A DNA stretch of 64,000 nt from contig JACJNW010000039.1 of the NCBI GenBank assembly GCA_014695195.1, positions 186,001-250,000 on the forward strand, given 5' to 3'. Positions 1 to 64,000 of the stretch are shown here, piece by piece. The first letter of the stretch is position 1, and each line of letters begins with the position of its first letter. This stretch comes from Cyanobacteria bacterium FACHB-DQ100 (GTDB lineage Bacteria > Cyanobacteriota > Cyanobacteriia > Leptolyngbyales > Leptolyngbyaceae). The notes below the pieces were generated by a model that was not told where the DNA came from, made no database searches, and saw only the letters and a list, made by a program, of their open reading frames with translations. The position numbers and the translations under genes were made by a program.

Positions 1-375
1 AACAAACAAAACTTTATCTGCGTCACCAATCAGTGGTAATGAAAGGTAATGCGTGAAGCGAGGCGATACAAATGCCACAACCCGCCTTTTATGAAACGTC
101 AGATAGATACAATCTATTCCACCCAAAAGCCTCTCCCAGGATTCGGTTAGCTGATCACGAAACTCAGTGAGAGGAATCTCTTCACTGTTCTGAATACTAG
201 GTTCTCCCTCTTCTGAATTGAGAGCATCAATATCTTGAAGTGGAAGCAAAAAGGCTGCAACTTCACCATAGTGAGTACATACAATCCGTAAGTTACCCGA
301 CTGAACTTGCCGCCTAAGTTTTGGCAGCTTGACTCTTAATTCGGACATCGGGATTTGCTTAAAACTTTTGTTCAT
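1..375 (-). CDS. Tandem Phd/YefM-like antitoxin domain protein (partial, runs off left edge)
   Basis: This frame is open for 125 codons from an ATG at 375 to the left edge, so the C-terminus is not in the window. It reads as two successive copies of a Phd/YefM-type antitoxin fold. Copy 1 spans about residues 7-52 (starts QIPMSELRVKLPKL, ends VAAFLLPLQD) and copy 2 about residues 66-111 (starts EIPLTEFRDQL, ends VVAFVSPRF). Each copy has the antitoxin layout: an I-P-x-[ST]-E-[LF]-R start, an amphipathic helix, a glycine, then a strand ending in AF. Known Phd/YefM antitoxins have one such domain, bind operator DNA as dimers and neutralise a toxin. A fused tandem pair could bind DNA as a pseudo-dimer, which is inference. 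No toxin partner is visible. Upstream there is a good promoter (401-429) and a purine-rich ribosome binding stretch. Confidence 0.6.
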   Translation of the reverse strand, partial: MNKSFKQIPMSELRVKLPKLRRQVQSGNLRIVCTHYGEVAAFLLPLQDIDALNSEEGEPSIQNSEEIPLTEFRDQLTESWERLLGGIDCIYLTFHKRRVVAFVSPRFTHYLSLPLIGDADKVLFV

Positions 376-731
376 GTTTACTTGCCCTTCCCTACACCTC
401 ATAATGGCAAATCATTTTGAAACTGTCAATAGTGTCTTACGTTTTTTACATTTTAAGTCTAAACCAGAGAATCAGCAAGGATTGTAGGGTATCTTGCTTT
501 GCGTAGAATAGATGGTTTGCGCTAGATGGGTACTGCGTGCCAACCGAGAACACTCAGGTTGCTGCCCTCACCGATAACCTAAGCAGCTCAACTCTTTTTT
601 AGACAGATTTGATCCGCCTTATTCTGTCTAACTCCTCTAATTCAGGGTTTCATACGGCTTTTCGTCTGGATAAAACTCTGAATCGGGATGATATGTAGAA
701 TTTTGTCTGTATATCACTCCGAAATGGGCAG
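376..731. other. Intergenic stretch
   Basis: About 356 bases without a supported gene. It holds the promoter at 401-429. Near its right end is an imperfect inverted repeat (697-708 with 738-749, one G-T wobble in 12 pairs) that straddles the stop codon of the deaminase gene and could form a weak hairpin at the end of that transcript. Nothing else is recognised. Confidence 0.5.
401..429 (-). promoter_or_regulatory. Sigma70-type promoter of the Phd-like gene
   Basis: Read on the minus strand, a perfect -35 hexamer TTGACA (complement of 424-429) is followed after exactly 17 bases by CATTAT (complement of 401-406), which matches the -10 consensus at 4 of 6 positions. The predicted transcript would start near 394 and carry a leader of about 20 bases with AGGGAAGG just before the ATG at 375. 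Confidence 0.6.
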
Positions 732-2090
732 CTATGTAGACGAAATTCTGTTTTCAAGTAAATTATCCAACTCGGTATAGCTGGGTAAGGTCGTGTCGAT
801 CGCTTTTCCGTTTCTCAACACAATCCGATCGTGCTGCGATCGCGACAATAACTCCCGATAATTCCGCCCCTTAAATAACACCAAATCCGTAGGCAAACCC
901 ACTCCAATTCGTCCCACTTTCGGCAAATTCATTAAATCCGCAGGCGTAGAAGTTATTGCCTTTGCCCAATTCCCAAAGGGATGATCTAACTGAGCAATTT
1001 TCACCGATTGGCTAAACACTTCTAACGCATCGTGATCACCATACGCATGAAACGGATCGCGGCAATTATCTGAAGCAATCGCCACCGGAACTTCTGCTTG
1101 TTTCAACTCATGTAATAATGTGACTCCGCGCCATCTTGGAGTTTTTCCGGGTCGTCTTCCTTGTAGGTAAAGATTGCACATCGGGAGACTAACAATCCCG
1201 ATTCCAGCTTCTTTTACGAGTGCGATCGTTCTATCTGCCTCGGTATCTTCTTGAACTGCCAAACTACAACAATGACCGCAAACAACTTTGCCCTGATATT
1301 CATGTCGAATTGCGGCTTCTGCGACTCGACGTAAGGTATCTGAGTTTGGATCATCGTTCTCATCCGCGTGAAAATCTAAATTCAAGTTCCGTTCTTTCGC
1401 GAGTGAAAAGACGCGATCGATCTGTTGATCAATCTCAGGATTAATGAACGTCACTCCGCCTAAAACTCCAGCAGATTCTGCGACTAAATCTGCAAGTTTT
1501 TCTCCTTCAGGTGTTAGAAAATAATCTAATGAAACCAGACAAACGCCTTGTAAAATAATTCGATCTGCCCATTTCTGCCGCAACTCTCGAAACACTTCAA
1601 AACTGATCGTGCCTTGTTTACCTGCTGAATCTAAATGTGTCCGAATCGCTTTCGTCCCATGAGCATAGCTACACTTCAGACCAAACTCCATGCGACGATA
1701 CACATCTTCCGCATCCCAATTCTTCTCCGAATCTGCGCGGACTGTCGCGAGTGCGCTCTCAAAGGTTCCATCTGGATTTGCTGCCCGATTCCAAATATGT
1801 CCCTTGTCTAAATGCGTATGCAAATCTACAAAACACGCCCAAACCATTCCACCCTGCAAATCGATCGACGCAACCCCAGCATTGCTCTGAGTTCCCGTAG
1901 GAACGATCGCAGCAATCACACCCTCAACAATCTCTAAATCGACGTTTAGCAACTGATCTGATGCCTTCTGCGTCGTCCACAGTTCCTCACCCACCAGCAA
2001 ACAAGCAGGCACATGGGCATTTCTAATCCAATAGTGATTTGCAGCAAAAATCATAAGGTTTGAGCCATTGCATTCCTCTGATTTTGCCAT
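732..2090 (-). CDS. Cytosine deaminase-like amidohydrolase (CodA family)
   Basis: A 452-residue metal-dependent amidohydrolase of the CodA type, the family that hydrolyses cytosine to uracil or acts on related N-heterocycles in the cytoplasm. The metal and catalytic motifs line up with E. coli CodA: H91 and H93 in DLHTHLDKG, H241 and E244 in DFHADEN, H273 in CGHCCSL and D341 in ASDNCRDPF. The length agrees with the family (about 430). The start is uncertain: ATG at 2090 has no clear ribosome binding site, and an in-frame ATG at 2054 (MIFAANHYWIRNA) begins closer to the conserved domain. It is divergent from cobH. Substrate cannot be read from sequence; other CodA-like enzymes act on isoguanine or creatinine-like rings. 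Confidence 0.8.
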   Translation of the reverse strand: MAKSEECNGSNLMIFAANHYWIRNAHVPACLLVGEELWTTQKASDQLLNVDLEIVEGVIAAIVPTGTQSNAGVASIDLQGGMVWACFVDLHTHLDKGHIWNRAANPDGTFESALATVRADSEKNWDAEDVYRRMEFGLKCSYAHGTKAIRTHLDSAGKQGTISFEVFRELRQKWADRIILQGVCLVSLDYFLTPEGEKLADLVAESAGVLGGVTFINPEIDQQIDRVFSLAKERNLNLDFHADENDDPNSDTLRRVAEAAIRHEYQGKVVCGHCCSLAVQEDTEADRTIALVKEAGIGIVSLPMCNLYLQGRRPGKTPRWRGVTLLHELKQAEVPVAIASDNCRDPFHAYGDHDALEVFSQSVKIAQLDHPFGNWAKAITSTPADLMNLPKVGRIGVGLPTDLVLFKGRNYRELLSRSQHDRIVLRNGKAIDTTLPSYTELDNLLENRISST

Positions 2091-2157
2091 GCAACTCGAA
2101 TAAATCCGAGTAAACTAAGAGAGCTTGGAAACCAATGTAAAAAAAGTAACAACCATT

Positions 2158-2781
2158 ATGGAGTGGCACCCGACCGACGCACAAAGCTTAGCCATCATCG
2201 ATCGAGAAGTGGGTGATCACACTCTATCTCCGGCCGAATATGAAATCGTCCGACGAGCGATTTATGCAACTGCGGATTTTGACTATAAAACCCTGATTTA
2301 TTTCTCGGATTTGGCGCTGCAATCCGGTGCAGCAGCGCTTGCGGCTCGGACAACCATTATTGTCGATGTGCCAATGGTGCAGGTTGGAATTAATACCAAC
2401 ATTCAAAACACCTTTGCCAATCCAATCTATTGCAGCATGGAGACGATCACTCGTCCCCAGAAAGAGAAAACCCGTGCAGCTTGGGGGATTGAAACATTAG
2501 CTAAACGCTATCCAGAAGGAATCTTTGTCGTCGGACAATCTCAAACCGCACTGATGACGCTTGCCGCCCTCATTCAAGCGGAAGAAATTAAACCTGCTTT
2601 AGTTATTGCCACGCCGTCCGGGTTTCTCGATGTCGATGCTGCCAAGGCGCGATTGAGTGATTCTCTAGTTCCGCATATTCGCACCGAAGGCAGAAAAGGA
2701 AGCGCAGTCGTCGCGGCTGCGATCGTCAATGCCCTCGTGGATCTCGCGTGGCAAGCCTACGGCGGCAATCAAGCAAGTTAA
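2158..2781 (+). CDS. cobH: Precorrin-8X methylmutase (CobH/CbiC)
   Basis: A 207-residue protein of the CobH/CbiC family, which moves the C-11 methyl group to C-12 to make hydrogenobyrinate or cobyrinate in cobalamin synthesis. The body from MEWHPTDAQSLAIIDRE to the C-terminus covers the whole family domain. A TTG at 2125 would add 11 residues, but the ATG at 2158 matches the usual start. The segment RRAIYATADFDY (about residues 32-43) carries Tyr36 at the place where the family's catalytic histidine is expected. The gene ends inside the stop region of the convergent membrane protein (4-bp overlap). A second cobalamin gene, cobM, lies at 16945. No cobalamin riboswitch is visible upstream. Confidence 0.85.
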   Translation: MEWHPTDAQSLAIIDREVGDHTLSPAEYEIVRRAIYATADFDYKTLIYFSDLALQSGAAALAARTTIIVDVPMVQVGINTNIQNTFANPIYCSMETITRPQKEKTRAAWGIETLAKRYPEGIFVVGQSQTALMTLAALIQAEEIKPALVIATPSGFLDVDAAKARLSDSLVPHIRTEGRKGSAVVAAAIVNALVDLAWQAYGGNQAS

Positions 2782-3557
2782 CGTCGCCGTCTCGATCGTG
2801 GAATCCGTTTTCTCGGTTGCGGTGCTTCAAACTGCTCGTAGCGATCGTCGTACTCCTCGGGTTCATCCCGACGATCGTCGTACTCCTCGGGTTCAATATC
2901 GATCGTGTTCAACCGCCGACTCACCGCTTCAAACTCATCGCGACGCAAGTAAGGATAATCGCTCACCCAAACGCCAACGCGACTGACAAACACATCGCTT
3001 ACTTTAGCAATCCGACTCAAATCTGGTCGATCGGACATCACTAGCATTTCCGCCGTATCTCCAATCCGAATCGCTTGATGTTCGCGCTTAAGCGGCACTT
3101 GAATCCGCGTGGCAAATCCTGACTCATCCCCGACTTCTACATTAATCCGCCGCTCTCGATTCTCTGTGACAACCAAATCGCCCCGGTTATTCACACTTTC
3201 TTGAGTGCTAACGACTTCATCACTAACGAAGACATCAAACACCTCGCCGCGCAAAAATCCCGCGTACTTATAGCGCCGACACGAGGCATTTCGCGCTGCT
3301 GCCAGAACTGCGGGACTCCACAGCCAATACACCAGCGCAAACAGCGACATGAAGAACGTTACACCCTGAAGCACGTCCTGCAATTCGCCTGACGCAAAAA
3401 ACGCTCGAATTAGCAGCACAGTTGCCAGTGCCGAGATCGAGATCAGCACTCGACGCAGGAAATCAGGAAACTTACCCCAGCAATACTTATACTGAGCGCC
3501 AGTCCCCACGAACGGAATCAGATCTTCAAATTTCTTACGGCTTAAAGGAACTAGCAT
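2778..3557 (-). CDS. Conserved membrane protein, function unknown
   Basis: A 259-residue protein with two hydrophobic segments, about residues 37-52 and 62-84, followed by a soluble domain of roughly 120 residues rich in beta strand and then a low-complexity acidic/arginine tail. The tail contains a perfect nine-residue tandem repeat EPEEYDDR(R/Y), encoded by a 30-bp DNA duplication near 2842-2901, and it ends in RIPRSRRRR. Similar cyanobacterial proteins are often labelled 'phosphate ABC transporter permease', a label nothing in the sequence supports. The stop overlaps the cobH stop by 4 bp in convergent orientation. I do not assign a function. Confidence 0.65.
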   Translation of the reverse strand: MLVPLSRKKFEDLIPFVGTGAQYKYCWGKFPDFLRRVLISISALATVLLIRAFFASGELQDVLQGVTFFMSLFALVYWLWSPAVLAAARNASCRRYKYAGFLRGEVFDVFVSDEVVSTQESVNNRGDLVVTENRERRINVEVGDESGFATRIQVPLKREHQAIRIGDTAEMLVMSDRPDLSRIAKVSDVFVSRVGVWVSDYPYLRRDEFEAVSRRLNTIDIEPEEYDDRRDEPEEYDDRYEQFEAPQPRKRIPRSRRRR

Positions 3558-3629
3558 AGGTCAGTCGATCGACAAACAAAACGGCGTTCCTTCAATTCTA
3601 GACTGGAGGAAAAGCACTGGTGCGATCGA

Positions 3630-5207
3630 CTAAACGGCTTGCGCTTCAGAAGGCGCTGATTCCAGAGCATTGTTCAACTCCTGACGCGCCAAATAATCCG
3701 CTAATTGCGCCTCAATTTTAGTACGGACTGCTTGACGATATTCCAGGAAATGCTCATTCAGCGCACAAACCGAGAAGTAATGTTCTACAACGGTTGGATT
3801 GTGTTTCAGAATGCTGAATAAGTGGTGCCAGAATTTCCAGCGCGTTTCTCTCACGACCCCTTGTCGCCAACAAACAGTGAGAAATGCTCGGATAACCTTC
3901 CAGGTCACTTTTCTTAATTTTGCAGAATGTCTTGGCGCTCCCAGTTTCAGGAAGTGGCGATAGGTGCGATCGAGATAGTTCACCGGATCATACAGCCGCC
4001 AAAATCCATCGATATATTCTCGCGTCACTTCCTCTAGCGGACGAGTCGGCACAAAGTTCATCAGCGTGGTTTGATTCAGGTTGGCGTTGTCTTCGACTAA
4101 GCGACCTTCTCGTTTTAAGCGATGCCAGAGTGCGGTATCGGGAAGGGCTTGCAGCATCGAGAAAATCGCGATCGGGATTGTTGTTTGCTCAACAAATCGC
4201 ACAATGCGATCGCCCGCTCCCGATGTTTCGTTATCAAACCCGATGATGAAGCCTGCCATCACTCGCAGTCCTGTTCGGGTGATCGCATCGACTGCATCAG
4301 ACAGGGAATTGCGTGTATTTTGATGCTTACTGGTCAGCGTCAAGCTCGATTCATCTGGCGTTTCAATTCCCAAAAATACGCCATTAAAATTACATTCGAC
4401 CATCAGATCCATCAGTTCAGGATCTTGTGCTAAATCGACCGAAGCCTCGGTGCTGAGATGGAACGGATACTCGTGCTCTGCCATCCAGTCTTTCAGCGCT
4501 CTCAACAAGAGTTTGACGTTGCGCTTATTGCCGATGAAGTTATCGTCCACCATGAAAATCGATCGTCTCCAGCCCAATTCATATAAACGATCGAGTTCGG
4601 CTAGAAGTTGCTCTGGGCTTTTTGTGCGCGGCTTACGCCCATAGAGAACAATGATGTCGCAGAATTCACACTGAAACGGGCAGCCCCGCGAGAACTGCAC
4701 CGACATATTATCGTAAGCTTCAAAATCCAGCAGATCGAATCGAGGAATCGGAGTAATGGTCACATCCGGTCGATCGCCCTCAGATCGATAAGTCCCTTGT
4801 GTTTCTCCGCGCTGAATCGCTGCGACAAACTTCGGCAAGGTAATTTCGCCTTCATCCAAAATTAAATAATCCGCTTCTGCGACTTCTTGAGGCAGTGCCG
4901 TTGCATAAGGGCCTCCAACTGCCACACGCTTTCCACGCCGCTTCGCTTCTCGAATCTGCGCTAACAGATCTCCTTTCTGCACAATCATTGCCGACAGAAC
5001 CACCAACTCTGCCCAGTCCCAGTCTGCCTCAGTCACCTCGCGAACATTGCGATCGACCAGCCTAAATTCCCAGTCTTGCGGCAGAATTGCTGCCACTGTA
5101 ATCAGTCCAAGCGGCGGCAGCATCGCTTTCCTGCCCACAAGCTCTAACGCTTTTTCAAATGACCAGAAACTTTGAGGAAACACTGGATACAGCAGTAAAA
5201 CACGCAT
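3630..5207 (-). CDS. B12-binding radical SAM protein, HpnP-like
   Basis: A 525-residue protein with an N-terminal cobalamin-binding Rossmann domain (about 1-140), a radical SAM core and a C-terminal DUF4070-type region. The [4Fe-4S] cysteines are C176, C180 and C183 in SRGCPFQCEFCD. Architecture and length match HpnP, the hopanoid C-2 methylase, but cyanobacteria carry several close paralogues of unknown substrate, so hopanoid methylation is only a possibility. The N-domain lacks the DxHxxG base-off motif, as is common in radical SAM B12 methylases. The gene stands alone between the DUF4350 cluster and the membrane protein. Confidence 0.8.
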   Translation of the reverse strand: MRVLLLYPVFPQSFWSFEKALELVGRKAMLPPLGLITVAAILPQDWEFRLVDRNVREVTEADWDWAELVVLSAMIVQKGDLLAQIREAKRRGKRVAVGGPYATALPQEVAEADYLILDEGEITLPKFVAAIQRGETQGTYRSEGDRPDVTITPIPRFDLLDFEAYDNMSVQFSRGCPFQCEFCDIIVLYGRKPRTKSPEQLLAELDRLYELGWRRSIFMVDDNFIGNKRNVKLLLRALKDWMAEHEYPFHLSTEASVDLAQDPELMDLMVECNFNGVFLGIETPDESSLTLTSKHQNTRNSLSDAVDAITRTGLRVMAGFIIGFDNETSGAGDRIVRFVEQTTIPIAIFSMLQALPDTALWHRLKREGRLVEDNANLNQTTLMNFVPTRPLEEVTREYIDGFWRLYDPVNYLDRTYRHFLKLGAPRHSAKLRKVTWKVIRAFLTVCWRQGVVRETRWKFWHHLFSILKHNPTVVEHYFSVCALNEHFLEYRQAVRTKIEAQLADYLARQELNNALESAPSEAQAV

Positions 5208-5341
5208 ATTGAAGCTGTGGCAATTCTTTCAAAAACGAATCAAAAGCTGTCGCAAGCTTATCTTGATCTTTCTGTTGACTTCTCAGACTTCGTATTTCGT
5301 AACAGTTCTGCAGGAGTTCTGCAAGGTTTTGTTAAAACTTC

Positions 5342-6424
5342 TCAACTCCACGGGAAGCTCTGCCTGATCTCTTTGAGGTGAGCCAGCCATTTGATTAACT
5401 CTTGCTCACTCAATCGCTGTTTCTCTGGAAAAAGTTGCGCCAGTTCTGCGGCAGGTCTTCCGGTTTGCTCCACCCACGCCTTGATCAACACTTCTCGATC
5501 GACCAACACCCCTCCAAGTCCTAACGATCGCTGGATCTGCAATTGCTCTTCACGCCCAACCACATCCACAACAAACTCACTCCGTCCCGCTTTGTACAAC
5601 ACACTTGCTAGAGCTTGCGTATACGCCTCGCTATCATTCACACGAGAGGCTTCAATCGGTTGTGCCTGTCCAAACCTGCGATTCTTTGCCCAAACCAGCA
5701 CGATCGAGAGCACGATCGCCTGCAAAAGCACCACGGATAGAGGTGTTCCGAGCAAGTACCCTAACCAACTTTGCTGACTTTCAGTTTTGGCAGTTTCATC
5801 GCGGTAGCCGTGCAGGTATTCATCAATCCAAATCTTTTTTCCAGTTACTAATTGCGCCAGAAACGGAAAATTTCCTGGCTCATCTTGATACGCATTAGCC
5901 GCTAAAAAAGGCGTTACGGCATAAATAATTCGACCTTTTCCCTTGGGTTCTTCCCAAACGATCGACCCAAAGCGATCGCCCAACAATTGTTTAATTCTTT
6001 TATCGCTCGTCAGTCGTCTAGAAGTCTCAATTTTTACCAAGCCTCGATCGCTCTCGTGCTGCGTGGAAAATCCCGCCTCAGTTGCTGCTAGATCGCGTCC
6101 GCCTAGAACAATCCAAGTATTGCCGCGATCGATCCAGTTCAAATCGGGATTCGCCATTCCAAGCCCAGAGGGATCAACCTGGATCATTGTGTTTCCCGTG
6201 CCCGAAATTTGCTCAATCTCACGGATTGTTTTCCGCCACCGCTCAACCGGAGTTCCCTGACGCTGCATATAGGCATACCAAGCTCCGTAGCCATCCGGGG
6301 AACGACTGAACGTAGAGCCGCTGCTAATTCGGTTGCTTCTGGGTGCAATAAACAGGGTTAAGCTGATGATCACAGCAAGCGCAATCAGCCCGAAAACCAA
6401 ACGTCGATCGAGTTTTTTCATCAC
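5342..6424 (-). CDS. DUF4350 domain-containing membrane protein
   Basis: A 360-residue protein with one N-terminal membrane segment (about 9-27), an extracytoplasmic domain of about 190 residues, a second membrane segment (about 222-245) followed at once by KNRRFG, then a cytoplasmic tail. This is the DUF4350 pattern. The family normally sits with MoxR AAA+ ATPase, DUF58 and DUF4129 genes thought to act in envelope or protein-complex maturation. Here it follows DUF4129 with a 4-bp ATGA overlap, so the two are translationally coupled. MoxR and DUF58 are not next to it. Confidence 0.75.
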   Translation of the reverse strand: MMKKLDRRLVFGLIALAVIISLTLFIAPRSNRISSGSTFSRSPDGYGAWYAYMQRQGTPVERWRKTIREIEQISGTGNTMIQVDPSGLGMANPDLNWIDRGNTWIVLGGRDLAATEAGFSTQHESDRGLVKIETSRRLTSDKRIKQLLGDRFGSIVWEEPKGKGRIIYAVTPFLAANAYQDEPGNFPFLAQLVTGKKIWIDEYLHGYRDETAKTESQQSWLGYLLGTPLSVVLLQAIVLSIVLVWAKNRRFGQAQPIEASRVNDSEAYTQALASVLYKAGRSEFVVDVVGREEQLQIQRSLGLGGVLVDREVLIKAWVEQTGRPAAELAQLFPEKQRLSEQELIKWLAHLKEIRQSFPWS

Positions 6425-7041
6425 GCCATTTTTGCCATATCAACCGTTGCGCGTTCAATGTTGCCATAGGCGCGTTGGACTCGATCGAACATTTCCGCTG
6501 AAATTGGCGTATCGCTAAAACAAAGCAACTCGTGAGTTTCAAGTAACATTTGATACGACTCAGCTTGAGGCAGTAGTTGCACCAGCCGGGAATATTCGCG
6601 ATCGGTACGGCTTTTGTCGATCGTAATCAGCTTCGTCTCATTCAACCGCTGCAGCATCGCCATATAAAGCGCCCTAGATGCTTCTCGGTAATTTCCCTGC
6701 TGTTGAAATTCCTGAGCAGACTTTACCCAGCCTGCGATCGTCCGCTCTTTTTCAGGCTGGGAAGCGGTGAGATCGAAAAACTTCGCAATCTCAGCTTGAT
6801 TTCGATTTAGATAAGCGTGAACCCAGAGATAGATTTGAAATCCCAACCAAGCGACAGCCAAACTGACAAGCACCCAAAAACCTGCCTCTAGCCACCAAGA
6901 CGGGAACCACCAATTTGGCGCATCGGGCAAATTCGGAGGCTGAACCTGTGGAAATCGTAATTCAATCCACTCGCCCACCCGCCGAAAAAACTGCTGGATT
7001 TGCCAATTAAAATCGCTTCTCTGGAATTGCTCAGCCGCCAT
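6421..7041 (-). CDS. DUF4129 domain-containing membrane protein
   Basis: A 206-residue protein with an aromatic-rich N-terminus, one membrane helix at about 54-74, and the C-terminal DUF4129 domain (about 100-190), recognisable from REASRALYMAMLQRLNE and DREYSRLVQ. Function is unknown; the domain accompanies MoxR/DUF58 systems and transglutaminase-like proteins. It lies 6 bp downstream of the CPP1-like gene and overlaps the DUF4350 start by 4 bp, so the three genes probably form one transcript. Confidence 0.75.
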   Translation of the reverse strand: MAAEQFQRSDFNWQIQQFFRRVGEWIELRFPQVQPPNLPDAPNWWFPSWWLEAGFWVLVSLAVAWLGFQIYLWVHAYLNRNQAEIAKFFDLTASQPEKERTIAGWVKSAQEFQQQGNYREASRALYMAMLQRLNETKLITIDKSRTDREYSRLVQLLPQAESYQMLLETHELLCFSDTPISAEMFDRVQRAYGNIERATVDMAKMA

Positions 7042-7047
7042 CAGAAA

Positions 7048-7665
7048 TTACTTGGTAAAGCTACTGACCACCCATAAAACCAGAAAAGTTACCAAACTGA
7101 TAAAAATTTCGTTCGGGGGCAGCATCGGTACAGAGGGCTGCAACAGCGTATAGGCAACTCCACCGATCGCAAACCCCAGCAACAAGCCCGCTACCCCTAG
7201 CAGCACCGCTCGCCCTAACTTCCGCTCTTTGCGGAAGAGAAAATACAACGCTGTTCCCGTCGCCAGCGCCATCGAAACTTGCAGCACCTGATCAGTGGGA
7301 TAAAGATATACAAGCGTGCCTAGTCCCACCATTGCCACCCCAGGAAACGCGATATCCTGAGTGCTCGGCTGATCGATCAAGCTCATCAACCACTGATTCG
7401 ATTTTGAGGCTGGAGCGGGAGTTTCAGTCGGAGTCGCTTGCACTAATTTCTCTGGAAATCGAATGCGATCGGGCACTTTGATCTTGCCTTCTTGGCGCAA
7501 TCGAAGTCGCTCCATCAGCACAGAATCATATGCTGCTTCCACTTCTGCGATTTTTCGCTGATCACCTGCTAATTCTTCAACCAAACGGGCACGAGCCGTC
7601 TGAATCTCTTCAAACGTCGCACCTTCAGAAACGCCTAACTTTTCATACGGGCTTTGGGCACTCAT
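7048..7665 (-). CDS. CPP1-like J-domain membrane protein
   Basis: A 205-residue protein with an N-terminal J-like segment (SPYEKLGVSEGATFEEIQTAR, residues 5-25, no HPD motif), a linker, and three or four hydrophobic helices from about residue 105 to the end. This is the layout of the CPP1/CDF1 family (DUF3353), the cyanobacterial relatives of the plant chaperone-like protein that stabilises protochlorophyllide oxidoreductase. A thylakoid location is inferred from the family. It is the first gene of the minus-strand cluster with DUF4129 and DUF4350. Confidence 0.75.
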   Translation of the reverse strand: MSAQSPYEKLGVSEGATFEEIQTARARLVEELAGDQRKIAEVEAAYDSVLMERLRLRQEGKIKVPDRIRFPEKLVQATPTETPAPASKSNQWLMSLIDQPSTQDIAFPGVAMVGLGTLVYLYPTDQVLQVSMALATGTALYFLFRKERKLGRAVLLGVAGLLLGFAIGGVAYTLLQPSVPMLPPNEIFISLVTFLVLWVVSSFTK

Positions 7666-8010
7666 GGGCTTGTTACTCCACCTTCTCTACCAAAGTAACC
7701 TAGCTGCATTGGGGATTACAACTAGAGTGTAGACGATGTGTTCCCGACTTGGAGATAAGTTTTCTGATCCAACTGGATCACCGCTTTCTCTGTAAAGCGC
7801 GATCGCCGCGCTGTAATCAATGTGCGTATTCCCTACTTCTAGTTTAGATTCGACCGTAAAATTGCGGAAACTTTATCAAACCAGGATATTCTAATCAAAA
7901 GCTAAGGCATACTAATGCTGATGACAAATTTCTTCTGTGTAAAACAGAAATAGGAATTTTTTCTTAAACGCCCGATCGCTCCCTTCTCAATTTACTTTTA
8001 ACGCAAGGTT
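7666..8010. other. Intergenic regulatory stretch between divergent genes
   Basis: A gap of 345 bases that must hold the promoters of the CPP1-like cluster (leftward) and the response regulator (rightward). It contains a perfect palindrome TGATCCA-AC-TGGATCA at 7765-7780, which could be an operator, and AT-rich sequence before the regulator start. No conserved NtcA box or RpaB box was seen. Confidence 0.4.
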
Positions 8011-8718
8011 ATGGTCATGGCTCCAGCCAAGATACTCGTCGTGGATGATGATCCGGCAATTCGGAATCTCGTTCATCGCTTCCTTACCAAGCAAAGTTAT
8101 CAAATGGAATCTGCCGAAGATGGCAAATCCGCGATGCAAATTTTTGAGCAGTTCAATCCGGATCTCGTCATCCTAGACGTAAATCTACCGGATGCGAACG
8201 GCTACTCGCTCTGCCAGGAGATGCAAAGCCGCACCAACGTTTTTGTCTTGATGCTGACCAGCCGGACAGATGAGGCAGATAAGGTACGTGGGTTCGCGCA
8301 GGGAGCAGATGATTACATCACGAAACCGTTTAGCTTGGTGGAGCTAGGTGGTCGAGTTGGCGCAATTCTCAAACGTCAACGGATTGTGACCACTGCCGAG
8401 CAGCAATGTCTCGCTTTTGGAGGATTGGTCATTGATCCGGTACGGCGTGAAGTGAAGCTGAATGATGAAATTGTGCCCCTAACCGCGCTAGAGTTCGATT
8501 TGCTCCACTTTTTAGCGGCGCATCCCGGACGAGTTTGGCGACGGGCGGAATTGATTCAGGAAGTTTGGGATTACGAGTATGTCGGCGATCAGCGAGTAGT
8601 CGATGTTCATATCGGACAGATACGCAAAAAGATCGAGATTGATACGAGCCAGCCTGCTTTGATTCAAACGGTTCGGGGTGTCGGTTACAAGTTTGAGTCG
8701 CCTGCGGCAGTTAGCTAG
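8011..8718 (+). CDS. OmpR-family response regulator, NblR-like
   Basis: A 235-residue response regulator with an N-terminal receiver (about 5-120) and a C-terminal winged-helix DNA-binding domain (about 133-230). The acidic pocket is VVDDDP near residue 13, the phosphoacceptor is D56 in VILDVNLP, and the conserved lysine lies in YITKPF. The DNA-binding domain ends in the usual IRKKIE...VRGVGYKFE. AAGG lies 5 bases before the ATG at 8011; a second ATG is at 8017. It resembles the cyanobacterial NblR-type regulators involved in stress survival, but I cannot separate NblR from its paralogues by eye. It is monocistronic and ends at the terminator 8741-8780. Confidence 0.85.
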   Translation: MVMAPAKILVVDDDPAIRNLVHRFLTKQSYQMESAEDGKSAMQIFEQFNPDLVILDVNLPDANGYSLCQEMQSRTNVFVLMLTSRTDEADKVRGFAQGADDYITKPFSLVELGGRVGAILKRQRIVTTAEQQCLAFGGLVIDPVRREVKLNDEIVPLTALEFDLLHFLAAHPGRVWRRAELIQEVWDYEYVGDQRVVDVHIGQIRKKIEIDTSQPALIQTVRGVGYKFESPAAVS

Positions 8719-8740
8719 GGCAAAAAACTCAACTCAATAT

Positions 8741-8780
8741 AAAACCGGGGAAAGCTTTTGCAAGCCCCGGTTTTATTGTT
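8741..8780 (+). terminator. Rho-independent terminator of the response regulator
   Basis: A perfect 10-bp stem AAAACCGGGG / CCCCGGTTTT (8741-8750 with 8765-8774), a 14-base loop and a T-rich tail TTTTATTGTT, starting 23 bases after the stop codon. Confidence 0.85.
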
Positions 8781-8792
8781 TACAGATTTAAT

Positions 8793-8916
8793 AAGTAGAT
8801 GAACAAAATTAAGTTCCGCATTGGGTTTGGGCTTCGGCTGCGCTCAGCCTACAGTAATCTGGCTTTTGAGCGTTGAGCGCAGCCGAAACGCGGCAACCCA
8901 TTCTGTCTACCTACTT
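8793..8916. repeat. Palindromic MITE-like element
   Basis: A 124-bp element with nested inverted repeats. The ends are AAGTAGATGAACA (8793-8805) and, inverted, AAGTAGGTAGACA (8904-8916), identical at 10 of 13 positions. Inside are TTGGGTT / AACCCA and a perfect 14-bp pair TTCGGCTGCGCTCA (8833-8846) / TGAGCGCAGCCGAA (8874-8887). There is no reading frame. It sits between the terminator of the response regulator and the stop codon of the convergent gene. The form is that of a small non-autonomous mobile or REP-like element. Confidence 0.6.
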
Positions 8917-8919
8917 GCA

Positions 8920-9450
8920 TTAATTTAGCTGAGTGTTTGCAATGATCTCTACAACACGATCGTTCTTCAATCGAAGCATCAATAGCGAAGCGTTCGCATC
9001 ATTGCTGTAAAAGATTCTGTCCTGAATCGTCGTGCTGGGTGTTCCATACACTCGCGTGACTTTACTGCGACGATCGCCCACTCGAACATCTTCTAGTGTG
9101 GCAACTTTGGCGCTCCGGGTTGAGATGGAATAGACCGATGCGTTGCGCGCTTGATTGGCTCCTTCTGGTACTTCCAACCGGACTTCAAACTCTGCATACT
9201 GCCAGCGCAGCAGTACCCCACAACAAGGAGACTTCTCTGCTTTCATGTTCAATGGCTTACCCAGCCTACGCTGCACTTCAGAGGCTTTCATTCCCAGTTG
9301 GATTCCGCCAATACCCATTCGGGAGAAGGAAAATTCTTGCACTGGGGAGGTGGGAACAGGCGCGGAAAATGCGATCGTTGGCGGAGCCGCGATTGTAGCA
9401 ATGGTAAGCACAACTCCTGGAAGAAGCGCTCTGTAATTTGAAGGCATCAT
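8920..9450 (-). CDS. Secreted protein with two BamE/SmpA-like motifs
   Basis: A 176-residue protein with a signal-type N-terminus (hydrophobic stretch about 9-29 followed by AFSAPVP). The mature part has two related segments, IGGIQLGMKASEVQRRLGKP (about 47-66) and LEDVRVGDRRSKVTRVYGTP (about 119-138), of the kind found in BamE/SmpA-like and related periplasmic domains. Two adjacent cysteines occur in KSPCCGV. Function is not known; a periplasmic location is inferred. The stop codon lies 4 bases from the MITE-like element. Confidence 0.6.
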   Translation of the reverse strand: MMPSNYRALLPGVVLTIATIAAPPTIAFSAPVPTSPVQEFSFSRMGIGGIQLGMKASEVQRRLGKPLNMKAEKSPCCGVLLRWQYAEFEVRLEVPEGANQARNASVYSISTRSAKVATLEDVRVGDRRSKVTRVYGTPSTTIQDRIFYSNDANASLLMLRLKNDRVVEIIANTQLN

Positions 9451-9458
9451 CTGGCGTA

Positions 9459-9511
9459 TAGGGTGTTGAGGAATGCTTCAATCTGCGATCGACCCATTCC
9501 TCAACACCCTA
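9459..9511. repeat. 17-bp perfect inverted repeat
   Basis: TAGGGTGTTGAGGAATG (9459-9475) is perfectly inverted at 9495-9511 with a 19-base spacer that contains GCGATCG. The right arm includes the stop codon of the histone-deacetylase-like gene and the left arm lies just upstream of the BamE-like gene. On the minus strand it could end the deacetylase transcript, though no T-run follows. It may instead be a dispersed palindromic repeat. Confidence 0.6.
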
Positions 9512-10426
9512 CAAACGGTATTGTCGAAAGACATCGCTCGCCGCCCGATGCACGATCGAATGCCGATAAACGAGCGCATCCATGTCTTCGGCATATCCGC
9601 CTCCAATCACACAAGCAACCGGATAGCCTTGCGAAACGCAGGTGGTTAAAACTTGCATCTCCCGACGATATAAGCCTGAATCTGTAAGTGCGAGTTTGCC
9701 TAAACGATCGCCCCAATGCGGATCAACGCCTGCGTCATACAGCACTAAATCTGGCTTGATTTCAGATAGTAAATCGGGTAAATATTCTGCCAAGGTTTGT
9801 AAGTATTCATCGTCTTCCATGCCTTCTGCTAACGGAACATCTAAATCACTTTGCTGTTTTGTTCCAGGAAAGTTAATTTCGCAGTGCATAGAGAATGTAA
9901 AAACACTTGGATCAGATTGAAAGATAAATGCCGTACCATCGCCTTGATGCACATCTAAATCGACAATTAAAATTCTTCTAACTAGGCCTAATTTCTGTAA
10001 GACACGAGAGGCGATCGCTAAATCGTTAAAAATACAAAATCCCGACCCATAATCGGGAAAAGCATGATGAGTTCCACCCGCAGTATTACAAGCTAAACCA
10101 TATTGCAGAGCAAGTTTGGCAGTGAGAATTGTTCCTCCGACTGCGGTACAAGTCCGATTCACCAATTCAGGACTCCAGGGTAAACCGATGCGCCGCTGCG
10201 CCCTCGCATCAAGGGTTCCAGAGCAGTAAGCGCGGACATATTCGGACGCATGAACGAGTTCGAGCCAAGTTTGTGGTGGACATTCAGGACGGTGAAATTG
10301 TGCGGGATCAGCGACTCGATCATTTAGAAGCATCTCGTAAAGTTTCTTAAATTTCTCCATTGGAAAGCGATGATCCCGCGGCAACGGTGCAACGTAATTA
10401 GGATGGTAAATTAGGGGCAAATTCAT
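9509..10426 (-). CDS. Histone deacetylase-like protein, class IV (HDAC11-like)
   Basis: A 305-residue arginase/deacetylase-fold enzyme. The zinc site and catalytic residues are visible: H120-H121 in AGGTHHAFPDYG, D158 and H160 in IVDLDVHQGDG, and D235 in DAGVDPHWGD. The pattern is that of class IV HDAC11-like proteins common in cyanobacteria and proteobacteria. Family members remove acyl groups from lysines or small acetylated amines; the substrate here is unknown. The length is normal for a bacterial member. Confidence 0.85.
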   Translation of the reverse strand: MNLPLIYHPNYVAPLPRDHRFPMEKFKKLYEMLLNDRVADPAQFHRPECPPQTWLELVHASEYVRAYCSGTLDARAQRRIGLPWSPELVNRTCTAVGGTILTAKLALQYGLACNTAGGTHHAFPDYGSGFCIFNDLAIASRVLQKLGLVRRILIVDLDVHQGDGTAFIFQSDPSVFTFSMHCEINFPGTKQQSDLDVPLAEGMEDDEYLQTLAEYLPDLLSEIKPDLVLYDAGVDPHWGDRLGKLALTDSGLYRREMQVLTTCVSQGYPVACVIGGGYAEDMDALVYRHSIVHRAASDVFRQYRL

Positions 10427-10564
10427 GCAAAAAAACGATCGATTTCTATCTGTAGTTTTGTTAAAAAATTGCGTTCATTATTGCTATTTGTAAGACTTTC
10501 TAGAGTAGTAGACGTTTCATCCTTTAGACTGATTCATGACTTAAACCCGTCTTATACCCGCACT

Positions 10565-10885
10565 ATGGCTCATTCAAATTGGCACGACTATTTGAACCTT
10601 GCTTCGTTCTTTGCCAGCGTCCTCGGACTCTATGTTTTGTGCAATAAAAAGCAAGCAGAGACAGAAGACGCTGATATTGCCGATCAGGTTCTATTTTCGA
10701 TGGCGTTTGCCTATTGGATTGTACATTGCGTCGCGATTGGGGCACAGAAATGGATTTGCCCAGATTGGGAGGTTTGTATGCTGAGCCTCAAGTGGACAGG
10801 CGTAATTTCCTACCTCCTCACCTTCTCCTGCGCGCTGAGCCTACCGCTACATCGAATCGCCTCGACTCAACAGCAAGCGGAATAG
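10565..10885 (+). CDS. Small conserved membrane protein, unknown
   Basis: From the ATG at 10565 this is a 106-residue protein with three likely membrane segments, about 8-25, 43-60 and 73-93, separated by a short polar loop QAETEDADIAD. The frame extends further upstream, but that part has no homology-like features and the ATG gives a natural start (MAHSNWHDYLNLASFF). I do not recognise the family. It is convergent with the DUF2103 gene, whose stop is 17 bases away. Confidence 0.55.
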   Translation: MAHSNWHDYLNLASFFASVLGLYVLCNKKQAETEDADIADQVLFSMAFAYWIVHCVAIGAQKWICPDWEVCMLSLKWTGVISYLLTFSCALSLPLHRIASTQQQAE

Positions 10886-10901
10886 TGACTTGAGCGAGCG
10901 G

Positions 10902-11192
10902 TTACTTCCCGTTCAGCAAGGCGATCGCGCTTTCAAGCTGATCTTGGTTCAGCGTCGTGAGAATGAAAACCTCTTGAACTGATTTACCTTGACGCGCAAT
11001 CGCCTTGAACCCGCCCCTGATGGGCACAGAAATTTTGAGCTTAAACTGGGGAGAATGAGAGCGCACCGACCCGATTACCGCTGGCGTAACGGTCTGGATT
11101 CCCTCCACCTGGATTAGCTTCTCAAGCATTGCAATCAACCCCGGAATGTAGGTCGAATGCGTCAGCACCAGCCGCCCCGGTTTATTTTTCAT
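10902..11192 (-). CDS. DUF2103 family protein
   Basis: A 96-residue protein matching the DUF2103 family, seen in RLVLTHSTYIPGLI near the N-terminus and ISVPIRGGFKAIARQGKSV in the middle. The family is small, mostly cyanobacterial, predicted to bind metal or nucleic acid, with no established role. Its start overlaps the clpS stop by 4 bp (ATGA), so the two genes form a translationally coupled pair. Confidence 0.75.
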   Translation of the reverse strand: MKNKPGRLVLTHSTYIPGLIAMLEKLIQVEGIQTVTPAVIGSVRSHSPQFKLKISVPIRGGFKAIARQGKSVQEVFILTTLNQDQLESAIALLNGK

Positions 11193-11509
11193 GCTTGCTC
11201 CAAGGGAGCCATCGTTAAGCCCTCGACAGTTAACTGCATATGATAGAGTTCTGCTTGTTCCAGTGGGCCTGTCCAGACGATCGCTTGTCCTTCAAAATGC
11301 ACTTGATTGGTCAGCTTCCAGGCGCGATCGCTGGTCATTTTTGGAATATACTGCATCAGGCATTTGGCGACGTGCTCAAATGTGTTGAAATCGTCGTCCA
11401 GAACGATTACCTTGTAGTTCGGATAGGTTTGGCGAGTCGTTTGACTGGTTTTCTCAAGAGTCGTGCCCCCCGCCGTCATTGAAGCTGAATTGACAAAAAC
11501 GCTCGTCAT
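11189..11509 (-). CDS. clpS: ATP-dependent Clp protease adaptor ClpS
   Basis: A 106-residue ClpS. The family hands N-degron substrates to ClpC/ClpP. Hallmarks are YKVIVLDDDFNTFEHV (about 32-47), with the acidic DDD-F-N-T substrate-binding loop, and QVHFEGQAIVWTGPLEQAE. The first 28 residues are a less conserved leader rich in Thr and Ser. Cyanobacteria commonly have two ClpS proteins and I cannot say which one this is. It is coupled to DUF2103 downstream by an ATGA overlap. Confidence 0.9.
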   Translation of the reverse strand: MTSVFVNSASMTAGGTTLEKTSQTTRQTYPNYKVIVLDDDFNTFEHVAKCLMQYIPKMTSDRAWKLTNQVHFEGQAIVWTGPLEQAELYHMQLTVEGLTMAPLEQA

Positions 11510-11628
11510 AACTCTCAGTAAGGGCTTAATTCACTAAATTTATTACCAAATTCTAATTCAGTCTTCACTAAGTCGCTCAATTTCGAAATAGTAAGCTTGT
11601 TCTAAGCTAGAGATATTTGAATTAGACG

Positions 11629-12333
11629 ATGCGAAAAAGAGATCGCCACAAGTCAGGAGCGGGCAGCGTGTTCAAAAATATTAGCTGGATGTTAGCGGGA
11701 AGCGGACTCATGTTGAGTGCTGTTCTCGTTACTGGATTCTTGCGATCGGGCGATCAGTTTTTCGCTCAGCTTAAATCGTTAATGAATGCCAAGCCGCCAG
11801 AACCCAAAGTCGAAACTCGATCGGTGGTGATTCAGCAGGTTCGGCAAGTGAGCGAACTGACAACGGCTGTATTCACAATGGAGGCAGTGGTGCCGACGCA
11901 GCAGGATGCAACGATCGCAGGCATGGTGATTGGGACGACAAAGCTGTTGTACATCGCGCGAGGGGAGGTTCGAGCAGGCGTTGATCTAAGTGGGCTAACC
12001 GCTCAAGATGTGAAAATTACGGGTGATACGGTTCGATTGCAGCTACCTGCACCCAAGATTCTAGACAAAAAGATCGATGTGACTCGATCGAGCGTGTACG
12101 ACTACAATCGTGGGCTTCTCGGATTAGGGCCAGATGTTGCCCCCAGCTTACAGAAATTAGCTCAAGAAGAAGCGCTTAAAAAGATTCAGCTCGCGGCTTG
12201 TGCTGATGGAATTTTAAACAAAGCTAACGATCGAGCAAAATTAGCCGTAAGCCAGATCATTCGGATTTCTGGGATTAAACAAGTGATTGTTGAACCACAG
12301 TCTGTCGCAACACAGGAATGTTCAGCACCATAA
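11629..12333 (+). CDS. DUF4230 domain-containing protein
   Basis: A 234-residue protein with a basic N-terminus, one membrane-spanning or signal-anchor helix (about 17-42) and a soluble DUF4230 domain (about 65-215). Typical segments are ELTTAVFTMEAVV and LLYIARGEVRAGVDLSGL. The C-terminus has two cysteines (AACADG and TQECSAP). Family function is unknown; the topology suggests a domain facing the periplasm or lumen. It is transcribed alone. Confidence 0.75.
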   Translation: MRKRDRHKSGAGSVFKNISWMLAGSGLMLSAVLVTGFLRSGDQFFAQLKSLMNAKPPEPKVETRSVVIQQVRQVSELTTAVFTMEAVVPTQQDATIAGMVIGTTKLLYIARGEVRAGVDLSGLTAQDVKITGDTVRLQLPAPKILDKKIDVTRSSVYDYNRGLLGLGPDVAPSLQKLAQEEALKKIQLAACADGILNKANDRAKLAVSQIIRISGIKQVIVEPQSVATQECSAP

Positions 12334-12714
12334 AAAGAATACAGAACTAAGAAATTCTACAGCAAAAATACTGATTCTTGTTAATGGAAATTGCTCAAGA
12401 TTATAGAGTTATTACGCTACTTTCTTTAAAGAAAGTAAGATATTTAAGCAGCCCTTTTTAGCTAAATTGAAAGGCTCATCAAGCCGGGGATCACCCTGTA
12501 GATAGGTGATCCCTCGATTTACCGACTCTAAAATAAGTATGAGATTTGAAGCGGCTGAGCTTTTTACCGCTAATAATATGAAGTAATTCGTCACAACAGT
12601 CTGCGAAGTCGTCGCAAATTTAGTAGCAATCACTACAACTGTTAAGCGAACATCAGCCGCTCAAAGCTCAAATTATTAATGTTTTGATTTAGCGATCGTA
12701 TCGAGGAATTTAAA
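12334..12714. other. Intergenic stretch with a small hairpin
   Basis: A gap of 381 bases. It contains a perfect 9-bp inverted repeat GGGATCACC / GGTGATCCC (12487-12495 with 12505-12513) with a 9-base loop and no T-run, and the ribosome binding site GAGGAA (12703-12708) of the next gene. A minus-strand frame across the hairpin has no family features and is not called. Confidence 0.45.
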
Positions 12715-12894
12715 ATGCAAGTCATTCAAGCTGTTCGGTGCCCGAACTGTGGTGATCATGCCGAGCGAATTCAAATTGAACCTGATCAATTGACGCGGAC
12801 GCAGTGTGCCCAGTGCGATTATTTGATGATTACTTGCTCTAGAACAGGCAGAGTAATCGAAGCTTACGCACCGGGCATCTACGCGCGTCGATAA
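12715..12894 (+). CDS. Small zinc-ribbon protein ('PriA-like' cyanobacterial family)
   Basis: A 59-residue protein from the ATG at 12715, with GAGGAA 7 bases upstream. It has one zinc ribbon: C9-P-N-C12 and C31-A-Q-C34, then the strongly conserved tail YLMITCSRTGRVIEAYAPG. Proteins of this size and sequence occur across cyanobacteria and are often mislabelled 'replication restart DNA helicase PriA' because they resemble the zinc-binding part of PriA; there is no helicase domain. Function is unknown. The strong ribosome binding site and complete motif make it a real gene. Confidence 0.8.
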   Translation: MQVIQAVRCPNCGDHAERIQIEPDQLTRTQCAQCDYLMITCSRTGRVIEAYAPGIYARR

Positions 12895-12900
12895 ATTCAA

Positions 12901-12931
12901 TTGAAAGTCCTCACATTTTGAGGACTTTCAA
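12901..12931. terminator. Bidirectional terminator
   Basis: A perfect 13-bp stem TTGAAAGTCCTCA / TGAGGACTTTCAA (12901-12913 with 12919-12931) with a 5-base loop, placed exactly between the convergent zinc-ribbon gene and rlmN. Confidence 0.8.
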
Positions 12932-12934
12932 CCT

Positions 12935-13951
12935 TTAAACTCCTGCAAAGGAAGCTCGGAGTTGACCACAGGCTGCATCCGCTTCTAAACCGCGTGTTTT
13001 ACGAACGCTCACCGCAATATTCCGGTCTTTCAACGCATTCACAAACTGAGTAATCCGGCGCTGATCCGGTCTTTGATAATCGGCTTCGCTGATTGGATTG
13101 TACGGAATCAGATTGACGTGACTCTGGAATCCACGCAGATGATCTGCAAGCTCGATCGCATGATCACGACAATCGTTCACACCCGCCAGCAAGATATATT
13201 CAAACGTCACCCGCCGCCCGGTCAGCTTCACGTACTCGCGGCACTCATCTAAGAGTGCTTCTAAGGGATACTGACGCGCACTCGGAATCAGGCGTTCTCT
13301 GACCGCTTGATTCGAGGCGTGCAAGCTCACTGCTAGTGTTGCTTGAAGGTGGTGATCCGCAAGTTTACGAATCCTACCGGGAATGCCTACTGTGGAAATC
13401 GTGATAAAGCGCCGACCAATGCCAATATCTTCATTCATCGATCGCACCGCGCTCAGTACATTCTCGACATTCAACAGTGGCTCACCCATGCCCATGAAGA
13501 CAATGTTGCTGACGCGCTGTTGAAACACTTCCTGCACCGTGAGAACCTGATCCACAATTTCATGGCGTTCCAGGTTGCGCTTAAAGCCGCCTTTCCCAGT
13601 CGCGCAAAAATCACACGCCATCGGACAGCCCACTTGAGACGAGACACACACGGTCAGGCGCTTATCGCTAGGAATGCCAACTGTTTCGACAATCTGACCG
13701 TCACTCAAGCGCAATAGGAATTTTACGGTGCCATCGATCGATTTCGCCTGATGATAAATTTCCGATCGCCCGATCGCCCAATCTGCCATATCGGAGCGCC
13801 ATTGTTTCGGGAATACAGAAATCTCAGACAGCGATCGTGCTCCTCGCTGATAAATCCATTGATGGAGCTGCTGTCCTCGATAGGCAGGCTGCTGCTGCTC
13901 TCTGACCCACTCGGTTAATTCTGGAAGGGATGCCCCTATTAAGGCTTTCAT
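12935..13951 (-). CDS. rlmN: 23S rRNA (adenine2503-C2)-methyltransferase RlmN
   Basis: A 338-residue radical SAM methyltransferase that methylates A2503 of 23S rRNA and A37 of some tRNAs. From the ATG at 13951 ([16 protein letters not shown]) it has the cluster cysteines C109, C113 and C116 in [16 protein letters not shown], and the C-terminal catalytic cysteine in [13 protein letters not shown]. The open frame extends 28 codons further upstream to 14035, but that part looks unrelated and the family start is at 13951. Length is normal. The gene ends at the shared terminator. Confidence 0.93.
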
Positions 13952-14470
13952 AGAAACTGAATAAAAAACTGTCGAAAATCTGGCGGTAACATCAACAAAA
14001 CGCAGGCAAATTTTACTCGCTGAGCGGCACTGCATTATCAGGCAACTCCGGGCATTCGTTCCGTCAGGCTTCTATTCTAGACTGCATCATTCGCACTCTG
14101 GGAATTGCTCCAGCCGATTTGCGTATTTTTCGTGATTCCTTGTAAAACTACTTACTTATTTTTAACAAATTAGAAAATCTACCCAAAGAATGATCCGTAT
14201 AAACTCTGCTTTATGTTTTGCGGTCATGGTACAAACTTCTATGAGGATTTCAGAAATTGAATTGTCTTTCAAAGCCGTTTAGAATACCCGATCTAGAAGG
14301 TCAGCCTCTGTTTAAGTGGATTCAATATTGTTTCGTCGTTTGCCTGCACAGGCGATAAGATGAATGACCTTTGTCTAGCATCCTTTGATTCCTTTGCAAG
14401 TTATTGTTAATTTTCGTTCGCGATTCAAATCAGTTCTGATTCTTGCTCCTCACCTCAGCCTGGTAATTTT
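13952..14470. other. Intergenic stretch between divergent genes
   Basis: About 520 bases between rlmN (leftward) and the PAS kinase (rightward), moderately AT-rich in the centre (14150-14180). I see no tRNA, no conserved operator and no convincing small reading frame. It should contain both promoters. Confidence 0.4.
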
Positions 14471-14476
14471 GTGGAA

Positions 14477-16033
14477 ATGACAAATCACACACTTCCCGAC
14501 AAACTTCTCCGTATTGGTTCTGTGGAGATTAGCCTGAGCCAATCGGAAGAACTGTTCCGAGCATATGTTGAAACTGCTAACGACATGGTTTACACCGTGG
14601 ACTTAGAAGGACGATTGACCTATGTAAATTCATATGGTCAAAAACTGCTGGGATGTTCGCAAGAAGAAATTATCGGGCGATCGTATTTAGAATTTGTCTC
14701 TCCACCGCACCGGGATAGAACAACGCAAGCCTTCGCCAATTTGGTAGAAACAGGCGAACTCCGGGATTTTGAATTTGTGCTAATGACTTCACGCGGCACA
14801 GAAATTCATCTTGAAGTGAACGGAAGGCTTCTGTTTCGTCACGATGAATTAATTGGCGGGATGGGAATTGGGCGAGATGTCACAGAACGGAAGCGAATCG
14901 AAAAGAAGCTGCAAATTTTTTCTCGCGCTGTAGAATCTGCGTATGACAGTACGGTGATTACTGACTTAGACGGCAAGATTCTCTATGCTAATCCTGCTTG
15001 CAGCAGGATTTTTGATTGGCAGACAGAAATGCTGGTGGGGACACATGCTGCTGTGTTTTATCCGGAGCGCAAGCAGACAGAATTACTGATTGCTCAAGCG
15101 ATCGCAGGGGGTTGGAGTGGAGAAGTCACTTGCTTGCGGCGCAATGGTGATTTATTCCCGGCTTTGGTGTCGGTCAGTCCGGTTTTTGATGAAAACAATC
15201 AGCCAACTGCTGTTTCGATCATTACTCGCGATATTACTCAGCAAAAGCAAACTGAGGCAGAACTCGCAGCAAAAAATGATGAACTGGAACGCGCTAGCCG
15301 GATGAAGTCCGATTTCTTGGCGAATATGTCGCATGAGTTGCGAACTCCGCTGACTTCGATTTTGGGATTCTCGTCGATTCTGCAAAAGCAGATTTTCGGC
15401 GTTCTCAACCCAAAACAGCAGATTTACATTCATCAGATTTATCAGAGTGGACAGCATTTGTTAGGTCTGATCAACGATGTGCTGGACTTGTCGAAAGTGG
15501 AAGCAGGGCAATTGCGGCTGGAGCTTGCACCGATCGTTGTGGATGAATTGTGCGAGAAGACTTTATCGTTTGTCACTGAGCAAGCGCGATTAAAGGAGTT
15601 GACGTTGCATTCATCGATCGAGCCTGGTTTAGAGCCGTTAATGGCGGATGAATTGCGGGTGCGGCAAATGTTGCTGAACTTGCTGTCGAATGCGATCAAG
15701 TTTTCAACCGAAGGTGGCGAAATTGGTCTCACGGTGAAAATGTGTGGTGAAATGCTCGATCTCACCGTTTGGGATCACGGCATTGGCATTCCCGAAGACA
15801 AGCAGCACCTTCTGTTTCATCCCTTCCAGCAGGTCGATGGTTCATTGTCGCGCAAGCATGAGGGGACAGGACTAGGACTGGCGCTGACGAAGAAATTGGC
15901 GGAACTGCATTCAGGTACCGTCGTGATGCATTCGAGAGAGGGTGAAGGCAGTCAGTTCACGATTCTGTTGCCGATGGATTTGCAGCATCCGGCAACGGTG
16001 GGAACGATCGCGATCGAGCCAAATCGCAGGTAA
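14477..16033 (+). CDS. Soluble PAS-PAS sensor histidine kinase
   Basis: A 518-residue kinase without membrane segments. Two PAS domains (about 22-140 and 150-265) precede a HisKA domain with the phosphorylation site in [16 protein letters not shown] and a complete HATPase_c domain (N box [13 protein letters not shown]1 [11 protein letters not shown]2 [12 protein letters not shown]). The second PAS has the pattern of redox or ligand-sensing PAS domains, but no heme or flavin residue can be assigned by eye. A GTG at 14471 would add two residues. No response regulator is adjacent, so it is an orphan kinase. Confidence 0.85.
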
Positions 16034-16086
16034 ATCCACCGGTGAGAGATGTTATGGTGATCAGTGCCATTTCTCGGTTTGGATTT

Positions 16087-16938
16087 ATGCTGTCTGATGT
16101 TGTTTTGGCGTTTCAGTTTACCTCTCCCGGACGCGGCATTGAGTTAGGCCCGTTGTCGATCCGGTGGTATGGCGTTTTGATTGCGTCGGCGGTGCTGATT
16201 GGGGTGAATTTGTCTCAGTATCTGGCATCCCGACGGCAGGTAAATCCAGATTTGATTAGCGATCTGGCAATTTGGTTGGTGCTGGCTGCGATTCCGAGTG
16301 CAAGGCTGTATTACGTGATTTTTCAGTGGCGCGATTATGCTGCCAATCCCGCCTCGATTTTTGCAATTTGGCAGGGTGGGATTGCGATTCACGGGGCGAT
16401 TTTAGGCGGTGTGATTGCAGCACTGATTTTTGCTCGGTTGAAGCGGGTATCGTTCTGGCAGTTGGCAGATTTGGTCGCACCCTCGCTGATTTTGGGACAG
16501 GCGATCGGGCGGTGGGGAAATTTCTTCAATTCAGAAGCATTCGGGAGTCCGACCGATTTACCCTGGAAGTTATTCATTCCGCTCGATCGTCGTCCGCTGG
16601 GTTTAGAAAATGTTGCATATTATCATCCGACATTTTTGTATGAATCGTTGTGGAATTTAGGCGTATTTGCGCTGTTGATGTTCCTATTCTTCAAACGTCC
16701 TCGGCTGAAAGTTGGAACACTATTTCTTACCTATTTAGTTGGATACAGTGCAGGTCGCGTTTGGATTGAGGGATTGCGAACCGATAGCTTGATGCTGGGC
16801 TTTTTGAGGATGGCGCAGGTGGTGAGTTTAACCGGAATTGCGATCGGAACTCTCGGTTTAGTATGGCTGTATGTGCTGCGGCGATCGCTGCCTGATGTTG
16901 TGCCTGACCCAAACACCCCGGATTCCCAACCTTCTTAG
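16087..16938 (+). CDS. lgt: Prolipoprotein diacylglyceryl transferase Lgt
   Basis: A 283-residue integral membrane enzyme that transfers diacylglycerol to the lipobox cysteine of prolipoproteins. Typical motifs are [14 protein letters not shown] at the N-terminus, [12 protein letters not shown], and the signature [13 protein letters not shown] in the central helix bundle, with seven hydrophobic segments. The frame can start at GTG 16042, but the ATG at 16087 ([15 protein letters not shown]) fits the family start. The stop is 6 bp before cobM, so the two are probably co-transcribed. Confidence 0.92.
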
Positions 16939-16944
16939 AAAAAT

Positions 16945-17754
16945 ATGTTGCATCATGCGCTTCCGCCTGCCGTCTACATTGTGGGTGCAGGGCCGGGAGA
17001 TCCAGATTTACTCACCGTTAAAGCGCAAAAATTGATCGCGCAGGCAGATACGATCGTCTTTGCCGATTCGCTTGTGCCGCCGGAAATCCTCGAAGGCGCT
17101 CGATCAGATGCGGAAGTGATTCCGACCGCAGATAAGACGCTAGAGGAGATTTTGCCGATTTTGATTGAGCGAGTACGATCGCAGAAATCCGTTGTGCGGC
17201 TTCACTCAGGCGATCCATGCTTGTATAGCGCCATTCAAGAGCAAATGCAGGCACTGTTTGAAGCTGAGATTCCATTTGAGATTGTTCCTGGAATCAGCGC
17301 GTTTCAGTTGGCTTCTGCGCGATTGCGGGTTGAATTTACCGTTCCTGGATTGGTGCAATCGATTATTCTGACGCGCATCAGTGGACGGACTCAAGTTCCG
17401 GAATCAGAAGAACTCTCCTCGTTAGCGGCACACCGATCGACCCTCTGCCTTTATCTCAGTGCAAGACATATTGAGTCTGCACAGCAAAAATTAATGCAGC
17501 ATTACCCCGCAGAAACTCCAGTTGCAATCTGTTTTCGGCTCGGTTGGTCAGATGAAAAAATCCGGCTCGTTCCACTGAGTCAAATGGCAGAAGTGACGCA
17601 GCAAGAGAACTTAGTGCGAACGACGCTCTATGTGATTAGTCCGGCGCTGAGCGCTGCAACCGTACCTTATGAATTTGCAGGAACCGATCAAGTGACAGGT
17701 AAGCGATCGCAGCTTTACAACCCAAACCACGATCGTTTATTTCGTCAAGGATAG
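16945..17754 (+). CDS. cobM: Precorrin-4 C11-methyltransferase (CobM/CbiF)
   Basis: A 269-residue SAM-dependent tetrapyrrole methylase. The N-terminal [18 protein letters not shown] is the SAM-binding P-loop-like motif, [15 protein letters not shown] and [13 protein letters not shown] are the second and third family motifs, and [12 protein letters not shown] matches CobM/CbiF rather than CobI or CobJ. It methylates C-11 in the corrin ring during cobalamin synthesis. Its last 10 bases overlap the convergent argC end. It follows lgt closely with no terminator between them. Confidence 0.9.
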
Positions 17755-18803
17755 AAGCTAAATTTCGGCAATCCGAGCGTTTCATCCCAGCCCATCATAA
17801 TGTTGAGGCATTGGATCGCTTGCCCCGCTTGACCTTTGAGCAGGTTATCGATCGCCGACATCACAATCACTCGACCTGTTCGAGCATCGACTTCGATGCC
17901 GATGTAGCAAAGGTTTGTACCACACGCCCATTTTGTCTGCGGATATGTGCCACTCGGCAACAGCTTCACCCAGGGGGACGATCGATAGAACGCGCTATAA
18001 ATCGTCAGCAAATCATCGCGTACCAATCCCGGATCGCGTAACGTCGCGTAAACTGTGGCTAAAATTCCTCGCACCATCGGAATTAAGTGCGGCGTGAACT
18101 GAATCAGCACTTCATGTCCGGCTAAGTCGCTACACACCTGCTCGATTTCTGGTGTGTGTCGGTGTCGCGCTACGCCGTAAGCACCGAGAGAATTATCTGC
18201 CTCAGCTAAAAGGAAATTCGTTTTTGCAACCCGACCCCCGCCAGAAGTACCGGATTTTGCATCGATAATGGCGGTTTCTGGAACGATTAATCCCTGCTTT
18301 AACAACGGAGACAGCGCTAATAAACTTGCAGTCGGGTAACAGCCTGGACAACCGACCAGTTGCGCTTGAGCAATTCGATCGCGATACAGTTCGGGTAATC
18401 CATACACTGCCGTTTCAGCGATCGCTTGATCGCTACGATCGCCACCGTACCACTGCTTATACACCGCCAAATCTGAGAAGCGATAATCTGCCGAAAGATC
18501 CAATACCTTACAGCCCTTCTCTATCAGCACCGGAGCCATTTTTAACGCTAAACCATTCGGCAGCGATAAAAATACCACGTCGCACCGAGCAGCAATCTCA
18601 TCAAGATCGATCGCTTCAATTTGCTGATGGACGGCGTGAAACAGATGTGGATACTGAGTTGCGAAATCCTGCCCGACGGTACTATCCCCGCCTAAATACG
18701 CCAATTCTAAGCGCGGATGTTCGAGCAACAGGCGAACCAGTTGAACTCCTCCATAGCCTGAAGCTCCGACTATTCCCACGGAGACTCGTTCTGAATCACC
18801 CAT
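17745..18803 (-). CDS. argC: N-acetyl-gamma-glutamyl-phosphate reductase ArgC
   Basis: A 352-residue NADPH-dependent reductase of arginine synthesis. From the ATG at 18803 it begins [19 protein letters not shown], giving the N-terminal Rossmann motif, and the active-site cysteine is C155 in [11 protein letters not shown]. Later motifs SGTSGGGR and HRHTPEIEQ agree with type 1 ArgC. The frame extends 23 codons upstream to 18872 without family sequence, so the internal ATG is preferred. It is convergent with cobM, overlapping 10 bp. Confidence 0.93.
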
Positions 18804-19001
18804 ATTGCCTCGACTTTCCCGTGAATGACCTTTATGTTTGCTGCATTGTAATGCCGATCGCGCCATTCTCAAAGCAGATTCTCAAGAAATTGAGTTGTTG
18901 CCTCTCAATCTAGAGGTTGACCTGTTTCAGAACTGCTCACTCCGATACTATAGCTATCTAGGCATTCCCCCAAAAAGAACTACAATTGTACGAAACTACG
19001 C

Positions 19002-20774
19002 TTGAACACCCAGTTCTGTAGTCCGAAGAATTACAATCAAAGAACAGTCCGCTTCAAGAATCTTTACGGTGTAGTCGCCTTGAACTTCTCTGTTAATTCG
19101 TCTCAATCAACTTATACTCAGCCGTCTACCTTCGATACGATCGAGGATGCGTTAACTGACCTGAAAGCGGGTCGGGCAATCGTGGTGGTCGATGATGAAA
19201 ATCGGGAAAACGAGGGAGATGTGATCTGCGCGGCGCAGTCTGCCACGGCTGACATGATCAATTTCATGGCAGTATATGCGCGGGGTCTGATCTGTCTTGC
19301 TATGACCGGAGAGCGATTAGATGAACTCGATATTCCACTAATGGTGCGGGAGAATACCGATAGTAATCAAACTGCATTTACCGTCAGCATTGATGCGTCT
19401 CCGCGAGTGGGAGTGACAACGGGAATTTCGGCAGACGATCGGGCGAGAACGATTCAAGTGGTGCTCGATCCGACTACGCGCCCTGCGGATTTGCGTCGTC
19501 CGGGTCATATCTTCCCGATTCGAGCCAGAGAAGGGGGAGTGCTTAAACGCGCTGGACATACCGAAGCCGCAGTCGATTTAGCGCGGCTTGCAGGACTGTA
19601 TCCGGCGGGCGTAATTTGCGAAATTCAGAATCCGGACGGTTCGATGGCGCGGCTACCGGAGTTAATCGAATATTCCAAAGCGCACAATCTCAAGATTATT
19701 AGCATTGCGGATCTGATTAGCTATCGATTGCGCCATGAGCGCTTTGTGCATCGTGAAACGATCGCAGATCTGCCCTCGCAATTCGGGCACTTCAAAATTT
19801 ACGGCTACCGGAACTTATTAGACCATACCGAGCATGTGGCGATCGTTAAAGGGGATCCGGCGGAATTTAACGATCAGCCTGTGATGGTGCGGGTACATTC
19901 AGAGTGCTTGACCGGGGATTCGCTCGGCTCATTGCGGTGTGATTGTCGGGTACAGCTTGAAGCGGCGCTGAAGATGATTGAGCATAATGGCTCTGGCGTG
20001 GTGGTGTATCTGCGGCAAGAAGGGCGCGGCATTGGGCTGGTCAATAAACTGAAGGCGTATTCGCTGCAAGATATCGGGCTGGACACAGTCGAAGCGAATG
20101 AGCGATTAGGCTTTCCGCCGGATTTGCGCGATTACGGAGTCGGCGCTCAGATTCTGAATGATCTGGGCGTGAAGCAGATTCGCTTGATTACTAATAATCC
20201 GCGCAAAATCGCAGGCTTAAAAGGCTACGGCATCGAAATGGTCGATCGCGTTCCGTTACTCACCGAAGCGACGACCTACAATTCCAGCTACTTGACGACG
20301 AAAGCGGAAAAGCTTGGACACTTGTTTCTGCGGACTTATTTGGTGACGATCGCGCTGCATCTAAGTGATGACTTTAATTCGGTGACAGAACGATATGCGC
20401 TGTTAGAAAAACTGCGGCATCTTGCTAAATCTCAAGATCTGATGCTGCAAGAAGAAGCACGACCTGTGGCGTTAGCGTTGTTTGATCGTGCTTCGTTGAT
20501 CGTGAATTTGGGGTTTGAGCAGGAAATCATCCATGATGCAGACTGGTACAAGGCTCCACAGCACCCCCTGACGAGCGCAATTGCCCAAATTCTGGATCAG
20601 GTTTCGACCAGCTTTGAAATGGAGAAATTAGAGTTTCTAGTTTCACCCGGAACCGATCCGCTGATCGGATTGCAAATCCAACTCGATCGCCAAACGTTTC
20701 CGATCGATCATTTGCCCTCAAAGGTCTGTGAATTGCTCTCAACCCAAACGATCTATAGCTTTGAGAAACCGTAA
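19002..20774 (+). CDS. ribBA: Bifunctional riboflavin enzyme RibBA
   Basis: A fusion of 3,4-dihydroxy-2-butanone-4-phosphate synthase (about 44-245) and GTP cyclohydrolase II (about 255-450), the two entry enzymes of riboflavin synthesis. RibB shows [13 protein letters not shown]; RibA shows zinc cysteines in [17 protein letters not shown] and [13 protein letters not shown]. About 140 residues follow that are less conserved, a cyanobacterial C-terminal extension. There is no ATG before the conserved region: the given start is TTG at 19002, and TTG at 19080 is equally possible. No FMN riboswitch is visible in the 200 bases upstream. Confidence 0.9.
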
Positions 20775-20776
20775 GT

Positions 20777-22735
20777 TCAGGGTGCATTCACCGCTTCAGC
20801 AAGTCTTACAGGCTCGGCTGTGGTTTCGATCAGATGTGAGTTCTCCTGAAACACAACTAAATCAAACCAGAACGTTGTCCCACAGCCGACTTCGCTCACC
20901 AGTCGAACATGACTGCGGTGGCGCTCGATAATGTTTTTGACGATCGACAGTCCCAATCCCGTTCCTTCGAGCGTATGAACTCGGTTTTCCACGCGGAAGA
21001 AGCGATCGAAAATGGCTTCTTGATCGACTCCATCGATTCCAATTCCGGTATCGCCAATTTCAACGCGCACAAATCGCTGGGATTGAGATTCATGCGCTGG
21101 TAGCGAGTAAGCGCGGATTGCCACTTTTCCACCCGCTTCGGTGAATTTCAAAGCATTACCCACCAAATTCGCAAAGACTTGAAGCAGCAAATCGTAGTGT
21201 CCAAACACAGGCGGTAAGTTTGGCTCGATTTCTTGAATCAGTTCGATGCCTTTATCTTTGGCGTTGAGTTGGTAAGTTCTGAGAATTTGTTCGATCGGCT
21301 GCACCAGATCGATCGCTTCAAAGTGATAAATCTTGCACGATTCCAAACGCGAGAGATCCAGAACATCGTTGACTAAACGGGTAAGACGATCGGTTTCTCG
21401 ATTGGCAGTTTCAAGAAATTCGAGTTTCTGAGTTTCGGTGAGTTCTTCACCGTATTCGTAAAGCGTTTCGATAAACGATTTGATATTAAATAATGGCGTT
21501 CTGAGTTCGTGAGAAACGTTGCTGATAAATTGGCTTTTTGCTTCGTTGAGTTCGACTTCGCGAGTAATATCCTGCACCGTGACCGCAATGCCTTTCACGT
21601 TCTCGCGCACCGGATCAACAACGGCATTTAATAATACGCGCAAGGTGCGGTTATTCGGTTCGATCGCGGTAATCCGAAATTCTGCCTCCTCCCGCACTTC
21701 GCCCCGCGCCATCTGAAACAGCGGTCTTGTCAGTTCAACTTGAACCGCGACCGGAAAGGCATAAAGCGCGTTTTCGCCTTCGATCGCTTTGTTCTCCCAT
21801 CCAAAAATCTTTCGTGCTGTCGGATTGGCTAACACGATTTGCATATTGGCATCGAGCAGCACTGCTCCATCTGCGATCGTCGAAATTAGGGTTTCTAATT
21901 TGGCTTTTTCTGCGGTCAATTCTTCGATGTTTTGTTCTTCGTAGCGCTCTAGCCGCTCTGCCATGTCGTTAAAGCTGTCAATGAGTCCACTCAGTTCAAC
22001 ACCCGCGCCAACAGGCAGATCCACGCGCTGCTTAAAGTTGCCTTTGGCAATATTGCGCACCCCGATGACTAATTCACGAATCGGCTTGGTAATTTGCAGC
22101 GCATTAAACACCGCCCCCAAAATCACCATCACCCAGATTGAGACGAATACCGCGATCGTCACATCTCGCGTCAAGTGCGAAGAAGTGACCACGGTTGGAT
22201 TCGGATTCGTGCCGATCGCCAAAACGCCGAGATATTTGCCCTCGGACACCAGCGGCACAAATACATCCGTCACCTCACCATCCGGAGTGAGATGCTGGCG
22301 TACCAGCGGATGATCCGTGCGTTCTGTAAAATCTTCGGGCAGTTGAATTTTGCGCTGAATCGTTAGCGAGTTCTGCACCTGAGCATCGGAAAAAGGAATC
22401 CCAAAAAAGATGTTGCCGTCCGCATCGGCGTAGAGCATATAGCGAATGCTGGCAGTGCTGCTATAAAAGCGATGCGAAAAGCGAGCCAGTTCCGTTCGAT
22501 TCTCCTCGTTTATCAGGGGCGCAACGTTCGCCGCCATCAGTAAACCCAAATCGCTGCCGAAGCGCGTATCGTTCAACCGCGCATCCATCTGGATTGTATT
22601 GACCGCCCAGAAGGTTAAGCCACTCATCACGATCGACACGACCAAAGTAGCTGCCGCCATGAGTTTTGTCTGGAGGCTAAAACCAGACCACCAGCGACGT
22701 AGAACATCCGGAATTTGGGCAACGAGGGATGACAC
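20777..22735 (-). CDS. nblS: Sensor histidine kinase NblS/Hik33 (DspA)
   Basis: A 652-residue membrane kinase. Order: membrane helix (about 24-46), extracytoplasmic sensor region (about 50-190), second helix (about 192-215), HAMP (about 215-270), coiled segment, PAS (about 280-395), HisKA with [19 protein letters not shown], and HATPase_c with GDTGIGIDGVD and GTGLGLSIVKNI. This architecture and the H-box are those of NblS/Hik33/Ycf26, the essential cyanobacterial kinase for high light, cold, nutrient and osmotic stress that signals through RpaB. The purD gene immediately upstream on the same strand is a neighbour I recall from several other cyanobacteria. The stop lies 3 bp from the convergent ribBA stop. 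Confidence 0.85.
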   Translation of the reverse strand: MSSLVAQIPDVLRRWWSGFSLQTKLMAAATLVVSIVMSGLTFWAVNTIQMDARLNDTRFGSDLGLLMAANVAPLINEENRTELARFSHRFYSSTASIRYMLYADADGNIFFGIPFSDAQVQNSLTIQRKIQLPEDFTERTDHPLVRQHLTPDGEVTDVFVPLVSEGKYLGVLAIGTNPNPTVVTSSHLTRDVTIAVFVSIWVMVILGAVFNALQITKPIRELVIGVRNIAKGNFKQRVDLPVGAGVELSGLIDSFNDMAERLERYEEQNIEELTAEKAKLETLISTIADGAVLLDANMQIVLANPTARKIFGWENKAIEGENALYAFPVAVQVELTRPLFQMARGEVREEAEFRITAIEPNNRTLRVLLNAVVDPVRENVKGIAVTVQDITREVELNEAKSQFISNVSHELRTPLFNIKSFIETLYEYGEELTETQKLEFLETANRETDRLTRLVNDVLDLSRLESCKIYHFEAIDLVQPIEQILRTYQLNAKDKGIELIQEIEPNLPPVFGHYDLLLQVFANLVGNALKFTEAGGKVAIRAYSLPAHESQSQRFVRVEIGDTGIGIDGVDQEAIFDRFFRVENRVHTLEGTGLGLSIVKNIIERHRSHVRLVSEVGCGTTFWFDLVVFQENSHLIETTAEPVRLAEAVNAP

Positions 22736-22810
22736 GGTGAAGATTATGAATAAAGAACAAACTGCGAAGCATCATAACAACTTGTTTCTGTCTTCGCGTT
22801 TTTCTTCATC

Positions 22811-24088
22811 TTACTTCGTCTTTACGCGGCTACCAATGTCACGGCGGTAGTACATTCCCTCAAACTGAATGCGATCGACCGCTCGATAAGCCGCCTCGAT
22901 CGACTGATCGAACGTTTCACCGATCGCCGTGACTCCAAACACTCGTCCACCGTCTGTGATTAATTGCGCTTGCTTTAATTGCGTTCCCGCATGAAACACA
23001 GCCGCTCCGGTTTCTTCTGCCGCTTGGATGCCGCTGACGGGTAGTCCCTTTGGATGGCTCCCCGGATAGCCACCGGCAGCCACCACCACGCAAGTTGCTG
23101 CACCCGATTTCCACTCAATCTCAGGAAAATCTGCAAGTTTCTGCTGGGCGCAAGCGTACAAAAGCTTTTCTAACGGCGTTTCAAGCAGCGGCAAAATCGC
23201 TTGCGTTTCTGGATCACCGAATCGACAGTTAAATTCGATCACTTTTGGATCGCCTTCAGGCGTAATCATCAATCCTGCATACAAAACGCCGCGATAATCG
23301 ATCTTGCGATCGCGCAGTACCCGAATTGCAGGTTCGAGAATTTCTTGCTGAATTCGATTCATCAACTCTGGAGTTGCGATCGGAGCCGGAGCGTAAGCCC
23401 CCATGCCGCCTGTGTTCTCTCCGGTATCGCCTTCGCCAATCCGCTTATGGTCTTGAGCAGGCAATAGTGGGCGAATCGTTAAGCCATCGGTGACAGCCAA
23501 AATTGAGACTTCTTGACCCATCAGGCATTCTTCGATCACAACTTGGCTTCCGGCTGCACCAAACTGACCGGAGAAACAGGCAGCGATCGCGCCCTCTGCC
23601 TGCTCCACAGATTCGGCTACAGTCACCCCTTTTCCGGCAGCAAGTCCATCGGCTTTAATCACGATCGGCGCACCCTGAGCGCGGACATAATTCTTTGCCG
23701 ACTCTGCATCGGTGAACACCTCAGCCTTTGCGGTTGGAATTCCTGCTTCTTGCATCAACGCTTTTGCCCAAGCCTTACTCGACTCGATTTGTGCTCCCGC
23801 TTGAGTCGGCCCAAACACTGTTAAGCCTTGCTGTCTTAGAAAGTCTGTAATTCCAAGCGAGAGCGGCAACTCAGGCCCCACGACCACCATGCCAATATTG
23901 TTCACCAGCGCATATCGCGCCATGCCCGCAAAGTCGTCGATCGATAGCGGCAAATTACGGCAATTTTTCAGAGAAGCCGTGCCGCCATTGCCCGGAATAC
24001 ACACCACTTGCTGTACCTGCGGAGACTGCAAGAACTTCCAAGTTAGAGCGTGTTCGCGCCCACCATTGCCAACGACCAAAATTCTCAC
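22811..24088 (-). CDS. purD: Phosphoribosylamine-glycine ligase PurD
   Basis: A 425-residue ATP-grasp enzyme that makes GAR, the second step of purine synthesis. N-terminal MRILVVGNGGREHAL, then PIVIKADGLAAGKGV (ATP binding), TGGMGAYAPAP and the C-terminal EFNCRFGDPETQ (metal site) are all present. The length is standard. It is followed 75 bp downstream by nblS on the same strand, so the two may share a transcript. Confidence 0.95.
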   Translation of the reverse strand: MRILVVGNGGREHALTWKFLQSPQVQQVVCIPGNGGTASLKNCRNLPLSIDDFAGMARYALVNNIGMVVVGPELPLSLGITDFLRQQGLTVFGPTQAGAQIESSKAWAKALMQEAGIPTAKAEVFTDAESAKNYVRAQGAPIVIKADGLAAGKGVTVAESVEQAEGAIAACFSGQFGAAGSQVVIEECLMGQEVSILAVTDGLTIRPLLPAQDHKRIGEGDTGENTGGMGAYAPAPIATPELMNRIQQEILEPAIRVLRDRKIDYRGVLYAGLMITPEGDPKVIEFNCRFGDPETQAILPLLETPLEKLLYACAQQKLADFPEIEWKSGAATCVVVAAGGYPGSHPKGLPVSGIQAAEETGAAVFHAGTQLKQAQLITDGGRVFGVTAIGETFDQSIEAAYRAVDRIQFEGMYYRRDIGSRVKTK

Positions 24089-24318
24089 AGTTTCCTCGCT
24101 CAGGCTCTTTTTGAATGAATCTAACGAACAGCGCGATCGATTTAATCACACCCAGTCCAGTACAAATCTTAAGCCTAAGTGTAAAATCTTCGATACACAG
24201 AAATGATAATTTTTAGGTTTTAACTTCTAATTCGATGAAGTTGTAGAAGGTTTGCTGTATTGTGCTGAAACTTTTCGATAACCTGAGATTCTGGTAAAGA
24301 AAGACCTAAGACATCATC

Positions 24319-25551
24319 ATGACCCTACTGCGCTACTGGAGCGGAATCGCAGGCACGATCGTCTGTAGCTTGAGCATGACACTCAGCATCAATGCGGCTG
24401 ATCCCCCGGCAAAACCGCAACTTCCAGACCGATTCTACAATCCTTTAGAGCTAAGCACGCCTGACCCCTTGCTTCCCGGTGGCTTAAACCGCCCGCTGCC
24501 CGAAGCTGAGAAGCAAGCGCTGAGAACGGCACTTGATCGACTCGACACGGAAGCCGGCGCAAAACTGCGATCGGGCGATTCTTTGGGTGCGTTTGATATT
24601 TGGAATCGTGAATTACGGTTAAGGCGAGCGCTGGGATTGCTCGAAGAAGTGCAGGCGTTAGGACGAGTCGGAAATATCGCTTGGGTGCAGAACCAGCCGA
24701 ATCAGGTGAGGGTTATCACAAATCGACTTTCGGCTATTCAAATCCAGATTCAGCAACCGCAGAACAATCAGCCCGTACCGCCTGATCGCGCACAGATCCT
24801 CCCCGGTTTAGGACTTGCATTTCAGCAAGTGCGATCGCCCGGACTGGCGCTGAAGGTTTATCAGCAGATGTTAACGGAAGCGAGAGCGCGTCAAGATGCT
24901 GCCGCCGAACTCAATTTACTCAACACGATCGGGCAATTGCACCTCAGTTGGTTTGATTATCCGGATGCGATCGCAACTTATACAGAACTCTTAAATATTG
25001 CAAAGGCGCGTAACGATGCTCAGAACGTGACGGCGAATTTAGCTCAGCTTGCCTATATTTCTGAGCAAGCCAAACAGCCCGCTCAGGCGATCGCCTACCA
25101 ACAGCAGTTAATTGACATCTATCAGCGTGATCCTCAGCAAGCCAAATTGATTCCCGCACTCAAACTGCGACAGGCGGATAATTATGCGGCAACAAATCAA
25201 TTAGAGGCAGCAGAAAAGGTTTACCAAGAAGCGTTTGAACTTGCAGCACCGCTGTTACAGTTTGCCTACGCGAGCGATGCGCTCCGAAAATTGGGAGCGC
25301 TATATCGATCGAACAATCGCCTTGATGCGGCGCTGCAAGTTTATCAATATCTCGCAGGCGTCCAGCAGCAGGCTTACGATACGTTCGGCGTGATGGATGC
25401 CTACGATCAAATTGGACAAATTCAGCTTCAGCGCAATGCACGAACAGAGGCGGCGAATGCCTTTCGTCAAGGGTTAGAAGTGGCTCAACAAATCAACTAC
25501 AGAGTGGATTACTTTACCGAACAACTCCAGAAGATTCAGGCGGCACGTTAA
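24319..25551 (+). CDS. Secreted tetratricopeptide-repeat protein
   Basis: A 410-residue protein with an N-terminal signal sequence (hydrophobic 8-24, likely cleavage after INA) and a mature part built of TPR-type helix pairs, for example GLALKVYQQMLTEARAR, DAIATYTELLNIAKARN and LDAALQVYQYLAGVQ. About eight repeats cover residues 75-405. TPR proteins act as scaffolds; a periplasmic or lumenal location is inferred from the signal. The partner is unknown. It ends at a palindromic terminator region shared with the convergent response regulator. Confidence 0.75.
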   Translation: MTLLRYWSGIAGTIVCSLSMTLSINAADPPAKPQLPDRFYNPLELSTPDPLLPGGLNRPLPEAEKQALRTALDRLDTEAGAKLRSGDSLGAFDIWNRELRLRRALGLLEEVQALGRVGNIAWVQNQPNQVRVITNRLSAIQIQIQQPQNNQPVPPDRAQILPGLGLAFQQVRSPGLALKVYQQMLTEARARQDAAAELNLLNTIGQLHLSWFDYPDAIATYTELLNIAKARNDAQNVTANLAQLAYISEQAKQPAQAIAYQQQLIDIYQRDPQQAKLIPALKLRQADNYAATNQLEAAEKVYQEAFELAAPLLQFAYASDALRKLGALYRSNNRLDAALQVYQYLAGVQQQAYDTFGVMDAYDQIGQIQLQRNARTEAANAFRQGLEVAQQINYRVDYFTEQLQKIQAAR

Positions 25552-25580
25552 CAAAAAGGGCGGCACGATCGTGCCGCCCC
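25551..25580 (-). terminator. Palindromic terminator of the Rre1-type gene
   Basis: A perfect 22-bp palindrome, 11-base arm GGGCGGCACGA plus its complement (25558-25579), centred on CGATCG. Read on the minus strand it is followed by TTTTTGTT, the form of a strong intrinsic terminator for the response regulator. On the plus strand there is no T-run, but the hairpin may also block read-through from the TPR gene. Confidence 0.8.
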
Positions 25581-25602
25581 TAAACTCTTGATGAGATTCA
25601 AC

Positions 25603-26253
25603 CTACGCCATGCTATTTTCGATCGCCCACCGCGCCAACTCGGTGCGGTTGTGCAATCCGGTTTTACCGAGCATATTGCTGACGTGGCTTTCGATCGTGC
25701 GTTGACTCACGTTTAATTCTTCGGCAATCTCACGATTCGCCATGCCTCGCGCCACAAACTGAACCACCCTTAATTCAGTCGGCGTTAATTCCACATCAAA
25801 CGGCACCTGAATCTTAGGAGCCGTTTCGCCGCCTTTGGCATCCTTATGCTGAATCAGACGCGAAGCCTGCTTGAGCGAGGATTCCACCTGTGCCACCAGT
25901 TCTTCTGGCTCAAACGGCTTCACCATATACACATCCGCGCCGATATTCAGACCTTTTACTCGGTCTTGGCTCTGACCTTTAGCAGAGAGAAACAACACTG
26001 GAATCCAGCTTGTTTTGGGGTCTTGGCGGATGTTGCTTACGAGTTGATAGCCGTCCATTTCTGGCATCATCACATCGCAAATAATCATATCTGGGATATC
26101 TTGCTCTAGGACTTCCAGCGCTTCCCGCCCGTTTTCTGCGGTGACGACTTCGTATCCCCGGAACTCCAGATAATCTTTAACCAACAGAATTAGGTTAGGG
26201 TCATCATCAATCAACAGCAAGCGTCTGTGATTCCCTGAACTGGTTTCCTTCAT
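25603..26253 (-). CDS. rre1: NarL-family response regulator, Rre1/Ycf29 type
   Basis: A 216-residue regulator with a receiver (about 10-125; acidic pocket LLIDDDP, phosphoacceptor D60 in MIICDVMMPEMDG, lysine in MVKPFEPEEL) and a LuxR-type helix-turn-helix (about 148-210, LTPTELRVVQFVARGMAN and VSQRTIESHVSNMLG). Sequence and linker match the cyanobacterial/plastid Rre1 (Ycf29) group, reported to act with Hik2 or Hik34 in redox, heat and salt responses. A Hik2-type kinase lies at 51750. It is monocistronic with its own terminator. The assignment within the NarL family is from memory of the family. Confidence 0.75.
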   Translation of the reverse strand: MKETSSGNHRRLLLIDDDPNLILLVKDYLEFRGYEVVTAENGREALEVLEQDIPDMIICDVMMPEMDGYQLVSNIRQDPKTSWIPVLFLSAKGQSQDRVKGLNIGADVYMVKPFEPEELVAQVESSLKQASRLIQHKDAKGGETAPKIQVPFDVELTPTELRVVQFVARGMANREIAEELNVSQRTIESHVSNMLGKTGLHNRTELARWAIENSMA

Positions 26254-26670
26254 GCTGTGCTACTCGCTCTGCCTGAATCTAAATCAACATTTACACAAAT
26301 CGACTTCATGACTGAGCTATCTTACCGATTCTGAGCGTTCAGAGTCGTGTATTTCGGCTCAACAGTACGGATTATTCTGGCTGATCGGACTCGAAGTTGA
26401 TTCAAGAACTGAAACCATCCAGATTTTTATCTAATCTATATGTCATGCGCCATTATATCCGACTCGTCAAGAAGTTAAACTTTTTTCGGATGCAGCCGGG
26501 GCAGGGGGCAACGATCGCGATCCAAGCGCATGGACTATTTGCTACAAAATCAATCTAGTAGTGTTTAAACAATCTCGGAAATGAAGTGAGAGTGATTGAT
26601 TTTGACGATCGTAAAGCACGAACTCTCTCAACATTTATTAATTTTCACTCTCTTAAAGGTTTAGTTTTTC
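26254..26670. other. Intergenic stretch
   Basis: A gap of 417 bases between two minus-strand genes. It must hold the promoter of the Rre1-type gene. It is AT-rich around 26420-26480 and carries no recognisable RNA, operator or reading frame. Confidence 0.35.
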
Positions 26671-27099
26671 TTAGTCAGAAGCTACCGGATCTTCGTTCTT
26701 TTTAGAAGGGTTTTCTGGTTGCGGAAGCGGATGTCTCAAAAGAACAAACTCTTCAACAATCCGATTGCCAATCAGGTGTTCTTGGATAATCCGTTCAATC
26801 ACTTCTGGCGTAACGGAGTGGTACCAAACGCCATCGGGATAGACGACTAGAATCGAGCCGTGATCGCAAACCCTTAAGCAGTTTGCTTTGGTGCGAAACA
26901 CACAGCTTGGACGCTCAGCAGTGGGCTTGTCTAACTCTAGTTCTCGTAAGCGTTTTTTCAAATAGTTCCAAGCTTCGATCCCCGCTTCTTTGCTGCAACA
27001 TAAGGGCTTTGTTTGATCAGCGCAAATGAAGATATGCCGATCGATGCGATCGAGTCCCAAGGTTTGAATACAAGTTGAAAACGAGTCAGATGCAGTCAT
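26671..27099 (-). CDS. Thioredoxin-like [2Fe-2S] ferredoxin
   Basis: A 142-residue protein with the thioredoxin-like (Shethna-type) ferredoxin domain. The first cluster cysteines are C26 and C34/C35 in [15 protein letters not shown], and the second pair is C74 and C78 in [19 protein letters not shown], followed by the typical [17 protein letters not shown]-terminal tail of about 40 residues ([15 protein letters not shown]) is specific to this protein. Family members carry electrons in small redox complexes; the partner is unknown. A vicinal CC pair (34-35) leaves the exact ligand open. Confidence 0.85.
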
Positions 27100-27242
27100 A
27101 GATACCTATTCAAACAAGAAATACGCAAATCAGCACGATCGCCAAAATTATGTAGAAAGTCAGATGCAGCGATTCCCCCGAAATTACAGGATGAGAGCAA
27201 ATTCGATTACTCGCGTTCATTGTTCTCATACGCTTAGACCCA

Positions 27243-29648
27243 ATGCTACATCGTAAACTGATCCATCCGCCAAAGCACATTTATCCACATGATCCTTGGC
27301 GGTGGGTTGAAACTGAGTTCTACCCGCAACGCCTTGCCCAGATGGAAACTTTATTTTCTACTGCTAATGGCTATGTCGGAATGCGTGGGGGGTGTGAGGA
27401 AGGCAATCCGGTGGCGCAAAACGGGACATTCATTAATGGCTTCTATGAGTCGTATGAGATTGAGTATGCGGAAGCGGCATATGGCTATGCGAAAACCGGA
27501 CAGACGATCGTCAGCGTGACTGACAGTAAGCCGATTAAGCTTTATGTTGATGATGAACTATTTTATTTGCCGACTGCAACTTTGTTGCAGTTTGAACGCG
27601 CTCTGAATATGCAGACGGGGACGCTCGATCGAGAAATTCTCTGGGAAACGCCGTCGGGAAAGCAGGTTTTGATCCGATCGCAGCGATTGATATCGCTTGT
27701 GCAGCGTCATGTGGCGGCGATTTCCTATGAAGTCACTTTGCTCAATGCAGAAGCGCCGATCGTCATTTCTTCGGAAGTCCGCTACGAGCCAGAAGGCGGT
27801 AGCACCAGCAACGATCCAAGATTGGCGAAGAAGTTTAAAGAGCGGGTTCTCCTTCCGCAACAACAGTCCAAGCGCGATCGCCGATTGATTCTCAGTCACC
27901 AAACTCGAAATAGTCACATGACAGTTGCCTGTGGTGTCGATCATCAGTTTGAGACAGACTGTGCTTATGAGTACACCAGCGATTGTTCTGAAGATGATGG
28001 CAAAGTGGTCTTTAGCATTGATGGAAAGCCCAATGCAACGATTCGATTGATCAAGTTTATTACTTACCATCATTCGGGGCGCTGTTCGAGTCAGGAATTG
28101 CACGATCGCGCAGAACGGACGCTCGATCGAACGATGAAACAAGGCTTTAATGCACTCCTGAAAAGCCAATGTGACTATCTCGATGATTTTTGGTATCGCA
28201 GTGATATTGAGATTGATGGCGCACCCGATCACCCCGATGAAACACCAGAGCGGCTACAGCAAGTTCTGAGATTTAATCTGTTCCACATTTTGCAAGCTTC
28301 GGCGCGATCAGAGGGAGCGGGAATTCCATCAAAAGGATTGACCAGCCAAGCCTATGATGGACATTACTTCTGGGATGCAGAAATCTATGTGATGCCATTT
28401 CTAACTTATACGGCACCCTCGATCGCAAAGAATCTATTAATGTTCCGCTATCAAATGTTGGATCAAGCAAGACAGCGGGCAAAGGAAGTAAGTCAAGCAG
28501 GGGCATTGTTCCCCTGGAGAACCATCAACGGGGAAGAAGCTTCGGCTTATTATGCAGCAGGAACGGCTCAGTATCACATTGATGCTGACATTATGTATGC
28601 CCTAAAAAAGTATGTAAAAGTCACGCAGGACGATGAGTTTCTTTGTCAGGTTGGAGCAGAGATGCTCGTGGAAACAGCGCGAATGTGGTTTAGCTTAGGA
28701 TTTTTCTCACCGCGATCGAACAACCAATTCTGCATTCATGCAGTGACAGGGCCGGATGAATACAACACTGTGGTTGATAACAACACTTACACCAATTTGA
28801 TGGCAAGAGAGAACCTTTGGTATGCTGCCAAAGTGGTGCGACAACTGCACAATGAGTATCCCAATCGCTTTGCTGCGCTAGCTGCAAAAATTCAAGTTGA
28901 ACTTTCAGAAGCGGATGACTGGCAAAGAGCAGCCGACTCAATGTATCTCGCTTTTGACGAGAAGCTAGGCATTCACTTACAGCACGATGGATTTTTAGAA
29001 CAAGAAGTTTGGGACTTTGAGAACACACCTGCTGAGAAGTATCCTCTGCTGCTTCACTTCCATCCTTTGGTAATCTATCGACATCAAGTGATCAAGCAAG
29101 CTGACATTGTGTTAGCAATGTTTTTACTGGGGCATGAGTTTTCGCGAGAGCAAAAGCGCCAGAACTTTGAGTATTATGATCCGCTAACGACAGGTGATTC
29201 TTCGCTATCTGTGTGTATTCAAAGCATTGTTGCAGCAGAAATCGGCAAAATGGATCAAGCGATCGACTATGCCCGCTATGCCACCTTGATGGATTTAGGC
29301 GATGTGGCAGGCAATGTAGAAAATGGATGCCACATTGCCTCAATGGGCGGGACTTGGATGGTGTTAGTGTATGGATTTGCAGGCTTACGCGATTCTGATG
29401 GAGGATTTTCGTTCCATCCTCGGCTACCAAAGACCTTAAAGCGGATGAAGTTTGCGCTGATTCTACAAGGGCAGCGGTTAGAAGTTGAGATTACGCACGA
29501 CAAAGCAACTTACTTGCTGCGAGAAGGAACGAAATTAACGATCGAGCATCAGGGCGAAACCATTGTTCTGGGCGCGGAAGAACCTGTATTGATGGCAATT
29601 AAACCAATCGACAAGATAGAAACTTGCATTCAGGATCAGTCTAGGTAA
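27243..29648 (+). CDS. Glycoside hydrolase family 65 phosphorylase
   Basis: An 801-residue GH65 enzyme with the N-terminal beta-sandwich (about 10-290), the (alpha/alpha)6 barrel (about 330-710) and the small C-terminal beta domain. The catalytic acid is E506 in HAVTGPDEYNTVVDN; another signature is GLTSQAYDGHYFWDAE (365-380). GH65 enzymes phosphorolyse maltose, trehalose, kojibiose or related disaccharides to beta-glucose-1-phosphate. The specificity cannot be read here. No beta-phosphoglucomutase gene, the usual partner, is nearby. The last 8 bp overlap the convergent Uma2 remnant. Confidence 0.88.
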   Translation: MLHRKLIHPPKHIYPHDPWRWVETEFYPQRLAQMETLFSTANGYVGMRGGCEEGNPVAQNGTFINGFYESYEIEYAEAAYGYAKTGQTIVSVTDSKPIKLYVDDELFYLPTATLLQFERALNMQTGTLDREILWETPSGKQVLIRSQRLISLVQRHVAAISYEVTLLNAEAPIVISSEVRYEPEGGSTSNDPRLAKKFKERVLLPQQQSKRDRRLILSHQTRNSHMTVACGVDHQFETDCAYEYTSDCSEDDGKVVFSIDGKPNATIRLIKFITYHHSGRCSSQELHDRAERTLDRTMKQGFNALLKSQCDYLDDFWYRSDIEIDGAPDHPDETPERLQQVLRFNLFHILQASARSEGAGIPSKGLTSQAYDGHYFWDAEIYVMPFLTYTAPSIAKNLLMFRYQMLDQARQRAKEVSQAGALFPWRTINGEEASAYYAAGTAQYHIDADIMYALKKYVKVTQDDEFLCQVGAEMLVETARMWFSLGFFSPRSNNQFCIHAVTGPDEYNTVVDNNTYTNLMARENLWYAAKVVRQLHNEYPNRFAALAAKIQVELSEADDWQRAADSMYLAFDEKLGIHLQHDGFLEQEVWDFENTPAEKYPLLLHFHPLVIYRHQVIKQADIVLAMFLLGHEFSREQKRQNFEYYDPLTTGDSSLSVCIQSIVAAEIGKMDQAIDYARYATLMDLGDVAGNVENGCHIASMGGTWMVLVYGFAGLRDSDGGFSFHPRLPKTLKRMKFALILQGQRLEVEITHDKATYLLREGTKLTIEHQGETIVLGAEEPVLMAIKPIDKIETCIQDQSR

Positions 29649-29928
29649 ATAGAACTATGATCGGCATTCTAAACCCAGGCAACACGGCACTTGTGATCTC
29701 ATCACCCGGAAACAATGTTGCGACTAGCGCGAGGGTAGCGGATTCTCGGCGGTAAACCTCCATCTGTTGAGCTTGCCAATCAATGATCCAATACTCTCGC
29801 ACTCCTCGCGCTGAATAAAGGCGGAGTTTGAGTTCGCGATCAATAATTTCATATCGTCGGTCATCCTCCGGAGGTAGCTCTAGATCTGCGATCGTCCACC
29901 GCATCCGATCAGTAATGGGTTGATTCAT
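29641..29928 (-). pseudogene. Uma2-family nuclease gene with internal in-frame deletion
   Basis: The frame is open for 95 residues. Residues 1-27 match the start of Uma2 proteins (RMRWTIADLELPPEDDRRYEIIDRE) and residues 32-95 match their end (YSARGVREYWIIDWQAQQMEVYRRE...LLPGF-like PGFRMP). About 90 residues that normally lie between, including the catalytic PD-(D/E)XK acids, are missing. The junction falls between two regions of similar sequence (family DGEL and REAKLKLYS), as expected for deletion by short homology. It is almost certainly inactive. Its stop overlaps the end of the GH65 gene. Confidence 0.7.
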
Positions 29929-29970
29929 GCTCTACCTCACTGGTTGCAATATCTTGATCTTAACAATGAC

Positions 29971-31680
29971 TCAGAACAAAAAATAACGTTGCGCCATGGG
30001 TAAAACCGTTGCAGGTTCGCAAGTTAATAGTTCGCCATCTGCCCGAACTTGATACGTCTCTGCATCTACTTCCATGTGAGGGAGTGCATCATTCAGTTTC
30101 ATATCGCGTTTGGTCAGACTGCGAATTCCAGAAACGGGAACTAATCGACGTTTCAAATGCAGCGAATCTAAACTACCTTTCTTCAACGAAGCCTGAGAAA
30201 CAAACGTAAGGGAGATGGGCGCGATCGCTTGACCAAAACTGCCAAACATCGGACGCATATGTACAGGTTGCGGAGTCGGAATACTCGCATTTGCATCGCC
30301 CATCTGTGACCAAGCGATCATTCCTCCTTTGATTACCATTTCTGGCTTGACTCCAAACATTGCAGGTCGCCACAGACACAAATCGGCTAACTTACCAACT
30401 TCAACCGATCCAACGTGATCCGCAATGCCATGTGTGATTGCAGGATTGATCGTGTACTTGGCAACATAGCGTTTGGCTCGGAAATTATCATTCCGATCGC
30501 TATCCTCTGATAATGCTCCCCGTTGTACTTTCATCTTGTGTCCGGTTTGCCAAGTGCGAATGATCACTTCTCCGATGCGCCCCATTGCTTGCGAGTCAGA
30601 AGACAGCATACTAAACGCACCAATATCATGCAGAATGTCTTCGGCTGCGATCGTTTCTCGGCGAATCCGCGATTCTGCAAAGGCAACATCTTCAGGAATG
30701 CTCGGATCAAGATGGTGACAAACCATCAACATATCTAAGTGTTCATCTAGCGTGTTTTGTGTGTAAGGTCGAGTCGGATTGGTCGAGGAGGGCAATACAT
30801 TCGCCTCACCACAAACTTTAATGATGTCTGGAGCGTGTCCGCCGCCTGCACCTTCGGTGTGATAAGTGTGAATGACGCGATTTTTGAAGGCTGCGATCGT
30901 ATCTTCAACAAAGCCTGCTTCGTTTAGGGTATCGGTGTGAATGGCAACTTGCACATCATAGTCATCAGCCACGCTTAAACAGGTATCGATCGCCGCAGGT
31001 GTGGTTCCCCAGTCTTCGTGCAGCTTCAGTCCCATTGCGCCCGCTTTGATCTGTTCTTCGAGTGCATCCGGTTGGCTCGAATTTCCCTTGCCTAAGAATC
31101 CTAAGTTCATCGGGAAGGCTTCTGCCGCTTGCAGCATTCGATGAATGTACCAAGGTCCGGGAGTGCAAGTCGTGGCATTCGTTCCCGCAGCAGGTCCTGT
31201 TCCGCCACCAATCATCGTTGTAACACCCGATGCGATCGCAACTTCGATCTGTTGCGGACAGATAAAGTGAATGTGAGTATCAATTCCGCCTGCGGTGAGG
31301 ATCAGGCCTTCTCCGGCGATCGCTTCAGTGCCAGGGCCAATAATGATCGTGACATCGTCTTGAATATAGGGATTTCCAGCTTTACCGATCGCATGAATCT
31401 TCCCATCCTTAATTCCCACATCTGCTTTCACAATGCCCCACCAGTCAAGGATCAGCGCATTGGTAATCACTGCATCAACCGCACCCTCTTCATTGGTAAT
31501 CGGCGATTGTCCCATGCCATCGCGAATCACTTTCCCGCCGCCGAATTTCACTTCATCCCCGTAAGTGGTCAGGTCTTGTTCGACTTCGATGATCAGTTCA
31601 GTATCCGCAAGCCGGACGCGATCGCCGACAGTCGGGCCAAAAGTTTCGGCATAGGCGCGGCGATTCATGCGATAGCTCAT
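29971..31680 (-). CDS. ureC: Urease alpha subunit UreC
   Basis: A 569-residue catalytic subunit of urease, which hydrolyses urea to ammonia and carbamate. Nickel ligands H136 and H138 lie in [12 protein letters not shown], the carbamylated lysine is K219 in [12 protein letters not shown], and the active-site flap cysteine/histidines are in [13 protein letters not shown]. All are intact and the length is standard. The other urease genes (ureA, ureB, accessory genes) are not in the window, which fits the scattered urease genes of many cyanobacteria. No NtcA box was found upstream. Confidence 0.96.
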
Positions 31681-31742
31681 AAGGCAACCCTCGGAAAATT
31701 CTCGGTTGTTTATTATCAGATGGATTTAGAGCAGATGCAGAA

Positions 31743-31758
31743 GGCTTTAGGATTTTGA
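31743..31758 (+). repeat. 16-bp direct repeat, left copy
   Basis: GGCTTTAGGATTTTGA occurs here and again at 32935-32950 in the same orientation, flanking the PD-(D/E)XK-like/PIN gene pair. Both copies lie outside genes. Confidence 0.75.
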
Positions 31759-31835
31759 CTGATTTTGACGGGCGATCGTGGGTGATTCAAGTTTTGCGAC
31801 AGAATGATAGAGTAAATCGTCTTTGAAGAGGGCGA

Positions 31836-32306
31836 ATGATGTCGATTTATCTAGGTTTTCAATGGGATATAGAAGTTAGAAATCGCTCTGGTCAACTTGT
31901 CGTAGCGGTTGAAGTGAAAACCAAACTGAATGCTGCACCAGATTGGGCTGCGAAATTTAGAAGTAATCTTCTCGCTCATGAAGAAGCTCCAAAGGCTCCA
32001 TATTTCCTGATGGCTTTTCCCGATCGTCTCTTCCTGTGGATTGAATCTGATGGTCAATTAGATCGAGAACCAGACTACATCATTGATGCTGTTCCAATTT
32101 TTCAACCTTATTTTGAACGAACAGGAATCCAGCCTGAGCAAATCTATGGCGACAGTTTTACGCTGATGGTTGGTGCGTGGTTAAGCGAACTGACGCTTTC
32201 AAAAAATCTTGCTGAAACATCCTATCAATCACAATCCTGGCTGATTGATTCTGGTCTCTATTCAGCCATCTCTGGAGGACAACTTCAGTATGAGGAATTG
32301 GCGTGA
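31836..32306 (+). CDS. PD-(D/E)XK nuclease-like protein paired with PIN protein
   Basis: A 156-residue protein. The N-terminal region has the spacing of a PD-(D/E)XK site, D11 in FQWDIEV then E26-V-K28 in VVAVEVKTK, followed by a helical region ending in LMVGAWLSEL. Similar proteins occur widely in cyanobacteria next to PIN-domain genes, without a known function. Two ATGs (31836, 31839) can start it, with GAGGGCGA just upstream. The stop overlaps the start of the PIN gene by 4 bp (GTGA), so the two are translated together. It may be the antitoxin of a toxin-antitoxin pair or a nuclease in its own right; neither is shown. Confidence 0.6.
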   Translation: MMSIYLGFQWDIEVRNRSGQLVVAVEVKTKLNAAPDWAAKFRSNLLAHEEAPKAPYFLMAFPDRLFLWIESDGQLDREPDYIIDAVPIFQPYFERTGIQPEQIYGDSFTLMVGAWLSELTLSKNLAETSYQSQSWLIDSGLYSAISGGQLQYEELA

Positions 32307-32914
32307 ATATTTACGTCGAAACGAACTTTATTCTGGAATTGGCTTTTGAGCAGGAACAGTGTACAAGTTGTGAATCAGTTTTAAGTCTGTGCCAAACTGG
32401 TCAGGCAGGGCTAATCATTCCGGCTTATAGTTTGGCTGAACCCCATGAAAAGTTGAGCCGTCAAGCCATTCGTCGCACGAATTTGCAGCAACAACTGAAT
32501 GCTGAATTAGCTCAACTTTCACGGACAGTCTCTTATGGCGATCGGATTAGGAATATTCAAGATGTCTCTGATCTCATTACTCTAAGCAATCAAGAAGAGC
32601 GACAACGATTCAATCAAATTCGATCGCGCTTAATCAGCCTTGCTGAAATTATTCCACTGACTTCCGACATCTTGCTTGAAGCCGCATCCTGTGAGCTAAC
32701 TTATCAGCTAAGACCTCAAGATGCGATCGTCTATGCTTCTGTGGTGGATCATTTGCAGCAGAATCAACCCCAGCGATCGTGCTTTCTCAATCGCAATGCA
32801 AGAGACTTTGATGATCCCAATATTATTGGTGAACTCAATCAATTGAATTGCCGAATGCTTTCCCGATTTGATCACGGATATCAGTTTATTCAGGCACAAC
32901 TGCGATCGTCATAA
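32303..32914 (+). CDS. PIN-domain protein (VapC-like ribonuclease)
   Basis: A 203-residue PIN-domain protein starting at GTG 32303. The acidic residues of the fold are E6 in YVETNFILELA, E46 in YSLAEPHEK, D140 in RPQDAIVYASV and D168/D170 in NARDFDDP. It is longer than classic VapC (about 130) owing to a charged helical insertion at about 55-115. PIN proteins cut RNA and are often toxins. It is coupled to the upstream PD-(D/E)XK-like gene by a 4-bp overlap; the usual VapB-type DNA-binding antitoxin is absent. The pair is flanked by 16-bp direct repeats. Confidence 0.75.
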   Translation: MNIYVETNFILELAFEQEQCTSCESVLSLCQTGQAGLIIPAYSLAEPHEKLSRQAIRRTNLQQQLNAELAQLSRTVSYGDRIRNIQDVSDLITLSNQEERQRFNQIRSRLISLAEIIPLTSDILLEAASCELTYQLRPQDAIVYASVVDHLQQNQPQRSCFLNRNARDFDDPNIIGELNQLNCRMLSRFDHGYQFIQAQLRSS

Positions 32915-32934
32915 AGTTTGCAGAATTTACCGAT

Positions 32935-32950
32935 GGCTTTAGGATTTTGA
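32935..32950 (+). repeat. 16-bp direct repeat, right copy
   Basis: Second copy of GGCTTTAGGATTTTGA, 1192 bp from the first and 21 bp after the PIN stop codon. Confidence 0.75.
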
Positions 32951-33009
32951 AAGGAAGATCTTAAACTAGAAGTAACTATCTGAAAATCTTGATTGCTGAA
33001 GTATAAACA

Positions 33010-33315
33010 ATGCAAACGGGATTAGGAATTGCGGAGCTTTTATCGGAGAAACGATCGCAGATCCTAGAAGTCGCGGCACGGCATGGAGCATTCGACATCC
33101 GAGTATTTGGTTCAGTTGCGCGGGGAGAAGCGACAGCAACCAGCGACATCGATTTTCTGGTTAACTACGATTTGGAAAGGATTTCGCCTTGGTTTCCTGG
33201 AGGGCTAAAGCTTGATTTAGAAAGGCTTTTGCAGCGCAAGGTTGATGTTGCAACGGTGGATATGTTGAAAGAACGGATTCGAGAGTCTGTTCTTTCAGAG
33301 GCAGTGCGGTTATGA
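33010..33315 (+). CDS. mntA: Minimal nucleotidyltransferase antitoxin MntA
   Basis: A 101-residue minimal nucleotidyltransferase. The catalytic signature is G34-S35 followed by D46 and D48 (VFGSVARGEATATSDIDF), with the third acid D79 in QRKVDVATVD. In MntA/HepT systems this enzyme AMPylates the HEPN toxin HepT and so silences it. The stop overlaps the start of the HepT gene by 4 bp (ATGA). MntA is intact here, while its toxin is frameshifted. Confidence 0.85.
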   Translation: MQTGLGIAELLSEKRSQILEVAARHGAFDIRVFGSVARGEATATSDIDFLVNYDLERISPWFPGGLKLDLERLLQRKVDVATVDMLKERIRESVLSEAVRL

Positions 33316-33652
33316 GGCGAGATGATGAACGGTTGCGGGATATTTTGGTGCGATCGCAGCGATTGAACGGTACGCGAATCAAGGAAAGCAGGCGTTTGAT
33401 GCACAAGAACTGATTCAAGTTTGGATTGTTCATCATCTTCAGGTTATTGGAGAGGCAACAAATTCATTATCAGTCGAATTGATGAATCAATACTCCGAAG
33501 TGCCGTGGGTGCAAATTATTGCGTTCAGGAACATTGTGGTGCATGAGTATTTCCGGGTGTCGCTGAACTTAGTTTGGGTGATCGTGCAGAACAACTTACC
33601 TAGTTTGAAGGATACGGTTGATAGAATGCTTGTGGAGATTGATGATCTCTAA
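33312..33652 (+). pseudogene. hepT: HEPN-domain toxin HepT, frameshifted
   Basis: Starting at ATG 33312 the frame reads MRRDDERLRDILV and then runs into a stop after about 34 codons. From 33350 the correct sequence continues in another frame (AIAAIERYANQGKQAFDAQ) without interruption to a stop at 33652, so one base is missing near 33347-33350, inside or next to a GCGATCGC site. Joined, the product would be about 113 residues, the normal HepT length, with the RNase motif R-x4-H-x-Y intact (RNIVVHEY, codons 33527-33550). The downstream frame still looks clean, so the loss is recent, or the frameshift is programmed or a sequencing error. Confidence 0.8.
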
Positions 33653-33735
33653 AAGGTTTCATCAGAGCAATGTGTAACTTGTAGAAGTTGGGTCTCCACG
33701 ACAGTCATAATTACTGGCTTGTTGAGCTTCTGGTG

Positions 33736-35127
33736 TTAACGACAGTGATCACAGTGACCACAAGCAAAGTTCTCAGCATCCTGCTCAAAGCCAAACGATC
33801 GCAACACAAACCTCCACCGACAGCCTTTAGTGCTGAGATAGTCTTTCATGGATTGGGTCGAATTGTGCGAAGTCTTCAATCGCTTTTGTTTAGACTGAAT
33901 TTCATAGTGAAAAGGATCAGTCCAAGTCAGTTGATTTGCATTGTGCAGAAGAGAAAGCGCGATCGCTGCTCCCTTAAACTCTCGCGCTACCACATCAATA
34001 TTGCCTTGCTGCGGTAGCTTCGGAATTAATTGCTGTGCTTTGATAGCTTGATTGCGTTCCTGAGTCTCAAAGAACTGCCAGCGCTGACGATCTTCTAAAT
34101 CAAGCCAACTGCTTTTGAGTAGAACCGCGATCGCAGCTTTTCCATCTCGTCCTGCTCGCCCAATTTCTTGGACATACTCACTCATCAGCAACGGAGCATG
34201 ATAATGTACAACCCATCGAGTTGCAGCTTTGTTAACTCCTAGACCAAAAGCGCAAGTTGCAACCACAAACCGTAACTGATCGTTCAGCCAAGCCTGTTCA
34301 ATCTGTCGTCGATCGGTTGATTTTAAGCCTGCATGATAAGCTGCAGTTCGATGTCCTTGTTGAGTTAACCATTCTACGAGTTCTTCAGCATCTCGACGCG
34401 ATCGTACATACACTAAGCCTGAGCCAGTTTGAGCGCGAATCACCTCTAATAACTTTTGTCTGCGCTGTCTCGGCGTTGAAACAGGTTGAACCTTCAAGGT
34501 TAGATTCGCTCGATACGGACTCACTCGAAAACATTGCGGTGCTTCAAGTTGTAAAAGGCGTTGGATGGTTGCTTGAGTTGCTGGGTTTGCAGTTGCCGTA
34601 AAAGCCGCGATCGTAATGCGGTTTCGATGGTTCGATAAGGTCGATCGAGCAGCCCCCAATCGATAGTAAACAGGTCGAAATGTCTCACCCCACTGAGCTA
34701 AACAATGCGCCTCATCAATGATTAGTGAATTAATCTTAAGTTCGGGATTGATCAAGCGCTGCCAAACGGGTGGACTTAGCAGTGTTTCGGGGGAAAGATA
34801 CAGTAAGCGATGAGTTGCAATAGCATTTAGAACTTGTTTGCGTTGCCAGCTTGAAAGTTCACTGTGGAGCAGTGCTGCTGGAATGCGTTTTTGCTGTAGC
34901 TCTTGGACTTGGTTTTCCATCAGTGCAACCAAGGGAGAAACAACGATCGTTAATCCTTGCTGCATAATGGCAGGAAGCTGAAAGCACAATGATTTACCGC
35001 CACCTGTGGGTAAAACAATCAACGCATCCTGCCGAGCTAAAATCGCTTGAACGATCTCAAATTGAGGAAACCGAAACTCTGAATAGCCCCAAATTTGCTT
35101 TAGGCGATCATGTAAGAGTGGCATCAT
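33736..35127 (-). CDS. RecQ-family ATP-dependent DNA helicase (short form)
   Basis: A 463-residue helicase with Walker A PTGGGKSLCFQ, IDEAHCLAQWG (DEAH box), TATANP and the C-terminal core motif QEIGRAGRDG, followed by a RecQ zinc-binding remnant whose cysteines include GCRWR and FACGHCDHC at the very end. It lacks the winged-helix and HRDC domains of full RecQ (about 600+ residues) and stops right after the zinc site. ATGs at 35127 and 35124 are possible starts; the frame continues to TTG 35142. Short RecQ proteins of this kind are common in cyanobacteria beside a full RecQ. Confidence 0.88.
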   Translation of the reverse strand: MMPLLHDRLKQIWGYSEFRFPQFEIVQAILARQDALIVLPTGGGKSLCFQLPAIMQQGLTIVVSPLVALMENQVQELQQKRIPAALLHSELSSWQRKQVLNAIATHRLLYLSPETLLSPPVWQRLINPELKINSLIIDEAHCLAQWGETFRPVYYRLGAARSTLSNHRNRITIAAFTATANPATQATIQRLLQLEAPQCFRVSPYRANLTLKVQPVSTPRQRRQKLLEVIRAQTGSGLVYVRSRRDAEELVEWLTQQGHRTAAYHAGLKSTDRRQIEQAWLNDQLRFVVATCAFGLGVNKAATRWVVHYHAPLLMSEYVQEIGRAGRDGKAAIAVLLKSSWLDLEDRQRWQFFETQERNQAIKAQQLIPKLPQQGNIDVVAREFKGAAIALSLLHNANQLTWTDPFHYEIQSKQKRLKTSHNSTQSMKDYLSTKGCRWRFVLRSFGFEQDAENFACGHCDHCR

Positions 35128-35148
35128 CCTACACACCGCCAAAAAACC

Positions 35149-35200
35149 AATGATCCACGAAGCTCAGACCAAAATACAACCCCTGCACCCGTGGATCATT
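35149..35200. repeat. 11-bp inverted repeat upstream of recQ
   Basis: AATGATCCACG (35149-35159) is perfectly inverted at 35190-35200 with a 30-base spacer. It lies between the recQ start and the stop of the next minus-strand gene, so it could be a terminator-like hairpin for that gene or an operator for recQ. There is no T-run. Confidence 0.45.
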
Positions 35201-35279
35201 CAATTTCTTCATTTGGTAAATTCTCGCGATCGTACCCACTTAACGTAGACAGACCCACGCAAGAAATCGCACCGTCGAA

Positions 35280-35684
35280 CTATTTCACCGTCAACATATT
35301 CGCTAACTCTGCATGAATAAACGCAATATCTGGATCGCGCTGAATTGCGTGATAATAATTCTGCTCTAACGTCGATCCGGTTTGCGACGGTTGCATCAGT
35401 TGACGAGTTTGAACGAGTAGCTCATCCGCTTGAGCCAGTGTAATCGGCTCCTTCGCGCTCAAAGCTTCATCAATCTGCACAATAAACTGCGAAATTGGTC
35501 GCAACCAGGCAAACCATTCACTTTCCAGCACCAACTGAAAAAACTCCGTATTCGATCGAATCCGTCCATACTCCTGCTCATACCTTACCCGCTCTCCATC
35601 GAGCAGCGCTTTATGCAGACGCAACAGGGCAAACCGCACCTGTCCCAATCGTTGCAGCGTTGAATCAAACTCAGTCAAAGACAT
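35280..35684 (-). CDS. Conserved hypothetical helical protein
   Basis: From the ATG at 35684 a 134-residue protein (MSLTEFDSTLQRLGQVRFAL...). It is predicted to be nearly all alpha-helical, acidic and soluble, without cysteines or membrane segments. I do not recognise a characterised family. An upstream frame adds ten residues (to 35714) that contain two cysteines and look non-coding. It stands between recQ and an oppositely transcribed secreted protein. Confidence 0.5.
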   Translation of the reverse strand: MSLTEFDSTLQRLGQVRFALLRLHKALLDGERVRYEQEYGRIRSNTEFFQLVLESEWFAWLRPISQFIVQIDEALSAKEPITLAQADELLVQTRQLMQPSQTGSTLEQNYYHAIQRDPDIAFIHAELANMLTVK

Positions 35685-35884
35685 CCGGCAACATCTGGTA
35701 AACACCATCCCCATCTTGTCACATCCGAAGCGAGCAGACTGTCCAGTGCCCGATTGATTTCAATAGAGATTCTTCTACCCCAACGATTAATCTTAAAGTT
35801 TATTGAAAGTTTTGTCCGAGCAGATAGATCCTCAACGGAGCAAAACCATAATATCGATCAGCCATTCATTGAGATTCAGTATTT

Positions 35885-36223
35885 ATGAACCTTTCATCCA
35901 ACCTGCTCTCGACTTTGCTGGGTTTGGTTGCGGCCAGCAGTCTAACCGTGCTGCCCCAAAAGGCGATCGCCCAAAACACGACACCCTATCCAGCAGAAGC
36001 AGTTGAAGTGTTTACGAAAACTTGCGTTGAGCAAGGGGACAGCAAAACCATTTCTTCCGAGGCGATGCGTCAGATTTGTACCTGTAGCATCGAAGAACTT
36101 CAGAAAACCTATTCGTTTGAGCAATTCACCCAAATCGGCAACAGCATTGGACAAGGCAAGGCTGCACCAGAAGAATTAAACTCGATCGTTCAAGCCTGCG
36201 TCGCTGAGGTAATGAAAAAGTAA
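35885..36223 (+). CDS. Small secreted protein with three cysteines
   Basis: A 112-residue protein with a signal peptide (hydrophobic 8-22, cleavage site AIA-Q at about 29) and a mature part of about 83 residues with cysteines in FTKTCVEQG, QICTCSIEE and VQACVAEV. Four cysteines would allow two disulfides in an oxidising compartment. I know of no named family. It is monocistronic. Confidence 0.55.
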   Translation: MNLSSNLLSTLLGLVAASSLTVLPQKAIAQNTTPYPAEAVEVFTKTCVEQGDSKTISSEAMRQICTCSIEELQKTYSFEQFTQIGNSIGQGKAAPEELNSIVQACVAEVMKK

Positions 36224-36301
36224 AAACGAGATTCAGCACGATATTTAATTTGTGAAGCGGGGCGGGAAAACTAAAAGCGTTAATTAGCCATACCGCCCCA
36301 A

Positions 36302-37147
36302 ATGTTTAACGCTACAGAACTCTTAATTGATGATTTTGTTCAGAAGCTGAAGGAAGGCTACCATCGCACGTATGGCGGCTGGAAGTCTGATTATGAAGAT
36401 ATCATCGGCTGGGTTGGGTCGATGGCAATGGAAAATATCGCAAATAGCGATGCGCTTTATCACAATGTTGAACACTCGATCTTGGTGACTCTGGTGGGTC
36501 AAGAGATTTTGCGAGGTCGGCATATTCGCGATGGTGGCGTGTCGTGTGAGGACTGGCTCCACTTCATTATTTCGCTAGTTTGCCACGATATTGGCTACGT
36601 TCGGGGAGTTTGTCGGCAGGATAGACACAATCTGTATGCAACTGGACGCGATGGTGCAATGGTGGCAGTGCAGCCCGGATCGTCGGATGCGGCGATGACT
36701 CCCTATCATGTCGATCGCGCCAAACTCTTCATTGATGAGCGATTCGGTGGACACAAACTGATCAACGCCGAAATCGTTAAGCAGAATATCGAGTTAACGC
36801 GCTTTCCGGTTCCCGCTGCCGAAGATCACCAGGACACGATGAACTATCCCGGCTTGATTCGCGCCTCAGACTTGATCGGGCAATTAAGCGATCCCCGCTA
36901 TCTGAAGAAAATTAGCGCCCTCTACTACGAATTCGAGGAAACAGGGGTCAACAAAGCCTTGGGATACCGTCATCCTGGAGATTTACGCAAGAATTACCCT
37001 AAATTCTACTGGCAAGGCGTTTATCCTTACATCAAACACGCGCTGTACTATCTGTCGCTGACGCAACAAGGAAAGCAAATCATTGCGAATCTCTACTCGA
37101 ATGTGTTTGTGGTTGAACACGAACCTGCGGATGATTATTGGATGTAA
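36302..37147 (+). CDS. HD-domain metal-dependent phosphohydrolase
   Basis: A 281-residue protein with HD-superfamily metal ligands H54 and H58 in LYHNVEHSILV and H95-D96 in LVCHDIGYVRG, with a further Asp in RASDLIGQLSD. HD proteins hydrolyse phosphate esters of nucleotides. This cyanobacterial group has no assigned substrate. The protein is soluble and complete. The AI-2E-type transporter gene follows 83 bp downstream on the same strand. Confidence 0.75.
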   Translation: MFNATELLIDDFVQKLKEGYHRTYGGWKSDYEDIIGWVGSMAMENIANSDALYHNVEHSILVTLVGQEILRGRHIRDGGVSCEDWLHFIISLVCHDIGYVRGVCRQDRHNLYATGRDGAMVAVQPGSSDAAMTPYHVDRAKLFIDERFGGHKLINAEIVKQNIELTRFPVPAAEDHQDTMNYPGLIRASDLIGQLSDPRYLKKISALYYEFEETGVNKALGYRHPGDLRKNYPKFYWQGVYPYIKHALYYLSLTQQGKQIIANLYSNVFVVEHEPADDYWM

Positions 37148-37230
37148 CTTCAGGTAGAAAGCCGCGATCGCATCCCACCCATTCGCCAAATCAGGCGGCA
37201 GAATTAAAAGGTACTCGATCGCGGCTGCTC

Positions 37231-38376
37231 ATGGATCGTTTTTTCTCCCCTATTCAGCAATTTCTCATTACTTGGTTGCTGATTCTAGTCTCTGGATGGC
37301 TGACGCTCAACGCCCTCACTTATTTTGGTGAACTGATTAGCGTTCTAGTCACAGCGAGCTTGATTGCTTTTATGCTGAACTATCCGGTTTCGCGGCTGAG
37401 CCAAGTGCTACCGAGAACGATTTCGGCTGCGATCGTTTACCTATTCGCTGGCGTAATTTTTGGGGTGGTGGCGGTGACGATCGCGCCGCCAATTCTTCAG
37501 CAAGCGCAACAACTCGCAGCAAATTTGCCAAATCTGATTGCATCAGGACAAGATCAAATTTCGGAATTTCAAGCGTGGAGCCAAGCGCGGCATTTAGGCT
37601 TTGATTTGTCGTTTCTTGAGCAGCAGTTCTCCGCTCAACTGCAAGGACAGGCGCGATCGCTCGCTTCAACCGGAATTGGCTTGGTGCTGGGCACGTTTAA
37701 CTGGGTGCTGGATTTTATTTTGATCTTGGTGATCTCGTTTTACTTGGTGCTAGATGGGAAGAAGCTTTGGAACGGGATCACGGGCATTTTTTCGCAGCCG
37801 ATTCGGGAAAGTCTAACGAACTCCATGCGCGATAGTTTACAGCGATTTGCATCCGGTCAATTGCTGTTAGGGCTGTTTATGGCAGTGATGCTGTCGATCG
37901 CGTTTTGGTGGCTGCGAGTGCCGTTCTTCCTAGTGTTTGCCGTGTTTATCGGGGCGATGGAAGTGATTCCGTTTATTGGGGCGAGTTTGGGAATTGCGAT
38001 CGTTGGGATTTTGGTGGCGTTTATTGATTGGTGGTTAGCGATCGAAGTGGTCGGGGTTGCAATTGGAATTCAGCAGGTAAAAGATAATGCGATCGCGCCT
38101 CGGATTTTAGGAGAGTTAACGGGGTTCAGTCCCGTCATCATCCTCATGTCGCTGCTGGTAGGTGCTAGAGTAGCGGGATTATTGGGTGTGATTTTGGCGA
38201 TTCCTTTAACCAGCGTCGTTAAAACGACCGTCGAAATTCTCCTCAATCCTGACTTGCCGCCGCAGCGGGGCTCGATCTTCTCGGAAACGGTGGAAAATAG
38301 CATTCTGGAGCCCATGCTCTCGGTTGAGCCTGACGACGAACCGAAAGTCACAATCATCGTCAACGATTCGCGTTAA
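37231..38376 (+). CDS. AI-2E family (PerM-like) membrane transporter
   Basis: A 381-residue membrane protein with about eight hydrophobic segments in the AI-2E/PerM pattern: two N-terminal helices, a long soluble loop (about 75-155), then the C-terminal bundle with the signature VPFFLVFAVFIGAMEVIPF. The ATG at 37231 (MDRFFSPIQQ) is preferred over an upstream ATG at 37138 that overlaps the preceding gene. Family members export diverse solutes; Na+/H+ antiport has been shown for some. It is followed 19 bp later by the ABC permease gene. Confidence 0.82.
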   Translation: MDRFFSPIQQFLITWLLILVSGWLTLNALTYFGELISVLVTASLIAFMLNYPVSRLSQVLPRTISAAIVYLFAGVIFGVVAVTIAPPILQQAQQLAANLPNLIASGQDQISEFQAWSQARHLGFDLSFLEQQFSAQLQGQARSLASTGIGLVLGTFNWVLDFILILVISFYLVLDGKKLWNGITGIFSQPIRESLTNSMRDSLQRFASGQLLLGLFMAVMLSIAFWWLRVPFFLVFAVFIGAMEVIPFIGASLGIAIVGILVAFIDWWLAIEVVGVAIGIQQVKDNAIAPRILGELTGFSPVIILMSLLVGARVAGLLGVILAIPLTSVVKTTVEILLNPDLPPQRGSIFSETVENSILEPMLSVEPDDEPKVTIIVNDSR

Positions 38377-38395
38377 CCCCTATCTTCTCTGACCT

Positions 38396-39562
38396 ATGGA
38401 CTGGTGGCTGAAACTCAAAAGAAATCCGTTAGCCAAGCTTGGAGCGCTGCTGCTGCTGCTGTTCTATTTCTCGGCGATCGCTGCCGAGTTTGTTGCGCCC
38501 TATAGCCCGTGTGATACGGTGTCGATTACCAGCGGGGCTTGTAAGCCTCAAACGGATGGTGCATTGTTACCCCCGACGCAGATTTATTGGACGGATCAAA
38601 ATAATCGCTTCATTGGCCCGCACGTCTATCCAACCACGCAAGGCCCGGTAGATGTGAATACGGGCGATCGCGAATTGCGGGTCGATCGGTCGAAGCCTTC
38701 ACCGCTGAGATTTTTTGTGCAAGGTGAGCCTTACCGCTTTTTTCAAATTCGATTACCGTTACCGACCCAGGTTTCACTCAGCGATCCGAAGTTTGAAGAA
38801 ATTGAACTGTTTCCAGGGATTCCTGGCAATCTGCATTTGTTCGGCACGACTGGCGAAGGGAAATTTAATTTATTAGGGACAGATGAGCAGGCGCGGGATT
38901 TGTTTAGCCGCTTGGTGTATGGCGGTCGAATTAGTCTCAGTATCGGATTGGTGGGGATTGCGCTGTCGTTTCCGATCGGAATGTTAATCGGCGGAATTTC
39001 TGGCTACTTTGGCGGCTGGATTGATGGGGTGTTGATGCGAATTGTCGAAGTGTTGATGACGATTCCGAGCATTTATCTTTTGGTGGCACTGGCTGCGGTG
39101 TTGCCACCGGGATTATCGAGCGCTCAACGGTTTTTGCTGATTATCTTCATTACGTCGTTTATTAGCTGGGCAGGATTGGCGCGGGTGATTCGGGGGCAAG
39201 TGCTTTCGATTAAAGAGCGTGAGTTTGTGCAGGCATCGCGGGCAATGGGTGGAAAATCGCTCTACATTATTGTTCGGCATGTCCTACCGCAAACCGCAAC
39301 CTATGTGATCATTTCGGCAACGCTGCAAATTCCGAGTTTTATCATTGCGGAATCGGTTCTGAGTCTGATTGGTCTTGGAATTCAGCAGCCTGATCCGTCC
39401 TGGGGAAATATGTTGTCGTTGGCAAGCAACGCCTCAATTTTAGTGCTGCAACCCTGGTTGGTGTGGCCACCTGCTGTTTTGATTGTCTTGACGGTGCTGG
39501 CGTTTAACCTGCTTGGAGATGGATTGCGCGACGCGCTCGATCCCCGGAGTTTGCAGCGATAG
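38396..39562 (+). CDS. Dipeptide/oligopeptide-type ABC transporter permease (DppC/OppC)
   Basis: A 388-residue inner-membrane permease. One N-terminal helix (about 15-35) is followed by an extracytoplasmic region of about 140 residues, longer than in E. coli DppC, then LLGTDEQARDLFSRLVYGGRIS, five helices, and the EAA loop VQASRAMGGKSLYIIVRHVLP that contacts the ATPase. Cyanobacteria use such permeases for peptides and other solutes. The partner permease, ATPases and binding protein are not in the window. Confidence 0.87.
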   Translation: MDWWLKLKRNPLAKLGALLLLLFYFSAIAAEFVAPYSPCDTVSITSGACKPQTDGALLPPTQIYWTDQNNRFIGPHVYPTTQGPVDVNTGDRELRVDRSKPSPLRFFVQGEPYRFFQIRLPLPTQVSLSDPKFEEIELFPGIPGNLHLFGTTGEGKFNLLGTDEQARDLFSRLVYGGRISLSIGLVGIALSFPIGMLIGGISGYFGGWIDGVLMRIVEVLMTIPSIYLLVALAAVLPPGLSSAQRFLLIIFITSFISWAGLARVIRGQVLSIKEREFVQASRAMGGKSLYIIVRHVLPQTATYVIISATLQIPSFIIAESVLSLIGLGIQQPDPSWGNMLSLASNASILVLQPWLVWPPAVLIVLTVLAFNLLGDGLRDALDPRSLQR

Positions 39563-39583
39563 TTCCAAGGCGCGATCGCGCTT

Positions 39584-39919
39584 CTAGTGTCGGGGTGCGT
39601 ACATCATCACCAACACACCCATGAGCGCGATAGCGCCTCCGAGCCAATCGTAATAATCGGGACGAACGCGATCGACGATCCAGCCCCAAGCGATCGACAA
39701 CACAATAAACACGCCCCCATAAGCTGCATAAGCTCTGCCAAAATTGACGGGCTGCAAGGTTGGTACAACTCCGTAGATCGCTAAGATAAGCATTCCAACC
39801 GCTGCAAACCAAACGCTTTTTCCTTCACGCACCCAGAGCCAAAATAGATAGCCGCCCCCGATTTCACACAATCCAGCTAAGACGAAAAACAATAGAGACT
39901 GAAGCATCGGTTTAAACAT
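39584..39919 (-). CDS. YnfA family (UPF0060) membrane protein
   Basis: A 111-residue protein with four hydrophobic helices and the YnfA hallmarks [18 protein letters not shown] and [14 protein letters not shown]. The family belongs to the small multidrug-resistance-like superfamily of transporters. Complete and single; convergent with the ABC permease (21-bp gap). Confidence 0.88.
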
Positions 39920-39991
39920 GCAGATTCTTTTCAGTATTGCTCAGGATGCGGTGTTGTAAGTTGAGTTTAAGTGTTTGTTCTCGGTGTGCTA

Positions 39992-40819
39992 ATGGATCGA
40001 TCGAATAAAAAACAACACACAACTGAGGCTCATAAAGCAAAAAAGCTCAGTTCAAAAGTTTATGAAACCGAACTTAGCAAGTTACAAGCCGAACTGGTGA
40101 AGATGCAGTATTGGATCAAGCACACCGGATATCGGCTGGTGATTATCTTTGAAGGGCGCGATGCGGCGGGTAAAGGGGGCACGATCAAACGCATTTCCGA
40201 TCCGATGAATCCGCGTGGGTGTCGAGTGGTGGCGTTAGGAACGCCGTCCGATCGCGAAAAAACCCAATGGTATTTCCAGCGCTATGTAGAGCATTTACCG
40301 TCAGCAGGTGAGATTGTGCTATTTGATCGCAGTTGGTACAACCGCGCTGGGGTCGAGCACATCATGGGTTTTTGTACCGAAGTGCAGTATCAAGAGTTTA
40401 TGCACTCCTGCCCAGAGTTTGAGCGAATGCTGGTGCGATCGGGGATTATGCTGCTGAAATACTGGTTTTCGGTGAGCGATGAGGAGCAAGAGCGGCGATT
40501 TCAATCGCGGGCAATTGATCCGATGCGGCGATGGAAATTGAGTCCGATGGATTTGGAGTCTCGCGATCGCTGGGTGGAATTTTCCAAAGCAAAAGATACA
40601 ATGCTTGCTCACACAAATATTCCTGAAGCGCCCTGGTTCACGGTCGAAGCGGATGATAAAAAACGTGCTCGTCTCAACTGTATCAGTCATATTTTGAGCA
40701 AAGTTCCGTATACCGATATGACTCCTGAACCGATCGAGCTAACGCCGCGTCAGGCTGCTCCCGATGATTATGTTCGTCCCCCGATCAATGAACAATTCTT
40801 TGTGCCCTCGATTTATTGA
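39992..40819 (+). CDS. ppk2: Polyphosphate kinase 2 (PPK2)
   Basis: A 275-residue PPK2 that interconverts polyphosphate and nucleoside di- or triphosphates. Walker A is IIFEGRDAAGKGGTIKR, Walker B is EIVLFDRSWYNRAGVE, and the lid arginine region is LKYWFSVSDEEQERRF. The length fits class I (single-domain) enzymes. The ATG at 39992 is preferred to GTG 39971. The stop lies 5 bp from the convergent Uma2 stop. Confidence 0.92.
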   Translation: MDRSNKKQHTTEAHKAKKLSSKVYETELSKLQAELVKMQYWIKHTGYRLVIIFEGRDAAGKGGTIKRISDPMNPRGCRVVALGTPSDREKTQWYFQRYVEHLPSAGEIVLFDRSWYNRAGVEHIMGFCTEVQYQEFMHSCPEFERMLVRSGIMLLKYWFSVSDEEQERRFQSRAIDPMRRWKLSPMDLESRDRWVEFSKAKDTMLAHTNIPEAPWFTVEADDKKRARLNCISHILSKVPYTDMTPEPIELTPRQAAPDDYVRPPINEQFFVPSIY

Positions 40820-40824
40820 CGCAG

Positions 40825-41385
40825 CTACAACAGAATTTTCAGCGCTAAAGAAAGTCCTGGAACGACATCTTCACCGCTTAAAGTTGCAGATTCAGGATAT
40901 TGCGTGATTGAACCATCGGCGCGATAGACAAAAGGGGTTTTGTTTTTACAATCAATTAGCCATCCTAAGCGCACCCCATTCTCGATGTACTCCTGCATTT
41001 TGGCTTTTAACGCTTCGAGGGAGTCGGATTTCGATCGAATTTCAATCACAAAATCAGGTGCGATCGCGATAAATTTGTCTTCTTGCTGTTTCCAATTTTG
41101 AGGTAATCGACCCTTCGCGACAAATGCCGCACCTGGAGAGCGGATTGCTGTATTTGCCAATCGAAATCCAGTGCTAGAACTGAAAACGTTTCCTAATTCT
41201 TGTCCATGAACGTGAACGTAGAGAAAGCTAATCGCAGACGCTTCTCGATCTCCTGAAATTCCCCCAACCGGTGGCATCGTGACTAAACTCCCATCTGCGT
41301 TACGTTCAAATCGCAGTTCAGGATTTTTGGAACTCATTTGCATTAGTTCTTCATCGGTAATCTCAGTAAAGGCAGGATGTACCAT
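40825..41385 (-). CDS. Uma2-family PD-(D/E)XK endonuclease
   Basis: A 186-residue Uma2 protein from the ATG at 41385 (MVHPAFTEITDEELM). The fold residues are visible: the strand with an acidic residue near SPGAAFVAKGRLPQNW, then FIAIAPDFVIEIRSKSDSL, which normally reads V-E-V-x-S-x-x-D. In this copy the usual 'P-D' before the nuclease strand (normally SPDAAFV) is changed to P-G, so the first metal ligand may be lost. Uma2 genes are numerous in cyanobacteria with unknown targets. The frame continues upstream to 41511 but would overlap folK. Confidence 0.78.
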   Translation of the reverse strand: MVHPAFTEITDEELMQMSSKNPELRFERNADGSLVTMPPVGGISGDREASAISFLYVHVHGQELGNVFSSSTGFRLANTAIRSPGAAFVAKGRLPQNWKQQEDKFIAIAPDFVIEIRSKSDSLEALKAKMQEYIENGVRLGWLIDCKNKTPFVYRADGSITQYPESATLSGEDVVPGLSLALKILL

Positions 41386-41447
41386 TAGCTTGTCCAGAAT
41401 GCAGCGATACTCTTGACTATAACAGGGAAGTTTTGGATTATCGTCTG

Positions 41448-41918
41448 ATGAAATATGCGATCGCGCTCGGTAGCAATTTGGGAGATTCACGCTCGATTCT
41501 AGAATCTGCATTAAGTCGATTAGAGGGTGTGATTGCGCGATCGTCTTGGTATCAAACCAAAGCAGTGACGCTTCCCAACAGTCCGTCCCAGCCCGATTAT
41601 CTCAATGGCTGTGCGATTCTTGAAACTGACTTAGAACCCCTAGAACTGCTCGCAAAGCTTCAGCACATTGAAAGCGAATTTGGGCGGATTCGGCAGCAGA
41701 AATGGGATGCTCGTACCCTTGACTTAGATATCCTTCTATTTGAAGATGGAATCTTTCAAACGCAAATGCTAAATATTCCGCATCCGCGTATGAGCGATCG
41801 GGCCTTTGTGCTGGTGCCTTTGGCTGAAATTGCTCCGGATTGGCAGCATCCAGTGTTGAATCGATCGATCTTGGAACTAGCGCGATCGATTGATGCGTCT
41901 GATGTGCGAAAGCTCTAA
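41448..41918 (+). CDS. folK: HPPK, 6-hydroxymethyl-dihydropterin pyrophosphokinase FolK
   Basis: A 156-residue enzyme of folate synthesis that pyrophosphorylates hydroxymethyl-dihydropterin. It begins MKYAIALGSNLGDSR and has FGRIRQQKWDARTLDLDIL with the metal-binding D-x-D pair and IPHPRMSDRAFVLVPLAEI near the end. ATG 41448 is the family start; TTG 41433 would add five residues. The next pathway enzyme, folP, is far away at the right edge. Confidence 0.93.
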   Translation: MKYAIALGSNLGDSRSILESALSRLEGVIARSSWYQTKAVTLPNSPSQPDYLNGCAILETDLEPLELLAKLQHIESEFGRIRQQKWDARTLDLDILLFEDGIFQTQMLNIPHPRMSDRAFVLVPLAEIAPDWQHPVLNRSILELARSIDASDVRKL

Positions 41919-41939
41919 ATCCTTCACCTCGTTAAGTTT

Positions 41940-42494
41940 ATGTCCTTCGGATCAGAACCTCCTCAACTCCTAAAGCAGCGCCTTTTGTACAAAGGACGCA
42001 AGTTTAACTTTGAAGTCAACAGTTTACGATTGCCGAATAAATCAGAGGGCGATTGGGAATGTATTCGTCATCCGGGCGGTGCATTGGTAATCCCAGTGAC
42101 GACTGACGGCAAGCTTGTGCTGGTGCGGCAGTATCGATTTGCGGCAAAGGGACGATTGTATGAGTTTCCGGCAGGCACTGTTGAACCGGGAGAAGATCCG
42201 CTCGAAACGGTGCAGCGCGAGGTTCAGGAAGAAACAGGCTACACCTCGGAAAATTGGAAGAAGCTTGGACAATTCTTTTTAGCTCCGGGCTATTCGGATG
42301 AGATTATCTATGCGTTTTTGGCGACAGAAGCCACTGTGGTCGAGAATCCGCCTGCTCAAGATGAGGATGAAGACATGGAAACAGTGTTAATGACACCGCA
42401 GGAAGTCGAGAGTGCGATCTACGCTGGAGATATCGCGGATTCTAAGTCGATTTCTAGCTTCTTATTAGCGCGATCGTTGTTACTCGGTTCGTAG
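41940..42494 (+). CDS. Nudix hydrolase, ADP-ribose pyrophosphatase type
   Basis: A 184-residue Nudix protein. The Nudix box begins at G79 (GTVEPGEDPLETVQREV, then QEETGY) and keeps the REVQEE metal-binding core. The preceding strand KLVLVRQYRFAAKGRLYEFPAG is characteristic of ADP-ribose pyrophosphatases, which clear free ADP-ribose. It follows folK by 21 bp and precedes the photolyase gene by 3 bp, so folK-nudix-phr is probably an operon. Confidence 0.87.
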   Translation: MSFGSEPPQLLKQRLLYKGRKFNFEVNSLRLPNKSEGDWECIRHPGGALVIPVTTDGKLVLVRQYRFAAKGRLYEFPAGTVEPGEDPLETVQREVQEETGYTSENWKKLGQFFLAPGYSDEIIYAFLATEATVVENPPAQDEDEDMETVLMTPQEVESAIYAGDIADSKSISSFLLARSLLLGS

Positions 42495-42497
42495 GTT

Positions 42498-43934
42498 ATG
42501 TCTGATTTGATTTTGTTTTGGCATCGTCGGGATCTTCGGGCTTCAGATAATTTGGGGCTGTCCAAGGCAAGAGAACGATCGCCAAAAGTCGTGGGCGTGT
42601 TTTGCCTTGATCCGTTGATTCTCGATCGCGATGATGTTGCGCCTGCCCGGGTGAAGTATCTGATCGGCAGTCTGGAATCTTTGCAGGAGCGGTATGCGGC
42701 GGCAGGGAGTGAATTACTGATTATCCAGGCTGATCCGAAGGAAGGGATTCCGAAACTGGCACGATCGCTGAATGCTAAAGCGGTGTTTTTGAATCAGGAT
42801 GTCGAGCCGTATGGACGCGATCGCGATCAGGCAGTGGTCACTGCGCTGAATGAAAGTGGAATCGAAGTGCAGCGATTTTGGGATCAACTGCTCCATTCAC
42901 CGGAAGACATCAAATCAGGAACAGGTTCGCCTTATACGGTTTATTCCCCGTTTTGGAAGAATTGGAGTAGTCGATCGAAAGCGTCTCCCGTTGCAGATTT
43001 GGCAGGGGCAGAAGGATTGACCGATGCCGAGCGGGAACAAGCAGCAGGGATCATTCCGCTTCCAACAGTAAAAGAACTGGGCTATGTCTGGGACAATCCC
43101 TTGATGCTTGATCCCGGCGAGAAGGCGGCAAAGGAGCGATTAGAAGAGTTCTGTGCTTCGGCGATCTATCAATATCAGGAACAGCGAAATTTTCCGGCTC
43201 AGCCTGGGACTTCGCTTTTAAGTGCGGCGCTCAAGTTTGGAGTGATTGGAGTCCGGACGGTTTGGGCGGCGACCGTGGAAGCGGCAGATCACAAGGGCGA
43301 AACCGATGATATTCGAGTTTGGCGGCAGGAGATTGCTTGGCGCGAGTTTTATCAACACGCAATGTATCATTTCCCTGAATTAGCCGAGGGTGCTTATCGT
43401 CCGGTGCTGAAGACGTTTCCCTGGGACAATAACGAAAAGTATTTTCAGGCTTGGTGCGAAGGGCGGACGGGATATCCGATTATCGATGCGGCGATACGGC
43501 AGATGAATGAAACCGCTTGGATGCACAATCGCTGTCGAATGATTACGGCAAGCTTTCTCACAAAAGATTTGTTCGTGGACTATCGCTTGGGTGAGAAGTA
43601 TTTTATGCAGCGGTTGTATGATGGCGATTTGTCGTCGAATAACGGCGGGTGGCAGTGGAGTACATCGAGCGGCATGGATCCAAAACCGTTGAGAATCTTT
43701 AATCCGGCGAGTCAAGCGAAAAAGTTTGATGCGGAGGCGGAGTATATTCGCGAATGGTTGCCAGAGTTGCGGAGCGTTGACACTGAGAATTTGCTTTCGG
43801 GCAAGATTTCGCCGGAGGAGCGCGATCGAGCCGGATATCCCAGACCGATCATTGACCACAATGTTCAACAGCGCAAATTTAAGGAGCGGTTTGCCGCGCA
43901 GAAGGCAGCGACCGGAGATGGCGGCGGGGATTAG
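42498..43934 (+). CDS. phr: Deoxyribodipyrimidine photolyase (class I CPD)
   Basis: A 478-residue DNA photolyase that repairs UV-made cyclobutane dimers with light. The N-terminal antenna domain starts with LILFWHRRDLRASDN. The FAD domain shows WRQEIAWREFYQHAM, GRTGYPIIDAAIRQMNETAWMHNR (spread over residues 329-352) and FLTKDLFVDYRLGEKYF. Length and sequence match cyanobacterial 8-HDF-type enzymes. The last 38 codons (43821-43934) are duplicated as a fragment at 44805-44920, and a palindromic element begins 2 bp after the stop codon. Confidence 0.94.
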   Translation: MSDLILFWHRRDLRASDNLGLSKARERSPKVVGVFCLDPLILDRDDVAPARVKYLIGSLESLQERYAAAGSELLIIQADPKEGIPKLARSLNAKAVFLNQDVEPYGRDRDQAVVTALNESGIEVQRFWDQLLHSPEDIKSGTGSPYTVYSPFWKNWSSRSKASPVADLAGAEGLTDAEREQAAGIIPLPTVKELGYVWDNPLMLDPGEKAAKERLEEFCASAIYQYQEQRNFPAQPGTSLLSAALKFGVIGVRTVWAATVEAADHKGETDDIRVWRQEIAWREFYQHAMYHFPELAEGAYRPVLKTFPWDNNEKYFQAWCEGRTGYPIIDAAIRQMNETAWMHNRCRMITASFLTKDLFVDYRLGEKYFMQRLYDGDLSSNNGGWQWSTSSGMDPKPLRIFNPASQAKKFDAEAEYIREWLPELRSVDTENLLSGKISPEERDRAGYPRPIIDHNVQQRKFKERFAAQKAATGDGGGD

Positions 43935-43935
43935 T

Positions 43936-44069
43936 AGACCTCTTACATGAATTGTCGATGCCCTCACCCTAACCCTCTCCCCAGGGAGAGGGAACAAGAA
44001 TTCTAGCTCCCTTCTCCCCCAGGGAGAAGGGTTGGGGATGAGGGCTGTCTGGATTCATGCAAGAGATCT
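43936..44069. repeat. 134-bp palindromic MITE-like element
   Basis: Terminal inverted repeats AGACCTCTTACATGAAT (43936-43952) and, inverted, AGATCTCTTGCATGAAT (44053-44069) match at 15 of 17 positions. Inside are two hairpin-forming arms: CCCTCACCCTAACCC with its mirrored GGGTTGGGGATGAGGG, plus CTCCCCAGGGAG and TTCTCCCCCAGGGAGAA. This CCCTCACCCTAACCC-type sequence recurs as a dispersed palindrome in many bacterial genomes. No reading frame. It starts exactly where the photolyase 3'-end duplication stops. Confidence 0.7.
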
Positions 44070-44087
44070 TGCGAGTGTTCAGCAGAA

Positions 44088-44690
44088 TCAAGCATTCAGA
44101 ATTTGATTGAGAGTCAAGGTTAATTCGGGAAAGGTACGAGAGAGAATACGATCGTCCTCTTTAAACGCCGTGGATTGGTAAACGCCTGACTCATCTAATA
44201 AATAAACAAAAACCGTCGGCGTTTTGGGGTTGCCTAAGTAAGTTCTGCTGCCGATCGCTAGATAATCAACGATCCAATACTCAGAAATTCCCATTCGTTG
44301 ATATTCATCGAGTTTATCGATGTAATCGTCTTCCCAATTGGTTGAAACCACTTCTACGGCTAATTGAATCGGTTCTTGTAAAGCGGCATAGGCAAGCCGA
44401 TTCGATCGCCACAACGCTAAATCAACAACGCTTACATCTGGATTGCGCCCATGCTCTTTGCCTGCTTGCGTTTGTGTGGCTAAAACAATCCGATCTGAAA
44501 CTTTGTAGTTTAACTGACGGAGTTTTACTTCATCTTTCATTGCATCAGCAATAAAATCGGCGATGTCCTCGTGTTGTCTTGTGGCTAAAATTCTCACGAT
44601 TTCCCCATCAACGAGTTCATAGCGCCCATCTTCGGGATATTGCTCAAGAAACTGATCAAAGGAAAGCTCTTGTTTGGCAGCGATCGTCAT
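44088..44690 (-). CDS. Uma2-family PD-(D/E)XK endonuclease
   Basis: A 200-residue Uma2 protein from the ATG at 44690 (MTIAAKQELSFDQF). Catalytic features are intact: GRNPDVSVVDLALW (P-D), then IQLAVEVVSTNWEDDYIDKLDEY (E-V-V-S-x-x-W-x-x-D), and GISEYWIVDYLA. It lies inside the segment bracketed by the photolyase 3' end and its duplicate, beside the palindromic element, so it was probably carried in with that segment. Target and role are unknown. Confidence 0.82.
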   Translation of the reverse strand: MTIAAKQELSFDQFLEQYPEDGRYELVDGEIVRILATRQHEDIADFIADAMKDEVKLRQLNYKVSDRIVLATQTQAGKEHGRNPDVSVVDLALWRSNRLAYAALQEPIQLAVEVVSTNWEDDYIDKLDEYQRMGISEYWIVDYLAIGSRTYLGNPKTPTVFVYLLDESGVYQSTAFKEDDRILSRTFPELTLTLNQILNA

Positions 44691-44804
44691 TGCGATACGT
44701 CCTCCTGTTTCCAATGCTCTCAATCTGTAGATTTCAGACGACTGGTAGACCTCGATTCTAGATCAAGCTGAACTTAACCCTATCAAGGTTTCCTACGACT
44801 TGAG

Positions 44805-44920
44805 GCGCGATCGAGCCGGATATCCCAGACCGATCATTGATCACAACGTTCAACAGCGCGAATTCAAGGAGCGATTTGCCGCGCAGAAGGCAGCAACCGG
44901 AGATGGCGGCGGGGATTAGT
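44805..44920 (+). pseudogene. Duplicated 3' end of the photolyase gene
   Basis: 116 bases matching 43820-43935 with six differences. It preserves the last 38 codons including the TAG stop, but has no upstream coding sequence or start. Five of the six differences are third-position synonymous changes and one changes Lys to Glu, so the copies diverged while both were coding, not after the fragment was cut off. The simplest reading is the 3' end of a formerly complete or foreign photolyase allele left behind by an integration or recombination event. Confidence 0.85.
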
Positions 44921-45049
44921 GATCGTTATTGTGCTGAATCAGATGGTCTAACAAGCGATCGAGCTAAAGTGGGCGGCGGTAAATAACCCTGAAACGGCAC
45001 GAGCCTTATCCCGTCCGCTCCACTGTGTTGCTAATCGGCTCTCTACAGA

Positions 45050-45274
45050 CTATTTAGCAGCAACAAATTCCTCTACGGTTAATCCAGCATTGCGAATCAA
45101 ACTTCGCAAGGTTCCTTTCGCCACTTCGCGGTGATCAGGAATCGAAAGCGTGACAAGCTCTTCGTCCTTTGTCATGATGATGTGGCTTCCCGTCTGACGC
45201 ACAGCCTCCCAACCTAACGACTCAAAGACGCGCACCACTTCGCGCCCACTCATCACAGGTAAAGCAGAACCCAT
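45050..45274 (-). CDS. hicA: HicA-family mRNA interferase toxin
   Basis: A 74-residue HicA with the double-stranded RNA-binding-like fold. It has SGREVVRVFESLGWEAVRQ and the catalytic histidine in QTGSHIIMTKDE, with the family end GTLRSLIRNAGLTVEEF. HicA cleaves mRNA and is held inactive by HicB. Its start shares one base with the hicB stop (TAATG), so the two are translationally coupled. The ATG at 45253 (MSGREVV) is an alternative start. Confidence 0.9.
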   Translation of the reverse strand: MGSALPVMSGREVVRVFESLGWEAVRQTGSHIIMTKDEELVTLSIPDHREVAKGTLRSLIRNAGLTVEEFVAAK

Positions 45275-45480
45275 TAGGCGACAACCTCAACCTGATGAGT
45301 TTCTATCGTCAGCGGCATTCCACGCTCTGCCCGAACTTGTAAACAAGCTGCAATTGCATCTTTAATATTTTCAAGGGCTTCTTGTTTCGTCTGACCTTGA
45401 CTCACACATCCTGGAATACTGGGGCACTCAACGACCCAAACTCCATCTTCGTCTCGATCGAGCGTTACGTTAAATCTCAT
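45274..45480 (-). CDS. hicB: HicB-family antitoxin
   Basis: A 68-residue antitoxin with the partial RNase-H-like HicB fold: MRFNVTLDRDEDGVWVVECP, IPGCVSQGQTKQEALENI. It has no C-terminal DNA-binding domain, as in the short HicB class, so autoregulation would need another factor or the complex. It precedes hicA in the order hicB-hicA. Just upstream is a 21-bp minisatellite. Confidence 0.9.
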   Translation of the reverse strand: MRFNVTLDRDEDGVWVVECPSIPGCVSQGQTKQEALENIKDAIAACLQVRAERGMPLTIETHQVEVVA

Positions 45481-45595
45481 ATCTGCTTGCTCAACAAAAG
45501 TTAGCTCTTTCGATTTTACCTTGCTGTTTTTTAGTGTTCAGAAGGTAGTCAGTATAGTTTTACTCGCTCCGAGCGAGATCGTCTGAGTTGCGACC

Positions 45596-45826
45596 GCTCT
45601 CCGTTGAGCAATTTTTGCCCATCGTTGCACTGTTTCAGCGATCGCGAGCACTGTTTTAATGCATCGTTGAGCTATTTTAGCGATCGCGTGAACTGTTTTA
45701 GTGATCCGGAGCGCTGTTTTAGTGCATCGTTGAGCTATTTTAGCGATCGCGTGAACTGAAATAGCGATCGCGAGCACTGTTTCAGTGATCCGATGAACTG
45801 TTTTAGTACATCGTTGAGCTATTTTT
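45596..45826. repeat. 21-bp tandem repeat (11 units) containing HIP1
   Basis: Eleven consecutive 21-base units, each ending in a CTGTTTTA or CTATTTTA-like core and many starting with GCGATCGCG. Three unit types recur: GCGATCGCG(T/A)G-type, GTGATCCG-type and (A/G)T(G/A)CATCGTTGAG-type. On the minus strand the array is open and would encode seven-residue repeats such as IAKIAQR; on the plus strand it has stops. It lies between hicB and the PEP-CTERM-like gene. Confidence 0.9.
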
Positions 45827-45937
45827 GCTCATCAAACCCGTGTTTACCGCTCAACGTTGCGCTTTTCTTGAGAACGATCGCGCTAAAAATACTGAGCTTT
45901 CAACTCGCTTTCTTAGCACGATCGCGCTCCATTGCTT

Positions 45938-46594
45938 CTAGCCTTCAATCTGCTCCTTCGCGAATCGCTTCCGCAGACGATTGACCCCACATAGCAGAGC
46001 AGAAACCGCTAACCCCGGAAGCGGCGTGAAGCCGAAGGGCACGGGCGTTGCAATGTCAAACTGGAGATTGTCAATGGCTGCTGCACCGTTCACATTACTA
46101 GCAACGATCTGGATTTCATCGAATCCACTAGCTGTAAAGCCATAGAAGTTGTTGCTTGAAGTGGTATTCGTATTAGCAGTAAACGTTTCTACCAGCTGCC
46201 CGTTTAGCAGAGCAGTGATGGTTGAGGTTCCTGAGTTCGTCACCATCGCGAAAGATGCACCAGTTTGAGGGGTGCTGAATCGGATAGAAAAGGGATTTAA
46301 GGGACTGCCACTACTAAAATTTGCTAAACTTCTGCCGCTGATATTAGGAAATCCGCCACCGAAGGCGAAAAGGTTGGAAAACGTGACACCTGAACTGGAA
46401 TATTGATTAGTAATTGCAGTCCCATTAGCAACAGTCAGATCGTTGAAATCGATCGTTTGAGCCGGATTTGAAATTCCAGATGACGCTCCATTAATCGCTA
46501 ACGCATGAGCCGGGGCAACATCAACACTCGAGGCTGCGATCGCGATCGTCGCTCCGATTTGAGCGACGATCGTACTCCTCACAATAGAATTCAT
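45938..46594 (-). CDS. Secreted protein with PEP-CTERM-like sorting signal
   Basis: A 218-residue protein with a signal peptide (hydrophobic 9-22, AHALA near 33), a beta-rich Ser/Thr/Asn/Gly region of about 160 residues without cysteines, and a C-terminal sorting motif: VPFGFTPLPGLAVSALL followed by a short hydrophobic stretch and basic NRLRKRF. This is the cyanobacterial variant of PEP-CTERM, a tag cut by a cyanoexosortase for surface or exopolysaccharide attachment. One cysteine lies in the C-terminal hydrophobic segment. Role unknown. Confidence 0.7.
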   Translation of the reverse strand: MNSIVRSTIVAQIGATIAIAASSVDVAPAHALAINGASSGISNPAQTIDFNDLTVANGTAITNQYSSSGVTFSNLFAFGGGFPNISGRSLANFSSGSPLNPFSIRFSTPQTGASFAMVTNSGTSTITALLNGQLVETFTANTNTTSSNNFYGFTASGFDEIQIVASNVNGAAAIDNLQFDIATPVPFGFTPLPGLAVSALLCGVNRLRKRFAKEQIEG

Positions 46595-46726
46595 CGTTTA
46601 ACACCTAGCTAGGGGAATAAAACTATTTTGTCGATCGCCCAACTTGCGACATCCATAGTTCTACTCACCTTTTCCCTGCATCTTTTGAGAAAATACGGGA
46701 CATATACCCAAGCCAATTTCCGTCCT

Positions 46727-47059
46727 ATGCCCTTTTCTCAAATCACTGTTCAAGACCTCGCCCAATGCCTCGACAATCCCAACATTCAATTCGTCGATGT
46801 GCGCGAACCCTGGGAAGTAGAAACCGCCTCGCTCCAGCCGTTTCAAAACCTGCCGCTCAGCCAATTCTCCGAATGGTCAGAGCAAATTCACAGCAAGCTC
46901 GATCCAGAAACGGAAACCTTAGTGCTTTGTCATCACGGAGTACGATCGGCGCAGATGTGCCACTGGCTAACTCAGCAAGGATTTACTAATGTAAAAAACA
47001 TTTCCGGTGGAATCGATGCCTATTCCGCGGCGGTCGATCGCTCCATTCCCCGGTATTAG
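46727..47059 (+). CDS. Rhodanese-like domain protein
   Basis: A 110-residue single rhodanese domain from the ATG at 46727 (MPFSQITVQDLAQCL). It has FVDVREPWEVE and the active-site loop LVLCHHGVRSAQ with a catalytic cysteine, then NVKNISGGIDAY. Such proteins carry sulfane sulfur as a persulfide. An upstream in-frame extension to 46628 is hydrophobic but lacks a good start codon. Its stop is 104 bp before hrcA. Confidence 0.85.
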   Translation: MPFSQITVQDLAQCLDNPNIQFVDVREPWEVETASLQPFQNLPLSQFSEWSEQIHSKLDPETETLVLCHHGVRSAQMCHWLTQQGFTNVKNISGGIDAYSAAVDRSIPRY

Positions 47060-47163
47060 GACGATTCCGTTGGTTTTGCTACGATGCGTGACCCAAATCT
47101 AAAGTAAAAATAAGGGAAATGCTATCTTAGTCTCAATCCGATAAAACGCGATCGTTCTTGAAA

Positions 47164-48228
47164 ATGTCCTTAAATCCTCCGCTTAATAACCGTCAACAAC
47201 GAGTTCTCTGGGCAACCGTGAGGCATTACATTGCCACGGCAGAACCTGTGGGATCAGGCGCATTGGTCAGAGAGTACAATCTCAGCGTCAGTTCTGCCAC
47301 GATTCGCAATGCAATGGGACACCTGGAAAAAGTCGGACTTCTGTTTCAGCCGCACACTTCAGCAGGTCGAGTGCCCTCAGATTCGGGCTATCGGATCTAT
47401 GTCGATCAGTTGATTCAACCCTCGCCAGGAATCGCTGTTCAACTAGAGCAAATCCTGAGCGATCGCCTCAACTGGGACAAATGGAGCTTTGAAGCCGTCC
47501 TCAAAGGAGCCGCACAAATTCTTTCAACTCTAAGCGGCTATATTGCGATCGTCACCCTGCCAATGACGAACACAACGCAAATCCGGCATCTTCAACTAAT
47601 CCAGGTTGATTCGGCTCATGTCATGCTGATTCTGGTAACGGATACTTACGAAACCCAATCGGTCTTAATGGAGATACCGCCCTCGGATCTTGATGCCGAA
47701 AGCGTCGATCGAGAGTTGAAAATTCTTTCAAACTTCTTATCCGAACAGTTGCGCGGTCGATCGCTCTCAGAAATCCAGCGGTTAGACTGGGGCGAACTGG
47801 GGCGGGAGTTCGATCGCTATAGTTCGCTCTTGACTTCTGTGCTTTCGGATCTATTACACCGCCTAGCGCAATCGGCTTTACCGTCGCAGTTGATGATTAG
47901 CGGCGTTTCGGAAGTGCTAAGACAGCCAGAATTTTCCGAACTGAATCAAGTGCAAATGATTCTGCAACTCCTTGAAGAAGAACAAGATCAGCTTGTGCCG
48001 CTCATTTTTGATCAGCCCGATTCAGACGGTCGGCGCGTTTCGATTCGGATTGGTTCAGAAAATCCACTAGAGCCGATTCGGGCTTGCTCATTAATCTCAT
48101 CGACCTACAATCGCGGAACGGTTCCCGTCGGAAGTATTGGCGTTTTAGGTCCGACTCGGATGCTATACGAAGATACGATCGCGCTCGTCGAAGCCACCGC
48201 CGATTATCTGTCGGAAATGTTGAGCTAG
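47164..48228 (+). CDS. hrcA: Heat-inducible transcription repressor HrcA
   Basis: A 354-residue repressor with an N-terminal winged helix (about 5-75; [20 protein letters not shown], then [18 protein letters not shown]) and the C-terminal dimer/effector domain. HrcA binds CIRCE operators of groE-type genes and depends on GroEL to fold. No CIRCE element is seen in the 110 bases upstream of this gene, so it does not appear to regulate itself by that site. TTG 47158 or ATG 47164 starts it. It ends before an 18-bp inverted repeat. Confidence 0.92.
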
Positions 48229-48245
48229 AACAGCACTACCAAGAG

Positions 48246-48296
48246 CCAATGACAACCGCATCGCCTGAAACGAGAATTCGATGCGGTTGTCATTGG
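48246..48296. terminator. 18-bp inverted repeat between convergent genes
   Basis: CCAATGACAACCGCATCG (48246-48263) is perfectly inverted at 48279-48296 with a 15-base spacer. It lies between the stops of hrcA and the alcohol dehydrogenase, the usual place for a two-way terminator. There is no T-run, so termination strength is uncertain. Confidence 0.65.
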
Positions 48297-48311
48297 GACT
48301 GATTCGAGCCT

Positions 48312-49379
48312 CTATCTGGGTGATTCAGATTTCATCGATGACATATCGATCGAGAAGCGGTACTTCACATCGGACTTGAGGAGTCGATCGTAAGCTTCAT
48401 TCACCTTCTGAATCGGAATCACTTCCACATCGGCGGTAATATTGTGTTCCCCGCAGAAATCGAGCATTTCCTGAGTTTCGGCAATCCCACCGATATTCGA
48501 GCCAGAGAGATTGCGCCGTCCCATAATCAGACTGAATGCCGCAACCTCTAGCGGCTTCGGCGGTGCGCCAACCAAGGTAATATTGCCATCGCGACTGAGC
48601 AAATTAAGATAGGCGTTAATATCGTGAACGGCAGCGACCGTATCGAGAATGAAGTCAAAGCTACCCGCGTGTTTCTGCATCTCGTCGGCATTGCGAGAAA
48701 CGACCACTTCATCTGCACCCAGACGAAGTGCATCTTCCTTCTTGTCCGGTGAAGTCGTGAACACCACCACGTGAGCACCGAGCGCATGAGCAAATTTCAC
48801 GCCCATGTGTCCCAATCCGCCAAGACCGACCACACCAACCTTCTTACCTTTGGTCACGCCGTGGTAGCGCAGGGGCGAGTAAGTCGTGATACCTGCACAG
48901 AGGAGTGGCGCGACTCCTGCAAGATCGAGATTTGGGGGAACGCGCAGCACAAAGCGCTGATCGACCACAACACTTTCGGAATAGCCGCCATAAGTGACCC
49001 TGCCAAGATGCTTGTCTGGAGAGTTATAGGTGAGCGTGACATTGGGACAGAACTGCTCGAATCCTGCTTTGCACTGGGGGCAGGTTCCATCTGAGTCAAC
49101 CATGCAGCCCACTCCCACAATGTCATCGGGCTTAAATTTGGTCACTGCTGAGCCGACTTCAGTCACTCGCCCAACGATTTCATGTCCGGGAACGACTGGA
49201 TAAACCGTAGACATGAAGCTACTCCACTCATCCCGGACTGTATGTAGGTCAGAATGGCAGATGCCGCAAAAGAGGATTTCGATTTGGACATCATTTTCGG
49301 TCAGATCGCGCCGCTCGATCGTATCGGCTGTGAGCGGTGAGGTTGCACTCGCAGCCGAGTAAGCTTTTGCTTTGTACAT
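48312..49379 (-). CDS. Zinc-dependent alcohol/aldehyde dehydrogenase (YahK/CAD type)
   Basis: A 355-residue medium-chain dehydrogenase/reductase. The catalytic zinc site is C41 (FCGICHSDLH), H66-E67 (VPGHEIVG) and a cysteine in LLCAGITTYSPL. The Rossmann motif is VGVVGLGGLGHMGV. Length and sequence fit NADPH-dependent YahK/cinnamyl-alcohol-type enzymes that reduce aldehydes. The structural zinc loop reads VDSDGTCPQCKAGFEQFC: the first of four expected cysteines (residue 97) is Asp. It is convergent with hrcA. Confidence 0.9.
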   Translation of the reverse strand: MYKAKAYSAASATSPLTADTIERRDLTENDVQIEILFCGICHSDLHTVRDEWSSFMSTVYPVVPGHEIVGRVTEVGSAVTKFKPDDIVGVGCMVDSDGTCPQCKAGFEQFCPNVTLTYNSPDKHLGRVTYGGYSESVVVDQRFVLRVPPNLDLAGVAPLLCAGITTYSPLRYHGVTKGKKVGVVGLGGLGHMGVKFAHALGAHVVVFTTSPDKKEDALRLGADEVVVSRNADEMQKHAGSFDFILDTVAAVHDINAYLNLLSRDGNITLVGAPPKPLEVAAFSLIMGRRNLSGSNIGGIAETQEMLDFCGEHNITADVEVIPIQKVNEAYDRLLKSDVKYRFSIDMSSMKSESPR

Positions 49380-49544
49380 GAATTAATGCTCCGCTGGGTT
49401 GACTTCTAATGCCTGGTATTTTTCAGCGAGTTCGTCCGACTCAGCGATCGCAATCCCTGAGCCTGATCGGTCACTTCGTTTAAGCATTGCAGCGCATTTA
49501 GGCTGCGGAGATATCCCACTTAGGACGCACTTGTGTAATCAAAT

Positions 49545-50231
49545 CTAATACCGAAAATATCCTAGTCGTCGCCAGTATTGTTGCACTCGTGATTCCCATT
49601 GCTGCCAATACTCATCGATCGCACTTGGCTCAAACCAAAAGATCTCCGCAGGCGTTTCCGGAATCGCAACGACCAGCAAGGCATGACAGAGGTTGAGGTT
49701 ATACTCGCGATATAGCTGGTTCACGGCTCCACAATACGCTACTAACTGAAGTGGATAATCATACAAGCGATCGACCGTTTTCTTGGGTCGATCGCTTGTT
49801 TTCCATTCACAAATGCAGGGCACGCCTTCATAACTGGCAACGCAATCGACCACTCCGGCATATCCCAATTGATCGTGAATCACCACCCCTTCAATCAATC
49901 GCACTTGCTCGATCGCTCTTAACACAGGTTCAACACTCTCCCAATACGGGCGAATCGTCTCTGGACAATCGACTTCCTGCCCTTGCAGGAATTTCTGAAT
50001 GTAGCGATGCGTTCCGGTGCCGCGCCGACTCGCGGTTTTGGTAATTTCTGCTGCCTGCTCAACTCCAACGCGCTGCTGCCAGTTAAATAAGCGCTCTCGG
50101 TCTTCACGCGGCTTTGTCGCATTCAGAATCGTGGTCACACTGGGAATACGATCGCCATTCGCATCGACATAAAACTGTTTGCCCGCTTCTCGGACAGATT
50201 TGGACGCATAGCGCGGCAGTTCAGACACCAT
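49545..50231 (-). CDS. PD-(D/E)XK nuclease superfamily protein (RecB/MGME1-like)
   Basis: A 228-residue single-domain nuclease of the RecB-type exonuclease clade. It has the N-terminal PSVTTILNATKP, the helical GTGTHRYIQKFL, then the catalytic D in YAGVVDCVASYEG and E-x-K in CICEWKTSD, followed by the Q-x-x-x-Y motif in PLQLVAYCGAV. These residues are all present. Related small proteins occur as housekeeping genes in cyanobacteria; the role in DNA end processing is inferred. It is isolated. Confidence 0.82.
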   Translation of the reverse strand: MVSELPRYASKSVREAGKQFYVDANGDRIPSVTTILNATKPREDRERLFNWQQRVGVEQAAEITKTASRRGTGTHRYIQKFLQGQEVDCPETIRPYWESVEPVLRAIEQVRLIEGVVIHDQLGYAGVVDCVASYEGVPCICEWKTSDRPKKTVDRLYDYPLQLVAYCGAVNQLYREYNLNLCHALLVVAIPETPAEIFWFEPSAIDEYWQQWESRVQQYWRRLGYFRY

Positions 50232-50514
50232 TGATTCCTCAAAAATTGCTCTCGATCGTACCTAAAAAATCAGGCGTTGAATCCCTCAAATTTCTAGCTT
50301 CTTCAACCACTTTGAAAACTGTCCTAAGTTCAGAAACTTCTGCGGAAACCTAACGGTCATTGTTGAATATAAAGCGTAGAGAATTGAGCGAAAATGCTGC
50401 ACTTCAAACAAAGTTAAAGATAGTTCTTTAGCCGGATGCAGGAACTTTTTAGCTCATTCAAACATCTACGTAACTAACAAGAAAAAACTCTCTCACGCTT
50501 GGGAACGGCTACCT

Positions 50515-51753
50515 ATGTATAGCACTGTAAAATCTGGCTTAGCTTTGACTTTGGCACTCGGTACGATCGCAGGTGCAGCAGCTCCAATGATTATGGTAGC
50601 ACCTGCTTCGGCTCAAGCAGCCTTCTCTGATGTTGCTTCGGATAACTGGGCTTCTCCATTTATTCAAGAATTGGCTTCTCGTAACATTATTGCTGGATTT
50701 CCTGATGGCACATTTCGCCCGAATGATCCAGTGACTCGCGCTCAATTCGCTGCAATTTTGCTCAAAGCATTTCCGAATGCGCCACGAGTAAATACACCGA
50801 TCAATTTCTCTGATGTTCCCAGCAATTATTGGGGACTTCAAGCGATTCGGAACGCCTATGCAACAGGATTTCTTGCAGGATTTCCAGGCGGAACATTTCG
50901 ACCGAATGACAATATCCCTCGTGCTCAAGCTTTGGTGTCTCTGTCAAACGGTCTGAGATACGCCAGCACTCAACCTGCTGACTCTGTGCTTCAGGTTTAC
51001 ACCGATGCGTCCAACATTCCTGGCTATGCTCGCAACAGCATCGCCGCCGCCACCGAACGCCGCATTGTCGTCAACTACCCGGATGTCCGCTTCCTCAACC
51101 CGAACCAAGTCGCAACCCGTGCGGATGTTGCTGCCTTCGTTTATCAGGCATTAGTCAGTTCTGGACAGGTCGCCGCAATTCAATCGCCTTACATTGTCGG
51201 TCAAGCGCCAACGCAGCCTCAAGCGATCAATATTCCTGCTGGAACTGCAATCCCGGTTCGCTACGATCGCGCCGACAAGATCCTGCTTGCGAAAAACGAA
51301 CCGCAACCCACCCCGGTTACGCTCACCGTGGCTCAAAACATTGTGACCTCTGACGGAACAGTTTTGATTCCATCGGGTAGCCAAATTGCTGGTCAGCTCA
51401 CGGTTTCTCAAGGTGCAGCCCAGTTCACCGCCTCGGAACTCATTCTGGCGAATGGTCAGCGAGTCGCGATCGCGGCAACTTCTGATCCGATTACAACGAC
51501 AGAAACGGTGCGTCGTGGTGCAAGTACAGGCACAATTCTTAAGGATGCGGTGCTGGGTAGCGCTGCTGCTGCGGGAATTTCTGCCGTCACTGGCGATCGT
51601 AATATTCGCGCCGAAGAAGTCTTGATTGGAACTGGAGTCGGTGCTTTGGCAGGGCTGATCTTTGGGGGCGATCGCGTTGATTTAATTTCCATCCGTCCTA
51701 ACTCGGATCTAAATCTCCGCCTCACCAGCGCCTTGACCTTACCGCGCTCCTAA
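50515..51753 (+). CDS. S-layer homology (SLH) domain protein
   Basis: A 412-residue protein with a signal peptide (cleavage near ASA-QA at 34) and three SLH domains: FSDVASDNWASPFIQEL...FRPNDPVTRAQ (about 37-85), FSDVPSNYWGLQAI (about 98-150) and a third weaker one (about 163-218). SLH domains bind peptidoglycan-linked polymers and anchor proteins to the cell wall. The C-terminal 180 residues contain NIPAGTAIPV and LIPSGSQIAGQL, the pattern of the TrbI/VirB10-type fold, ending with hydrophobic stretches but no beta-barrel porin domain. The stop overlaps the convergent kinase stop by 4 bp. Confidence 0.85.
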   Translation: MYSTVKSGLALTLALGTIAGAAAPMIMVAPASAQAAFSDVASDNWASPFIQELASRNIIAGFPDGTFRPNDPVTRAQFAAILLKAFPNAPRVNTPINFSDVPSNYWGLQAIRNAYATGFLAGFPGGTFRPNDNIPRAQALVSLSNGLRYASTQPADSVLQVYTDASNIPGYARNSIAAATERRIVVNYPDVRFLNPNQVATRADVAAFVYQALVSSGQVAAIQSPYIVGQAPTQPQAINIPAGTAIPVRYDRADKILLAKNEPQPTPVTLTVAQNIVTSDGTVLIPSGSQIAGQLTVSQGAAQFTASELILANGQRVAIAATSDPITTTETVRRGASTGTILKDAVLGSAAAAGISAVTGDRNIRAEEVLIGTGVGALAGLIFGGDRVDLISIRPNSDLNLRLTSALTLPRS

Positions 51754-53012
51754 CCCTTACCTGTGAGGGTTTCCTCAACTTCGTTCTTCAGCAACTTCAC
51801 AACAAAACTTGTTCCTCGCTGCGGGGGGTGGTCGTCTTGAGCGATCCAGCCCTCGCTTTTTAATGGGCTAAACACCTGAATCGACCCGTGCATTTGTTCA
51901 ATCAGTCGGCGAGCGATCGCTAGCCCCAATCCTGTCCCTGGAATATCACCATCCGCCTGCACTCCCCGATAATGCCGCTCAAATAACCGCTCTAAATCTT
52001 GCGGTGGAATTCCATATCCCGTATCGCTGACCCAAACATTCACATAATCGTCCCTATGATTTGCCCGGATATGCACCTCTCCGCCTAACGGTGTATATTT
52101 CAAAGCGTTATCGATTAGATTACTTAATACCTCACGCAGCGCCCCAGGATTGGCAGAAACAAGGGGGAGGGGGTTTGGAACTTCGGTTCTAAGTGCCAGC
52201 CCTTTTTCTTGCGCGATCGCGCCTGCCGTTTCAAGCAGTTGCAGCAAAATCTCATTCACCAAGCAGGGCATCAACTCCAGACTAGAAGTGGTCAGCACCC
52301 CTGCGGGCAGCAAAGGAATCGGACGACTCACCAGCGAGGCATCCTCCGCCAACACATCCACGGAATCGAGGTCGATCGCCTCGTCAAACTGCTGTAAAAG
52401 CTCCTGTAAACGATCGCTTTCCCGCAGAATACTGCCTGCAATCTCACGATTTGCATCGGTCGCCTGCATCCGCTTGACCAACAGCTTTCCAAACGTGCGG
52501 AGTGCCGTCAGTGGACTCTTTAACTGGTGCAGCAAATTATCCAACACATCATGCTGCTGAGATTGCCTTGATCGATGTTGGCGCTGAGCCTGATCGAGCC
52601 ACTGCGCCCGCTGATCCATTACACAAGCCAGCGATAATGTATTAGCAATGCGCTCTACCTGCGATCGCTCCCAGGTTGTCCAAGGACGATCCTCACGCTC
52701 GGTCACGAGCAACCCGAACACTAATTCTTCATGAATCAGCGGCAAAACTAATTGCTTTGGCTGAGTTAGTCCGCTCGATGTCGTCACCTCTGGATACGAC
52801 TCAACGGCTGCCGGAAGCGCCAGCCGATTTGATCGCTCCAGCGTCCCAGCCGCTTCTGGGTAAGCTGCAATCGGCATCAAACGCGCTTGAGAACTCTCAA
52901 CTAATTCTTCCGTCAGATAGATTACGCTGAGCGATGCCCCCAGTGCCTGAGTCAATAACGCAATTTGCGATCGACACAACTCAATGAATTCGCTACTTGT
53001 GGGCATTAGCAT
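51750..53012 (-). CDS. GAF-domain sensor histidine kinase, Hik2/CSK-like
   Basis: A 420-residue soluble kinase with a GAF domain (about 10-135), a HisKA domain with H162 in DVLDNLLHQLKSPLTALRTF, and HATPase_c (N box LSNLIDNALKYT, G1 VSDTGYGIPP, G2 GTGLGLAIARRL). The H-box and layout match cyanobacterial Hik2 and the chloroplast sensor kinase CSK, which report the redox state of plastoquinone and hold an iron-sulfur cluster through a conserved N-terminal cysteine; C13 is the candidate here. Its reported target Rre1 is encoded at 25603. Assignment rests on remembered family features. Confidence 0.75.
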   Translation of the reverse strand: MLMPTSSEFIELCRSQIALLTQALGASLSVIYLTEELVESSQARLMPIAAYPEAAGTLERSNRLALPAAVESYPEVTTSSGLTQPKQLVLPLIHEELVFGLLVTEREDRPWTTWERSQVERIANTLSLACVMDQRAQWLDQAQRQHRSRQSQQHDVLDNLLHQLKSPLTALRTFGKLLVKRMQATDANREIAGSILRESDRLQELLQQFDEAIDLDSVDVLAEDASLVSRPIPLLPAGVLTTSSLELMPCLVNEILLQLLETAGAIAQEKGLALRTEVPNPLPLVSANPGALREVLSNLIDNALKYTPLGGEVHIRANHRDDYVNVWVSDTGYGIPPQDLERLFERHYRGVQADGDIPGTGLGLAIARRLIEQMHGSIQVFSPLKSEGWIAQDDHPPQRGTSFVVKLLKNEVEETLTGKG

Positions 53013-53302
53013 CTCTTCTTCGGCAGATTTTGGAAAAATAAGGATTGACGATAAGTAATTTTTCTTATTAATTTAGTAGATAGCTCCGATCCCCAACCTT
53101 TTGCATCCGTTTGTCTTAACTTTTGTGAGTGTAACTCCACTCCTTTTGATGACCTAGCAGGAATTCGGAAAAAGAAAATTAAGACTTTGTATAGATGCGT
53201 TAAGAGAAGTTGAAGTCTAGGGCAGGAGCTGATATAGTTGCGACGGGTTTTGTAACGATCATTACAAGTTTCGGCAGTTTGGAACCTAAGGAGGTAAAGG
53301 GT

Positions 53303-53620
53303 TTGGCAAGGAGACGTAAACGCAAGAGTCGGCGGCGGCAGGAAGGAAGACGGATTTTAGAAAGCGTTCCTCAATTTAGCATTGAGTGTGGCGAAGATAA
53401 ACCCGTTACTGCTGCTCGCAAATTCATTCACTCTGAAGGCATCGTGCCGCCCGCGCTGTTGCTGGTCAAGAGAAACGAGCATACCACAGATCGATACTTC
53501 TGGGCAGAGAAGGGATTATTTGGCGCACAATATGTGGAAGAAAATCATTTCTTATTCCCCAGCTTGCGAACCTCTGAAGATGAAGTGGATGCTGTCGTTG
53601 TTCCGTCCCGGAGCCGATAG
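53303..53620 (+). CDS. DUF3155 family protein
   Basis: A 105-residue protein starting at TTG 53303, fixed by a perfect AAGGAGGT (53288-53295) 7 bases upstream. The N-terminus is very basic (ARRRKRKSRRRQEG) and the rest is highly conserved in cyanobacteria: GEDKPVTAARKFI, GIVPPALLLVKRNEHTTD, RYFWAEKGLFGAQYVEE. Function unknown; the basic arm suggests RNA or DNA binding. The open frame extends to 53210 but that region lacks homology. It ends at a strong terminator. Confidence 0.85.
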   Translation: MARRRKRKSRRRQEGRRILESVPQFSIECGEDKPVTAARKFIHSEGIVPPALLLVKRNEHTTDRYFWAEKGLFGAQYVEENHFLFPSLRTSEDEVDAVVVPSRSR

Positions 53621-53754
53621 ACGTTTTTGCCATTGGCAGAACCTTTAAATGGCTCGGCTTATCGGTCTTTGCTTGCTCTGAATGCGAAGTGCAACTGTAG
53701 CTAAATTTTGTTACAGGTTCAGTTGAGCAAGTTAATATAAAGCATTCATCTGAC

Positions 53755-53788
53755 AAAAGCTCCCTTCAACGCAACGAAGGGAGCTTTT
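53755..53788. terminator. Bidirectional rho-independent terminator
   Basis: A perfect 13-bp stem AAAAGCTCCCTTC / GAAGGGAGCTTTT (53755-53767 with 53776-53788) with an 8-base loop. It gives a U-run in both directions and separates DUF3155 from the convergent CCB-type gene. Confidence 0.85.
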
Positions 53789-53827
53789 ACATTTGATCGG
53801 TCTGACGGTGCTAGATCCGAAGCAGAG

Positions 53828-54352
53828 CTATTCTGATTTCAGTTCTAAAAATCGCTGCAACTCCGCTAACTCATCCCGGTGTGCCTTTACAGTAATCACG
53901 CTCTGCGATGCGGCATCTAGACTCGGCTCTACTCTAAGCGATACCTGCTCAACTCGCCCTGCCCCTTTCCAGTAAAAGACTCCTGCCAAGGGCGACAGGA
54001 GCAATAATCCAAACCAAAAATTTGACCAGTCGGGCAGCACCATCGAGAGGATGAGCACAAAGCACAGTACACCGATCGAGGCAAGCAAGGACAGAAAGAC
54101 TGCTAGGAACACGCTAGGGCGAACTACGCCTTCAAATGTAACCTGATTATTCGCTGCGTCGATCGCCGCCACTCGATAAGAGCGCTGCCCGAAGTAGGAG
54201 CGCAACTGAGACAGCAGAGAATCTTCGGATTGGTCAGACAGCAAGCGCACCTCCTGAGTTCGATCTTTGACTGAGGCGCGAATGAAGAAAAACAGCCCAA
54301 TCATTAATAGAACGGTGAGAAGAAGCGTTGAGGCAATTACAGGCTGAGTCAT
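53828..54352 (-). CDS. Cofactor assembly of complex C subunit B-like (CCB1 type)
   Basis: A 174-residue membrane protein from the ATG at 54352 (MTQPVIASTLLLTV). Helices lie at about 6-24, 81-104 and 109-127, with a soluble part RASVKDRTQEVRLLSDQ...YFGQRSYRVAAID between. The pattern matches the CCB1-type family, which takes part in covalent attachment of heme c(i) to cytochrome b6 of the b6f complex. No catalytic motif is known, so the call rests on overall sequence. Convergent with DUF3155. Confidence 0.65.
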   Translation of the reverse strand: MTQPVIASTLLLTVLLMIGLFFFIRASVKDRTQEVRLLSDQSEDSLLSQLRSYFGQRSYRVAAIDAANNQVTFEGVVRPSVFLAVFLSLLASIGVLCFVLILSMVLPDWSNFWFGLLLLSPLAGVFYWKGAGRVEQVSLRVEPSLDAASQSVITVKAHRDELAELQRFLELKSE

Positions 54353-54425
54353 GGCGCAACTAAAGAGCAATCCCAATTACACCATCAGTTTAGACAACAA
54401 CGGGACATCGATAGAACTCCGCTGC

Positions 54426-54818
54426 TTATTTCTCAGCCCCACTAACCTGGGGAATTCCTGAATTCTCGTGCGCGGTTTCGCGTTTAACGGCATATTCGCG
54501 CCAGAGTCGAGCAAGATCCTGTGCCTGCGGCATGGCTTCAGATTTAATCTGATACATACGGCGGGGACGACCCCGACCTTCGACTTTTTTCCAGTAGCCT
54601 GTGACCATTTCTTCATCTTCAAGAAACTTTAAGGCACTGTAGAGAACTGTGTCCGATAGTCGATACAGCGGATATTCTGTTTCAAGCAGTTGAATTAATT
54701 CAGTTCCGTAAGAATCTCCCCGTAAGAGGACGGCGAGAACGTAACAGACCGCCAGTTCTTTATTGAGATAGAAAGGTGGCGGATCTTTGAAAAATTGGTA
54801 AATATCCTCAAATTTCAT
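54426..54818 (-). CDS. PadR-family transcriptional regulator
   Basis: A 130-residue regulator from the ATG at 54818 (MKFEDIYQFFKDPPP). The winged helix covers about 20-105, seen in ELAVCYVLAVLLRGDSYGTELI and TVLYSALKFLEDEEMVTGYW, with the RGRPRRMY wing; a short helical C-terminus follows. It is a short, PadR subfamily type. It stands 73 bp upstream of the CCB-type gene on the same strand and may be co-transcribed. Ligand and targets unknown. Confidence 0.82.
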   Translation of the reverse strand: MKFEDIYQFFKDPPPFYLNKELAVCYVLAVLLRGDSYGTELIQLLETEYPLYRLSDTVLYSALKFLEDEEMVTGYWKKVEGRGRPRRMYQIKSEAMPQAQDLARLWREYAVKRETAHENSGIPQVSGAEK

Positions 54819-55751
54819 CTGTCTGATTCCAGGTATGCGACAAATCACTTGCTTGAGAAAGCGACACGAAGATCGAAAACTCAGCTTTGCTTCCTAGATT
54901 AACAATCACATATCGGAGGTTGCCGTCCCTCTAAAGGGTTAATCCTTCAGCGTGAAATATTAAACTGGCTCGAATTGCAACTTGGCACAAGCACACTGAA
55001 CAACTCCACAACTCAAATGACAACTAACATTTGAATTGATATTTAAGCTGTCAGCCTGAATGAGCTTCACAATTCGATCGCAGACTGAGCGAATCGGCAT
55101 CGCTTTGAGTTAAACAATTTTAAGAAATCGGTGCTTAAGAACATAGGGCAATATTCAGTCTTCATCTTGACTGCACTGTGTAAATAGCACCCAGCAGCCT
55201 ATGCGCTTTTCTTAAAACAGCCATTTCATTAAGTTGCTTAGCTTCTGCAAATTGTACCTCTCGATTCTAAACTTGAAATTCTAATTTGTGGGTTAGGAAG
55301 TAAATTTACAATCGCTGTATCATACGGAATTCAAGAATTTGGCGATATTTGAAGAAATATTTAGATTATTCGCAATCTTGGCAGATTTACGATCGACAGT
55401 CGCCCAAATTGATAACGCAATCTAATCTCTGCTTAGTTTGACCTCTTATCAGTTCGATCAACTTTTGCCAATCTACAAACTTGCTGAATTTCAACGAAAA
55501 ATTTTAGTCCACTTGTGACCGTCAAAACCCAAAATTTTAGCTTGTCGGGTTTAAATTGGCAGAAGTTTTTTAGAGAAATCGCTAGAATTCTCATTAATCT
55601 TAGGGGGCGAAGCGATTAGGAGGATTATTTTTAGACCGCAGACTAAAAATATCCAAGCTGGAGTAGCGAGTAGACGAATGCCTCCAAGAAAAGTTCCCAA
55701 AGGCTGCGGGTCGATCGTTGCGTGAGCGATCGCGAATCTTGGAGAATCAAA
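54819..55751. other. Longest gene-free stretch (933 bases)
   Basis: AT-rich non-coding DNA between the PadR start and the stop of the ACT-domain gene. No reading frame over 20 codons looks real and no tRNA, tmRNA, RNase P or 6S signature was recognised. A candidate structured element lies near its right end (55619-55685). A GATCG-rich inverted repeat CGATCG...CGATCG follows at about 55713-55733. The rest is featureless to the eye. Confidence 0.4.
55619..55685. ncRNA. Candidate structured RNA element
   Basis: GGAGGATT (55619-55626) can pair with AATGCCTCC (55677-55685) with one bulged base, enclosing a perfect 9-bp hairpin TATTTTTAG / CTAAAAATA (55626-55634 with 55643-55651, 8-base loop). The layout is a closed stem with an inner hairpin. 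The first arm also looks like a ribosome binding site with no start codon after it. Both strands can form the fold, so orientation is not known. No named RNA family is recognised. Confidence 0.3.
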
Positions 55752-56477
55752 CTAAAACCGCCGCCCCAGTAATCGCTGCTTCACACCTTCAGCAATCTTT
55801 TGACCGAGATACTCAGGAATTAAACTTTCATTCGGGCCTAATAAGTACAAAATTAGCCGCGTTCGTCCACGCCAAACGAGCAAATTCGCATTCACGACCA
55901 GCAAATCTTCCTGCCAGATTGCGTACATCACTTTGTAGAACAATCCAGGCTGATTATCTGCTTCAATTAGCAGCGCGGGCAGGTGGAAGACTGGATCGAC
56001 ATAGAACTCAGTCTCAACCTGTTCTAGTCCTGCATCCAGGTTAAACTCAACAGCCAGCATTTCTTCGACTTCAAACCGTCCCGCCAAGGCTTCTCGAATC
56101 GCCCGACAGACATTTTCAGCCGTCTTGTCTGTCAGGGCTTTGCCGCTGCGCGACACAATCAGCTTAATAAACACCAGCATTGGTGGGTAGATTTGCCCAT
56201 ACAGGCTGAGACTATGAATTGTCAAGCCATAAGCTGCCAAAACCCCGAAAATATCGCTGAGCAAAAAGGACTGGTTGCGGTAGGCAAAATGCAGCGCACT
56301 TTTTGTTCCCTCGGTTTTTAGCTCGATCACGGCTTGCTTTGACTTATACAGTTGATAAGCCAATCGGAGATTTTGCAGTTGAATTTCGCTGCTGACGAAC
56401 TGCTCATAAAACTGCGGGAACGCCCGATTAAAGCGCTTTAACAGTTCTAACGTAGAGGATTTTAGACCCAAAGCCAT
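55752..56477 (-). CDS. ACT-domain protein (GlnD-like ACT module)
   Basis: A 241-residue protein with two ACT-like regions: about 70-145 (LLSDIFGVLAAYGLTIHSLSL) and about 165-235 (LIEADNQPGLFYKVMYAIWQ, then VNANLLVWRGRTRLILYLLG). This resembles the C-terminal ACT pair of PII uridylyltransferase GlnD, without its catalytic domains. ACT domains bind amino acids and regulate partners. In cyanobacteria such stand-alone modules have no assigned target. It is transcribed alone. Confidence 0.75.
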   Translation of the reverse strand: MALGLKSSTLELLKRFNRAFPQFYEQFVSSEIQLQNLRLAYQLYKSKQAVIELKTEGTKSALHFAYRNQSFLLSDIFGVLAAYGLTIHSLSLYGQIYPPMLVFIKLIVSRSGKALTDKTAENVCRAIREALAGRFEVEEMLAVEFNLDAGLEQVETEFYVDPVFHLPALLIEADNQPGLFYKVMYAIWQEDLLVVNANLLVWRGRTRLILYLLGPNESLIPEYLGQKIAEGVKQRLLGRRF

Positions 56478-56640
56478 AGTGGAGGAGACCGCTGCTCAAC
56501 GACACGCAGATAAATAAGTCGAAACTAAAAAATATCGATATGGAGACTGACAATTGCTAACATTTCCCCAAAATCAGGAGAATGCAACTCAAATCCGAGA
56601 GATATACTAGCTATTACTGCTTCACTGTGATGACCTTGGC

Positions 56641-57177
56641 ATGGGTTTTTGGAAAAGCTTATTTAGTAGCACGGATGCTTCGATCGAGAAACCAGCCTCG
56701 ACGGAGAGTTATGTTGTCCCCGGATCAACAGAAGGAACAACGACAGGCGATCGCGCCAACTCGCGGGTCTTTTTCTCAACAGAGCGAGAGATTGATCTTT
56801 ACGAGCTAGAGGAGCTGTGCGATGCGGTGGGCTGGTCGCGTCGCCCCTTGAGAAAGGTGAAGAAAGCGATTCAGCATAGCTTTCTAGTGGCAACAATGTG
56901 GGAGCAGCGGGGTGCGTCGCGGCGACTGGTCGGATTCGCGCGGGCGACTTCTGACCATGCGTTTAACGCAACGATCTGGGATGTCGTAGTGCATCCGGAT
57001 TTCCAGGGCAAGGGGCTAGGGAAAGCGTTGATGAAGTTCATGATTAAGAAGCTTCGGAGCGAGGATATCAGTAATATCACTTTGTTCGCTGATCCGCATG
57101 TGGTCAATTTCTATCGAAATTTGGGATTCATGCAAGATCCAGAGGGAATCAAAGGAATGTTTTGGTACCCGGATTAA
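56641..57177 (+). CDS. GNAT-family acetyltransferase, plastid NSI/SNAT-like
   Basis: A 178-residue GNAT protein. The acetyl-CoA-binding motif is [17 protein letters not shown] (about 119-135) and the C-terminal part [30 protein letters not shown] matches the cyanobacterial/plastid group that includes plant NSI/GNAT2 and serotonin N-acetyltransferase. Family members acetylate lysines, N-termini or arylalkylamines. The N-terminal 40 residues are disordered-like. The substrate here cannot be read from sequence. Confidence 0.82.
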
Positions 57178-57257
57178 AGTGCAATCCGGGCATCTGCATT
57201 TTCAGAGTTCCCCAGACTGTGAAGCAGGGATACGATCGCGTAGATGAAATTCTTGAA

Positions 57258-57704
57258 TTACCGTAGGCTTCGCGCTTGATGAATCCACAAGCCGATGTAA
57301 TCTGTCGTAGGACAGAGATCGCGCCGTTGCATCGTGGAAACGTAAAGCCGCAGCAGTTGGCGGTGGAGTTGACCGATCGAAGTTTGCGCCAGTTGTGGGG
57401 GCGAGGCAATGCCTGCGTGAAGGAGCAGTCCAGCGTACTCACAGCCCACACTAGGGATACGGGCGAGGTCGGCAAGGGCAACCCATTTATTCAGTTGGCG
57501 AATTGGCACTTGCAGTTCAGTTGCTAAAAGGTTTCTCTGATCTTGCGTTTTACCCAGTCTAAACAAGTCTAGCGTTGTGTGAATGTGACGATCGTTCAGT
57601 CGAGTTGCATCATCGGCAGCAAGACCCGGAAGTAGGTCGATCTCCCAGCTTGCCGAGGGAATGCCTGCTGATTTTTTCGATGGCTTTGCGGAAGAATGCG
57701 TCAC
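57258..57704 (-). CDS. DUF4332 helix-hairpin-helix protein
   Basis: A 148-residue protein starting at GTG 57704 (VTHSSAKPSKK), with GAGG 5 bases upstream; a TTG at 57761 would add 19 residues that look non-coding. It has two helix-hairpin-helix-like units, SWEIDLLPGLAADDATRLNDR and LADLARIPSVGCEYAGLLLHAG, typical of DUF4332, a fold that binds DNA or forms scaffold contacts. Role unknown. Convergent with the GNAT gene. Confidence 0.7.
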   Translation of the reverse strand: MTHSSAKPSKKSAGIPSASWEIDLLPGLAADDATRLNDRHIHTTLDLFRLGKTQDQRNLLATELQVPIRQLNKWVALADLARIPSVGCEYAGLLLHAGIASPPQLAQTSIGQLHRQLLRLYVSTMQRRDLCPTTDYIGLWIHQARSLR

Positions 57705-57822
57705 GGTGTCCTCGAACAAAATTAGAACATTTAGTTTAACAACTCGAACTCTCCAAAGCAAAGTTGTAGCGAGTTTACTTTAGCTTGTGATAGAACTAGA
57801 GATAGATCAGATGAGCTAACCT

Positions 57823-57836
57823 CTATCATTTGATAG
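57823..57836. promoter_or_regulatory. Palindrome upstream of the Fur-family gene
   Basis: CTATCA-TT-TGATAG is a perfect 14-base palindrome about 115 bases before the start at 57951. Fur and PerR proteins bind palindromes of this size and often control their own genes, so it is a candidate operator. Confidence 0.35.
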
Positions 57837-57950
57837 GGTATCGAAGCCTTCAGAAAACGAATAAAACTTTCATTTACAGTTGTACTTTCTAACAGTTTCA
57901 CGATCGAGATGGTTCGTTAACAACAAATTCCTTAGCATTGCCACTTAACG

Positions 57951-58391
57951 ATGAACACCGAACTGACATCAGACCTTAAACCGATTCGCTGCCTCGACGA
58001 TGCGATCGAACGCTGTCAACGCCTTGGGATGCGTCTCAGCCGCCAGCGTCGATTTATTCTCGAATTGCTTTGGCAAGATCAGGAACATTTATCGGCGCGA
58101 GAGATCTACGATCGCCTGAATCGCCAGGGCAAAGAGATTGGGCATACCTCGGTCTATCAGAATCTAGAAGCGCTGTCCGAGCAGGGGATCATCGAGTGTA
58201 TTGAGCGATCGGATGGGCGACTGTATGGCAATGTTAGCGATGCTCATAGCCATGTGAATTGTCTGGACACGCAGCAGATTTTGGATGTTCACATCGAGCT
58301 TCCTGAAGAAATCATTCGACAGGTAGAAGCAAAGACGGGTGTGCGGATCACAGAATATCACATTGATTTTTATGGCTATCGAGCGCAGTAG
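57951..58391 (+). CDS. Fur-family transcriptional regulator (FurC/PerR-like group)
   Basis: A 146-residue Fur-family repressor with the N-terminal winged helix (about 20-95: LGMRLSRQRRFILELLW, SAREIYDRL, HTSVYQNLEALSEQGI) and the C-terminal dimer domain with DAHSHVNCLDTQQILDVHIELPEE. Both CxxC structural-zinc motifs typical of Fur and of most PerR proteins are absent. The sequence resembles the cyanobacterial FurC/PerR-type regulators of peroxide response, but the ligand residues here do not settle Fur versus PerR. A palindrome at 57823 may be its operator. Confidence 0.8.
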   Translation: MNTELTSDLKPIRCLDDAIERCQRLGMRLSRQRRFILELLWQDQEHLSAREIYDRLNRQGKEIGHTSVYQNLEALSEQGIIECIERSDGRLYGNVSDAHSHVNCLDTQQILDVHIELPEEIIRQVEAKTGVRITEYHIDFYGYRAQ

Positions 58392-58674
58392 AAATCAACG
58401 AGTTAGAGTTATTTTTTACAGCGATCGTCCTTTCTTTAGAACTGAAAGCCAGAAATTCATTAGCGAGTCTGTGAATTTCATTTTGTCAATTTAGCCATTA
58501 CGCTGCTTGCAAATTGTAAAGAATTGTAAGTGGCGTTTTTGTCGTAACTCCCGGAAACGCTAGTTTTTCGTGCGGAACTTGTAAAAGCAATCCGCATCAA
58601 GGGTTCCATTGGCAAAATCGCCTGTAGAATATCCGAGACTCTGACCCGCCGCCTGATAAAGGTTCGCAGCGACA

Positions 58675-60702
58675 ATGGCTAGAAAAACCACTCCTCAATG
58701 GCTTCAAGGGCTTCAAGCATTCCAGAAGCCGAAGTCTACAAAATCGCATCCGCCTACTTCGACCGATCGTCCGCCTGAGAATTCTACCGCCCTCCTTGAG
58801 AGCCATCCGCCCACGCAGCCAAAACGCCGCAAATCGCCCCCCAATCAGCGTAAGGTCGCCAAGATTGGTCAGCGGGCGACGAGAACTGCGTCTTCAGCCA
58901 CACGGGCGATCGCGCGGCGAACGGCAGCGATCGCGAGTGCTTGGAAATGGCAGTTGATTTGGCTGGGAATTTTAGGTGTTTTTGGGGGGACTGGAGCGAT
59001 CGCGTTCTGGTGGCTGTCGAAGGTTCCCCCTGCGGTGGACTGTAAGCAAGTGACGGCACAATCGCTTGAGTCAGAGCAATTGTCTTGCGCTCAGCAAGCA
59101 GCGCAATCCGGTAAAGCCGAGCAAATTCTGGCATCGATTAATCTGGTCAAGGATTGGACAACCGAGCATCCCCTGTATGCCCAATCGCGATCGCTGCTGC
59201 AAGACTGGTCGAATGCACTGCTGATTCTGGCGCGGGATCGAGTTGGACAGCGAGATATTAAGGGGGCAGTGTCCTTAGCCAATCAAATTCCGAAGACGAG
59301 TCCGATTTACAAAGAGGCTCAGGCGGCGATCGAGCGCTGGACAGAGGAATATCGGCGCGGAGAAGCGATCTACGTCAAGATCGTCGATGCGCTGAAGAAG
59401 CAAGATTGGAACAAAGCCTCAGAAGAAATGGCGCAACTGGCGCTAGTGAACGATCCCGGTTGGCAAGACCGTTTAGGGGAGATTCGCGAACAGTCAAACA
59501 ATGAGCGTAAAGCCTGGAAAGCGCTTACTGATGCGCGGAATTTTGCTAAATCGAATTCCCCGAGTCAGCTAGGACAAGCGATCGCGCTGACAAATCCGAT
59601 CGATCGTAAAACTTTTGTCTGGACGTTGCAGGCAAATCAAGAGGTCGTGCGCTGGCGTAATACGATCTTTCAACTGGCGATCGCGCAATTCGATCAGCAG
59701 AACATTCCTGAAGCGAGTCGGTTGATTAACTCGATTCCCGAAAGCATCAAGCTAACGAGCGCCAACCAGGATTTGGTGCGGTTAGTGCGGGCGCGAGAAA
59801 TTGAGACGAGCAATCAATACAACACTCCTGGGCTAGAGCGGATCGCCCCCCTGATGATGGCGACTCATCTCGTGAAGCAAATTGATCCCCAAAGTCCATT
59901 TGCTTCACGAGCAAAAGTGTTGATCCCGCGCTTGGAGCAGCAGACCCAGGATTTGATGCAGTTGAATGTAGCAAGCACGATCGCGAATCTTCAGCAGATC
60001 CCACTGTTAGAAGCCGCGATCGCTCAAGCGGCATCAATCCAGGCAAAGCGTCCGGGACGACTGCACGCGCAAACCTTGATCGCACAGTGGCGGAAAGAGC
60101 TACAGTCGATGCAAGACCGACCCGTACTCGCTCGCGCTCAACAGGTCGCGAAATCGGGCAAGATTGGCAATTTGCGATCGGCGGTCGCCATGGCCACGCT
60201 GGTCAAACCTAAGCGTTCGCTGCGAATCGAGGCGCAAACCTATATCGCGGATTGGACAAATCAGATCGAAATTATCGAAGATCGTCCGATTATTAACAAC
60301 GCCAAAGCGATCGCACAAACTGGACAACTCGGACAGGCAATCACGGTGGCAGGAGGTATTCGACCGGGACGAGCGCTATACAACGAGGCGCAAGGCTTGA
60401 TCGGAGAGTGGGTATATCAGATTCAGCTTGCGGAAGATCGATCGCTGCTGGCTCAGGCAACGAGTTTGGCAAATCAGGGCTACCTGACGCGGGCGATCGA
60501 TGCGGCATCGGGAATTACGCCCGGACGACCTTTATATGGGGAAGCAAGGAGTGCGATCGGGCAATGGGCAGCAGAGCGGGCAGAGATATGGCGGCAGCGA
60601 GATATGGCTCCGAGTTATAGCGCTCCGGTTGAGCCGTCTCCTGCTCCGGATTCTACCGAGTCAGAGCCAACGCCGCCTGCTTCTCCGGAGCCAACGCCCT
60701 AA
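58675..60702 (+). CDS. Large cyanobacterial membrane-anchored repeat protein
   Basis: A 675-residue protein with a basic, Pro/Ser/Thr-rich N-terminal 90 residues, one membrane helix (about 94-114), then a long helical region made of repeats. At least three tandem copies of about 58 residues occur near 475-650, each with 'A.AIAQTGQLGQAI...A..I.PGR.LY.EAQ...GEW' (for example TPGRPLYGEARSAIGQWAAE). The tail is Pro/Glu/Ser-rich (SEPTPPASPEPTP). Homologues are sometimes mislabelled 'chromosome segregation ATPase'; there is no ATPase motif. Topology suggests a large domain outside the cytoplasm. Confidence 0.7.
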   Translation: MARKTTPQWLQGLQAFQKPKSTKSHPPTSTDRPPENSTALLESHPPTQPKRRKSPPNQRKVAKIGQRATRTASSATRAIARRTAAIASAWKWQLIWLGILGVFGGTGAIAFWWLSKVPPAVDCKQVTAQSLESEQLSCAQQAAQSGKAEQILASINLVKDWTTEHPLYAQSRSLLQDWSNALLILARDRVGQRDIKGAVSLANQIPKTSPIYKEAQAAIERWTEEYRRGEAIYVKIVDALKKQDWNKASEEMAQLALVNDPGWQDRLGEIREQSNNERKAWKALTDARNFAKSNSPSQLGQAIALTNPIDRKTFVWTLQANQEVVRWRNTIFQLAIAQFDQQNIPEASRLINSIPESIKLTSANQDLVRLVRAREIETSNQYNTPGLERIAPLMMATHLVKQIDPQSPFASRAKVLIPRLEQQTQDLMQLNVASTIANLQQIPLLEAAIAQAASIQAKRPGRLHAQTLIAQWRKELQSMQDRPVLARAQQVAKSGKIGNLRSAVAMATLVKPKRSLRIEAQTYIADWTNQIEIIEDRPIINNAKAIAQTGQLGQAITVAGGIRPGRALYNEAQGLIGEWVYQIQLAEDRSLLAQATSLANQGYLTRAIDAASGITPGRPLYGEARSAIGQWAAERAEIWRQRDMAPSYSAPVEPSPAPDSTESEPTPPASPEPTP

Positions 60703-60769
60703 GCAATCTCCGTAGCTTGTGCAACGGGTCGCTAAACTGTTTAATCAAAACAAACTTGCTAACGAATGA

Positions 60770-62425
60770 ATGAATAGTTTAGCTGGGGTGGCGCGATTGA
60801 TGATTGTGGAGCGAGATCCGGTGTTTCGATCGGGCTTGCTCAATTGTTTGAGCCGGTTTCCAGAGTTTCGCGTCGTTGCGGAAGCAGAATCGATCGCGAT
60901 CGCGACTCGCAATTTGGCGGAATTGGGGCGCGATCGCTTAGATGGCATTTTGCTCGGAATTGACAGCGAATTTGCCCAGCAGATAAAAGCGCAGTATCCA
61001 ACCGTGCCAATTTTGCTGATCGAGCCCCTGTCTGAGCCAGAATTAGCCGTGGCATTTCAGGCGGGGATCGAAGGCTACTGTCCTAAAGGGAGTTCGATCG
61101 CTGAGTTTGTCACGGCAATTCGGCAGATTACAGCGCGGCAGAACTATTGGCGCTCGGAGGTGTTGCAGCAGTTGACGCTCCAGGGGACGCGATCGCAATC
61201 AATTAGTGTTGCTAGGGTGATTCGGCAAAATTGGCGCTCGTCGGGACTCGCTCAAATCGAGGCGGCATTGAATGACATTGACGCACAACTACGATCGGTG
61301 ACTCTTTCAACCCTGGATCGGATTTTTCTGACCGGACGACGACGAGAACTGAGAGCAGCGCGATGGTTGGTGCAAAAAGCCTTACCGCCTGAACAGATCC
61401 AACCCAAAAGAGGCGCGATCGTTCCTCTTGAAGCTGTGACTCCAGATCCTCAAATCTCAGAAATTATTCCAGAAGTGCCGCAACCGAAAGCATGGCAAGG
61501 AGAGCTGCTCGATCGCATCGCTGTAAAACTTCAATCTAATCTCGATAATCTAACGAATATTCCTTTAGAAATTGACATCTTGAGATTAGAAAAAAAACGG
61601 GAATTGTTCTTTACGATTCTGCGACAGTTAGAAGAGTTACTGGATGAATTAAGATTTTCTCAGATTCAATCAGATCAACTTGCAGCGAAGCAATCTGAGG
61701 TTTTATGTGATTTATGGCAAGCGATCGTCATCCAATTTTTCGGACGCTATTCGATGGTGCGGGTGAAAAGGCGCGATCTTGAAATCGTAACCGTGCTGCT
61801 TGCCCAAAGAGACATGGTGCGATCGCAGATTCTAGATCAAATCCCACTGACACAGGCAATTTTTGAACATTTGCTGTTTGAATCACCGCTGATTGTTGAT
61901 CAAACGCTCTACGAAGTGGGCACCCTTGAAGCCCGCGATCGCTCGATCGATTTGCTGGAAAACCTAATGATTCAGCTTGCAAATGCCGTAATTCAACCCC
62001 TGCTGAATCAATTTTCTAACCTAGAATCAATCAAGCAAAACTTCTACGATCGTCGTCGATTATCAACGCGCGAAATTGAGCGATTCCGCAATGATTTATC
62101 CTGGCGATTTCGGGTCGAGCGATTTTTTAATGAGCCAAAAGCGATGTTTGAAAGCCGTTATCGCCTCTTTGTCTTGAGTGAATATGGCATCGATCGCATT
62201 ACCATCTATTCCCCCAGAACTGAAGAACTCGAAACGCTTTCCGGAGTACAATTAGCAGTCACGCTGGCGCTAGAAACTCGCGATGCAATTTCTCCACGAT
62301 TAAGAAGTACGATCGCATTTCTTGGCAGTGGAATTGTCTATCTGTTGACTGAAGTGATCGGACGGGGGATCGGACTGATTGGACGGGGAATTCTCAAAGG
62401 AATTGGAAAATCAGTTCGCGGATAG
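60770..62425 (+). CDS. Pseudo-receiver plus Ycf55/DUF3685 protein
   Basis: A 551-residue protein. Residues 8-130 resemble a response-regulator receiver (LMIVERDPVFRSGLLNCL, YCPKGSS) but the phosphoacceptor site reads GILLGIDSEF, with Gly63 in place of the usual Asp. From about 170 to 545 it matches DUF3685, related to the red algal plastid protein Ycf55, ending in a hydrophobic and glycine-rich helix (VIGRGIGLIGRGILKGI). The receiver is therefore probably a non-phosphorylated binding module. It follows the repeat protein by 67 bp on the same strand. Confidence 0.75.
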   Translation: MNSLAGVARLMIVERDPVFRSGLLNCLSRFPEFRVVAEAESIAIATRNLAELGRDRLDGILLGIDSEFAQQIKAQYPTVPILLIEPLSEPELAVAFQAGIEGYCPKGSSIAEFVTAIRQITARQNYWRSEVLQQLTLQGTRSQSISVARVIRQNWRSSGLAQIEAALNDIDAQLRSVTLSTLDRIFLTGRRRELRAARWLVQKALPPEQIQPKRGAIVPLEAVTPDPQISEIIPEVPQPKAWQGELLDRIAVKLQSNLDNLTNIPLEIDILRLEKKRELFFTILRQLEELLDELRFSQIQSDQLAAKQSEVLCDLWQAIVIQFFGRYSMVRVKRRDLEIVTVLLAQRDMVRSQILDQIPLTQAIFEHLLFESPLIVDQTLYEVGTLEARDRSIDLLENLMIQLANAVIQPLLNQFSNLESIKQNFYDRRRLSTREIERFRNDLSWRFRVERFFNEPKAMFESRYRLFVLSEYGIDRITIYSPRTEELETLSGVQLAVTLALETRDAISPRLRSTIAFLGSGIVYLLTEVIGRGIGLIGRGILKGIGKSVRG

Positions 62426-62586
62426 CACGAACTCGCCAAGAACGGCAAAACAATATCAGGAGAAACGTTGATCGATCTTGAATTTCGCGCTTGAATCTGC
62501 AACATTTTCAAGGAGAGCGATTAGACTAAATTTGCAATCTCTATTTTTGAAATCATTAAAACTCTGGTTTGGCGGGAGCGCGATCT

Positions 62587-63390
62587 ATGCTTGAAATTAT
62601 TGGTGCATTCTGTCTGATTCTGTTAGGCGGTGTGATTGGCTCAATCCGCGTCATTGAGCAAGGTGATCAAGCGATCGTGCAGCGACTTGGAAGATATGAA
62701 CGTACCCTCAATCCAGGGCCGAATGTGGTCATTCCGTTTCTAGATACGGTATTAGTGGAAACGGTGCGGGAGCAACTTTTAGACATCGATCCCCAGCGGG
62801 CATTTACCAAAGACAATGTGCCGATCGAAGTCGACGCGATCGTATCGTGGCAGATTCTCGATTTGCAGAAGGCTTATTATGCGGTCGAAGATCTGCAAGA
62901 GTCGCTGAAGCAGATTGTGATCTCAACTTTGCGGAACGAGATTGGGCTGCTGACACTAGAACAACTCTTTTCTTCTTCAGCCGCGATTAATAAAGCACTA
63001 TTGCGCGAGTTAGATCAGTCCACTGCAAACTGGGGCGTGAAGGTAATTCGCGTTGAGGTGCAAGAGTTTCAGATTTCGCAAGCACTGCGGGAGTCGTTAG
63101 AGAAAGAGCGGGCAGCAAAGGCAGAAAAGGCAGCCGAACTGACTCGTACTCAAGGAACGGTCGAATCGATTCAGCAGCTCGCTCAGGCGCTCCAGGGACA
63201 AATGAATGCAGAAGATGTACTCCGCTATCTGGTAGCAAAGGATTATGTCTCAGCAAGTATGGAAATCGGTAAGAGCGATAACTCTAAAATTGTGTTTATG
63301 GATCCACGCGCATTGAGTGAAGCGGTGACCGAGCTAATGGGACAAGTTGAAGAACCTCGCAATCGTGGCAATCTCGACGGTGAGGCTTAG
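62587..63390 (+). CDS. SPFH/Band 7 (stomatin/prohibitin-like) membrane protein
   Basis: A 267-residue protein from ATG 62587 (GGGAG ten bases upstream): one N-terminal membrane helix (about 2-20), the SPFH domain (about 22-180; RVIEQGDQAIVQRLGRYERTL, GPNVVIPFLDTV), and a coiled-coil region (about 180-220) rich in Glu, Lys and Ala. It resembles QmcA/stomatin-like proteins that form large membrane rings and affect proteolysis or membrane order. A TTG 18 bases upstream would extend it by six residues. It overlaps the folP end by 4 bp in convergent orientation. Confidence 0.88.
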   Translation: MLEIIGAFCLILLGGVIGSIRVIEQGDQAIVQRLGRYERTLNPGPNVVIPFLDTVLVETVREQLLDIDPQRAFTKDNVPIEVDAIVSWQILDLQKAYYAVEDLQESLKQIVISTLRNEIGLLTLEQLFSSSAAINKALLRELDQSTANWGVKVIRVEVQEFQISQALRESLEKERAAKAEKAAELTRTQGTVESIQQLAQALQGQMNAEDVLRYLVAKDYVSASMEIGKSDNSKIVFMDPRALSEAVTELMGQVEEPRNRGNLDGEA

Positions 63391-64000
63391 GAATTTCGCC
63401 AAATCGCATCAGCAACGCGACAAGCATCGCGCATTTCTGCAACATCGTGAACGCGAACAACATCGGCTCCATTGGCGATCGCGCTGACACAGGCGGCAGC
63501 CGTTCCCCAAGCTCGCTGTTTCGGATCAGGCTGATCGAGAATCTGTCCGATAAAGCTTTTGCGCGAGGCTCCGACTAAAATCGGACAATTCAAAGATTTA
63601 AAGTCTTGTAATCGCCGCAGAATTTCCAAATTTTGATCATATTTTTTCGCAAATCCAATTCCTGGATCAATCATGATCTGGGTAATTCCCTGTGCGATCG
63701 CGCTTTGGATGCGTTCCTGTAAGAAATCACAAATCTCTTGAACGAGATTGTCATACTCGGTTAACGACTGCATGGTTTTCGGTGTTCCTCGCATGTGCAT
63801 CAAAATGATTGGAACTCCTAATTTGCCAACGGTTGTAAGCATTTCTGCATCGAAGACTGCACCGGAAATATCGTTGATCATATCTGCTCCCACTGCGATC
63901 GCGGCTTTTGCCACCTGTGATCGCGTGGTATCGACTGAAATTGGAATCTCAAATCGCTGACGAATTGCCTCGATAATGGGCAGTACGCGATCAAGTTCTT
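63387..64000 (-). CDS. folP: Dihydropteroate synthase FolP (partial, 5' end beyond right edge)
   Basis: The C-terminal 204 residues of FolP, which joins pABA to hydroxymethyl-dihydropterin pyrophosphate in folate synthesis. The frame stays open to the right edge (ELDRVLPIIEAIRQRF, PISVDTTRSQVAKAA, INDISGAVFDAEML, DPGIGFAKKYDQNLE, GASRKSFIG), so the N-terminal part with the pterin-binding GESTRPG loop lies outside the window. The sequence shown has no internal defect. folK, the preceding enzyme of the pathway, is at 41448. Confidence 0.94.
   Translation of the reverse strand, partial: ELDRVLPIIEAIRQRFEIPISVDTTRSQVAKAAIAVGADMINDISGAVFDAEMLTTVGKLGVPIILMHMRGTPKTMQSLTEYDNLVQEICDFLQERIQSAIAQGITQIMIDPGIGFAKKYDQNLEILRRLQDFKSLNCPILVGASRKSFIGQILDQPDPKQRAWGTAAACVSAIANGADVVRVHDVAEMRDACRVADAIWRNS

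Follow-up and report, generated by a model that had tools for sequence, protein, structure and literature searches.

Two overlapping genes located upstream of ureC in Cyanobacteria bacterium FACHB-DQ100 raise the question of what a PIN-domain protein does beside a partner with the residues of a PD-(D/E)XK nuclease, and whether the identical 16-mers on both sides of the pair mark its arrival at this site. Few bacterial toxins have been studied as much as those of the PIN type, whose known antitoxins are mostly small DNA-binding proteins. The window, i.e. the whole stretch of 64,000 nucleotides that was analysed, comes from a genome of 5.5 Mb in 44 contigs; the first gene of the pair is called A and the second B. 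The interpretation favoured here, with a probability of about 0.6, is that the pair constitutes a mobile type II-like toxin-antitoxin module whose antitoxin has a restriction-nuclease fold with dispensable catalysis. The features of the region are as follows, G001 and G007 being two other genomes of the same genus.

29971-31680, minus strand: ureC, identified by a match to Urease_alpha
31743-31758, no strand: left 16-mer, a native ureC-upstream element, the core of which (TTTAGGATTTTGA) is found in six of the seven other same-genus genomes
31759-31835, plus strand: leader preceding A; a similar sequence precedes a different PIN pair in G007
31836-32306, plus strand: gene A, 156 aa, probable antitoxin of PD-(D/E)XK (HSDR_N-like) descent
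32303-32914, plus strand: gene B, 203 aa, PIN_12, VapC-like, probable RNase toxin
32935-32950, no strand: right 16-mer, which looks like a duplicate of ureC-upstream DNA; AAGGAAG comes next, as it does in the pair-less G001
33010-33315, plus strand: MntA-like nucleotidyltransferase gene, the right flank of the slot, outside the pair

The two genes share the four bases GTGA, and the 16-mer GGCTTTAGGATTTTGA is present in two copies on one strand, 1192 bases apart, both of them intergenic with respect to real genes; in all these respects the original prediction was accurate. A spurious TTG ORF (31129-31758) terminates inside the left copy. The 16-mer is not a common dispersed sequence, as the two copies flanking the pair are its only exact occurrences in the entire genome. 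When up to three mismatches were allowed, the window still yielded just these two copies; at least two such loose matches were obtained in 12 of 100 shuffled windows, so this is not unusual by itself. Exact direct repeats of at least 16 bases within 2 kb numbered nine in the window, versus a mean of 0.06 and a maximum of 1 in 100 first-order Markov simulations of it. The MntA-like gene matched the PADLOC model PDC-S09 and scored under the NCBIfam cut-off for MntA. It is followed by a HepT-like toxin gene, recognised by PF01934 in the frame 33329-33649 and disrupted by a frame change (the two genes together span 33010-33649). A short ORF on the minus strand (29641-29928) presumably resembles a Uma2-type fragment.

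Gene B matched PIN_12 across the full profile (56.1 bits at a cut-off of 32). The best structural alignment of its model (pLDDT 91.7) was with VapC toxins (7by3_B, Z 11.8, 121 residues, 2.8 Å), and HARP was matched as well (Z 8.5). The protein exceeds the usual VapC in length through two long helices, residues 41-72 and 76-113. The acids predicted to be intact were indeed present: E6, E46, D140 and D168 were invariant in 34 of 34 close relatives, and D170 was found in 31. In 19 further, distant sequences E6 and D140 were retained throughout and E46 in 17, the fourth acid being D in 6 and E in 10, with another residue in the remaining 3. B is also better conserved than A (mean column identity of 70% versus 56%). 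Its sequence and model suggest that B is a VapC-like PIN ribonuclease and a probable toxin; by analogy with VapC, its RNA target may be guessed to be tRNA.

The nature of A was less readily recognised. The window's A gave no usable family in Pfam, NCBIfam or PADLOC, and the sequences of the PDB offered nothing usable (the best hit, unrelated, at E 0.74). DNA-binding antitoxin families (RHH, AbrB, HTH, Phd) were not matched by this protein at E up to 1, nor by any of 46 A proteins at E up to 0.1, in agreement with the predicted absence of a DNA-binding antitoxin; a single one of the 46 matched DUF234 (E 0.0047). In the structure model of A (pLDDT 83.4) D11 opens the first strand and E26-V-K28 closes the second, which is the placement expected of a D..(D/E)xK motif. 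Foldseek returned no match to the model at E 0.001 or less. The structural matches included type IIG and type I restriction nuclease domains with Z of at most 4.2; the best of them was the type IIG enzyme DrdV at Z 4.2, with pyrophosphatases about equal at Z 4.0.

More informative were the distant upstream partners of PIN_12 genes (A'): the profile of A initially reached that of locus L066 (E 1.3e-7), and more of them after iteration. The motif takes the form PDFVALDKEGQIILIAEVKG in L127, for example, and relatives carry PD...EVK. Six distant A' were tested: L066 passed HSDR_N_2 (26.7 bits versus a cut-off of 25), four others gave sub-cut-off matches to the HSDR_N_2, PDDEXK_14, PDDEXK_4, BsuBI_PstI and NucS models, and L063 matched none of these five. 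One of eight upstream genes in Chloroflexota and Planctomycetota matched HSDR_N_2, weakly. Since distant relatives reach HSDR_N_2 and carry the PD...EVK motif, descent of A from the PD-(D/E)XK fold is likely, as judged from sequence, and the assignment originally made from D11, E26 and K28, all of which are present, may stand as one of ancestry.

The catalytic residues are not constant among the relatives. In the 46 complete A proteins D11 was found in 43, K28 in 44 and E26 in 38 (replaced by Q in 5, L in 2 and A in 1), so that all three are intact in 36 and at least one is altered in 10. Five of the altered proteins (L077, L091, L092, L101 and L103) stand beside a complete B. In L114, which also has a complete B, the nearer copy of A is frameshifted and the complete upstream copy is devoid of D11 and E26; the other four adjoin a broken or missing B. 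Loss of the motif was not rarer beside a broken B (4 of 12) than beside a complete one (6 of 33). The D was present in all of 21 further A sequences, E26 and K28 in 15 each. W115 and G140, both outside the motif, were kept in 82 and 81 of the 83 rows of an alignment that contains repeats of the same loci. Because the motif is altered in 10 of 46, nuclease activity of A may be needless in some members; being intact in 36, it may equally serve a catalytic role of A's own.

The relation between the two genes was approached from both sides. When 386 genomes of the phylum were searched with B alone, it was found in 35 of them at 43 places, of which 38 were examined and five had no locus. Both genes were complete at 32 of the 38 places, a complete A adjoined a broken B at four, both were broken at one, and pieces of B without recognisable A were found at one. 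Thus every complete B in this set was accompanied by a complete A (32 of 32), and A was confirmed as its constant partner. The loci found with A in species genomes (n=49) comprised 33 with both genes complete, 10 with a broken B, two with no B and four with a broken A, none of these combining a complete B with a broken A. Sets found with A favour intact A and sets found with B do not, yet the two agree. 'Broken' stands here for less than 85% profile coverage in one open frame, or for fixed lengths in the other count, so a shortened but working gene would be scored as broken, and part of the damage seen in draft genomes may reflect errors in the sequence. The profiles, that of A included, were trained partly on loci that they later scored, and the locus sets overlap, with the window in two of them. 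One exception to the pairing was met: L155 of Planctomycetota has a complete PIN_12-like B and no recognisable A. Retention of A without B, and hardly ever the reverse, is the pattern expected of an antitoxin and its toxin. Tandem A-B arrangements with partly decayed copies occur in L107, L108 and L114 and suggest duplication and loss in place.

The original prediction held that the pair had moved as a unit, and its distribution bears out that it is mobile. Among the relatives it is patchy (10 of 97, including the window's own genome), and matches in named genomes are mostly cyanobacterial. B was detected in 8 of 301 genomes of Chloroflexota, all eight with an A homologue (B was incomplete in L152 and L153), and B-like genes in 3 of 294 of Planctomycetota, with a clear A in L140; in L156 the match to B is partial and that to A weak (E 0.023). 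Further relatives of A were found in records of Roseiflexaceae, Methylococcaceae and Desulfobacterales, all of which but HSG16 are titled metagenome-assembled genomes, so that misplaced contigs are possible. Five cyanobacterial plasmid records had both A and B at least 80% covered, three of them being near-identical plasmids of 29.6 kb, and both profiles matched on a plasmid of Hymenobacter, a member of Bacteroidota (A 9e-22, B 1e-32). In pCHRO.01 A is whole and IS200/IS605 genes separate it from most of B; the Nostoc plasmid unnamed5 has an intact A followed by a transposase gene, and B was not found there.

There is also a distant version of the pair. At eight loci of one family (L063, L073 and L125-L130) the order was a gene read as ispF, A', B' and a gene for a transporter solute-binding protein, the first reading having been tested (YgbB) for three of these loci and the last (SBP_bac_5) for one. 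The E or K of the A' motif is missing in L125, L129 and L130. The window's own genome carries one distant pair elsewhere (L124, G000:C28:179733-180278).

The closest known counterpart is VapBC. As in VapBC, a PIN toxin-like protein with intact acids is encoded by the downstream gene of a two-gene operon, the upstream gene specifying a small partner, and the genes are mobile and plasmid-borne. Unlike in VapBC, the partner is of PD-(D/E)XK type and not a recognised DNA-binding antitoxin, and B has a long two-helix insert and falls in PIN_12; as A matched no DNA-binding antitoxin, the pair was not filed as a classical VapBC. With HSDR_N_2 (the N-terminus of the type I restriction R subunit) and Uma2, A shares the D..(E)xK motif in a beta hairpin; it differs in its size of about 150 aa, in having no helicase or specificity domain, in its position beside a PIN gene and in the loss of the motif in some members.

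In its sections on PIN-associated genes, the survey of Makarova et al. 2009 names the antitoxin families COG2442, COG2886, COG2880, COG1753 and a MerR-like one (PMC2701414). These resemble A as small PIN-coupled genes, some of them abundant in cyanobacteria and chloroflexi, but have DNA-binding folds; the same sections list no PD-(D/E)XK partner of PIN, and PD-(D/E)XK is mentioned there for Uma2, a family of putative endonucleases that in cyanobacteria mostly stand alone (PMC2701414). Parts of the DefensePredictor paper describe defence systems in which PIN proteins have other partners; the one in DS-5 has DUF5830 and an AcrIF4-like domain, unlike A, and is reported not to be an antitoxin (PMC13092281). 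Synechocystis has many PIN pairs, several with hypothetical partners, according to the relevant part of PMC4963859, and an unrecognised member may therefore be among them. Searches of open-access papers listed no PD-(D/E)XK/PIN toxin-antitoxin pair, in keeping with the original suggestion that the class had not been described. If the reading is true, a nuclease-fold antitoxin would be a different way of restraining a toxin, and PIN_12 proteins of unknown role would gain partner genes.

A working scheme for the module can be drawn by analogy with the VapC family. A would be translated first and coupled to B through the four-base overlap, both proteins being made together. A would then bind B and keep it inactive, perhaps via the conserved C-terminal part of A, the nuclease motif being seemingly dispensable for this role. 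On a shortage of A, B would cut RNA and growth would stop; such an arrest could stabilise a plasmid or cassette, or stop infected cells.

The main competing explanation is a two-part anti-phage system, in which A would be a working nuclease or sensor and B an RNA-cutting effector, both needed and neither restraining the other as antitoxin restrains toxin. The 36 of 46 A proteins with D, E and K all intact fit it, as do PIN systems with non-antitoxin partners, e.g. DS-5 (PMC13092281), and the match of the MntA-like neighbour to a candidate-defence model of PADLOC. Against it speak the survival of A without B, complete B being almost never found without A, and the altered motif of A beside several complete B; no PADLOC model matched A or B. 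The viral contigs searched held no relative of either gene, which says little. An anti-phage system was considered unlikely, though it deserves more weight than the proposal that the pair performs housekeeping RNA processing, with B cutting cellular RNA under the guidance of A and no toxin involved.

tRNA is processed by PIN proteins that carry long helical inserts, HARP for instance. The housekeeping proposal finds its footing in the two long helices of B, in the structural match to HARP and in the constant order after ispF in eight genomes, the fixation of the distant version within one family being something that a housekeeping role would also fit. VapC is a far better match than HARP (Z 11.8 versus 8.5), and superposition of the helices of B on those of HARP was not demonstrated, so HARP-like tRNA processing was ranked below a VapC-like activity. 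The patchy presence of the pair, its occurrence on plasmids and in several phyla and the frequent decay of B alone also speak against a housekeeping pair, which appears improbable. A toxin-antitoxin module, with A as the nuclease-type antitoxin that the original prediction had offered as one option, is retained as the best reading, because A survives a broken B and complete B almost always has A in the sequences compared.

The 16-mer was originally taken for the footprint of the pair's insertion, and this could not be upheld. A was absent from all seven other genomes of the genus, and all seven have the ureC region. Six of them have the core TTTAGGATTTTGA at a distance of exactly 44 bases from another conserved ureC-upstream block (G005 is without the core), and in five of these six 7 to 9 of the 12 bases after the core agree with the sequel of the window's left copy. 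The conservation of the core and the bases after it in genomes without A indicates that the left 16-mer is native and the right copy was added. The check proposed originally, a comparison with empty sites, came out largely in favour of the prediction: the pair-less G001 has a single copy of the core here (15 of 16 bases). The core also belongs to the ureC-upstream DNA of six of the seven genomes that lack the pair. The G001 copy is followed by AAGGAAG and a nucleotidyltransferase gene, and the sequence after it agrees with that after the window's right copy at 11 of 12 bases. Taken together, the two conserved blocks of the ureC-upstream region (31680-31758 in the window) keep their constant distance of 44 bases in seven of eight same-genus genomes and may be a promoter or regulatory site.

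From the repeat alone, a transposon-like insertion of the pair with the 16-mer as its target-site duplication would be read, and the single core copy in G001 against two in the window's genome agrees with that. An insert of this kind begins and ends at the duplicated bases, which is not the case at the left copy: the native bases, as judged from the five pair-less genomes, run on past the left 16-mer, so the insert starts elsewhere. The 20 bases before the right copy are closer to the ureC-upstream DNA of G001 (15 matches) and G007 (14) than to the window's own left side (10). No transposase was recognised by eye among the ORFs of the site, and other pair loci share no flanking repeat. A target-site duplication was rejected as very improbable.

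The site is most simply read as a slot in which cassettes would be gained and lost through recombination at the ureC-upstream element, with the right copy as a second copy of that element; the event would leave a core on both sides of the module. In G007 the same flanks and leader enclose another pair, an 86-aa ORF without a Pfam match and a PIN gene (PF01850, 7.7e-14; L039:5268-5896) that runs into the shared right flank. Vacant in G001 and occupied by different PIN pairs in the window's genome and in G007, all of one genus, the slot represents a natural experiment on cassette exchange. The GC content of the pair, 42.7% as compared with 48.3% for the window, is at or above that of just 2% of windows of equal size (mean 48.4%). 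A possible scar of A in G007 was also considered: the leader alignment enters A by about 30 bases, and the coding part alone was not significant, as 274 of 2000 shuffles reached its score. A family present in Cyanobacteriota, Chloroflexota, Planctomycetota, Pseudomonadota, Thermodesulfobacteriota and Bacteroidota, in which a PD-(D/E)XK fold has turned into a PIN antitoxin, with a fixed ispF-side form in some cyanobacteria and a ureC-upstream slot of unrelated, interchanging PIN pairs, is the broader picture towards which the balance tips slightly.

Exact flanking repeats of at least 16 bases were found at 4 of 33 complete-pair loci (the window included and L114 left out by the span limit), versus 1 of 600 mismatched pairings of upstream and downstream flanks. 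A shared attachment site was rejected, no sequence being common to the four loci. The repeat at L095 is a remnant of tandem duplication and that at L112 a multi-copy repeat. In L092 (Argonema antarcticum; L092:3807-5283) direct repeats of 50 and 39 bases bracket the pair much as in the window, and they were seen at that locus only (3 matches on one contig). The eight remaining repeats of the window itself fall into three clusters, at 2842, 43820-44920 and 45637-45825; the latter two consist of exact direct repeats, each 17 to 36 bases long, with spacings of 985 and 63-147 bases, respectively.
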